From contig JAKITQ010000032.1 in assembly GCA_021647985.1 (NCBI GenBank), positions 1-35,905 of the forward strand: a stretch of 35,905 bases of DNA, read 5' to 3'. Positions 1 through 35,905 of the stretch are shown here, piece after piece. The notes beneath the pieces are model-generated. The model was not told where the DNA came from, did not search any database, and saw only the letters and a program-made list of their open reading frames with translations. Position numbers and translations under genes: made by a program. Within the stretch, counting starts at the first letter, position 1. Each line of letters begins with the position of its first letter. Source of the DNA: Flavobacteriaceae bacterium. GTDB taxonomy: Bacteria > Bacteroidota > Bacteroidia > Flavobacteriales > Flavobacteriaceae.

Positions 1-165
1 AATAGTATTTTCAGGAGCTAATTTAGCACCTCCACGATGCGCAATAATAATAGGGTTTCTTTTCAGCTCCATATTTTTTTCTGCAGAATCTTGCTGTTTT
101 TTATTTGCACAATTAGCAAACAGTAAAATCATAAAAATCAAATTTAAATATTTTATTACTTTCAT
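1..165 (-). CDS. Glycerophosphodiester phosphodiesterase family lipoprotein (5' part only)
   Basis: Only the first 55 codons are in the window; the gene continues beyond base 1. The product starts with a hydrophobic signal (MKVIKYLNLIFMILLFANC) whose Cys19 could be lipidated, although Asn at -1 is not a classic lipobox. After a short polar linker, residues 39-55 read IIIAHRGGAKLAPENTI. The HRGG...PENT pattern is the N-terminal active-site signature of the GDPD family, TIM-barrel enzymes that hydrolyse glycerophosphodiesters to glycerol 3-phosphate and an alcohol; the His-Arg pair belongs to the catalytic site. The gene lies 21 bp after the 187-2391 gene on the same strand, so the two are probably co-transcribed. 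Family assignment rests on this short motif, and the substrate is unknown. Confidence 0.72.
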   Translation of the reverse strand, partial: MKVIKYLNLIFMILLFANCANKKQQDSAEKNMELKRNPIIIAHRGGAKLAPENTI

Positions 166-186
166 AGTTAAAAGATTAAATGTCAA

Positions 187-2391
187 TTATTTATCGTCTG
201 ACACACCAATCGCATCTACATATCTACCAGCCCAATATGGCAGTAACCATATATATGGTGCTACTTCTCCCATTCCGGCTCCATTTGAATTGTTGCGATA
301 TGCCCCATTGTGAAAATGTACTGGTCGCTCATCTGGAGGAAGTACCTCTTTATATGTTTGGTGTCTAAAATTTGGTGCGATTTTTTCTAAATCATTTCTT
401 TTTGTATTGTCGATTGTCCAGGTTACCAAATCAAGCGGAAATTCTTGCAACCACCAAATAGAATCTTGCAAATCATAATCCGTTCCACCTGTAAGCGCAT
501 ATAAAAAATTCCAAACCGGATTTTTCTCAGAACGTTCTATTTCCCAATGACTTTTTGCAGCCTGAAAATGCTTCTTTTTTTGATCTTCATCAAATGAATA
601 ATTTACAAATGCTGGAATTGTTAAGAAATACATTTGATCATCGGAATGGTTCCATTTATCACTTAAGTCTTCTCCTTCTACAAGTCCTATTACTGAAGCC
701 GGTCTGTTAGCATTTTCATCATAACCATGTTTATCTATAAGCTCATAGGCTTTTCTTTTATATAGTTCATCTTTTGTAAAATGATATGCTGTTTGTAGAA
801 AAGCCAATATCAGTGTAGAATTTAAACGTCTGTCTCCAACATTAATTGGAAAGCTATTTACATATTCAGGACTCCAATTTCCCCATCTTGTTGGTTTACC
901 ATTCCAGGTTACCAAATGCCATTCATTTTCAATAATATGGTCCATTTGCAATTTTATCTGGCGAATTGCTTTATCTCTCCATTCCTTATCGGGAGCCAAT
1001 TCTGCAAAAAGAGCATTGACAAAGAAGTGACCACAAGACTCGTCACTACTTGTTGACACTTTCCATTTCCAACGTCCTGTTTTATCAAATTGCCAAGTAC
1101 TTCCATTTTCTTTTTGCCAAGCTTTCATTTGCTCTTGTGAAAACCCATTCGATCCTTCACCCAACTCCACTCCTTCTCTTTCAAAAGCCCTTGCCGGAAA
1201 ACCACTTAACCCTGCTATACCTTCGAGTCTTTCCATAGAGGTAAAAGCTTCGTAGGCATTTAGTTTTGCATCTTCAGATTTTGTTACGGCATAACGAAAT
1301 AATTCACCTGCCAAATACATAGAAGTCCAAAGCCCATCGTTATCAGTATCATGCATTTCACCTGAATAAACATCGCCTGATTTTTTCAAAGTTAAATTCC
1401 CTGTAAATCCATATCTAATATGTCTTTCTCGTTGAGTTTTTTGAAAAAAGTTGGCTTTTGCAGCCAATGTCATTTCCACGAAATTAATTTTACTTAAACC
1501 CGTTTCAGAAAGAATTAGCACACTGTTATCTGGTCCCTTAGAAATATCTACTACTACATTATCAACCAACCATCTTTTTGATGCATAATAATCGTATTTA
1601 CCATCTTTACGTAATTTAAAAGCACCATTTTTAGAACCAAACCACAGGTTTCCATCTATATTATTCAAACAGGTAATATCATTAAAAGGAAGTTTTTTAT
1701 CTATTTCTGAGGCTTTGAAGGTTTTTATATTTAAATTAAATACACCATCATTGGTTCCTAAAACTATCTTATCATCGTACAATGCCATTGCGCTTAGACC
1801 CGACCCTTGATAAGCCAGTGAAAATTTGTTGTTTTTATTCAAAAGTTGATAAACCCCTTTATTTGTAAGTATTAAAAAACGGCCTCCTTTTGTATCGTTA
1901 ATCAATTTAATAGGCTCAAAACCAGAAAGTGATTTTTCCCATACCTTTTTACTTTCTTTAAATAAGGCAATACTTCCACTTCCTGCTACTAAGGTTGTAA
2001 AATCTTTTCCCATGGCAATGGAAGTTGGCTTTTTTAAACCGTGATCAATATAAAATTTACCAGCCCATGAATTACTTAATACAGCTTTATCGGTAAGATA
2101 TACAAATTGACCTTGATAATTCTCTACCGCTATGATTTTCATATCATTAAACGGACGATAAATTATATTTTTAATCAATTTATTATCTCCAGTTTTTACT
2201 AAAATACCATTAGCCACAATATTTATTAATCTATTTCGATCACTTCTAACTTGAACTAATTTTACATTGGTTAAATTATTATCCAAATCAAATTTATCGG
2301 CATAATCTTGAATAAATGGGTTGTCAGTATGTTTTTGAGCAGATATTGATATTGCCATTATAAGCAATAAAACTGAAATTATATTTTTCAT
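187..2391 (-). CDS. Secreted two-domain protein: N-terminal propeller-like repeats and C-terminal alpha/alpha-toroid-like domain
   Basis: A 734-residue protein with a clear signal peptide (MKNIISVLLLIMAISISAQ). Residues about 40-310 contain repeated short beta-type segments such as 'GGRFLILTNKGVYQL', 'KIVLGTNDGVFNL' and 'GNLWFGSKNGAFKL', which resemble the blades of two-component-regulator-type propellers. Residues about 320-734 are helical and rich in Trp and acidic residues, with segments such as MHDTDNDGLWTSMYLAGELF, SSDESCGHFF, WGNWSPEYVN and NHSDDQMYF. This looks like an (alpha/alpha) toroid of the kind found in glycoside hydrolases and polysaccharide lyases. No sensor kinase or DNA-binding domain follows the propeller, so it is not a hybrid two-component system. 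It is probably periplasmic or exported and acts on a glycan, but no substrate or catalytic residue can be assigned. The GDPD lipoprotein gene follows 21 bp downstream. Confidence 0.7.
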   Translation of the reverse strand: MKNIISVLLLIMAISISAQKHTDNPFIQDYADKFDLDNNLTNVKLVQVRSDRNRLINIVANGILVKTGDNKLIKNIIYRPFNDMKIIAVENYQGQFVYLTDKAVLSNSWAGKFYIDHGLKKPTSIAMGKDFTTLVAGSGSIALFKESKKVWEKSLSGFEPIKLINDTKGGRFLILTNKGVYQLLNKNNKFSLAYQGSGLSAMALYDDKIVLGTNDGVFNLNIKTFKASEIDKKLPFNDITCLNNIDGNLWFGSKNGAFKLRKDGKYDYYASKRWLVDNVVVDISKGPDNSVLILSETGLSKINFVEMTLAAKANFFQKTQRERHIRYGFTGNLTLKKSGDVYSGEMHDTDNDGLWTSMYLAGELFRYAVTKSEDAKLNAYEAFTSMERLEGIAGLSGFPARAFEREGVELGEGSNGFSQEQMKAWQKENGSTWQFDKTGRWKWKVSTSSDESCGHFFVNALFAELAPDKEWRDKAIRQIKLQMDHIIENEWHLVTWNGKPTRWGNWSPEYVNSFPINVGDRRLNSTLILAFLQTAYHFTKDELYKRKAYELIDKHGYDENANRPASVIGLVEGEDLSDKWNHSDDQMYFLTIPAFVNYSFDEDQKKKHFQAAKSHWEIERSEKNPVWNFLYALTGGTDYDLQDSIWWLQEFPLDLVTWTIDNTKRNDLEKIAPNFRHQTYKEVLPPDERPVHFHNGAYRNNSNGAGMGEVAPYIWLLPYWAGRYVDAIGVSDDK

Positions 2392-2680
2392 GTGTCGTAT
2401 ATTTTATGGGCATAAAATTACATTATTGATTTTTTAACCAATACATTATTCTTGATTATAATACATTGTTTTTTAGCATATGAATTCAACACTTCGTGTG
2501 ATTTTGAATTATAAGTTGTAAGTTGTAAGTTAAATATGATTTTTCAACCAGTTATCACATCTAAAAATTAACACAACTGCTTATAAAGCATTCGTATATA
2601 AAAATATAACGGACTATTACTCTAATACCTTAAAACCAACTATCCTCGAGGCGGAGCCTCTCTAAATGCGAGCCAATGTC
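2392..2680. other. Intergenic region upstream of the secreted propeller/toroid gene
   Basis: AT-rich and apparently non-coding. It holds three tandem copies of a 7-base unit (taagttg, the last one partial) around 2512-2530. Around 2646-2661 there is a short GC-rich hairpin (GAGGC-GGA-GCCTC). No convincing promoter of the TTTG/TAnnTTTG type was found in front of the 2391 start codon. The ORF that can be read on the plus strand from 2666 crosses the palindromic repeat and is not a credible gene. Confidence 0.5.
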
Positions 2681-2763
2681 AATAAGTTAAGGAATCCAAA
2701 TTCTCATTCAATGATTTTTTACCCTAACCCTAAAGGGGAAAATCATTGCATGCTTAACTTATT
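2681..2763. repeat. Palindromic repeat, copy A (possible terminator)
   Basis: An 83-bp element bounded by perfect 11-bp inverted repeats (AATAAGTTAAG at 2681-2691, CTTAACTTATT at 2753-2763). It contains a second inverted repeat, AATGATTTT / AAAATCATT, around a CCCTAACCCTAAAGGGG loop, so it can fold as a nested stem. A second copy, about 92% identical by hand alignment (2675-2760 against 13615-13699) and in the opposite orientation, lies downstream of lipB. The right inverted repeat overlaps the last codons and stop codon of the DUF4249 gene. In the mRNA it may therefore act as a terminator or 3'-end protecting hairpin. No transposase is nearby; a small MITE- or REP-like element is the best description. 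Confidence 0.75.
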
Positions 2764-3607
2764 CAACAATATAAGTAACGCTATCTACCTCAGTCAATCT
2801 AAAATACCCCCATGCAAAATTTTCTGGATTGTCAGGATTTATACAATTACCTCTTAAAGGAGCAGGTGTGGTAGAAAATGGATCGCCAGAAGCGGCATTT
2901 TGCTCTATTAACAATCCAATAAAATTAAAATATTTTTTAGAAATTCCAATGAGCTCAATATCAACAATATCTCCTGGTACTAATTCAAATTCATTTTCAT
3001 CTTCATTGGTGAATTTTTCGAAAAATACAATCATTTCATTGCCATTGGTAAACCCATCGTTTATATCAAGTAAATTCGGAAATAAATCTTTTCGTCTATG
3101 AAATTTTGTGAGGTAATAATTTTCTTCATCAACAGGATCGTCAAAATACATGTTTAAGGCAATTACTTTGTTGTCAAAACCAAAATCTTTAGATTGTTCT
3201 ACTCTTGATATTGGCACAACGGTTTTCATCATTTCTTGTGCGATATAAGTTTCTCCATTATAATTCACTTCTAATGTATATGGTTGATTTACAATTGGCA
3301 CAAAATCTTCAGTGATATAATCACCATTATTTTGATCAATAAAATTGGTAATACTACCGTTTTGATCGTTAGTTATTTTTACCATTGCACCTGTTACCTG
3401 GCTATTTGTTATAGTATCAAAATATGGTGTCAATTTACTTAATTTGATAGTTTGCTTATTTCCGGGTTTTCCCTTTTTCCAATTAATAGAAGCTTCAATT
3501 ACCAACCTTGGCCCATCAAAAGGAACATCTACGTCAATTACATCAGTACATGAAAAAAATAAAAACCCAATAAACAAAAAAGTATATTTTAATATTTTTT
3601 TCATCAT
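2759..3607 (-). CDS. DUF4249 family outer-membrane-associated lipoprotein
   Basis: A 282-residue lipoprotein. The N-terminus is a lysine-rich hydrophobic signal ending in FLFFSC, with Cys20 as the probable lipidation site, followed by acidic residues (TDVIDVDVP). The body has the DUF4249 layout: an early 'PRLVIEASINW' strand, a carboxypeptidase-like beta domain ('ATVKI'-like segment, here GAMVKITNDQNG), and a C-terminal part ending 'FAWGYFRLTEVDSVTYIVE'. Members of this family are regularly encoded next to a TonB-dependent receptor and are thought to serve as its surface-exposed partner, by analogy with SusD. Here the start codon directly abuts the receptor stop codon, which fits one transcript. 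Two ATGs in tandem make the exact start uncertain by one codon. The stop codon sits in palindromic repeat copy A. Confidence 0.85.
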   Translation of the reverse strand: MMKKILKYTFLFIGFLFFSCTDVIDVDVPFDGPRLVIEASINWKKGKPGNKQTIKLSKLTPYFDTITNSQVTGAMVKITNDQNGSITNFIDQNNGDYITEDFVPIVNQPYTLEVNYNGETYIAQEMMKTVVPISRVEQSKDFGFDNKVIALNMYFDDPVDEENYYLTKFHRRKDLFPNLLDINDGFTNGNEMIVFFEKFTNEDENEFELVPGDIVDIELIGISKKYFNFIGLLIEQNAASGDPFSTTPAPLRGNCINPDNPENFAWGYFRLTEVDSVTYIVE

Positions 3608-5983
3608 TTAAAATTTAAAATTATAAGTTACAGAAGGAACTATTCCATAAATTGCTGTTCTCGTTGCTTCATTTACTCCTGTTGTTTGGTTTTGACCAAA
3701 TGTAATCGAAGCGGCATTCATTCTGTTGTACACATTGTATATTCCAAAAACAAACTCACCTTTCCATTGTTTGTTTGGTTTTCTGTTTGGTTTAAAAATT
3801 GCAGATACATCTAATCTGTGGTATGCTGGTAATCTATTTGCATTTCTAAAAGCATAATTAGCAATAGACAACCCTTCATATTGATATTGCCCATTTGGAT
3901 AAGTAACTGGCCTCCCAGTTTGGAATACTAAATTTGCACTAAAAATCCATTTTTTAGAAATATTGTATGCCCCTGTAATCGAAAAATCATGAGTTCTGTC
4001 ATAAGCAGTATTATACCACAAACCGTTATTAATTCCAGGTCCTCCCGCATTTCCACCCAATGTTATTTGCTCTGATTTTGACAAAGTATATGCCAATAAA
4101 CCTGTAAACTTACCAGTAGTTTTTTGCAACAATAACTCTAGGCCATAGGCTCTTGCATCACCACTTAGAATTACAGTTTCTATATAATTATTACCAATTA
4201 AATTGGCGCCATCTATATAATCAATTCTATTGCTTACGGTTTTATAATATGCCTCTACACTAAAATTAAATTTATTGTTTTTCAGGTCTTTAAAATATCC
4301 TATGGCATATTGATTGGATAACTGAGGATCAACATACATACCACTAGGTGTCCAAACATCTAAAGGCGTTACATTGGTAGTATTTGACAACAAGTGAATG
4401 TATTGTGCTGTTCTTGAAAAGCTAGCTTTTAAAGAGGATAATTCGCCTAACTCATATGACAATGACAATCGCGGTTCAAAATTGTAAAAGGATTTGGTGC
4501 TTTTACCTGATTGTATATTCTCTTCGTCTATTATAATTCCTTTTTCATAAATACCCAATTCCTCATTATATACAACTGGTTGATCATTTTTATAGATGGT
4601 TACTGGTTCACCACCTAACCGGTTAAAACTACTCAATCTAAAACCGTATTGAAAATTTAATTTGCTTGAAACTTTATGTTCAGCATTGATATAAACCCCA
4701 CTTTCCAACGCATTTTTTTCATCCAATTTCAAATAATTAATGGAAGAAAATTCAGAAGTCGGACTAATTTCACCAGGATTGAAATTATAATATATACCAC
4801 TTAAGCCAAAATCCAAATTAAATTTATCGTTGATAAAATACTTAAAATCATATTTTAAATTGTAATTTTTAATATCGGCTATCCAATCAAATTCTAAGGC
4901 ATTGATTCCTAATTGGTAATTATACTTACTGTAAATCAATGACATATTCGAAAAGACCTTATCACTAAAAATATGATTCCATCTTAAATTTGCAGTTGCA
5001 TTTCCATAAGAGTTGCTAAAACTATTACCAAATTTAAATACATCTCTACCAAAATAACCAGAAAGATAAAGTCTATTATTCTCATCTATTTCATAATTGC
5101 TTTTAAGGTTCATATCATAAAAATAGATCACATTTTCTTTTAAATCTTCTGATAATTTTAAGAAAAGATGCATGTATGAACCTCTCCCTGCAACTAAAAA
5201 AGATCCCTTATCCTTAAACATAGGCCCTTCTACAGCCAATCTACTAGATATGGTTCCTATACCTCCTGTTATGTTGTAATTTTTACTGTTGCCATCTTTT
5301 TGTCTTACGTCTAAAACCGAAGAAACCCTACCTCCAAAGCGGGGAGGAATACTTCCTTTATACAACTTTACATCTTTGATGGCATCGGCATTAAAAACAG
5401 AAAAAAAACCAAATAAATGGGATGAATTATAGATGATTGCTTCATCTAGCAAAACCAAATTTTGGTCAACTGCTCCTCCCCTAACGTTAAATCCGCTAGA
5501 TGCCTCTCCGTTATTTGTAACTCCAGGCAATAATTGAATGGACTTTATAATATCTATCTCTCCAAAAACAACTGGCATTTTTTTTATCGTTTCTATTTTT
5601 AATTTAGAAACACTCATTTGTGGAGATCTAATATTCACTCGTTCAGACTCTTCTGCAACAATAACGACCTCATCCAAATTACTGGAAGACTCTTGCAATT
5701 CAAAATCTAATTTTTCGTCTTTATTCAGGGTAATATGCCTAACAATATTGTCGTATCCCATATAAGAAACAACAAGGGTATAAGTATCTTGACTTGCGGT
5801 AATAGAATAGAAACCGTATTCATTGGTTAGCACACCAATGTTGGTGTTTTTTAGATAAATGGTAGCTCCAAATAATGTCTCGCCATTATTTGCATCTTTA
5901 ACAGTACCGTTTAAAGTATATTTATTTTGAGCAGATACATGGTATCCAAAGAAAATGAATACCAATAAAAGTAATTTTTTCAT
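3608..5983 (-). CDS. TonB-dependent receptor with N-terminal carboxypeptidase-like domain
   Basis: An outer-membrane active transporter of about 791 residues. From the chosen start, MKKLLLLVFIFFGYHVSAQ is a signal peptide. It is followed by a CarboxypepD_reg-like domain (YTLNGTVKDANNGETLFGAT... to about residue 105) and then a plug domain with 'LLPGVTNNGEASSGFNVRGG' and 'VLLDEAIIYNSSHLFGFFSVFN'. The rest is a beta-barrel of alternating aromatic strands ending in YNFKF, a typical outer-membrane C-terminus. An ATG-initiated reading frame extends 12 codons further upstream, but those codons overlap the candidate promoter and precede the signal peptide, so the start at 5983 is preferred. The DUF4249 partner follows with no gap. 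The ligand is unknown; nothing in the neighbourhood points to a specific glycan, metal or peptide. Confidence 0.92.
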   Translation of the reverse strand: MKKLLLLVFIFFGYHVSAQNKYTLNGTVKDANNGETLFGATIYLKNTNIGVLTNEYGFYSITASQDTYTLVVSYMGYDNIVRHITLNKDEKLDFELQESSSNLDEVVIVAEESERVNIRSPQMSVSKLKIETIKKMPVVFGEIDIIKSIQLLPGVTNNGEASSGFNVRGGAVDQNLVLLDEAIIYNSSHLFGFFSVFNADAIKDVKLYKGSIPPRFGGRVSSVLDVRQKDGNSKNYNITGGIGTISSRLAVEGPMFKDKGSFLVAGRGSYMHLFLKLSEDLKENVIYFYDMNLKSNYEIDENNRLYLSGYFGRDVFKFGNSFSNSYGNATANLRWNHIFSDKVFSNMSLIYSKYNYQLGINALEFDWIADIKNYNLKYDFKYFINDKFNLDFGLSGIYYNFNPGEISPTSEFSSINYLKLDEKNALESGVYINAEHKVSSKLNFQYGFRLSSFNRLGGEPVTIYKNDQPVVYNEELGIYEKGIIIDEENIQSGKSTKSFYNFEPRLSLSYELGELSSLKASFSRTAQYIHLLSNTTNVTPLDVWTPSGMYVDPQLSNQYAIGYFKDLKNNKFNFSVEAYYKTVSNRIDYIDGANLIGNNYIETVILSGDARAYGLELLLQKTTGKFTGLLAYTLSKSEQITLGGNAGGPGINNGLWYNTAYDRTHDFSITGAYNISKKWIFSANLVFQTGRPVTYPNGQYQYEGLSIANYAFRNANRLPAYHRLDVSAIFKPNRKPNKQWKGEFVFGIYNVYNRMNAASITFGQNQTTGVNEATRTAIYGIVPSVTYNFKF

Positions 5984-6000
5984 AGCCCTATTTCTGCAAA

Positions 6001-6034
6001 CAAATATATCACCATCCAATCATTTAAAATCAAA
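6001..6034 (-). promoter_or_regulatory. Candidate promoter of the TonB receptor-DUF4249 pair
   Basis: On the minus strand, TTTG (6034-6031) and TATATTTG (6008-6001) are separated by 22 bp. This is close to the Bacteroidota housekeeping pattern TTTG-N19-21-TAnnTTTG. The predicted transcription start would fall just upstream of the ATG at 5983, which supports that start over the ATG at 6019. Confidence 0.42.
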
Positions 6035-6048
6035 TAAATAAAATTAAT

Positions 6049-6279
6049 TTACTTTTTGTAAATACCGCTTTGAAGTCCTATTCTTCCCTCATTCAAACCG
6101 TTTAAAATATTACCTAACTTTTCTTTTGTTGCAGCACCCATTAAAACATTCAAGCTAAGTTTTGGCGGCCCATTTAGTTTTATTTTTTCGAACAGGTTTT
6201 CTAAAAATTCGACTGGCTGATCAGTTTGGTCGGTTATTTTGGTTTTTGAAAACCCAAGTTCATTTAATATCCCAACCAT
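6049..6279 (-). CDS. Small hypothetical protein, possibly a C-terminal gene remnant
   Basis: A 76-codon ORF from ATG at 6279. The family is not recognised. The product is soluble, with a helical-looking first half (FLENLFEKIKLNG) and a second half rich in Gly, Leu and Lys ending GRIGLQSGIYKK. The reading frame stays open for 14 further codons upstream of the ATG until a TAG near 6323. No start codon occurs there, and no promoter-like sequence is visible. The upstream codons keep protein-like composition (DKLLSFLQTTSN), so the ORF could be the tail of a longer gene whose 5' part was lost. It lies between the SDR gene and the TonB receptor gene on the same strand, with 65 bp to the receptor start. 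It is either a genuine small gene or a relic. Confidence 0.35.
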   Translation of the reverse strand: MVGILNELGFSKTKITDQTDQPVEFLENLFEKIKLNGPPKLSLNVLMGAATKEKLGNILNGLNEGRIGLQSGIYKK

Positions 6280-6462
6280 ATTTGAAGTAGTTTGAAGAAA
6301 ACTAAGTAATTTATCATTTGTCTAAGGAACAGGATAATTTACATCATGGTTTTCTTTCTTGAAAATATCATAGTAAATTGTTGAGCCTCAGCCTTAAAAA
6401 TATTTTAGAATTTCACTTTTCCCATTGCCATAGGAATGGGAATGACAGTCATTTTTCAACAC

Positions 6463-6495
6463 ATTCACGGGGTGACTTGTAGTCACCCCGTGAAT
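6463..6495 (-). terminator. Perfect 15-bp stem-loop downstream of the SDR gene
   Basis: ATTCACGGGGTGACT (6463-6477) and its exact complement (6481-6495) are separated by a 3-base TGT loop. The hairpin lies 25 bp past the SDR stop codon. Only a weak T-run follows on the minus strand, so it may be a terminator or a REP-like palindrome that stabilises the 3' end. A second, weaker palindrome (CCCATTGCC/GGAATGGG) lies next to it at 6421-6440. Confidence 0.6.
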
Positions 6496-6519
6496 ACTCT
6501 ATAAACGAGTGGTAAATTT

Positions 6520-7395
6520 TTAAACAAGGCTTTTTGCTCCATCAAACTCTGATAACCCCATACCTTCAAGACTTGCCTTTCTTATAGGTTCAACCGCATC
6601 ATTTATTGCCTGAAAACCAAAATCTATTCCAGCAATGGTTCTCAAAGGCCTGCTTCCGGAAGGTAAATTAATTAGTTCTTCAAATAATTTTACAACAAGC
6701 ATTGGGTCGGTTGGCGCATTTTCATCTTGAAATAGCGCTTCTGTTTGCTTACCAAACCCATCAATAAACTCATTTACGTGTTGATACGCATTCGCCATTT
6801 CTTCATCTACTGGATTAACTAAATTGCCGAAAAAATTGGTAGAAAAAGGACCTGGTTCTACAATAGCCACATCTATACCTAGAGGGGATAATTCGTAACG
6901 CATGGCTTCACTCAAGCCTTCCAAGCCCCATTTACTTGCATGATAAAGACCAAATCCAGGAAAAGCTCCTCTACCAGCAACTGAGCTAACCTGAATAATC
7001 AAACCAGATTTTTGTGCACGCATTTTGGGAAGAACAGCCTTGGCCATACGTATGGTACCAACGATATTTAAATCCAATTGTTCCAAACATTGCTGTGATG
7101 AAAAAGCTTCAACAGGCCCGCCAAATCCGCACCCGGCATTATTAATTAACACGTCTACTTTATCTATTTGACCCATTGCCAATTGTACACTTTCATCGGA
7201 AGTAACATCCAGTTCAATCACTTCTAAATTGTAATTATTTTTATTTGAAAACTCTGTTAATTCTCCAGCAGCGATTGCATTTTTACTTTGTATATTTCTC
7301 ATTGTGGCATATATATGATGACCTTTCCCTGCCAAATATTTAGCCGTATTATAACCAAACCCCGTACTACAACCTGTAATTAATATTTTTTTCAT
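6520..7395 (-). CDS. Short-chain dehydrogenase/reductase (classical SDR)
   Basis: A 291-residue cytosolic NAD(P)-dependent oxidoreductase with a Rossmann fold. Visible motifs are the dinucleotide-binding TGCSTGFG (residues 7-14), DVT (residues 63-65), NNAG (85-88), the active-site Ser pair at 137-138, and Tyr151-x3-Lys155 in YHASK. After the active site, VEPGPFSTNFF matches the substrate-loop PG motif of classical SDRs. An Arg at position 33 after the second strand is compatible with NADP preference, but this is only suggestive. Length is slightly above the 250-residue core because of a C-terminal extension seen in '17-beta-HSD-like' SDRs. It stands alone: a stem-loop follows it and an A/T-rich stretch precedes it. 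The substrate cannot be predicted. Confidence 0.9.
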   Translation of the reverse strand: MKKILITGCSTGFGYNTAKYLAGKGHHIYATMRNIQSKNAIAAGELTEFSNKNNYNLEVIELDVTSDESVQLAMGQIDKVDVLINNAGCGFGGPVEAFSSQQCLEQLDLNIVGTIRMAKAVLPKMRAQKSGLIIQVSSVAGRGAFPGFGLYHASKWGLEGLSEAMRYELSPLGIDVAIVEPGPFSTNFFGNLVNPVDEEMANAYQHVNEFIDGFGKQTEALFQDENAPTDPMLVVKLFEELINLPSGSRPLRTIAGIDFGFQAINDAVEPIRKASLEGMGLSEFDGAKSLV

Positions 7396-7645
7396 AATGT
7401 TTATTTATTTTGATTTCTATATATATTCTATTCAACAAATTCGATCAAAACGCAAATTAAATCGATTAAAGAGACAATCCAACTCATTTAGGACGAATGA
7501 GTATTATTCCTTTCCGAAAACAAGCATTTACTTTTCAAAGGAAAACTCAAAGTTTTTAAACATAAAAAGGAGTTACGATTATGGAACTTCTTTTTATATT
7601 TTATTGATATTCCTTTTTAGCCTAATCCTTTTTTCTTTATTCAGT

Positions 7646-7930
7646 TTAACTACCACTAAGTGGTGTTCCGAAAACCCCTACAGCAAGTTCTCCCCAAATA
7701 AGCATCAAGGATACCAAAATTGCAGCACAGATAGCAATTCTGTATTTTATTTTTTTTATTTTTATAATTGTAAGTTCACACATTAAACCTGTAAAAAGCA
7801 ACAAGGCTCCTGCGATAATAAAATCAAACAAATTCCAATTCACCTCATCTGTAAACTGCATCGCTATTAATGGTATAAACAATATTATTACTACAATTAA
7901 TACGATAATGATAAGTCTTTTGTTTTTCAT
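7646..7930 (-). CDS. Small integral membrane protein, conserved-hypothetical type
   Basis: A 94-residue protein with three predicted membrane segments: residues about 4-23 (IIIVLIVVIILFIPLIAM), about 37-55 (FIIAGALLLFTGLMCELTI), and about 65-85 (RIAICAAILVSLMLIWGELA). A short loop (QFTDEVNWNLFD) separates the first two, a Lys-rich loop (KIKKIK) the next two, and the tail is GVFGTPLSGS. This architecture, with 'MQFTDEVNW' and 'WGELAVGVFGTP', is one I associate with a small uncharacterised membrane family common in Flavobacteriia; no function is known to me. The start MKNKR at 7930 is chosen because it gives a normal positively charged N-terminus. An in-frame ATG at 7936 would add two residues. 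The plus-strand ORF across the same region is low complexity and is judged spurious. Confidence 0.7.
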   Translation of the reverse strand: MKNKRLIIIVLIVVIILFIPLIAMQFTDEVNWNLFDFIIAGALLLFTGLMCELTIIKIKKIKYRIAICAAILVSLMLIWGELAVGVFGTPLSGS

Positions 7931-8050
7931 AACCATCAATATATTAAAATCAATAATATATTATTCTTCATTTTGCTTGACTAAAGATACCTAAAAAATA
8001 ATGTAAATTGCATGGAAGAAAAATCACCTTTCAAATAAATATTTAATGTT

Positions 8051-8515
8051 TTAGTCACTTTTGCGATACTTTATTTGCAGGCCATGTAAAAAATTTCGCA
8101 AAAACTGATCTTTGCAAATCATATATTTAGGGTGGCTAGGTTTTCTGAAAAACGCACCTAATTCGGCTTTACCAATTCGCATATCTACCAAAGACATAAT
8201 TTCCACAATTTGATCATCTTTTAAATTTAAAGCAATCCTTAATTTTCTAAAAATAATATTGTTATTTAATCGATTTTCAGGCACCATAGGTGGGCCTTCT
8301 TTTTTACCTCGCTTATCATTTATCAAACCATTTAAAAAATTAGCAAGTTGATTGTCTGAAAGTTCTACATAAGCAGCATGATCTTCTTTTTTTAACCAAT
8401 CACTTACCTGTGAACGTGTAACTTTAAGTTCTGCAGAGTCAAATATTTCAATCATTTTTGAATCATTATAATCAAAAATATATCTAATCTGACGTATTAT
8501 ATCGTTGTTTGTCAA
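8051..8515 (-). CDS. DUF1456 family protein (YehS-like)
   Basis: A 154-residue soluble protein made of two related helical repeats. Residues about 2-65 start 'NNDIIRQIRYIFDYNDSKMIEIF' and residues about 84-150 start 'NNNIIFRKLRIALNLKDDQIVEI'. Each repeat goes on to an 'SDWLKK'-like or 'GAFFRKP' segment and then an 'NFLNGL' / 'NFLHGLQ' motif. This duplicated arrangement is characteristic of DUF1456, the family of E. coli YehS, whose role is unknown. A basic linker (NDKRGKKEG) joins the repeats. The length matches the family. Neighbouring genes on the same strand are separated by more than 100 bp, so it is probably a single-gene transcript. Confidence 0.85.
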   Translation of the reverse strand: MTNNDIIRQIRYIFDYNDSKMIEIFDSAELKVTRSQVSDWLKKEDHAAYVELSDNQLANFLNGLINDKRGKKEGPPMVPENRLNNNIIFRKLRIALNLKDDQIVEIMSLVDMRIGKAELGAFFRKPSHPKYMICKDQFLRNFLHGLQIKYRKSD

Positions 8516-8785
8516 TATTTGTTTTTTAGTTTTGTTTCGTGGAAATTCTATTCAATACTTATAATTTCTGTTCTTCTATGATATACTTATTATTCTAATT
8601 AATTTTTCCTTAGATTAACATCCATTTTACCTTGATTATCGTTTTATAAATATAAGGGATAAATGTCATTCTGTGACTAATTAGAGACAACAAAATCCTA
8701 TATCAATTAATCATACAAAATGTTAGTCTTTCATTATTTTTAGAGTCTAATTATGTTTCGATGGTAAAAGAGTTGTAATTAGTTC

Positions 8786-10213
8786 TTAATTAAAGTTCTT
8801 AATCAAGTGGTAAGAAAACTCAATAATTTCTTTATAGTTGTCTTTACTTATTTTTTCGTCAATACCGTGAAAACGTGTCATACTTTCAGGTGTAATACGA
8901 ATTGGATAAAAACGATATACATCGTCTGAAATTTCATAAAAGTAACGTGCATCAGTACCTCCGCCTACTAAACCAGGTACCACAATACTATTCGAAAACA
9001 TATTGCGTATAGTTTTTTCTAACGTTTTATAAGCTTCAGAATCAATACTTGAAACTGGCGAAGGGTTGGTTAAAAAGCCAACAGGTTCTACTTTTATTTT
9101 ATTAGAGATGGTACTTTCAATGTGTTGTTTCACAGATTCAATAGTTTCTCCAGGCAGAATTCTAAAATTAATAGTTGCCTCTGCAACAGTAGGAATTACA
9201 TTATTTTTTAATCCACCATGAATTATTGTTGGAGCTGTTGTGGTATGCGCATTCAAGGCTTTAAGAATTGGTTTTTCAAATAACCAAGGATTGGCAAATG
9301 CTAACTTTTTGAAAAAAGGTAATTCTGCGCCAATGTATTTAAACTGGTAATCAATAGGTTTTACGAGTTTATATGGTAGCTGATTATTTTCTAGGTCAAC
9401 AATGGCCTTAGCCAACATGCCAATAGTATTTTCTTTAGGTGGTTGTGAACTATGACCACCTTTGGTCTCTACGATGAGTCTAAATGAAGAAAAACCTTTT
9501 TCAGCTAAATTAACCATGGCGACTGGATTGTCAATTCCTGGAACTAGATTTTCTGCCAAAAAACCACCTTCGTCTAGTGTCATTGCGGCATGAACACCTT
9601 TTTCTTTTAAATGTTTTACGATTTCAGCAGCTCCATTTGCTCCACCAACTTCTTCGTCATGACCAAAGGCAAGGTAAATAGTTCGTGAAGGCACATAAGA
9701 TTCTTCAAGTAGTTTCTCTACCGCTTCTAATAGACCTATTAAGGTGCCTTTGTCATCCATTGAACCTCGACCAATAATATGTGTTTCAGAAATTTCACCA
9801 TCAAAAGGACCTGCTTCCCAATCGCTTAAAGTGGGTTGATCTACGGGTACAACGTCTTGATGTGACATTAAAATTATAGGTTTTTTTGATGTGTCTATTC
9901 CTTCCCAAGTATAAAGTAAACTGTAAGTATTAATTTTTTCTAGAGATAGTGTTGTATGTGTTAAAGGAAAGGTTTCTTCAAGAAACCTATGAAAGCCAAA
10001 AAACGCTGTTGAATCAGGAATGGCATCTTCATTAAAAGAAATTGTTTTGTATTGTAAACCTCTTGAGAGGTTTTGAAAGATATCACTTGATAGGTCTATG
10101 TTCTCCAGACTCTCTGAAGCTACCTGTTTAGAACTGAGTCTTAAGGTATTGAAAATTAAAACACCTAAGATTACAACAATTGCTGCAACAACTAAAAGAA
10201 TTATTTTTTTCAT
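8786..10213 (-). CDS. Membrane-anchored M20 family metallopeptidase
   Basis: A 475-residue M20 family peptidase. Residues 4-22 are a single hydrophobic anchor, so the enzyme probably sits in the periplasm or on the outer face of the membrane. The di-zinc site is recognisable: SHQDVVPVD carries the ligand His118 and catalytic Asp120, GRGSMDDKG carries the bridging Asp (153/154), GHDEEVGG carries the catalytic Glu187 and ligand Glu188, and TLDEGG supplies Asp214. A lid/dimerisation domain follows (about 235-350). VGGGTDARYF and the C-terminal FHGIDEKIS supply the last ligand His. The long form with an N-terminal anchor resembles carboxypeptidase PM20D1-like proteins, which cleave or form N-acyl amino acids. 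The true substrate in this bacterium is unknown. Confidence 0.9.
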   Translation of the reverse strand: MKKIILLVVAAIVVILGVLIFNTLRLSSKQVASESLENIDLSSDIFQNLSRGLQYKTISFNEDAIPDSTAFFGFHRFLEETFPLTHTTLSLEKINTYSLLYTWEGIDTSKKPIILMSHQDVVPVDQPTLSDWEAGPFDGEISETHIIGRGSMDDKGTLIGLLEAVEKLLEESYVPSRTIYLAFGHDEEVGGANGAAEIVKHLKEKGVHAAMTLDEGGFLAENLVPGIDNPVAMVNLAEKGFSSFRLIVETKGGHSSQPPKENTIGMLAKAIVDLENNQLPYKLVKPIDYQFKYIGAELPFFKKLAFANPWLFEKPILKALNAHTTTAPTIIHGGLKNNVIPTVAEATINFRILPGETIESVKQHIESTISNKIKVEPVGFLTNPSPVSSIDSEAYKTLEKTIRNMFSNSIVVPGLVGGGTDARYFYEISDDVYRFYPIRITPESMTRFHGIDEKISKDNYKEIIEFSYHLIKNFN

Positions 10214-10519
10214 AAGAACTGGTTATTAAATCATTGGTTTGTCATAATTCTGACTAACCTCAAATTTAGTTATTGATTATCAATTAGTTGTAGTTTTTAT
10301 CAATTATTTTTATTTTAGACTATTTTGTTCTTACTCCTTTGTCGTTAGCAGGAGAAATTAATCTCGGTTTCGTAGGACTAAAGCTAAAAAAAAGGGACAG
10401 AGCGTAAAGAAAAGGTTTAGTAAACCTTTTTAGCGAATGAGCCAGATGGTGCTTAGACAGTAACTCCTTTGTCATTCCCGTGCAAACGGGAATCTTAGAC
10501 ATCCACAAAAGATTCCCGT
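10214..10519. repeat. Intergenic REP-like hairpin cluster downstream of lysS
   Basis: About 300 bp with no credible gene; the 62-codon ORF read across it (10320-10508) is built from repeat sequence. It holds a perfect 10-bp hairpin, AAAAGGTTTA-G-TAAACCTTTT, at 10410-10430. A perfect 8-bp hairpin ATTCCCGT-GCAA-ACGGGAAT lies at 10474-10493, and the two copies of actcctttgtc near 10331 and 10461 form a direct repeat. The ATTCCCG...CGGGAAT class is a widespread REP-like palindrome. These structures may end lysS transcription. Confidence 0.6.
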
Positions 10520-10531
10520 CTACGCGGGAAC
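10511..10531. repeat. REP-like palindrome spanning the lysS stop codon
   Basis: TTCCCG (10513-10518) and CGGGAA (10525-10530) form a 6-bp stem. Its 6-base loop contains the lysS TAG (10520-10522 on the plus strand as cta). It is related to the hairpin at 10474-10493. The last four or five residues of LysS (AVVPA) are therefore encoded by repeat sequence. Confidence 0.7.
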
Positions 10532-12232
10532 TACCGCCTCCACAAACAAACCTTCATCATTCTTATTTACTTTAGCTAAATTGTTCTTTGTCAATTCTTT
10601 AATGGACTTATCCCATTTTTTATTGGATAAACCGGATTGGGTTTTTAAATCACTTAAACCAATAGGAGAATTAGATTTTAATATTTTTAACACAGCTTTT
10701 TCTTCATCATTCAATTCAACTGCCTGTGCGGCTCGCACCTCTGGTTTCATCTGGGGAAAGAACAAAACTTCTTGAATAGAGGCATTGTTGGTCATAAACA
10801 TTACCAATCGATCGATTCCTATTCCAATACCTGAAGTTGGAGGCATTCCATATTCTAAAGCCCTAACAAAATCCATATCAATAAACATGGCTTCATCATC
10901 ACCTTTTTCCGATAATTTTAATTGATCTTGAAAACGTTCCAATTGATCTATAGGGTCGTTTAGTTCTGTATAAGCATTTGCCAATTCTTTACCACTTACC
11001 ATCAGTTCAAATCGTTCGGTCAAAGCCGGATTATCACGATGTTCTTTACATAAAGGGCTCATTTCTTTAGGGTAATCTGTAATAAAAGTAGGTTGTATAT
11101 AATGGTGTTCGCATTTTTCTCCAAACAATTCATCAATCATTTTACCAACTCCCATTGCTTCATCTGCCGGTATCCCAACTTGATTACAAACTTTACGAAG
11201 TTCTATTTCACTCATCCCTGCTACATCAAAACCGGTATGTATTTTTATGGCTTCTAAGATTGGAACACGAGCGTAAGGTGCTTTAAAATTAATTATATTA
11301 TCCCCTACCTGAACTGCAGAAGTTCCATTAGAATCCATGGCAACTTTCTCTAACAATTCTTCTGTCATTTCCATCATCCAGTTATAATCTTTGTATGCAA
11401 CATATAGTTCCATAACCGTAAATTCAGGGTTATGGGTACGATCCATTCCTTCGTTTCTAAAATCTTTAGAGAACTCATAAACGGCATCAAATCCGCCAAC
11501 GATTAAACGTTTTAAATACAACTCATTGGCAACGCGTAAATACAATGGCATGTTTAAAGCATTGTGATGTGTAATAAAAGGTCTAGCTGCTGCACCACCA
11601 GGAATAGGTTGTAAAATAGGAGTTTCCACTTCTAAATAATCACGATCATTAAAAAACTGACGAATACTATTGGTTATCTTGGTTCGTTTGATAAAAGTTT
11701 CTTTAACATGATCATTCACCATCAAATCAACATAGCGTTGTCTGTATCTCAATTCCGGATCGCTAAAAGCATCGTGCGTTTTACCATCGGCATCTACTTT
11801 AACAATAGGCATTGGTTTTAAAGCTTTTGATAATACGGTTAATGTTTTAACCTTTACAGATATTTCACCCACTTTTGTTTTAAAAACCTCTCCTTTTACA
11901 CCAATGATATCTCCAATATCCAATAATTTTTTAAAAACCTCATTGTACATCATCTTATCATCCCCCTCACAAATTTCATCGCGATTGATATAGATTTGCA
12001 TTCTTCCGCTGGCATCTTTTAATTCAGCAAAAGAAGCTTTTCCCATGATACGGCGACTCATAATTCTACCAGCTAAAACAACTTCCTTGCCATTTAAATC
12101 ATTAAAATTTTTCACAACTTCTTTAACAGTTGATGTTGTTATAAACTGTGCAGCAGGATAAGGGTTAATACCTAAATCGCGTAATTTTTGTAGAGATTCT
12201 CTTCTTACAATTTCTTGCTCTGATAATTGCAT
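10520..12232 (-). CDS. lysS: Lysine--tRNA ligase, class II
   Basis: Cytosolic lysyl-tRNA synthetase, 570 residues, which charges tRNA-Lys using ATP and lysine. The N-terminal OB-fold anticodon-binding domain (about 55-165, with VVLAGRIMSRRIMGKASFAE) precedes the class II catalytic core. Motif 2 is seen as FRNEGMDRTHNPEFTVMELY, and motif 3 as GIGIGIDRLVM near residue 490. The KLSEKGDDEA segment is typical of LysRS. After the catalytic core, about 65 residues form a helical extension (LNDEEKAVLKILK...SGLSNKKWDKSIKEL) resembling a winged helix, which I associate with Bacteroidota LysS. The stop codon lies in the loop of a REP palindrome, so the final residues appear repeat-derived. A TATCTTTG on the minus strand at 12275-12268 could be a -7 element; no matching -33 element is seen. 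Confidence 0.96.
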   Translation of the reverse strand: MQLSEQEIVRRESLQKLRDLGINPYPAAQFITTSTVKEVVKNFNDLNGKEVVLAGRIMSRRIMGKASFAELKDASGRMQIYINRDEICEGDDKMMYNEVFKKLLDIGDIIGVKGEVFKTKVGEISVKVKTLTVLSKALKPMPIVKVDADGKTHDAFSDPELRYRQRYVDLMVNDHVKETFIKRTKITNSIRQFFNDRDYLEVETPILQPIPGGAAARPFITHHNALNMPLYLRVANELYLKRLIVGGFDAVYEFSKDFRNEGMDRTHNPEFTVMELYVAYKDYNWMMEMTEELLEKVAMDSNGTSAVQVGDNIINFKAPYARVPILEAIKIHTGFDVAGMSEIELRKVCNQVGIPADEAMGVGKMIDELFGEKCEHHYIQPTFITDYPKEMSPLCKEHRDNPALTERFELMVSGKELANAYTELNDPIDQLERFQDQLKLSEKGDDEAMFIDMDFVRALEYGMPPTSGIGIGIDRLVMFMTNNASIQEVLFFPQMKPEVRAAQAVELNDEEKAVLKILKSNSPIGLSDLKTQSGLSNKKWDKSIKELTKNNLAKVNKNDEGLFVEAVVPA

Positions 12233-12630
12233 TGGATTCTTTTTTATGGTTTGTAAAAAATAAGCTGCAAAGATATTGATATTTACTATGATTTCGATTG
12301 AGGATGGTTGATTTTTTATTTTTGTCTCTGACTTCTGACTTTTTGCTTTTTGCTATTGGCTATTGTAGTCAACCTATATCAGGGACGTACAACGTACACA
12401 TCTCAATTCTCTCTTTTCTCACTTCTCTATTCTAACAGATCACCACTTCGTTCATTCTTCGCGGTTCGTGAAGACGTGAAATTCTACATCAACAATACCC
12501 ATATTTTATGTTCTCTTTTCTCAATTCTCTCTTTTCTCTATTCTCTTTTTTTCTTTTCTCTTTAATCTATTGCAATTTGTTATTTAGAAATTGAATACAG
12601 ACCTTTGCCAAATCAACTAAAATTGATTTT
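12233..12630. other. Intergenic region with pyrimidine-rich low-complexity tracts
   Basis: About 400 bp between divergent lysS and the Pmp3-like gene. On the plus strand it is strongly skewed to C/T, with many repeats of the words ctcttttct, ttctctattct and tctgacttctgacttttt (about 12325-12360, 12405-12435 and 12510-12565). Between these lies a segment with a short hairpin around ttcgcggttcgtgaag (about 12457-12473). The plus-strand ORF over this region is low complexity and judged spurious. Regulatory signals for lysS should lie at its right-hand side (12233-12300). Confidence 0.5.
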
Positions 12631-12789
12631 ATGAGTTTTTGGCGTGTAATTTTATCTATTTTATTACCTCCACTTGCAGTTTTAGATAAAGGCTGTGGTT
12701 CAATTATTATTGTATTTCTATTAACTTTAGCAGGATGGATACCTGGAGTGCTTGCAGCATTAATTATTTTAAACAACCCTAAAAATTAA
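12631..12789 (+). CDS. Pmp3/YqaE (UPF0057) family small membrane protein
   Basis: A 52-codon gene, too short for most ORF cut-offs. The product starts MSFWRVILSILLPPLAVLDK, continues GCGSIIIVFLLTLAGWIPGV and ends LAALIILNNPKN. Two hydrophobic helices (about 5-18 and 24-48), the LPPLAV motif in the first, the GCG turn and the TLAGWIPGVLAAL second helix are diagnostic of the Pmp3/YqaE/PMP3-RCI2 family. These are tiny inner-membrane proteolipids linked in other organisms to membrane potential and salt or cold stress. The stop codon lies 22 bp before the lipB start, so the two may be read together, though no functional link is known. The ORF readable on the opposite strand (12567-12776) is a shadow of this gene. 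Confidence 0.88.
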   Translation: MSFWRVILSILLPPLAVLDKGCGSIIIVFLLTLAGWIPGVLAALIILNNPKN

Positions 12790-12811
12790 TTATATAATTC
12801 TCATTAAATAG

Positions 12812-13522
12812 ATGCAAAATATTCAACTTCAAGATATTGGTTTAAAAAACTACAAAGATGCCTGGGATTATCAAAATGAATTATTTCAGAAAATTATCGC
12901 TATTAAATTGGCCAATAGAGACCGTGAGGAACAAAAGCAAACACCTAATTATTTTCTATTCACAGAACACACCCATGTATATACCTTGGGTAAAAGTGGC
13001 GACGTAAATAATTTATTGTTGAGTGAAAAACAATTGGAAGCCAAAGGGGTTACTTTTTTTAAATCCAATCGAGGTGGAGATATTACATATCATGGTCCTG
13101 GTCAAATTATAGGTTACCCAATAATCAATTTAGATTATTTCTTTCCAGACATCCATTTGTATATGAGAAAATTAGAAGAAGTAATTATTCTAACGCTTGC
13201 CGAATATGATTTAAAAGGCAAGCGAAGTGAAGGTGAAACCGGGGTTTGGCTAGATACAGGCACACCCTTTGTAAGAAAAATTTGTGCTTTAGGCGTTAGA
13301 ACTTCTCGGTGGGTTACCATGCACGGTTTTGCCTTGAATGTAACTACCAATTTGGGGTATTTTGATCATATTATCCCTTGTGGTATAAAAGGCAAAGCTG
13401 TTACCTCCTTAGAGGTAGAATTAGGTAAAAAACTCGATTCTAAAGAAGTTAAATTAAAGATTTTAAAACATTTTTCTAAAGTTTTTAAAGCGAAGTTTAT
13501 TCGTGAGACTCTAAAAAAATAA
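12812..13522 (+). CDS. lipB: Octanoyl-[acyl-carrier-protein]:protein N-octanoyltransferase
   Basis: Cytosolic lipoate biosynthesis enzyme of 236 residues that moves octanoyl from ACP to the lipoyl domains of 2-oxoacid dehydrogenases and GcvH, forming an acyl-Cys intermediate. Visible motifs: TLGKSGD (59-64), RGGDITYHGPGQ (87-98), the acid-base Lys156 in RKICALGVRTSRWVTMHG, and the nucleophile Cys190 in IIPCGI...VTSLE. Length and layout are those of bacterial LipB. lipA is not in the window. The gene is 22 bp downstream of the Pmp3-like gene. Its last codons (FIRETLKK) lie inside a sequence duplicated in inverted orientation near 20.13-20.16 kb, so the 3' end is part of a repeat unit. Confidence 0.96.
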   Translation: MQNIQLQDIGLKNYKDAWDYQNELFQKIIAIKLANRDREEQKQTPNYFLFTEHTHVYTLGKSGDVNNLLLSEKQLEAKGVTFFKSNRGGDITYHGPGQIIGYPIINLDYFFPDIHLYMRKLEEVIILTLAEYDLKGKRSEGETGVWLDTGTPFVRKICALGVRTSRWVTMHGFALNVTTNLGYFDHIIPCGIKGKAVTSLEVELGKKLDSKEVKLKILKHFSKVFKAKFIRETLKK

Positions 13523-13765
13523 TTTCATTTTTTTAGTTAGTCGAACCCGCCTTGCCGGCAAAGGCCAATAAGTTAAGTTGTTTTTGTTAATCCCCTTCTT
13601 AAAGGGAGTCAAAAAAGTTAAGCATGCAATTATTTTTCCCTTTAGGGTTAGGGTAAAAAATTATTGAATGAGAAAACGATTCCTTAACTTATTGACATTG
13701 TGTTGGCGGGACAGGCTAATCCCTCTGCCCGTGCAGAACTTGTTTCAGCATCTAGCGGGATCTTG
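13493..13765. repeat. Split copy of an inverted duplication (lipB 3' end and downstream region)
   Basis: Two arms, 13493-13547 and 13716-13765, match in reverse complement a contiguous stretch at 20060-20162. Arm 1 starts within lipB (codons for FIRETLK, identical over about 23 bp) and includes an ATTTTTTTAGTTAG tract. Arm 2 carries the hairpin-forming unit that ends TCTAGCGGGATC. Between the arms, 168 bp (13548-13715) are absent from the distant copy and contain palindromic element copy B, so this copy appears to have received an insertion. Together the two copies flank gltB-gltD as inverted repeats. Confidence 0.72.
13567..13693. repeat. Palindromic repeat, copy B, inside the split duplication
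   Basis: Bounded by AATAAGTTAAG (13567-13577) and CTTAACTTATT (13683-13693), the same 11-bp inverted ends as copy A at 2.7 kb. The region 13615-13699 aligns to 2675-2760 in reverse complement with about 7 differences. Copy B has about 40 additional bases at its left side (ttgtttttgttaatcccc... with a CTTCTTAAAGGGAG stretch). The inner stem is less perfect than in copy A, because a G-C pair became T-T. No coding potential. Confidence 0.68.
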
Positions 13766-13921
13766 ATAAATTGCCTCCGGGCAGGCAGCTGTTTTAATAC
13801 AATTACACCATAGCGCCTATTTTTTTCATTTTTACATTTTTTCAAATTCTAATTAAGGATAATACATTATAATTCTGATATATTATTGGTATTACATTTC
13901 TTGCTTCATTTAACACTATTC
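13766..13921. other. Remaining intergenic region upstream of gltB
   Basis: Starts with a GC-richer remnant (tgcctccgggcaggcagctg, 13772-13791), which belongs to the same family of repeat sequences. It then becomes A/T-rich up to the gltB promoter. No gene or RNA structure was recognised. Confidence 0.4.
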
Positions 13922-13954
13922 ATTGAATTATATTTACTTAAAATGTTATTTTTG
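13922..13954 (+). promoter_or_regulatory. Candidate gltBD promoter
   Basis: ATTG (13922-13925, -33-like) and TATTTTTG (13947-13954, -7 pattern TAnnTTTG) are 21 bp apart. The expected transcription start falls about 10 bases before the ATG at 13971. The upstream in-frame ATG at 13923 overlaps the promoter and is therefore rejected as the gltB start. Confidence 0.5.
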
Positions 13955-13970
13955 TAAAAATTTCACAATT

Positions 13971-16900
13971 ATGGCATACAAAAAGCAAGGGGTATATTTA
14001 CCAGAATTTGAACATGACAATTGCGGAGCTGGATTTATTTGCAGCTTAAATGGAGAGAGAACGAATCAAATTATTCACGAAGCTTTAGAGATATTAATTA
14101 AACTAGAACATCGAGGTGCGGTAAGTTCAGACGGTAAAACTGGAGATGGCGCTGGTATTTTAATCGATATTCCTCATCAATTTTTTAATAAAGTTTGTGA
14201 TTTTGACTTAGCCAAACCAAAAGAATACGCAGTTGGAATGGTTTTTTTACCACAAAGCAAGAATCAAAATAAATACTGTATTGATGTATTGGAAAATGAA
14301 ATTCTAAATCAAGGTTTAAAAATATTAGGATGGAGAGATGTACCGGTAAATTCAACCCATTTAGGGAGAATAGCAAAAAAGAATGAACCTAAAATAAAAC
14401 AAATATTTGTTGGTAAAAATAAATTAAAACTAACAGAGCATGTCTTTAATGCAAAAATATTCGCAGCGAGAAAAATAGCAGAGCATAAAATCAATGCATC
14501 TAAATTAAAAGACAGCAAACAGTTTTATATACCTAGTTTTTCAACAACTACCCTTATTTATAAAGGACTCTTAATTCCTGAAGATATTCGCAATTATTAT
14601 CACGACTTATCAGACACTGATCTAGTAACTCGTTTGGCACTTGTGCATCAAAGGTTTTCTACCAACACCTCTCCATCCTGGGATTTAGCACAACCTTTTC
14701 GATTTATGTGTCACAATGGAGAGATCAACACTTTACGTGGAAACATTAGCCGTATGAAAGCGCGGGAAGAACTCATGCAAAATGATGTTTTTGGTGAGGA
14801 TATTAAAAAACTTTTCCCAATTATATTAGAAGGGAAATCTGATTCAGCTTCTATGGATATGGCTGTTGAACTTCTATTAATGACAGGGCGATCTTTACCA
14901 GAGGTGATGATGATGATGGTACCCGAAGCATGGGAAAAAGATGAATTTATGCCCGATGATAAAAAAGCCTTCTATGAATACAATTCATGCATTATGGAAC
15001 CTTGGGATGGTCCAGCATCTGTACCTTTTACCGATGGTAATTTTATTGGAGCGCTTTTAGATCGAAATGGTTTACGTCCCTCTCGATATACTGTAACCAA
15101 AGGCGGTTATGTAATCATGTCATCCGAAATTGGTGTGCTGGATATCAAACCAGAAGATGTGGTTAAACACGGTAGATTAGAACCTGGTAAAATATTCTTG
15201 GTAGATATGAACCAAGGTAGAATTATTGAAGATGAAGAGGTTAAAAATGAAATAATTAAAAAACAGCCTTATAGAAAATGGCTTAATAACAATCTACTTC
15301 CTTTGTCAGAGGTTCCCTATACCGGTAATAAATGCCCCATTGAAATAACACCATACATTACCCGACAGCGTATGTTTGGATATACTATGGAAGACATTGA
15401 TACCATAATAACACCCATGTGTAAATCTGGTAAAGAAGCAATTGGATCTATGGGTACCGATACGCCTTTAGCTGTACTGTCAGACACGCCACAATTACTC
15501 TACAATTATTTTAAGCAACTATTTGCACAAGTAACCAATCCTCCGCTTGACGGAATTAGAGAAGAAATAATTACAGATATTAGTTTAGCTATTGGAGCAG
15601 ACAGAAATATTTTTGATACCAATGCGGCACATTGTAAAAAGCTTAAAATTCAGAATCCGGTTATTTCTAATAATGACTTGGATAAAATTAAAAATATAGA
15701 CCACCCTGATTTTATTTCTTGCGAAATACCAATTTTATACGACATAAAAAAAGGACTCAATGCTTTAGAAAAAGCATTGGAGGGTATGGTAGTACAAGCA
15801 TGTAAAGAGATAGAAACCGGGTGTAATATTATTATTTTAAGCGATAGAGGTGCCGATAAATCCAACGGCCCAATACCTGCACTACTGGCTTGTTCTTATT
15901 TACATCACTCCTTAAATAAATTAAAAAAACGTTCCAAGTTCGGTATAATTATCGAATCAGCTGAACCTCGTGAACCACATCATTTTGCCACCTTATTTGG
16001 GTATGGTGCAAGTGCCATAAATCCATATATGGTAAATGAAATAATTCGCGAAAAAGTAAGAAACGGTACTATCACAGATATTGATGCCGAAGAAGCTGTT
16101 CAAAATTTTAACAAAGCAATTGGTAAAGGTATTTTAAAAATTATGAATAAAATAGGTATCTCTACCTTACATTCATACAGAGCCTCCCAAATTTTTGAAA
16201 TTTTAGGCTTGAACAGTAAATTTACAAACAAGTACTTTCCAAACACGCCTTCTCGAATTGAAGGTATAGGCCTTTATGAAGTTGAACGTGAAATGTCTAA
16301 CAGACATAAAAATGCTTTTTTTAACAGTACCATAGATAATAATTTAAGATTAAATATTGGCGGTGATTACCGATGGAGAAGAAATGGTGAACGCCATATG
16401 TTTAATCCAACTACAGTTGCTAAATTACAACAGGCCGTTCGTACAAACAATACCGATAGCTACAAAGCATATGCAAAAGTAATTAATGAGCAAAGTGAAA
16501 GCTTAATGACTATAAGAGGCTTATTTGAGTTTCAAAATCTGGATCCAATTGCGATTGACGAAGTAGAACCTTGGACAGAGATTGTAAAACGATTTAAAAC
16601 TGGCGCCATGTCTTATGGATCGATTAGTAGTGAAGCACATGAAAATTTAGCCATTGCCATGAATCGAATTGGTGGTAAAAGTAACTCTGGCGAAGGTGGT
16701 GAAGATCAAAGAAGATTTAGAAAAGATTTGAATGGAGATAGCCGTAGTAGTGCCATCAAACAAGTTGCATCAGGACGTTTTGGAGTAACGAGCAATTACC
16801 TTACTAATGCCAAAGAAATACAAATAAAAATGGCACAAGGTGCTAAACCCGGAGAAGGTGGTCAGTTGCCTGGTGAAAAAGTTTTTCCATGGATTGCTGA

Positions 16901-18479
16901 AGTGAGAAACTCAACACCTTATGTTGGATTGATCTCGCCTCCTCCACATCATGATATTTATTCTATTGAAGATCTGTCACAATTAATTTACGATCTTAAA
17001 AATGCCAATAGAGAAGCGAGGATAAATGTAAAATTGGTCTCAGAAGTTGGTGTTGGTACCATTGCTGCTGGTGTTGCCAAAGCTAAAGCCGATGTGATAT
17101 TGATTTCGGGCTTTGACGGAGGAACAGGAGCTTCACCACTTACCTCTTTAAAACATTGCGGACTACCATGGGAACTTGGTATAGCCGAAGCACAACAAAC
17201 TTTGGTTTTAAATCATTTAAGAAGTAGGGTTGTTTTAGAATGTGATGGTCAATTAAAAACAGGACGTGATGTAGCTATAGCTTGTTTGCTTGGCGCGGAA
17301 GAATTTGGATTTGCAACAGCACCATTAGTTGCCTCAGGGTGTATTATGATGCGAAAATGTCATTTAAATACCTGCCCTGTAGGTATTGCCACACAAGATC
17401 CTAAACTTCGTAAAAACTTTAAAGGCACTCCAGAACACGTTATAAACTTTATGTATTTTGTTGCTGAAGAATTACGTGAAATCATGGCACAATTGGGCTT
17501 TAGAACCATCAAAGAAATGATTGGTCAATCGCAAAAAATTAATGCCAAAACCGCTGTTAAACAATATAAAGCACATGGAATTGATGTTTCCGGAATTTTA
17601 TATCAACCAGAAAATTATGCAAACAGAACCGTATCCAATACAGAAAAACAAAACCATGATCTGGATGATGTTTTGGATTTTAAAATAATACGCGATGCAC
17701 ATCCTGCTATTTATCGCAAAGAAAAAATGACATTAAATTACCCTATTGCAAACACAAACAGATCTGTTGGCGCAATAATTAGTAATGAAATTTCAAAAAT
17801 ATACGGTGCAAATGGTTTACCTCCAAATACCTTGCAAGTTAATTTTACAGGTTCGGCAGGTCAAAGTTTTGGAGCTTTTGCAACAAGTGGATTGACCTTT
17901 AAAATTGAAGGAAATACCAATGATTATTTAGGCAAAGGCTTGTCGGGTGCAAAAATCATAATTCAAAAACCAGAAAAAGCAAGTTTTAAGGCACATGAAA
18001 ATATCATTATTGGAAACGTTTGTTTCTATGGCGCCATTAAAGGTGAAGCCTATATCAATGGAATTGCAGGTGAAAGATTTTGTGTTCGCAACTCGGGTAT
18101 AACTGCAGTAGTTGAAGGTGTTGGCGATCATGGTTGTGAATATATGACTGGTGGCAAGGTAGTTATCTTAGGTGAAACTGGTAGAAATTTTGCGGCAGGA
18201 ATGAGTGGTGGTATTGCTTATGTATTCGATAAAAATAACAAATTTTCTTCAGAACTATGTAATAAGGAAATGGTTGAACTTGAAGCACTTTCAAGTAATG
18301 ATAAAACAGAATTATTTGCATTAATTAAAAACCATTACCATTATACCGAAAGTGAAAGAGCATTCGATATTTTAGAAAATTGGGATGAAAATGCAAACTA
18401 TTTCACCAAAGTAATTCCAACCGATTACAAAAGAGCCTTAGAACAATTGGCTAAAGAACAAGAAAAACAAGCAGTATAA
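13971..18479 (+). CDS. gltB: Glutamate synthase (NADPH), large subunit
   Basis: The 1502-residue alpha subunit of GOGAT. It hydrolyses glutamine, channels ammonia and combines it with 2-oxoglutarate to give glutamate. Residues 1-17 are a short propeptide before Cys18 (EHDNCGAGF), the nucleophile of the class II glutamine amidotransferase domain (to about 420). The central domain and the FMN-binding synthase domain (about 830-1200) follow. The latter shows [22 protein letters not shown] and the 3Fe-4S cysteines Cys1124, Cys1130 and Cys1135 ([16 protein letters not shown]). The C-terminal beta-helix domain has the repeated G-rich pattern ([37 protein letters not shown]). The start at 13971 puts Cys18 in the normal position; the longer ORF from 13923 does not begin plausibly. 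gltD starts 2 bp after the stop. Confidence 0.97.
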
Positions 18480-18481
18480 TT

Positions 18482-19939
18482 ATGGGAAAGATAACTGGAT
18501 TTTTAGAGTACGAAAGAGTAGATGAAAAAAATAAAGCTGTTGAAGAAAGGTTGAAAAACTTTAAGGAGTTTACAATTCCTTTAAAGGAAACCGAACTTGA
18601 AAAACAAGGATCTCGATGTATGGATTGCGGGATTCCCTTTTGCCATAGCGGATGTCCTTTAGGTAATTTAATTCCAGATTTTAATGAATTAATTTATAAA
18701 AAAGAGTGGGGAAAAGCTTTACGGATATTACATGCCACTAATAATTTTCCTGAATTTACAGGCCGACTTTGTCCGGCACCCTGTGAAAAAGCTTGTGTTT
18801 TAGGTATCATAGAAGACCCTATTTCTATTGAAAATATTGAAAAAAATATTGTAGAAAAAGGCTTTCAAGAAGGATGGATTCAACCACAAACTCCAAAAGA
18901 AAGAACTGGTAAAACGGTTGCTGTTGTAGGATCAGGACCTGCAGGGCTAGCTGCAGCACAACAATTGAATAGAGCCGGTCATGAGGTTACCGTTTTTGAA
19001 CGCGATGATGCGATTGGTGGCTTATTGCGCTATGGTATTCCTAATTTTAAATTGGATAAAAAAATAATTGATAGAAGATTAAATATTTTAGAAGCTGAAG
19101 GGATTACTTTCAAAACAAATACCAATATTGGTGTTAATTACGCGGTTAAAGATCTCGAAAAATTTGATGCTATCGTTTTATGTGGTGGCGCTACAGAAAA
19201 AAGAAGTTTACCCACAAAAGGCATTGAAGCAAAAGGTGTTGAACAAGCTATGGATTTTTTAACACAACAAACCAAAATATTATTCGACAAAAAAATTGAA
19301 GGGGAGATTATTTCTGCCAAAGGTAAAAACGTTATCGTAATTGGTGGAGGTGACACCGGATCGGATTGTGTTGGCACTTCAAATCGTCAAGGAGCAAAAT
19401 CAGTAACTAATTTTGAGATCATGCCAAAGCCACCAGTTGGAAGAAGTGAAAAAACACCATGGCCATATTGGCCATTACAATTAAAAACCTCTAGTTCGCA
19501 TGAGGAAGGTTGTGATAGAAATTGGTTAATCAATACCAAAGAATTTGTTACTGATAAAAATGGCAACTTAACTGCTTTAAAAACAGTTGAAGTATTCTGG
19601 AAAATAACTCCGGGTGAAAGACCTCAATTGATTGAAAAAAAGGGCAGCGAAAAAACATGGGAATGTGATCTTGTTTTACTAGCTCTAGGGTTTACTGGTC
19701 CTGAAAAAACATTGAGTGATCAATTGGGGTTAGAGTTGGATGCCAGAAGCAATTATAAAGCCACCAATTACAAAACAAATGTTTCAAATATTTTTACAGC
19801 CGGAGATATGCGCAGAGGTCAATCATTAATTGTTTGGGCCATTAACGAAGGTAGAGAAGCAGCCAGAGAGGTTGATATATTCTTGATGGGTAGCAGTAAT
19901 TTACCTATCAAAGGCCAAGGTGATTTACCAGGCGTTTAA
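18482..19939 (+). CDS. gltD: Glutamate synthase (NADPH), small subunit
   Basis: The 485-residue beta subunit of GOGAT, which passes electrons from NADPH through FAD and Fe-S clusters to the large subunit. The N-terminal region carries the cysteines for two 4Fe-4S clusters: SRCMDCGIPFCHSGCPLGN (about 40-58) and GRLCPAPCEKACVLG (about 95-109). The FAD-binding VVGSGPAGLAAAQ follows (about 147-159), with ERDDAIGGLLRYGIP after it. The NADPH-binding VIGGGDTGSDC lies near residue 287, and the C-terminal FAD contact is NIFTAGDMRRGQSLIVWAI. Length matches bacterial GltD. It is co-transcribed with gltB (2-bp gap). Downstream lies a repeat cluster with no clear poly-T terminator close to the stop. Confidence 0.97.
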   Translation: MGKITGFLEYERVDEKNKAVEERLKNFKEFTIPLKETELEKQGSRCMDCGIPFCHSGCPLGNLIPDFNELIYKKEWGKALRILHATNNFPEFTGRLCPAPCEKACVLGIIEDPISIENIEKNIVEKGFQEGWIQPQTPKERTGKTVAVVGSGPAGLAAAQQLNRAGHEVTVFERDDAIGGLLRYGIPNFKLDKKIIDRRLNILEAEGITFKTNTNIGVNYAVKDLEKFDAIVLCGGATEKRSLPTKGIEAKGVEQAMDFLTQQTKILFDKKIEGEIISAKGKNVIVIGGGDTGSDCVGTSNRQGAKSVTNFEIMPKPPVGRSEKTPWPYWPLQLKTSSSHEEGCDRNWLINTKEFVTDKNGNLTALKTVEVFWKITPGERPQLIEKKGSEKTWECDLVLLALGFTGPEKTLSDQLGLELDARSNYKATNYKTNVSNIFTAGDMRRGQSLIVWAINEGREAAREVDIFLMGSSNLPIKGQGDLPGV

Positions 19940-19962
19940 TTCGTGAAATTTCAATAAAATAT

Positions 19963-20174
19963 AAAGGCATATACAGTAAATAAAAGGTATTAAACCCCAT
20001 CCGTCAGCTGACAGACTGGACCCAATAACAGGAGTCGACCCAAGGGTCGTGGTATTAACCAAGATCCCGCTAGATGCTGAATCAAGTTCAGCACGGGCAG
20101 CGGGATTAGTTCGGCTAACTAAAAAATTAAAAATAATTTTTTAGAGTCTCACGAATAAACTTGTATATGCCTTT
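19963..20174. repeat. Composite repeat element bounded by 13-bp inverted repeats, with hairpins inside
   Basis: Perfect 13-bp inverted ends, AAAGGCATATACA (19963-19975) and its complement (20162-20174), enclose about 186 bp. Inside are GTCAGCTGAC (a 10-bp palindrome near 20002-20011), the hairpin CGACCC-AA-GGGTCG (about 20036-20049), and a long imperfect hairpin at 20064-20106 (ATCCCGCT...TGCTGAA-TCAAG-TTCAGCA...AGCGGGAT). The segment 20060-20162 is the contiguous copy of the inverted duplication found split after lipB. No ORF is inside and no target-site duplication is obvious. It is most simply a stack of REP/MITE-type palindromes between gltD and the OmpA-family gene. Confidence 0.7.
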
Positions 20175-20351
20175 GCTTTTTCACCAACATTCCTATTGGT
20201 TAATGTCATGATTAATTTTTATATTAATCAAATCTTAAGATTCTCTTTAGATTTGATTTTTACTTTTACGGTCTTAAAAATAATGGCTTAATAAAAAAAG
20301 GGCCAATTTAAAATCTAAATTAAACAAAATTAACCTTAAAGAATTAAAATT
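20175..20351. other. Leader region of the OmpA-family gene, with a stem-loop
   Basis: A 15-bp stem with one mismatch (20226-20240 with 20244-20258, loop TTC) is followed by TTTTACTTTTACGG. It looks like a weak intrinsic terminator that could end read-through from gltBD. The right arm contains TAGATTTG (20248-20255), which matches the -7 pattern TAnnTTTG, so the same segment might instead be promoter DNA. The two readings cannot be separated from sequence alone. Confidence 0.45.
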
Positions 20352-21197
20352 ATGATTAAAAAGATTATCACCGTAGTTGTTCTAACAGTATTGCTAACTT
20401 CTTGTGTTTCGAAAAAGAAATATGTTGCCCTAGAGCAAGATTTAACAGATACTAAGGGAGAATTGCAAAAAACCACCATTGAAAAAGAAAATTTAGAAGC
20501 CAAATTTACCAATATTGAAAAAAGAGTAGAAGTTTATAATGCAAAAATAAACTCTTTACAAGATGAAAATAATTCACAAATGGTTTTTGTTGGTGATAAT
20601 GTTACCGTTTTATCAAAAAACATGAGAGATAATTTGAATGTAACACTTTCTAAAATGTCACAAGAAGAAGTAGCAGGAGCGAATACTTTAAAAGATTCTA
20701 TCAATTTAGCTATTTCTTATAAATTGAAAAAAGCAATAGTTAATAATGATTTAGACCAGGAAATTGATGTTAATATTGACAAAACAGTGGTAATGATTTC
20801 TGTAGCGGATAGCTTATTATTTAGATCAGGAAGTTTTAGAGTAAATAAAAAAGCTTACTCGTTTTTAGAACAATTGGCTAATGTTATCAAATCTGAACCA
20901 AGTATGGATGTTATGGTTGAAGGCCACACTGATTCTCGAAGTATTCATACAAACGGTATTGAAGACAACTGGGAATTGAGTGTTAAAAGATCAACTGCGA
21001 TTGTAAGATTATTACAAAACAAGTATGAAATTGATCCTTCAAGATTGATACCAGCTGGTAGAAGTAGTTATGTACCATTAACCGATAACGAATCTAAAGA
21101 AAGTAGAGCTAGAAACAGACGTACCAATATTATTATATTACCAAATTTAAATAAGTTCTTTGCGCTATTGGCAGATGAAGAAATGGTAACCAATTAA
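20352..21197 (+). CDS. OmpA-family peptidoglycan-binding lipoprotein
   Basis: A 281-residue lipoprotein. The signal MIKKIITVVVLTVLLTSC places the lipid-modified Cys at residue 18. Residues about 24-65 are a heptad-rich coiled coil (KYVALEQDLTDTKGELQ...). A linker of about 70 residues leads to an OmpA-like domain (about 155-275). That domain shows LLFRSGSFRVNKKAYSFLEQL, the NxHTDxR-like VEGHTDSRSI, the 'LSVKRSTAIVRLL' helix and 'SRARNRRTNIIIL', whose Arg and Asp residues bind the diaminopimelate of peptidoglycan. It probably tethers the outer membrane to the cell wall. It is convergent with ftsZ; a strong bidirectional hairpin lies between them. Confidence 0.92.
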   Translation: MIKKIITVVVLTVLLTSCVSKKKYVALEQDLTDTKGELQKTTIEKENLEAKFTNIEKRVEVYNAKINSLQDENNSQMVFVGDNVTVLSKNMRDNLNVTLSKMSQEEVAGANTLKDSINLAISYKLKKAIVNNDLDQEIDVNIDKTVVMISVADSLLFRSGSFRVNKKAYSFLEQLANVIKSEPSMDVMVEGHTDSRSIHTNGIEDNWELSVKRSTAIVRLLQNKYEIDPSRLIPAGRSSYVPLTDNESKESRARNRRTNIIILPNLNKFFALLADEEMVTN

Positions 21198-21209
21198 TGA
21201 TAAATATAA

Positions 21210-21257
21210 AAGCAATAAAAAAGAGATTTCTTTACAGAAATCTCTTTTTTATTGCTT
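21210..21257. terminator. Bidirectional terminator between the OmpA-family gene and ftsZ
   Basis: A perfect 21-bp stem (21210-21230 with 21237-21257) with loop TTTACA. The stem includes an A6/T6 block next to AGAGATTTC, so each strand shows a hairpin with U-rich sequence. It starts 12 bp after the OmpA-family stop codon and lies about 50 bp past the ftsZ stop, as expected for convergent genes that share one terminator. Confidence 0.88.
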
Positions 21258-21308
21258 AGGTTTCTTTTCAAGCATCAAGTATAAGCCTTCCTTAAAAGGT
21301 AAAAAAAC

Positions 21309-23201
21309 TCAATCCACATTATCATGTAAAAATGAGTTATTTGAGCGAAGTTGAATTTCATCATTTTCATCAACTCCTAATGTAGTTCTCGATTTATTTG
21401 TATCGGTTTCTGATGATATTATTGCTTCATTTAAATCCACACCCATTCTTTTATATGCAGGTATATTTTCAATTTCATCAATATTTTGATTCATTTTATT
21501 GACGAATTTATAATTGAATTCCTTCATTTTATTTCTTCTGTCATCTGCTCTACCTTTTAATTCTGAAATGGTTAAGTTCATAGGTGATGGATCATCATTG
21601 TGCAATACTTCTTGCACATTGTTTACAATGCCATCATTTTTTCTAACTTTCAATTCAAAATTCAAATTTTCATCTACTTTCTTTTCATCTTGCGATATGG
21701 TTTTCAATGTATTAATTTCTGTAGAGAACTCATCTTCCAAAGTATGACGAATCACATTTTTATCTGAGTATTCAGGTTTGATTTCTTCTAGCCCCACTAT
21801 TTCAATTTCGTTAATATCAATTCCTTCAAGAGTATTTACTTTAGAAGCTTTGTCATCTTCAAAATTTTGTATGGGTAGATCAAATGTAAAAGAAATTTGA
21901 TTCTCTTCCTCGTCTTGAACATTTACTAAAGGTTCTTGTTTTGGCGTTATGGCAGTTATTTCGAACTCCTCCTCAACAATTTCTGCTTTGGAATCAACCT
22001 CTTCATAATTTACAGTCAAATCATTTACTTCAACAGTTTCGTTAACCTTTTGTGTTTCTTCTATAAAATCATCTTCATGCAATATATGCTTGGTCACTTC
22101 CTTTTTTGGTGCTACTATTTGCTGAGAAACAGGGTTTACTTCTATTTCATGTGTAATAGTTTTTTCTTCTTCCAGTTTGTGAATAATTTTTGTTGATTCA
22201 ACAGAAGTAAGTCCACTTTGCTGCTCGGCATTAAATCCAGTGGCAACAATAGTAACTGCAATAGCATCTCCTAATGATTCATCTTCTCCAACACCCATAA
22301 TAATATCTACATTGGTCTTTGCCTCGGATTGAATATAATCATTAATCTCTCCTATTTCATCGATAGTAACTTCTGATGTACCCGATACGATTAATAACAA
22401 TACATTTTTAGATCCTTCAATTTTATTATCATTTAATAATGGTGAGTCTAAAGCTTTTGTAATTGCATTTTGGGCTCTATTTGAACCCGAAGAAGTTGCA
22501 GAACCCATAATGGCAGTTCCGCTATTGGCCAACACAGTTTTTGCATCGCGTAAATCAATATTTTGCGTATAATGGTGTGTAATTACTTCTGCAATTCCTG
22601 TTGCAGCGGTAGACAACACTTCATCTGCTTTTGAAAATCCTGCTTTAAACCCTAAATTACCATAAACTTCTCTTAATTTATTATTGTTGATAACCACCAA
22701 TGAATCAACATTCTCTCTTAATTTTTCAATACCAATTTGCGCTTGCTCATTTCGCGTTCTTCCTTCAAAGGAAAATGGTATAGTAACTATTCCAACCGTT
22801 AAAATATCTAGTTCTTTTGCAATTTTTGCAATTATTGGTGCCGCTCCCGTACCTGTACCTCCACCCATACCAACAGTGATAAACAACATTTTTGCACGAG
22901 TATTTAGCATATTTTTAATATCCTCCATACTTTCCATTGCTGATTGTTCACCTATTAATGGATTTGCTCCTGCACCTAAACCCTCTGTTAAAGTAGCACC
23001 TAATTGAATTTTTGAAGGCACCGGACTATTGTGTAAGGCTTGTGCATCTGTATTGCAAACCACAAAATCAACGCCTTTAATGCCTCTTTCAAACATATGG
23101 TTTACAGCATTGCTTCCGCCGCCACCAACGCCAATTACTTTTATTACATTAGATTGATTTTTTGGTAAATCAAAAGATATGTTGTTAAATTCTGAGCTCA
23201 T
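21309..23201 (-). CDS. ftsZ: Cell division GTPase FtsZ with long C-terminal tail
   Basis: The tubulin-like protein that forms the cytokinetic ring, 630 residues. The GTPase domain (about 15-325) includes VIGVGGGGSNAVN, the GTP-binding GGGTGTG (113-119), the NEQAQIGIEKLRE segment and the synergy-loop region VDIIMGVGEDESLGD. It is followed by about 250 residues of acidic, low-complexity linker with repeated 'EEITAI', 'NEIEIVGLEEIKPE' and similar segments. The conserved C-terminal peptide is seen as DEIENIPAYKRMGVDLNE (about 575-592) and is followed by a further 40-residue tail. The long linker is normal for Bacteroidota FtsZ. ftsA is 41 bp upstream. It is the last gene of the dcw operon before the shared terminator. 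Confidence 0.97.
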   Translation of the reverse strand: MSSEFNNISFDLPKNQSNVIKVIGVGGGGSNAVNHMFERGIKGVDFVVCNTDAQALHNSPVPSKIQLGATLTEGLGAGANPLIGEQSAMESMEDIKNMLNTRAKMLFITVGMGGGTGTGAAPIIAKIAKELDILTVGIVTIPFSFEGRTRNEQAQIGIEKLRENVDSLVVINNNKLREVYGNLGFKAGFSKADEVLSTAATGIAEVITHHYTQNIDLRDAKTVLANSGTAIMGSATSSGSNRAQNAITKALDSPLLNDNKIEGSKNVLLLIVSGTSEVTIDEIGEINDYIQSEAKTNVDIIMGVGEDESLGDAIAVTIVATGFNAEQQSGLTSVESTKIIHKLEEEKTITHEIEVNPVSQQIVAPKKEVTKHILHEDDFIEETQKVNETVEVNDLTVNYEEVDSKAEIVEEEFEITAITPKQEPLVNVQDEEENQISFTFDLPIQNFEDDKASKVNTLEGIDINEIEIVGLEEIKPEYSDKNVIRHTLEDEFSTEINTLKTISQDEKKVDENLNFELKVRKNDGIVNNVQEVLHNDDPSPMNLTISELKGRADDRRNKMKEFNYKFVNKMNQNIDEIENIPAYKRMGVDLNEAIISSETDTNKSRTTLGVDENDEIQLRSNNSFLHDNVD

Positions 23202-23242
23202 AACTTTTTTTAGTTTATTGGGGTTTTATTCTTTTATTATAT

Positions 23243-24544
23243 TTATTCTGCGTTATCTAAAAAATCTCTTAATTTTTCTCCCCATTTTTCAAATACTGTT
23301 TTCTTGGGAGTTTTAAGTTTTTCACCAGCAGCGTCTGTATCAGAAGCATGCTTAATTTTTAAATCTTCACTTAAATGTTTCTCATTATCTGATAATCCTT
23401 TCATTAACAATCCAACAACCGTTGCATATAATGGGCTAGATAAATCACTATCGGAATTACTAGCTAAATGCTCATTTGGATAACCAATTCTTGTATCCAT
23501 TCCGGTAATATATTCTACCAATTGTTTGATATGCTTTAATTGAGCGCCACCACCCGTTAAAACTATACCGGCGATTAATTTTTTCTTACTTTCATCATGT
23601 CCGTAATTTTTAATCTCTAAAAACACTTGTTCTACAATTTCAACAACACGAGCATGAATTATTTTTGATAAATTTTTAAGCGTAATTTCTTTAGGGTCTC
23701 TTCCTCGTAAACCAGGAATAGAAACAATCTCGTTATCTTTATTTTCACCTGGCCATGCCGAACCGAATTTAGTTTTAAGTAATTCTGCCTGTTTCTCAAT
23801 AATTGAACAGCCTTCTTTAATATCTTCAGTAATCACATTTCCTCCAAAGGAAATAACCGAAGTGTGTCTAATAATTCCATCTTTAAAAATAGCCAAATCC
23901 GTAGTTCCACCTCCTATATCAATCAATGCAACTCCAGCTTCTTTTTCTTCCTGACTTAAAACTGCGTCAGCAGAAGCCAATGGCTCTAAGGTGATACCGC
24001 CTAGTTCTAAACCAGCACTTTTTATACATCTTCCAATGTTTCTAATGGAAGAAACTTGCCCTACAACTACGTGAAAATTAGCCTCTAGTCTACCTCCGTA
24101 CATACCTATAGGCGTATTAATTTCGGCTTGACCATCTACCTTAAAATCTTGAGGCAATACATGTATAATTTCTTCGCCAGGAAGCATAACCAGTTTATAA
24201 ACCTGGTTGATCAATCTTTCTATATCATTTTCATCTATTACCTTATCGGAATTTGAACGGGTAATATAATCGCTATGATGTAAACTTCTTATATGCTGAC
24301 CTGCAATACCAACAACAACATTATCAATTTTTTCTCCTGAAGCGCTTTCAGCCTCATCTACAGCTTGTTGTATAGATTGTATCGTTTGTGTAATATTATT
24401 TACCACACCTCTATGCACACCTAAACTTTTCGCTTTACCCGTACCTAGCACCTCAATTTTACCGTAAGCATCTTGCCTACCTACCATCGCAACAATTTTA
24501 GTTGTTCCGATATCCAATCCAACCGCTATATTATTGTTTTCCAT
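23243..24544 (-). CDS. ftsA: Cell division protein FtsA
   Basis: An actin-like ATPase that tethers FtsZ to the inner membrane, 433 residues. The phosphate-1 motif appears as AVGLDIGTTKIVAMVG (about 7-22). The FtsA-specific SHS2-type 1C domain follows (about 85-165). The phosphate-2 motif is VALIDIGGGTTDLAIF and the adenosine motif is IVLTGGGAQLKHI. The C-terminal segment (FEKWGEKLRDFLDNAE) is an amphipathic helix of the kind that serves as membrane-targeting sequence. It sits between ftsQ (3-bp gap) and ftsZ (41-bp gap), the standard order. Confidence 0.97.
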   Translation of the reverse strand: MENNNIAVGLDIGTTKIVAMVGRQDAYGKIEVLGTGKAKSLGVHRGVVNNITQTIQSIQQAVDEAESASGEKIDNVVVGIAGQHIRSLHHSDYITRSNSDKVIDENDIERLINQVYKLVMLPGEEIIHVLPQDFKVDGQAEINTPIGMYGGRLEANFHVVVGQVSSIRNIGRCIKSAGLELGGITLEPLASADAVLSQEEKEAGVALIDIGGGTTDLAIFKDGIIRHTSVISFGGNVITEDIKEGCSIIEKQAELLKTKFGSAWPGENKDNEIVSIPGLRGRDPKEITLKNLSKIIHARVVEIVEQVFLEIKNYGHDESKKKLIAGIVLTGGGAQLKHIKQLVEYITGMDTRIGYPNEHLASNSDSDLSSPLYATVVGLLMKGLSDNEKHLSEDLKIKHASDTDAAGEKLKTPKKTVFEKWGEKLRDFLDNAE

Positions 24545-24547
24545 ATT

Positions 24548-25279
24548 TTAATATTTTGTACAAACAACTTGGTCATTGAACTTTAAATTAATCGTTTTAT
24601 AGTTCTTTAAACTTCCGTCTAATATTGTTTTTTGATAAAATGTTTTTAAATTTTGGATTTTTTTATCCATTCTTTTCAAATCACCAAAAATCACAATTTG
24701 ACTACCCGTTCTCATCTTCAATTCAAATTGATTTGTACTTTTCCCCTTAATTTGTTGTATTCCGATAATATGTTTTTTTAAAAATTCGTCGTTTTTAATT
24801 CTATTCGCCAATAAAATTATATCCTCACAATTATCCTTTTCTATAATGCTTGTTGTTAATGGAATCCTTGCTGAAAAATTATCCGATAAAGGCATCTTTT
24901 CTCCATCTTCGTCATAATAATGTGACTCTAAACCGTTTGCAACTCTTAAAACTGGTGTTCTTTGTGTAATTACAGCCCCCAATACTCCATTTATCGTTTG
25001 AAATATTTCAGCTTCCTCAATCATTTGATTGTTTTCTAAAAACTGTTCAACATTATTCAAATTTATATTTTCTTTTGATTGATTTTCAAGACCAGCCAAA
25101 TTTTGTATTAACAACTTATTAACTTTTTCATAACTAATAAAAAGGTTCTTTCCATTATTAAAAATAATATTCATGTCACTTGTTTTAATAGTGCTATTTC
25201 TATTGGAAGCAAAGCCGTATAAAAAAGCCACTAATAACAGTAACAGTAAAAATTTAATTGGTTCTAGATATTTTTTCAT
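24548..25279 (-). CDS. ftsQ: Cell division protein FtsQ/DivIB
   Basis: A 243-residue bitopic division protein. A short basic N-terminus is followed by one membrane helix (residues about 9-25, IKFLLLLLLVAFLYGFA). The periplasmic part starts with a POTRA-like region (about 35-110: NIIFNNGKNLFISYEKVNKLL... and EAEIFQTINGVLGAVITQRTPVLRV) and continues with the beta domain (YYDEDGEKMPLS, IGIQQIKGKSTNQFELKMRTG). These are recognisable features of FtsQ in Bacteroidota, which is poorly conserved in sequence. Identification relies on this layout plus position directly upstream of ftsA. It is preceded by a 78-bp gap where murC is expected. Confidence 0.9.
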   Translation of the reverse strand: MKKYLEPIKFLLLLLLVAFLYGFASNRNSTIKTSDMNIIFNNGKNLFISYEKVNKLLIQNLAGLENQSKENINLNNVEQFLENNQMIEEAEIFQTINGVLGAVITQRTPVLRVANGLESHYYDEDGEKMPLSDNFSARIPLTTSIIEKDNCEDIILLANRIKNDEFLKKHIIGIQQIKGKSTNQFELKMRTGSQIVIFGDLKRMDKKIQNLKTFYQKTILDGSLKNYKTINLKFNDQVVCTKY

Positions 25280-25357
25280 CCTTTTTAAAATTCTATTTAA
25301 AACTATGACACCCCATTAAACAACCCCCTCTTTGTTTTTATGATGATGCCATAGTTA
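25280..25357 (-). other. murG-ftsQ gap: usual site of murC, which is absent
   Basis: In the Flavobacteriia dcw clusters I know, murC lies between murG and ftsQ. Here only 78 bp separate them. On the minus strand the gap contains two very short ATG frames (MASSS-stop and MGCHSFK-stop) and a GAGGGGG run, but nothing resembling the MurC N-terminus (G-x-G-G-x-G-M-S) or its ligase motifs. It is the longest spacer in an operon whose other spacers are -17 to +41 bp. Confidence 0.7.
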
Positions 25358-26455
25358 TCAAAGTCTTTTATACATTATTTTTTCTATTTGATCTACAATA
25401 TCACTAGTCGCATTCGGCAATGCCATTTGCTTAATATTCTTACTTAAGTTCCTTTGCATTTCACTATCATTTATTAATTTCTCAAACGTTGACTCAAAAT
25501 TTTCCATATCTTTTTCTTTAATCATAATAGCCGCATCATTATGCAATACAGACATGGCATTTTTTGTTTGATGATCTTCTGCTACATTTGGTGAAGGGAT
25601 AAAAATTACAGGTTTTCCTACAATACATAATTCTGATATTGAACCTGCTCCTGCTCTACTCACAATAATATCTGCAGCAGCATACAACAAGCCCATATTT
25701 TTAATAAATGCATGTGTTTGTACATTATCACGATCGTATTTTTTATAATCTTCTATATATAATTTACCCGTTTGCCAAATTACCTGAACATCATTGTTCT
25801 CAAATACACTTAAATTTTTTTCGATAATTTGATTCACTACTCTGGCTCCCAAACTTCCACCTAAAACCACCAAGGTCTTTTTATTCTTATTTAATTTGAA
25901 ATACAAAATTGCCTCATCTCTTTTATGAGAAATATCGAGCAAATCTTGGCGAACGGGGTTACCAGTTTTAATAATCTTATCTTTAGGGAAAAAGCGACTT
26001 AAACCATCATAAGCAACACAAATTTTTTGCACTTTTTTTGCCAATAATTTATTGGTGATACCTGGATAAGAATTTTGTTCTTGAATAAGACTTGGTATCT
26101 TTTTTTTATTGGCCATATATAGGGTTGGACCAGAGGCAAATCCCCCTGTACCAATTACCACATTTGGTTTAAAATCTTTAATTATTCTTTTTGCTTTAAT
26201 CAAACTTTGCATCAATTTAAAAGGAAAAGACAAGTTTTTTAAACTTAAGCTTCTTTGAATACCTGAAATATTCAAACCTTTAATTTCGTAACCTTCCTGA
26301 GGTACTTTTTCCATTTCCATGCGATCACTTGCACCAACAAATAAAAATTTTGCCTTAGGATATCGTATTTTTAACTCATTCGCAATAGCAATTGCCGGAT
26401 AGATATGACCACCGGTACCTCCTCCACTCAACAATATGTTAACCGACTGTTTCAT
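25358..26455 (-). CDS. murG: UDP-GlcNAc transferase MurG
   Basis: Peripheral inner-membrane glycosyltransferase, 365 residues, which adds GlcNAc to lipid I to make lipid II. The N-terminal glycine-rich loop [21 protein letters not shown] (residues 8-28) and second loop [11 protein letters not shown] are clear. The C-terminal UDP-GlcNAc-binding half shows [49 protein letters not shown]. Length matches the family. Its start overlaps the ftsW 3' end by 17 bp, indicating translational coupling. Confidence 0.97.
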
Positions 26456-27641
26456 ATAGAATATTTAAAGGGTTCCCCATCTCATTCTTATTCTCCTTAC
26501 TATCTTCTTCTATGTTTGTTGCACTAACACTCAACACAATACCAACTGCAAAACAGGTCATCCAAATAGAAGTTCCACCCGTGCTAATTAATGGTAAGGG
26601 TTGACCCGTTACCGGAAATAACCCAACAGCAACAGCCATATTGATCAAGGCTTGAAAAATTATGGGAAAACCAACGCCTAGCACCAATAAAGTACCAAAT
26701 ATGGTTATTGTTTTTGTTGCTATAATAACCATTCTATATAGTAAAACTAAATATAAAATAATTATAAAAACCGCACCTATCAAACCGAATTCCTCCCCAA
26801 TTATGGCATATATAAAATCTGAAGAAGACTGTGGCAAAAAGTTTTTTTGAACACTTTTACCCGGCCCTTTTCCGTAAATTTCTCCTGATGCTATAGCTAT
26901 TTTCGCTTTTTCAGCCTGATAATTATCTTCTGATTCTCCTGATATAAAATTCTCAACCCTATTTGACCAAGTATCAATACGGCTATTTTTTATGGCATCT
27001 GGGAAAGTCTTTACCGTTAACACAAAAATTGCCAAGACCAAGACACCTACTCCTAATATGGAAGCAATATATTTAATGGGATATCCCCCAAGAAAAACCA
27101 ATATGATAATCATAACAAAGGTTATCGCAGTTGTGGAAAAATTTGCAGGCAATATCAACATCAACACAGCACCAACTGGCACCCATAAATAGAAAAAGCT
27201 TTCTTTAAAATCAATCGCTTTTTCTTTGTTTCGGGCCAAATACCGTGAAACATACATCATTAAAACAACTGAGGCTAGCGTTGAGGTTTGAAACCCAACA
27301 CCAATTAACGGAATACGAATCCATCTACTGGCATTTGCACCGTTTATTACTGTACCCTGACTTAAAGTGAATAACAATAGCAAAATAACTACCGGAAGTA
27401 AAAAAACTGACAAACCACTAAAATATCTATGTGGAATTTTATGCGTTCCGTATACAATTCCAAAACCTAAAATTAATAAAACAGCATGTTTAATTAAATA
27501 ACCAAGACTTGTGCCTTTTGCCGCCCCATAAACTAAATTTGTACTAGCACTATACACAGGCAAAAAAGAAAATATGGCCAATATGGCTATAATGACCCAA
27601 ATGGTCTTATCTCCTTTTATTTTGTCAGAAAACTGTGACAT
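26439..27641 (-). CDS. ftsW: Lipid II polymerase FtsW (SEDS family)
   Basis: A polytopic inner-membrane protein of 400 residues with about ten hydrophobic segments, a glycan polymerase that works with FtsI at the septum. SEDS hallmarks are present: '[21 protein letters not shown]', '[22 protein letters not shown]' (the Asp-containing loop next to the catalytic region) and '[20 protein letters not shown]'. The N-terminal region ([19 protein letters not shown]) is the expected first helix. Gene position after murD and before murG is the normal one for FtsW rather than RodA. Confidence 0.96.
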
Positions 27642-27661
27642 AGTAATTTATATTTGATTAA

Positions 27662-28210
27662 TTATAATTCTCTTACTGCTTGTTTGAATTGTTTCCCTTT
27701 TTCTTCATAGCTTTCATATAGGTCATAACTGGCACATGCTGGCGAAAGAAGCACAGTTTCACCAGCCTCAGATAATTTATAAGCTATTTTTACAGCCTCA
27801 TACATATCTGTAGTTTCAATCATAAAATCAACCGTGTTACCAAAGGTCTCAATGAGTCTTTGATTATTTTCACCCAAACATATTATGGCCTTTACTTTTT
27901 CATTTACTAAAGGCAGTAAACTTTCATAATCATTTCCTTTATCTACCCCTCCAACGATCCAAATAATTGCGTTTTCAACACCATCTAAGGCATAAAAAGT
28001 AGCATTGGTATTAATAGCTTTGGCATCATTGATATACTGCACTCCGTTTATTCTCAAAACATTTTCTAAACGATGCTCTTCGTTTTCAAAATCGGACATG
28101 CATTCTCTGATAGTTTCCTTTCTAACTCTCATTAAATCGGGCAATGTATGCGATGCCATAGCATTTTTTACATTGAAATTGGTTTGTAAAGCAAAAGCTG
28201 ATATACTCAT
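27662..28210 (-). CDS. murD: Truncated MurD: only the C-terminal part of UDP-MurNAc-L-alanine--D-glutamate ligase
   Basis: A 182-residue ORF in the normal murD position (27 bp after mraY, 20 bp before ftsW). Full MurD is about 440-450 residues. What remains is the last ~45 residues of the central ATPase domain (ALQTNFNVKNAMAS) and the complete C-terminal domain: HRLENVL, VQYINDAKAINTNATFYAL, VGGVDKGND, LLSPACASYDLYESYEEKG. The UDP-binding domain and the P-loop GTNGKTT are gone, so it cannot ligate D-Glu by itself. In the remnant, the usual G-x-H-N motif reads T-N-F-N, and D-S-K-A-T-N reads D-A-K-A-I-N. The latter replaces the Thr that corresponds to E. coli Thr321, a ligand contact. The equivalents of Lys319, Lys348 and Ser415 are kept. 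The ORF has a credible start and no internal stop. It is either a remnant, or a domain kept for another role, or an assembly artefact. Confidence 0.9.
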   Translation of the reverse strand: MSISAFALQTNFNVKNAMASHTLPDLMRVRKETIRECMSDFENEEHRLENVLRINGVQYINDAKAINTNATFYALDGVENAIIWIVGGVDKGNDYESLLPLVNEKVKAIICLGENNQRLIETFGNTVDFMIETTDMYEAVKIAYKLSEAGETVLLSPACASYDLYESYEEKGKQFKQAVREL

Positions 28211-28237
28211 TTGTTTTTCTTTTATATTGTTATTGTT

Positions 28238-29473
28238 TTATCTTACTTTTAATGTTAATATGGAAATAACTGCGAGTAAAATGCCAACGATCCAAAATCT
28301 TGTTACTATTTTACTTTCGTGATATCCTTTTTTTTGAAAATGATGATGTAAAGGGGACATTAAAAAAATACGCTTACCAACACCTGTACGTTTTCTGGTA
28401 TACTTAAAATAAGTTACCTGTAAAACCACAGATAAATTCTCCACTAAAAAAATGCCCGCTAAAATTGGAATAAGAAATTCTTTCCTTACTGAAATGGCTA
28501 AAACTGCTATAATTCCACCTATAGTTAAACTACCCGTATCTCCCATAAACACTTGTGCTGGAAAAGTGTTATACCATAAAAACCCAACCAAAGCACCGAC
28601 AAAGGCACTTATAAAAATGGTCATTTCCCCTGAGTTTGGTATATACATTACATTCAAATAGTCTGCAAAAATTATATTTCCAGAAACCCATGCAAACAAT
28701 GCTAATGCAAGCACAATTATTGCCGATGTACCTGCGGCCAAACCGTCAATTCCATCGGTTAAATTCGCCCCGTTCGATACCGCTGTTATGATAAATATGG
28801 TAACCAAAATAAAAACCAACCATGTATAATCTTTAGCATTATCTCCCATCCAACTAATTAGATTTACATAGTCAAATTCATTGTTCTTAATAAAGGGAAT
28901 TGTTGTTTTAGTAGATTTATGCGCTTCACTAAAATGATTAGAAGGCACGGTCAATGTTGTTGTTGTTTGAACAATTTGATCTACCGGAAGTTTTTCTTTA
29001 ACCAAAACATCTGGATTAAAATAAAGTACATAACCAACAAATATGCCTAATACAACCTGACCGATAATTTTAAATCGTCCTTTTAATCCTTCTTTATTCT
29101 TTTTAAATACTTTAATATAATCGTCAATAAACCCAATAATACCCATCCAAATTGTTGTAACAATTAAAAGAACAATGTATATATTGCCTAATTTTGCAAA
29201 AAGAAAAACAGGAATCAATGTAGATAAAATGATAATTATTCCACCCATTGTAGGAGTGCCAGCTTTTTGCTTTTGCCCTTCCAAACCCAAATCTCTTACG
29301 GTTTCACCAACCTGTAAGTTTCGCAGTTTTTCAATAATTCTTCTACCGTAAATTGTAGATAACAATAAAGAAAATGCAAATGCCAAAGCCGACCTAAATG
29401 AAATATACTGAAATAACCCTGCACCTGGAAAGCTGTAATGTTTATCAAAATATTCAAAAAGGTAGTATAACAT
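28238..29473 (-). CDS. mraY: Phospho-N-acetylmuramoyl-pentapeptide transferase MraY
   Basis: Inner-membrane enzyme of 411 residues with about ten transmembrane segments, which transfers phospho-MurNAc-pentapeptide to undecaprenyl phosphate to form lipid I. Signature motifs: AGTPTMGG, the Mg-binding [17 protein letters not shown] (D-D-x-x-K), [27 protein letters not shown], and [11 protein letters not shown] near the C-terminus. An insertion of about 50 residues ([17 protein letters not shown]... to [15 protein letters not shown]) between two membrane segments is typical of Bacteroidota MraY. It is 4 bp after murE. Confidence 0.97.
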
Positions 29474-29477
29474 CTTG

Positions 29478-30941
29478 TTATTTATTTAATTCCGTTAGTA
29501 ATCCATTTACAATCTTAAAATCATCAAAATTTGATCTTACATCTCCAATAATTTGATAAGTTTCATGCCCCTTTCCCGCAATCAAAATGATATCATTTTC
29601 ATTGGCTAATTTGCACGCTGTTTTAATGGCTTGCTTTCTATCGGTAATAGAAATTGTTTTTTTTACATTTTCAAGTGCAACGCCCTTTTCAATATCTCTA
29701 ATGATTTGATCTGGATCTTCACTTCTTGGATTATCGGATGTAAAAACCACCTGATTACTCATCAAAGAAGCTATCTGACCCATTTTTGGGCGTTTGCTCT
29801 TGTCTCTATCACCACCACAACCCACTACAGTAATTACTTGCTCATTATGCGTTCGGATGGTATTAATTGTTTCTAAAACATTTTTTAAAGCATCCGGTGT
29901 ATGCGCATAATCCACTATGGTGATGACCCCTTTTTTCGAGACTGCATGCTGAAAACGTCCATCGACATTCTCTAATTCGCTTATTATTTTTAATATTTCA
30001 AACTTCTCTAAACCCAATAATTCTGCTGTGGCATAAATTGCCAATAAATTATAGGCATTAAAACTCCCTATTAATTTTACCCACACTTCATGATTACCCA
30101 TATTCAATAAAAGCCCATTGAATTGATTTTCTAGAATTTTCACTTTATAATCAGCAACAGTTTTTAACGCATAAGACTGTTTATTTGCCAACGTATTTTG
30201 CAACATAACGGTACCGTTCTTATCGTCAATATTTACCAATGCAAAAGCTGTTTTAGGTAAATTATCAAAAAATATTTTTTTCACATCCCTATATTCTGCG
30301 AAGGATTTATGGTAATCTAAATGATCATGGCTTAGGTTTGTAAAAATTCCACCTGTAAAGTGCAAACCCGAAATTCTTTTTTGATGAATACCATGAGAAC
30401 TAACCTCCATAAAACAGTGGCCAACGCCTTGTAATACCATTTCATGTAAAACTTTGTTGATCGTTATAGAATTAGGTGTTGTATGGGTAGCTGGCTGTTC
30501 TAGCTCATCAATCATAATTTTTATGGTTGATAATAGCCCAGCCTTATATCCAGCTTTTTTAAACAGTATATACAATAAAGTAGCAATGGTGGTTTTACCA
30601 TTAGTACCAGTTACGCCTACCAATTTTAATTTTTCAGACGGGTTATCATAAAAATTAGATGCTATAATAGCCAAGGCTTCATTCGCATCTTTAACTTGTA
30701 TATGAGTTATATTATTATGAAACAGTTTTGGCAAATTTTCACAAACTATTACTGTAGCTCCATTTTCAATAGCGGTTTCTATATATTTATGACCGTCGAA
30801 AATCAGACCTTTTTGAGCAACAAACAAGGTGTTTGGTAACACTTCTCTCGAATCAAATGCCAAAGAATTCACCGTCAAATCTACAGACCCAACTACCGAT
30901 TCAACAGCTACTTTATACAATATGTCTTTTAACTTTTTCAA
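29478..30941 (-). CDS. murE: UDP-MurNAc-tripeptide ligase MurE (meso-diaminopimelate type)
   Basis: Cytosolic Mur ligase of 487 residues that adds the third amino acid to UDP-MurNAc-L-Ala-D-Glu. All three domains are present: [17 protein letters not shown] (UDP-binding, about 26-42), the P-loop GTNGKTT (112-118), TTPNS and EVSSHGI (central domain), and the C-terminal [15 protein letters not shown]. The DNPR motif (403-406) is the hallmark of ligases that take meso-diaminopimelate rather than L-lysine. The G-x-F-N-x-x-N motif of the Mur family is present (292-298). MurE is intact although its upstream partners MurD and MurC are truncated or missing here. Its start is 7 bp downstream of ftsI. 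Confidence 0.97.
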
Positions 30942-30948
30942 TATATTA

Positions 30949-32922
30949 TTAGGATAGATTTAATTTGATTATTTCTCCTTTTTTTAACTCCTTACCAGCT
31001 TTTATCGATTGCGATTTTACTTTACCAATACCCTTAAAACTAACTTTAAAACCCAAATTTTCAAGTAATGAAACTGCATCCATACCGGGCATGTTCTTCA
31101 CATTTGGAACCGTTTTATAATTTGTATTAGCTTTTTTGTAATAGTCTTCATAATTACTATCTGATGCTGCAAGTTGCGGGTCAAAAGTAATTTCGGCCTG
31201 TACCGGTGTATCTGTATAAATTTTTCGAGCAATTTGTTGAAATACAGGTGCAGCCACAATATTGCCGTAATAACCTATTTTTTTATCGGGTTTATGAATA
31301 ACTACGATACATGAGTATTTTGGTTCGTCTGCAGGAAAATAGCCTACAAATGAAGATATATATTGTGTCTTATCTGTCCAATATTCTGTCTGACAGGTTC
31401 CTGTCTTCCCAGCCATTGAAAAATTCTCATCATATATATTCTCAGCAGTGCCTCTTCTTACTACGTTCAGCATCATCTCTTTTACTTTATCAATGGTTTC
31501 TTGCGAACAAATTTTAGGATCAATAACTTCTTTTTCAAATTTTGAAATCACTTCATTTTGGGTTCTAATTTCTTTAACAAATCGCGGCTTAACCATCTCA
31601 CCATTATTGGCAATGGCATTATAAAAAGTCAATGTTTGTAATGGTGTAATAGAAACACCATATCCGTATGCCATCCACGGAAGTGATAAACCATTCCATG
31701 ATTTTTTTTTGGGATCAGGAATAATAGGAGCTCCTTCTCCTTTAATGGGCAACCCAATTTTCTTACCAATGTGCATTTTTTGCAATCCTGCTATGAATTT
31801 ATCAGGATTATCTTTATAATTCTCATTGATTATTTTTACGATTCCAACATTAGAAGACAATTCAAAAGCTCTTGCCGCAGATATTTTACCATAACCACCT
31901 CTATGAGAATCTCGTACCGATTTTCCATGGAAAGTAATCACACCTTTTTCAGTGTCAATAACAGTTGAAGTATCAATAACTTTATCCTCTAAAGCAACAA
32001 CCATTCCCATTAATTTAAATGTAGAACCCGGTTCATGAGATTCATAAATTGCGTAATTTCTTTGTTCAAAATAGGTTCCTTTTGAGGTTCTTCCTAGGTT
32101 AGAGATCGCTTTTATTTCACCTGTTTTAGTTTCCATTACCACTACCGAACCATGATCGGCATTAAATTTTTCTAATTGCCCTAAAAGAGCATGATGGGCT
32201 ACATCTTGAATGTTCAAATCAATTGTTGTAATAATATCTTTACCGTCAATTGGTTCTATCTCATTATTATCATTTAAGGGTTTCCACTGCCCCTTGGCTA
32301 TTTTTTGCTTTAATCTTTTACCATTAGTCCCTCTTAAGAACTCATAAAAACTCCCTTCAATACCAACTCTCCCTCTATAATCATCATAGCCAACAGCTCG
32401 CTCAGCTATTTTACCAATTGGATGCTCCCTAACGGTACGTTGTTCCACAATAAAACCACCTCTATACGGACCTAACTTAAAAATTGGAAATTGCATTAAT
32501 TCTTGGTACTGATTGTAACTCAAGTTTCGCGTTATAAAAAGATATCTGTTTTTATTTGCCCTGGCTTTACGGATGTACTTTTCGTAAAATCCAGCACTTT
32601 TACCCAGCATTTTTGATAGAGATTTACTCAATGCTTTGATACCCGACTCGAAATCAGCATCGGAAACGGTTACTACATCCATTCTAATATCAAATTTAGA
32701 AACCGAAGTAGCAAGCAAGCTTCCATCCGAGGTATAAACACTACCTCTGTTTGCAGTAATCTCAAATGTTTTTACAGTGCCTTGCTCAGCAATCTCACGA
32801 TATGCCTCACCATCAATAAATTTTATTTGAACAAGCTTATATACTATTGCTATTGCAAACAAAAACATAAACCCGGTAATTAAATACGCCTTGTTTAATA
32901 TTTGTTTTTTTTGAACTGCCAT
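30949..32922 (-). CDS. ftsI: Septal transpeptidase FtsI (class B PBP) with C-terminal PASTA domain
   Basis: A 657-residue division-specific penicillin-binding protein that cross-links septal peptidoglycan in the periplasm. One N-terminal membrane helix (about 12-30), PBP-dimer domain (about 55-210), and transpeptidase domain with the catalytic S300-T-F-K303, S356-S-N358 (S357 and N358 of the SxN motif) and K506-T-G-T509. A PASTA domain closes the protein (about 604-657; VPNVKNMPGMDAVSLLENLG...GEIIKLNLS), as I know from Bacteroidota FtsI. The KTGT motif is followed by CQTE. The start is 2 bp after the FtsL-like gene. Confidence 0.96.
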   Translation of the reverse strand: MAVQKKQILNKAYLITGFMFLFAIAIVYKLVQIKFIDGEAYREIAEQGTVKTFEITANRGSVYTSDGSLLATSVSKFDIRMDVVTVSDADFESGIKALSKSLSKMLGKSAGFYEKYIRKARANKNRYLFITRNLSYNQYQELMQFPIFKLGPYRGGFIVEQRTVREHPIGKIAERAVGYDDYRGRVGIEGSFYEFLRGTNGKRLKQKIAKGQWKPLNDNNEIEPIDGKDIITTIDLNIQDVAHHALLGQLEKFNADHGSVVVMETKTGEIKAISNLGRTSKGTYFEQRNYAIYESHEPGSTFKLMGMVVALEDKVIDTSTVIDTEKGVITFHGKSVRDSHRGGYGKISAARAFELSSNVGIVKIINENYKDNPDKFIAGLQKMHIGKKIGLPIKGEGAPIIPDPKKKSWNGLSLPWMAYGYGVSITPLQTLTFYNAIANNGEMVKPRFVKEIRTQNEVISKFEKEVIDPKICSQETIDKVKEMMLNVVRRGTAENIYDENFSMAGKTGTCQTEYWTDKTQYISSFVGYFPADEPKYSCIVVIHKPDKKIGYYGNIVAAPVFQQIARKIYTDTPVQAEITFDPQLAASDSNYEDYYKKANTNYKTVPNVKNMPGMDAVSLLENLGFKVSFKGIGKVKSQSIKAGKELKKGEIIKLNLS

Positions 32923-32924
32923 AA

Positions 32925-33251
32925 CTATCTGCTAATGCTAACTTTAATTTTTTGTGGTGGTGTTTTAGAAACAAACAATCCTTTTTCTTCTAATTTTCTC
33001 GATATATTCGATGCCATTTTTAATTTCATCAAATCAGATTTTGTTGCAACATACTGTGACCGTAACTCTCTTTTTTCTTTATTCAACTGCGCAATTTTTT
33101 GCACTTTTTTGTCAATTTGATGTGAACTGGTAATCATCAATAGCGCTAATCCGGTTAAAAAAATGATAAAACCCCAATTTTTTTGGGCATCTTCATTTAC
33201 AAGAAACTTTCCTTTAAAAATATTGTTAAGTATCTCTTTGGTTTTTGTCAT
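32925..33251 (-). CDS. ftsL: FtsL-like division protein
   Basis: A 108-residue bitopic protein at the FtsL position between rsmH and ftsI. A short cytoplasmic N-terminus (MTKTKEILNNIFKGKFLVNEDAQKN is not all shown in motif form) precedes one membrane segment at about residues 27-43 (WGFIIFLTGLALLMITS). A periplasmic coiled coil follows (about 47-90, KKVQKIAQLNKEKRELR and VATKSDLMKLKMASN). FtsL is short and divergent, so the assignment depends on this architecture and on gene order; the protein resembles the 'FtsL-like putative cell division protein' of Flavobacteriia. Gaps are 4 bp to rsmH and 2 bp to ftsI. Confidence 0.82.
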   Translation of the reverse strand: MTKTKEILNNIFKGKFLVNEDAQKNWGFIIFLTGLALLMITSSHQIDKKVQKIAQLNKEKRELRSQYVATKSDLMKLKMASNISRKLEEKGLFVSKTPPQKIKVSISR

Positions 33252-33255
33252 TTTA

Positions 33256-34152
33256 TTAATTTCTAATAGCCACTCTTAATTTCGCACTCCGCGCCCTATT
33301 GTTTTCTTTAATTTCCTTTTCTGTTGGTATAATTAATTTTCCTGCTTTTTTAAACGGTACGTTTATATTGCCATAAAAATCTTTTTCAGGTTCACCTGCA
33401 AACAAACCATTTTGCACAAATCTTTTTACCAATCTATCTTCTAATGAATGGTAAGATATTACACTCAACCTCCCTCCTTTTTCCAATAAATCAGTTGTTT
33501 GTAATAGAAATTCTTTTAAAACTTCCATTTCTTGATTTACTTCTATACGAATTGCCTGAAAAATTTGAGCCAATATTTTATGTTCTTTAGGTTTTGGTAA
33601 AAACCTTTGCAGCACTTTCTTCAATTCAAAACTTGTTCTAATTTCTTTGTCCGCTCTTGCGGAAACAATTTCTTTAGCCAAAGCCCTAGCATTTCTCAAT
33701 TCACCATACTGAAACAAAACGTTGCTTAGCTTTTCTTCTTCATACTTATTAAGTATATGATAAGCAGAAAGGTCACTTTGCTGATCCATTCGCATATCCA
33801 GATCGGCATCAAAACGTGTTGAAAAACCTCTATCGGCCACATCAAATTGATGTGACGAAACACCCAAATCACCTAAAATGCCATCTACTTTTTTTACACC
33901 CTCAAAACGTAAAAAGCGTTTTATAAATCGAAAATTTTCATGAATCAAAACAAACCGATCATCTTCTAGTTTGTTTTGTAAGGCATCTCCATCTTGATCA
34001 AATGCAAACAATTTTCCTTCAGGGCCCAAACGACTTAAAATCTCTCTAGCATGGCCACCACCTCCAAAAGTCACATCAACATAAATTCCATCTGGCAACA
34101 CATTCAAACCATCAATACTTTCAGCAAGCAATACAGGGTTATGATATTTCAT
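33256..34152 (-). CDS. rsmH: 16S rRNA m4C1402 methyltransferase RsmH (MraW)
   Basis: SAM-dependent methyltransferase of 298 residues that N4-methylates C1402 of 16S rRNA. From the start MKYHNPVLLAES, the SAM-binding VDVTFGGGGHAREIL begins at residue 25. Then come DGILGDLGVSSHQFD, RGFSTRFDADLDMRMD, and the C-terminal ISYHSLEDRLVKRF and NNRARSAKLRVAIR. These are the family signatures. Start choice: MKYHNPV is the usual N-terminus, although ATG codons four and more codons upstream are in frame. The chosen start overlaps the mraZ 3' end by 14 bp. Confidence 0.96.
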   Translation of the reverse strand: MKYHNPVLLAESIDGLNVLPDGIYVDVTFGGGGHAREILSRLGPEGKLFAFDQDGDALQNKLEDDRFVLIHENFRFIKRFLRFEGVKKVDGILGDLGVSSHQFDVADRGFSTRFDADLDMRMDQQSDLSAYHILNKYEEEKLSNVLFQYGELRNARALAKEIVSARADKEIRTSFELKKVLQRFLPKPKEHKILAQIFQAIRIEVNQEMEVLKEFLLQTTDLLEKGGRLSVISYHSLEDRLVKRFVQNGLFAGEPEKDFYGNINVPFKKAGKLIIPTEKEIKENNRARSAKLRVAIRN

Positions 34153-34612
34153 CACCATCATCAATTAGGTTCCCCATAACCTCCTCTGCGAGACCTGCAA
34201 AATCAACTGCAGCATCATCAATAGCTTTTTCGTATTTGGCTTTATCCCAAATTTCAATTATATTTACAGAAGAAGACAATACCACCTCTTTAGAAATTCC
34301 GGCAAAGACATGTAGATCTTTTGGTATTAGCATTCTTCCTGTAACATCTAATTCAATCACCTTTACTCCGGCAGTAAACCTTCTTATAAAATCGTTGTTC
34401 TTCTTAATAAACCGATTTAGTTTGTTAACTTTTGCCATCATCGCATTCCATTCACGCATAGGGTAAAGCTCTAAACACGGTTGAAAAACCGAGCGTTTTA
34501 AAACAAAACCATCTTGTAAAATACTAGACAGCTGTTTTTTAACGGTAGAAGGCAACATCAACCTGCCTTTTACGTCTGCTTTACACTCATATGTTCCAAT
34601 TAAATTTACCAC
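34139..34612 (-). CDS. mraZ: Transcriptional regulator MraZ (GTG start)
   Basis: A 157-residue protein with two SpoVT-AbrB-type DNA-binding repeats. The first is IGTYECKADVKGRLMLPS (about 4-21) and the second VIELDVTGRMLIPKDL (about 84-99), each with the family D-x-K/T-G-R-x-x-P pattern. MraZ forms a ring that represses the dcw operon by binding repeats upstream of its own gene. The start is taken as GTG at 34612, giving MVNLIGTYECK, the normal N-terminus. The frame stays open to 34663, but those extra 17 codons cross the proposed -7 element and operator. It is the first gene of the operon and overlaps rsmH. Confidence 0.94.
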   Translation of the reverse strand: MVNLIGTYECKADVKGRLMLPSTVKKQLSSILQDGFVLKRSVFQPCLELYPMREWNAMMAKVNKLNRFIKKNNDFIRRFTAGVKVIELDVTGRMLIPKDLHVFAGISKEVVLSSSVNIIEIWDKAKYEKAIDDAAVDFAGLAEEVMGNLIDDGDEIS

Positions 34613-34641
34613 TAAGATGTATGAAAGATGATTAATTAATA

Positions 34642-34682
34642 CAAATATAAAGAAATTTACCACTTTCTACCATTTTTTACCA
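34642..34682 (-). promoter_or_regulatory. dcw promoter -7 box and three-box MraZ operator
   Basis: On the minus strand TGGTA occurs three times with exact 10-bp spacing (34682-34678, 34672-34668, 34662-34658): TGGTAAAAAA, TGGTAGAAAG, TGGTAAATTT. Repeats of TGG-type boxes one helical turn apart upstream of mraZ are the known MraZ-binding arrangement in other bacteria. A TATATTTG (34649-34642) fits the -7 pattern and lies just downstream, so MraZ binding would cover the -33 region. No TTTG -33 element is seen, which suggests the boxes occupy its place. A fourth TGGTA coincides with the mraZ start codon. Confidence 0.7.
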
Positions 34683-34766
34683 CTTTGTTGATAACTTTTC
34701 TATTTTCCATATATTTGCTTGTCTTTTAGGGTACTAAGCTATTTTTTGTGTTTTTGTTAAAAAAAA

Positions 34767-34818
34767 TTTGAACTAATGCATAGAAAATTAGTACTTTGAA
34801 CCAAATTATTTAAATTTG
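34767..34818 (+). promoter_or_regulatory. Candidate promoter of the alpha/beta hydrolase gene
   Basis: TTTG (34767-34770) is followed after 21 bp by TACTTTG (34792-34798), close to but one base short of TAnnTTTG. A perfect TAAATTTG at 34811-34818 lacks a -33 partner at the right distance. Either could serve; the region is divergent from the mraZ promoter. Confidence 0.32.
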
Positions 34819-34844
34819 CAAATTGCTCAGAAATAATAGTGTAA

Positions 34845-35618
34845 ATGAAGTATACCCTTAAAAAAGAAAATAAATATACCTTTTTGGAATCAGGCGAAGG
34901 AACCCCTTTAATTATTTTACATGGTCTAATGGGTAATTTAAGTAATTTTGATGGTGTTTTTGATCATTTTTCAAACTTGGGATATCTTGTAATTATGCCC
35001 GAATTACCATTGTATACTTTACCATTATTAAAGACTAATGTAAAAAATCTATCTGGTTTCGTAAAATCTTTTGCCAAACATTTGGGTTTAAAAAAATATA
35101 TTTTAATTGGAAATTCGTTAGGTGGGCATGTAGCTTTATACCATACAAAATTGAATTCCGACAAGGTAATTGGTCTTGTTTTAACAGGAAGCTCTGGCTT
35201 ATACGAAAATGCCATGGGTGGCAGTTACCCAAAAAGGGGTGATTACGAATATATTAAGAATAAAACCCAAGATGTTTTTTACGACCCTAAAATAGCAACA
35301 AAAGAAGTGGTTGATGATGTTTTTAATACCCTAAACGATAGAAGCAAATTAATACGAACCCTTGCAATTGCTAAAAGTGCCATAAGACACAATATGGCAA
35401 AAGACCTACCAAACATGCATCTGCCAACCTGTTTGCTTTGGGGTAAAAATGACAATGTAACGCCACCTGAGGTTGCCGAAGAGTTTCATAAATTGTTACC
35501 CAACTCTGAATTGCATTGGTTTGACAAATGCGGTCACGCACCAATGATGGAACACCCTGATTTATTTAATACCTATTTAGAGGCTTGGCTTAAAAAGCAT
35601 TTTAGCCAAATAAGTTAA
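34845..35618 (+). CDS. Alpha/beta hydrolase
   Basis: A 257-residue cytosolic alpha/beta-hydrolase fold enzyme. Oxyanion-hole region LIILHGLMGN (22-31), nucleophile elbow GNSLGG with Ser91, acid Asp203 in LLWGKNDNVTPP, and His231 in KCGHAPMMEHP complete a Ser-Asp-His triad. The MPELPLY segment and the small cap with YIKNKTQDVFYD are compatible with an esterase or a C-C bond hydrolase. The substrate cannot be deduced. It is divergently transcribed from mraZ across 232 bp. I recall this neighbour next to mraZ in other Flavobacteriaceae, but no functional link to cell division is established. Confidence 0.88.
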   Translation: MKYTLKKENKYTFLESGEGTPLIILHGLMGNLSNFDGVFDHFSNLGYLVIMPELPLYTLPLLKTNVKNLSGFVKSFAKHLGLKKYILIGNSLGGHVALYHTKLNSDKVIGLVLTGSSGLYENAMGGSYPKRGDYEYIKNKTQDVFYDPKIATKEVVDDVFNTLNDRSKLIRTLAIAKSAIRHNMAKDLPNMHLPTCLLWGKNDNVTPPEVAEEFHKLLPNSELHWFDKCGHAPMMEHPDLFNTYLEAWLKKHFSQIS

Positions 35619-35685
35619 TATTTTCACAATTTTCATTATTTAATCACTTAGTTTTAGTAACTTAGAAACAACAAACATTCTAAGT

Positions 35686-35905
35686 ATGCAAAAATATTCA
35701 ATTTTTAAACACTATTTTATACTGTCCACCTTCCTATTATTGTTAAGCTTTTACAATATAAATGCCCAGGAAAAAACAACTTCATTAAAAAATATAACAG
35801 GTAAAGTAACCAATCTTAACGCAGCGCTGGCTGATGTAAATATTGTTATTAAAAACAGAAATATCGGTACAAAAACCAATGCCAAAGGTGCGTATGTCAT
35901 ACAAG
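35686..35905 (+). CDS. Receptor-type outer-membrane protein with CarboxypepD_reg-like domain (5' part only)
   Basis: The first 73 codons of a gene that runs past the window end. Residues 1-28 (MQKYSIFKHYF... ending NINAQ) form a signal peptide with a long hydrophobic core (FILSTFLLLLSF). Residues 36-73 (ITGKVTNLNAALADVNIVI, then IGTKTNAKGAYVIQ) match the N-terminal strand pattern of the CarboxypepD_reg-like domain, including G-x-V near the start and the T-N-A-x-G-x-Y turn. Such domains open most Bacteroidota TonB-dependent receptors, so this is probably one; other surface proteins with this domain cannot be excluded. The start lies 67 bp after the hydrolase gene. Confidence 0.75.
   Translation, partial: MQKYSIFKHYFILSTFLLLLSFYNINAQEKTTSLKNITGKVTNLNAALADVNIVIKNRNIGTKTNAKGAYVIQ

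Follow-up and report, generated by a model that had tools for sequence, protein, structure and literature searches.

Loss of murC and the first part of murD from the dcw cluster across the Lutimonas group, with a MurD C-terminal domain kept under selection

The dcw cluster of the Lutimonas group (Flavobacteriaceae) has lost murC and roughly the first 60% of murD, a state that is spread genus-wide, and the last third of murD is maintained as a separate small open reading frame under selection. MurC and MurD count as universal and essential targets for antibacterials, and this group is without both catalytic genes; MurE, MurF, MraY, MurG and FtsI are kept despite the loss, and likewise in a second lineage of the order. 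Among the matches listed in a search of the open-access literature by titles and opening abstracts, we found no description of MurC and MurD being lost while the MurD C-domain is retained. As two named cultured species, L. halocynthiae and L. saemankumensis, belong to the group, a start of peptidoglycan synthesis without MurC and MurD is testable in type strains, and the remnant would exemplify the conversion of a catalytic domain into a protein that is under selection but largely non-catalytic.

In the window, by which we mean the whole stretch of 35,905 nucleotides that was analysed, from an assembly of 80 contigs that is 86.6% complete, the dcw genes lie on the minus strand in the order mraZ-mraW-ftsL-ftsI-murE-mraY-[murD remnant]-ftsW-murG-ftsQ-ftsA-ftsZ. 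Names were given against the cluster of Altibacter lentus, with ftsL placed by position only. The features that matter here are the following.

24548..25279, minus strand: ftsQ, so named from its counterpart in the Altibacter lentus cluster
25280..25357, no strand: gap of 78 nt between ftsQ and murG, the site of murC in 15/15 outgroups
25358..26455, minus strand: murG, intact, 312.6 bits to TIGR01133
26439..27641, minus strand: ftsW, intact
27662..28210, minus strand: MurD remnant, an open reading frame of 182 aa corresponding to the last third of MurD
28211..28237, no strand: gap of 27 nt between mraY and the remnant, where the first ~60% of murD is missing
28238..29473, minus strand: mraY, intact
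29478..30941, minus strand: murE, intact, 628.5 bits to NF001126

The remnant is the sole minus-strand open reading frame of at least 80 aa between mraY and ftsW, and occupies the place of murD in the cluster. It aligns with positions 265–440 of the 441 in the MurD profile TIGR01087, where its score of 173.9 bits (E 5.9e-51) falls short of the curated 211.95-bit cut-off, and with residues 260–436 of E. coli MurD (chain 1e0d). Pfam finds Mur_ligase_C alone (PF02875, 47.2 bits against a gathering cut-off of 28.4), with no match to the UDP-MurNAc- and ATP-binding domains of MurD. The earlier note had described a C-terminal third of 182 codons, a loss falling inside the central domain and a product unable to act as MurD by itself, and all three descriptions hold. 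The start Met of the remnant stands opposite a Met in 24/24 full MurDs of our alignment A1; the 15 same-family outgroups do not all have a Met at that place. Elsewhere in the window, FtsZ (21309–23201) is a long protein of 630 aa whose C-terminal region is extended, as in the Altibacter lentus locus (681 aa), and directly behind ftsZ, convergent with it, lies a plus-strand gene for what appears by eye to be an OmpA-like lipoprotein (20352–21197).

The note's observation was sound at the window but too small in scope, as murC is also gone and the state extends across the genus. The murG-ftsQ spacing is 78 nt in the window, versus 1326–1382 nt in 15/15 outgroups (15 genomes from 15 other genera of the same family), all of which have MurC and a full MurD of 443–463 aa. 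From a sample of 22 Lutimonas-group genomes, the remnant is present in 20/20 with an assembled dcw cluster, among them the single-contig G011 and G017, with a stated completeness of 100% and 72%; murC was found in none of these 20, with both of its flanks assembled in 16. A MurD search at E 1e-30 returned a match in 19/22 genomes, each time to the C-terminal part alone, and none in G005, G007 and G009. Direct inspection of the G009 locus shows the remnant to be present, with 180 aa. Its length is 182 or 183 aa in 18 of the 20 genomes, and in G008 a mechanical frame of 209 aa contains the same remnant start inside it. G005 and G007 have neither a MurD nor a MurE match, and because MurE is missing as well we take their dcw cluster to be unassembled. 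Identity of the remnants to the C-terminal part of Altibacter lentus MurD is 57–66%.

Two wider surveys bear on the distribution. In an order-wide draw of 156 genomes, which held the window genome as its one member of the genus, 153 scored above the MurD cut-off, the exceptions being the window genome, G044 and G057. The short reading frame was seen in 16 of 29 related loci inspected, taken from the best 80 of 516 related loci; these 16 comprise two named isolates (L. halocynthiae CECT 8444 and L. saemankumensis DP2N0-7) and 14 MAGs. Short or divided murD frames of other kinds were also seen. In the Flavobacterium davisii 90-106 chromosome (L100, 8368–9546) the MurD frame has 327 aa from its first start, versus 443–464 aa in the other full-length loci inspected, possibly through a frameshift in the record. 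In a genome of about 0.6 Mb of family f16 (G082:C1; L353, 6479–7842), murD lies in two adjacent frames of 158 and 294 aa; at least 14 of the ~0.6 Mb genomes of this family have only the later part of murD in one open frame, and in others, such as G164, it is whole. These look by size like insect endosymbionts, with a recurrent split of murD.

G044 and G057, given as 99% and 97% complete, belong to another family of the order. Their dcw order is mraZ-mraW-ftsI-murE-mraY-ftsW-murG-ftsQ-ftsA-ftsZ (L351, which is G044:C10:22000-41900, and L352, in G057:C62; ftsL was outside the search), and neither cluster contains a murD or murC match, the sites being those of the losses in the genus. Four Mur_ligase_C proteins were found: MurE, MurF, one of FolC size and a MurC/Mpl-type ligase. 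Two lineages are therefore without murC and murD, both keeping the MurC/Mpl-type ligase, and of the two Lutimonas alone has kept the MurD C-domain, G044 and G057 having no remnant. In G044 there is also no MurI match (the MurI search did not extend to G057).

The remnant is under selection similar to that on murE and murG. Its dN/dS is 0.026–0.098 in the nine of ten pairs for which it could be computed, with dS often near 1 and one pair saturated; the corresponding ranges are 0.019–0.111 for murE and 0.031–0.068 for murG, and those of mraY (0.009–0.056) and ftsW (0.015–0.051) are somewhat lower. The pattern of conservation has, however, moved within the remnant, from the D-Glu/ATP loops toward residues 1–45. 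Because mean identity over this region is 0.73 both in the genus (20 sequences) and in the outgroups (15), the two sets can be compared fairly. For segments picked after the alignment was seen, conservation in genus versus outgroups is 0.87 versus 0.58 at remnant residues 1–13, 0.81 versus 0.98 in the DSKAT loop, 0.63 versus 0.86 in GGxDKGND and 0.56 versus 0.93 in SPACAS-YEDRG. When the site profile is shifted circularly, none of the 181 shifts gives a contrast as strong as the observed one, whether all 20 genomes or the 10 crown genomes (see below) are used, and one of 181 does so in the 10 grade genomes.

By the known fold of MurD, residues 1–45 are the end of the central domain, a segment packed there against the remainder of it. 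Their stricter keeping now that the rest of the domain is gone suggests a protein partner or self-association, and because the face toward the lost central domain is the most conserved surface, the remnant most likely binds a partner, or itself, at that face. The suggestion that the remnant may have a new role is supported, and that of relaxed selection is borne out for the ligand loops themselves, while failing for the protein overall.

The contacts made by the C-terminal domain of E. coli MurD are, by our assumption, N271, R302, D317, K319, T321, N322, K348 and S415. Each of the eight is present in 15/15 outgroup MurDs. Aligned to E. coli MurD, the equivalents of D317, N322 and N271 are kept in 20/20 remnants, R302 in 19, K319 in 15, S415 in 11, K348 in 8 and T321 in 2, so that as a set the remnants do not retain the D-Glu/ATP contacts; the changes to TNFN and DAKAIN described in the earlier note are present in the window, and its report of altered ligand sites applies to the group. 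The losses follow a division into a grade of 10 genomes, which includes the window genome, and a crown clade of 10, which includes G011, G013 and G004, as placed on a tree of 11 genomes without bootstrap support, with the others assigned by sequence resemblance. In the grade most of the ligand loops are preserved (K348 kept in 8/10, S415 in 10/10), and in the crown they are decayed (K348 in 0/10, S415 in 1/10). Given the crown losses, the remnant cannot serve as a general D-Glu-binding module, although in the grade genomes it might be one. A word search of PMC4816537 and PMC10745416 did not find the terms for the E. coli contact residues.

G011 and G013, which consist of one contig and about 10 contigs and have a stated completeness of 100%, best show which Mur ligases are left. 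Each has four Mur_ligase_M proteins (E 0.01), which by size, rank and identity are MurE, MurF, FolC and a MurC/Mpl-type ligase of ~450 aa. Mur_ligase_C above its cut-off hits the same four proteins and the remnant, five stretches in all, and the same search recovers the full ligase set in outgroups G022 and G034. The Mur_ligase_M and Mur_ligase_C searches show neither a second MurD nor a MurC in these two complete genomes, and MurD and Mur_ligase_M profile searches found no full MurD in the other genus genomes searched, contrary to the earlier expectation that another MurD must exist.

The ~450 aa ligase is called MurC/Mpl-type because it stands beside the dcw MurC in outgroups. With this protein as query (E 1e-20), it is matched in 19/22 genus genomes, not in G006, G018 and G020 (67–84% complete), and MurC appears as a second match in none; in 14/15 same-family outgroups there is a second, MurC match. 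An NCBIfam check covered MurE, MurF and the ~450 aa ligase of the window genome and the ligase of G011; the window-genome ligase scores 237.4 bits to the MurC model (cut-off 335.1) and 159.9 bits to the Mpl model TIGR01081 (curated cut-off 388.7), below the cut-off in both cases. The Mpl motif (S/T)AFFDKRSK given in PMC3060825 is not exactly present, the stretch in the window-genome ligase being SSPIDLRPK, with D, R and K kept as judged by eye. PMC3060825 reports complementation of an E. coli murC(ts) mutant by Mpl, and according to the same paper Psychrobacter Mpl accepts L-Ala at 0.7 per min and L-Ala-D-Glu at 1.4 per min, both less than 1% of its rate of 260 with the tripeptide. No burst of change is seen on the genus stem: stem/rest is 0.011 for MurE and 0.014 for the MurC/Mpl-type ligase, with 0.016–0.039 for mraY, murG, ftsW, ftsA, ftsQ and ftsI and 0.033 for the remnant. 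The remnant and the MurC/Mpl-type ligase evolve a little faster than their neighbours, since their genus/outgroup rate ratios (0.442 and 0.373) are the highest among nine proteins. At eight sites examined, the ligase has no change common to the genus and G044/G057; its sites 155, 285 and 287 co-vary with the decay of the remnant loops along one tree split, which counts once. As a separate observation, contig C75 of the window genome (L007, 958–3591) encodes a cyanophycin synthetase of 877 aa (1256.7 bits to TIGR02068), and proteins of cyanophycin-synthetase size occur in only some genus genomes.

The genus probably uses free D-Glu, as MurI lies above its cut-off in 19/22 genomes (not in the window genome, G005 and G015). 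Given the strong selection on MurE, the genus presumably still makes UDP-MurNAc-L-Ala-D-Glu or an equivalent. Searches with Mur_ligase_M and Mur_ligase_C and with the ATP-grasp profiles PF13535 and PF07478 did not find the enzyme that joins D-Glu. In G011, where the ATP-grasp searches comprised these two profiles, PF13535 matches one Ddl-sized protein of 328 aa only, which discounts a gained L-amino-acid ligase or Ddl paralogue. The same single match is found in G004 and G009, and three in G013. By PF07478 too, G011 has no extra peptide ligase, the matches beyond the Ddl-sized protein being only proteins named by their size as carboxylase, CarB and PurK. Dipeptide epimerase orthologues occur in 17/22 genus genomes, with a fragment in G020, none found in G000 and G005 and a distant paralogue only in G002 and G010; as a genus-specific replacement the epimerase is weakened by orthologues (53–64% identity) in 5/15 outgroups. 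In G011 (L197, 8233–9276 and 15531–16319) a second dipeptide epimerase lies ~7 kb from murI, beside OsmC-like and rsmI-like genes, with a similar epimerase-murI spacing in several genus genomes.

We propose, at about even odds, that the MurC/Mpl-type ligase makes the first bond to UDP-MurNAc and that selection keeps the remnant as a partner protein that is mostly non-catalytic. In the ancestor of the group, murC and the first ~60% of murD would have disappeared from the dcw cluster, and UDP-MurNAc would then be started by the MurC/Mpl-type ligase, presumably the only Mur ligase left that is likely to accept bare UDP-MurNAc, as we judge from general knowledge of the family. This ligase might add L-Ala, with D-Glu following in a separate step, or add a ready-made L-Ala-D-Glu(-mDAP) peptide, after which MurE and MurF would work as usual. 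The C-terminal third of MurD, retained as a separate small protein, may dock via its former central-domain face on the MurC/Mpl-type ligase, on another Mur enzyme or on itself, in a regulatory or scaffold role. Counting in favour are the losses, the lack of another MurC or MurD in G011 and G013, the keeping of the ligase, dN/dS, the shift in conservation, the loss of K348 and T321 from most remnants, the complementation by Mpl and the existence of Mur complexes; against are a D-Glu-joining enzyme that the searches did not find, a ligase without a stem burst and without changes common to the genus and G044/G057 at the eight sites, the low side rates of Mpl, the mostly intact ligand loops of the grade and the lack of a remnant in G044 and G057. 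A bolder version, which we hold to be quite improbable, is that one MurC/Mpl-type ligase replaced both MurC and MurD with the stand-alone MurD C-domain as a trans subunit, a D-Glu carrier at first (and still in the grade) and later a structural partner in the crown, which would make it a Mur ligase whose subunit can be exchanged.

Several other explanations deserve weighing. One is ordinary decay or missing data, with a full MurC and MurD unassembled or too diverged to be found and the remnant a dying pseudogene. Profile searches are limited and the genome set includes many incomplete MAGs, but the complete G011 and G013 have exactly four Mur_ligase_M proteins and five Mur_ligase_C stretches, in a search that is successful in the outgroups; this rules out a hidden second MurD for these two genomes, and the dN/dS of the remnant rules out a pseudogene. 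Assembly collapse, raised earlier as a possible cause, is ruled out by the remnant in 20/20 dcw loci of separate assemblies. We therefore regard this explanation as highly improbable.

Alternatively, MurD may have been split. Carrying D-Glu would then still fall to the remnant, which would dock in trans with the ATP and UDP-MurNAc domains of some other Mur ligase, preferably the MurC/Mpl-type one; that ligase would use its own C-domain to add L-Ala and the borrowed one to add D-Glu. The universal keeping of D317, N322 and N271, the near-universal R302, the frequent K319, the K348 and S415 of the grade, MurI in most genomes and the high conservation of the former central-domain face would all be expected, but the 10 crown genomes, complete ones included, have lost K348 in all 10 and S415 in nine, and T321 is left in two of 20, which makes a split MurD unlikely. 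The source of L-Ala-D-Glu or the tripeptide could instead be a ligase that has escaped recognition, or murein peptides taken up by the cell, with the remnant in an unrelated role, for example as a D-Glu or nucleotide sensor or as part of the division complex. Two genomes without MurC and MurD, one of them without MurI, the dipeptide epimerase orthologues and the decaying crown loops are consistent with such a supply. However, the epimerase is not specific to the genus, tripeptide uptake alone would not need MurE, which is strongly selected, and G011 has no additional ATP-grasp peptide ligase within the searches made, although G013 has the two further PF13535 matches; on balance we consider this possible but rather doubtful.

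Compared with MurD itself, the remnant shares the C-terminal domain fold, as judged by sequence, and the position between mraY and ftsW, but has neither the UDP-MurNAc nor the ATP domain, its D-Glu/ATP loops are decayed in half of the 20 genomes and its conservation has shifted. In the MurD2/MurL route of Xanthomonas, the departure is also at the D-Glu step, where a full-length Mur ligase adds L-Glu. The altered D-Glu step is common to both systems, whereas no full MurD-like ligase was found in the Lutimonas group. The retained ~450 aa ligase resembles Mpl (TIGR01081) in aligning over its whole length, and differs in falling under the Mpl cut-off, scoring higher to MurC and lacking the exact Mpl motif. 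A precedent for Mur enzyme complexes, and so for a Mur-derived subunit, is the binding of MurG by MurE-MurF of Bordetella pertussis, as described in PMC6420597, where, unlike the remnant, the partners are full enzymes.
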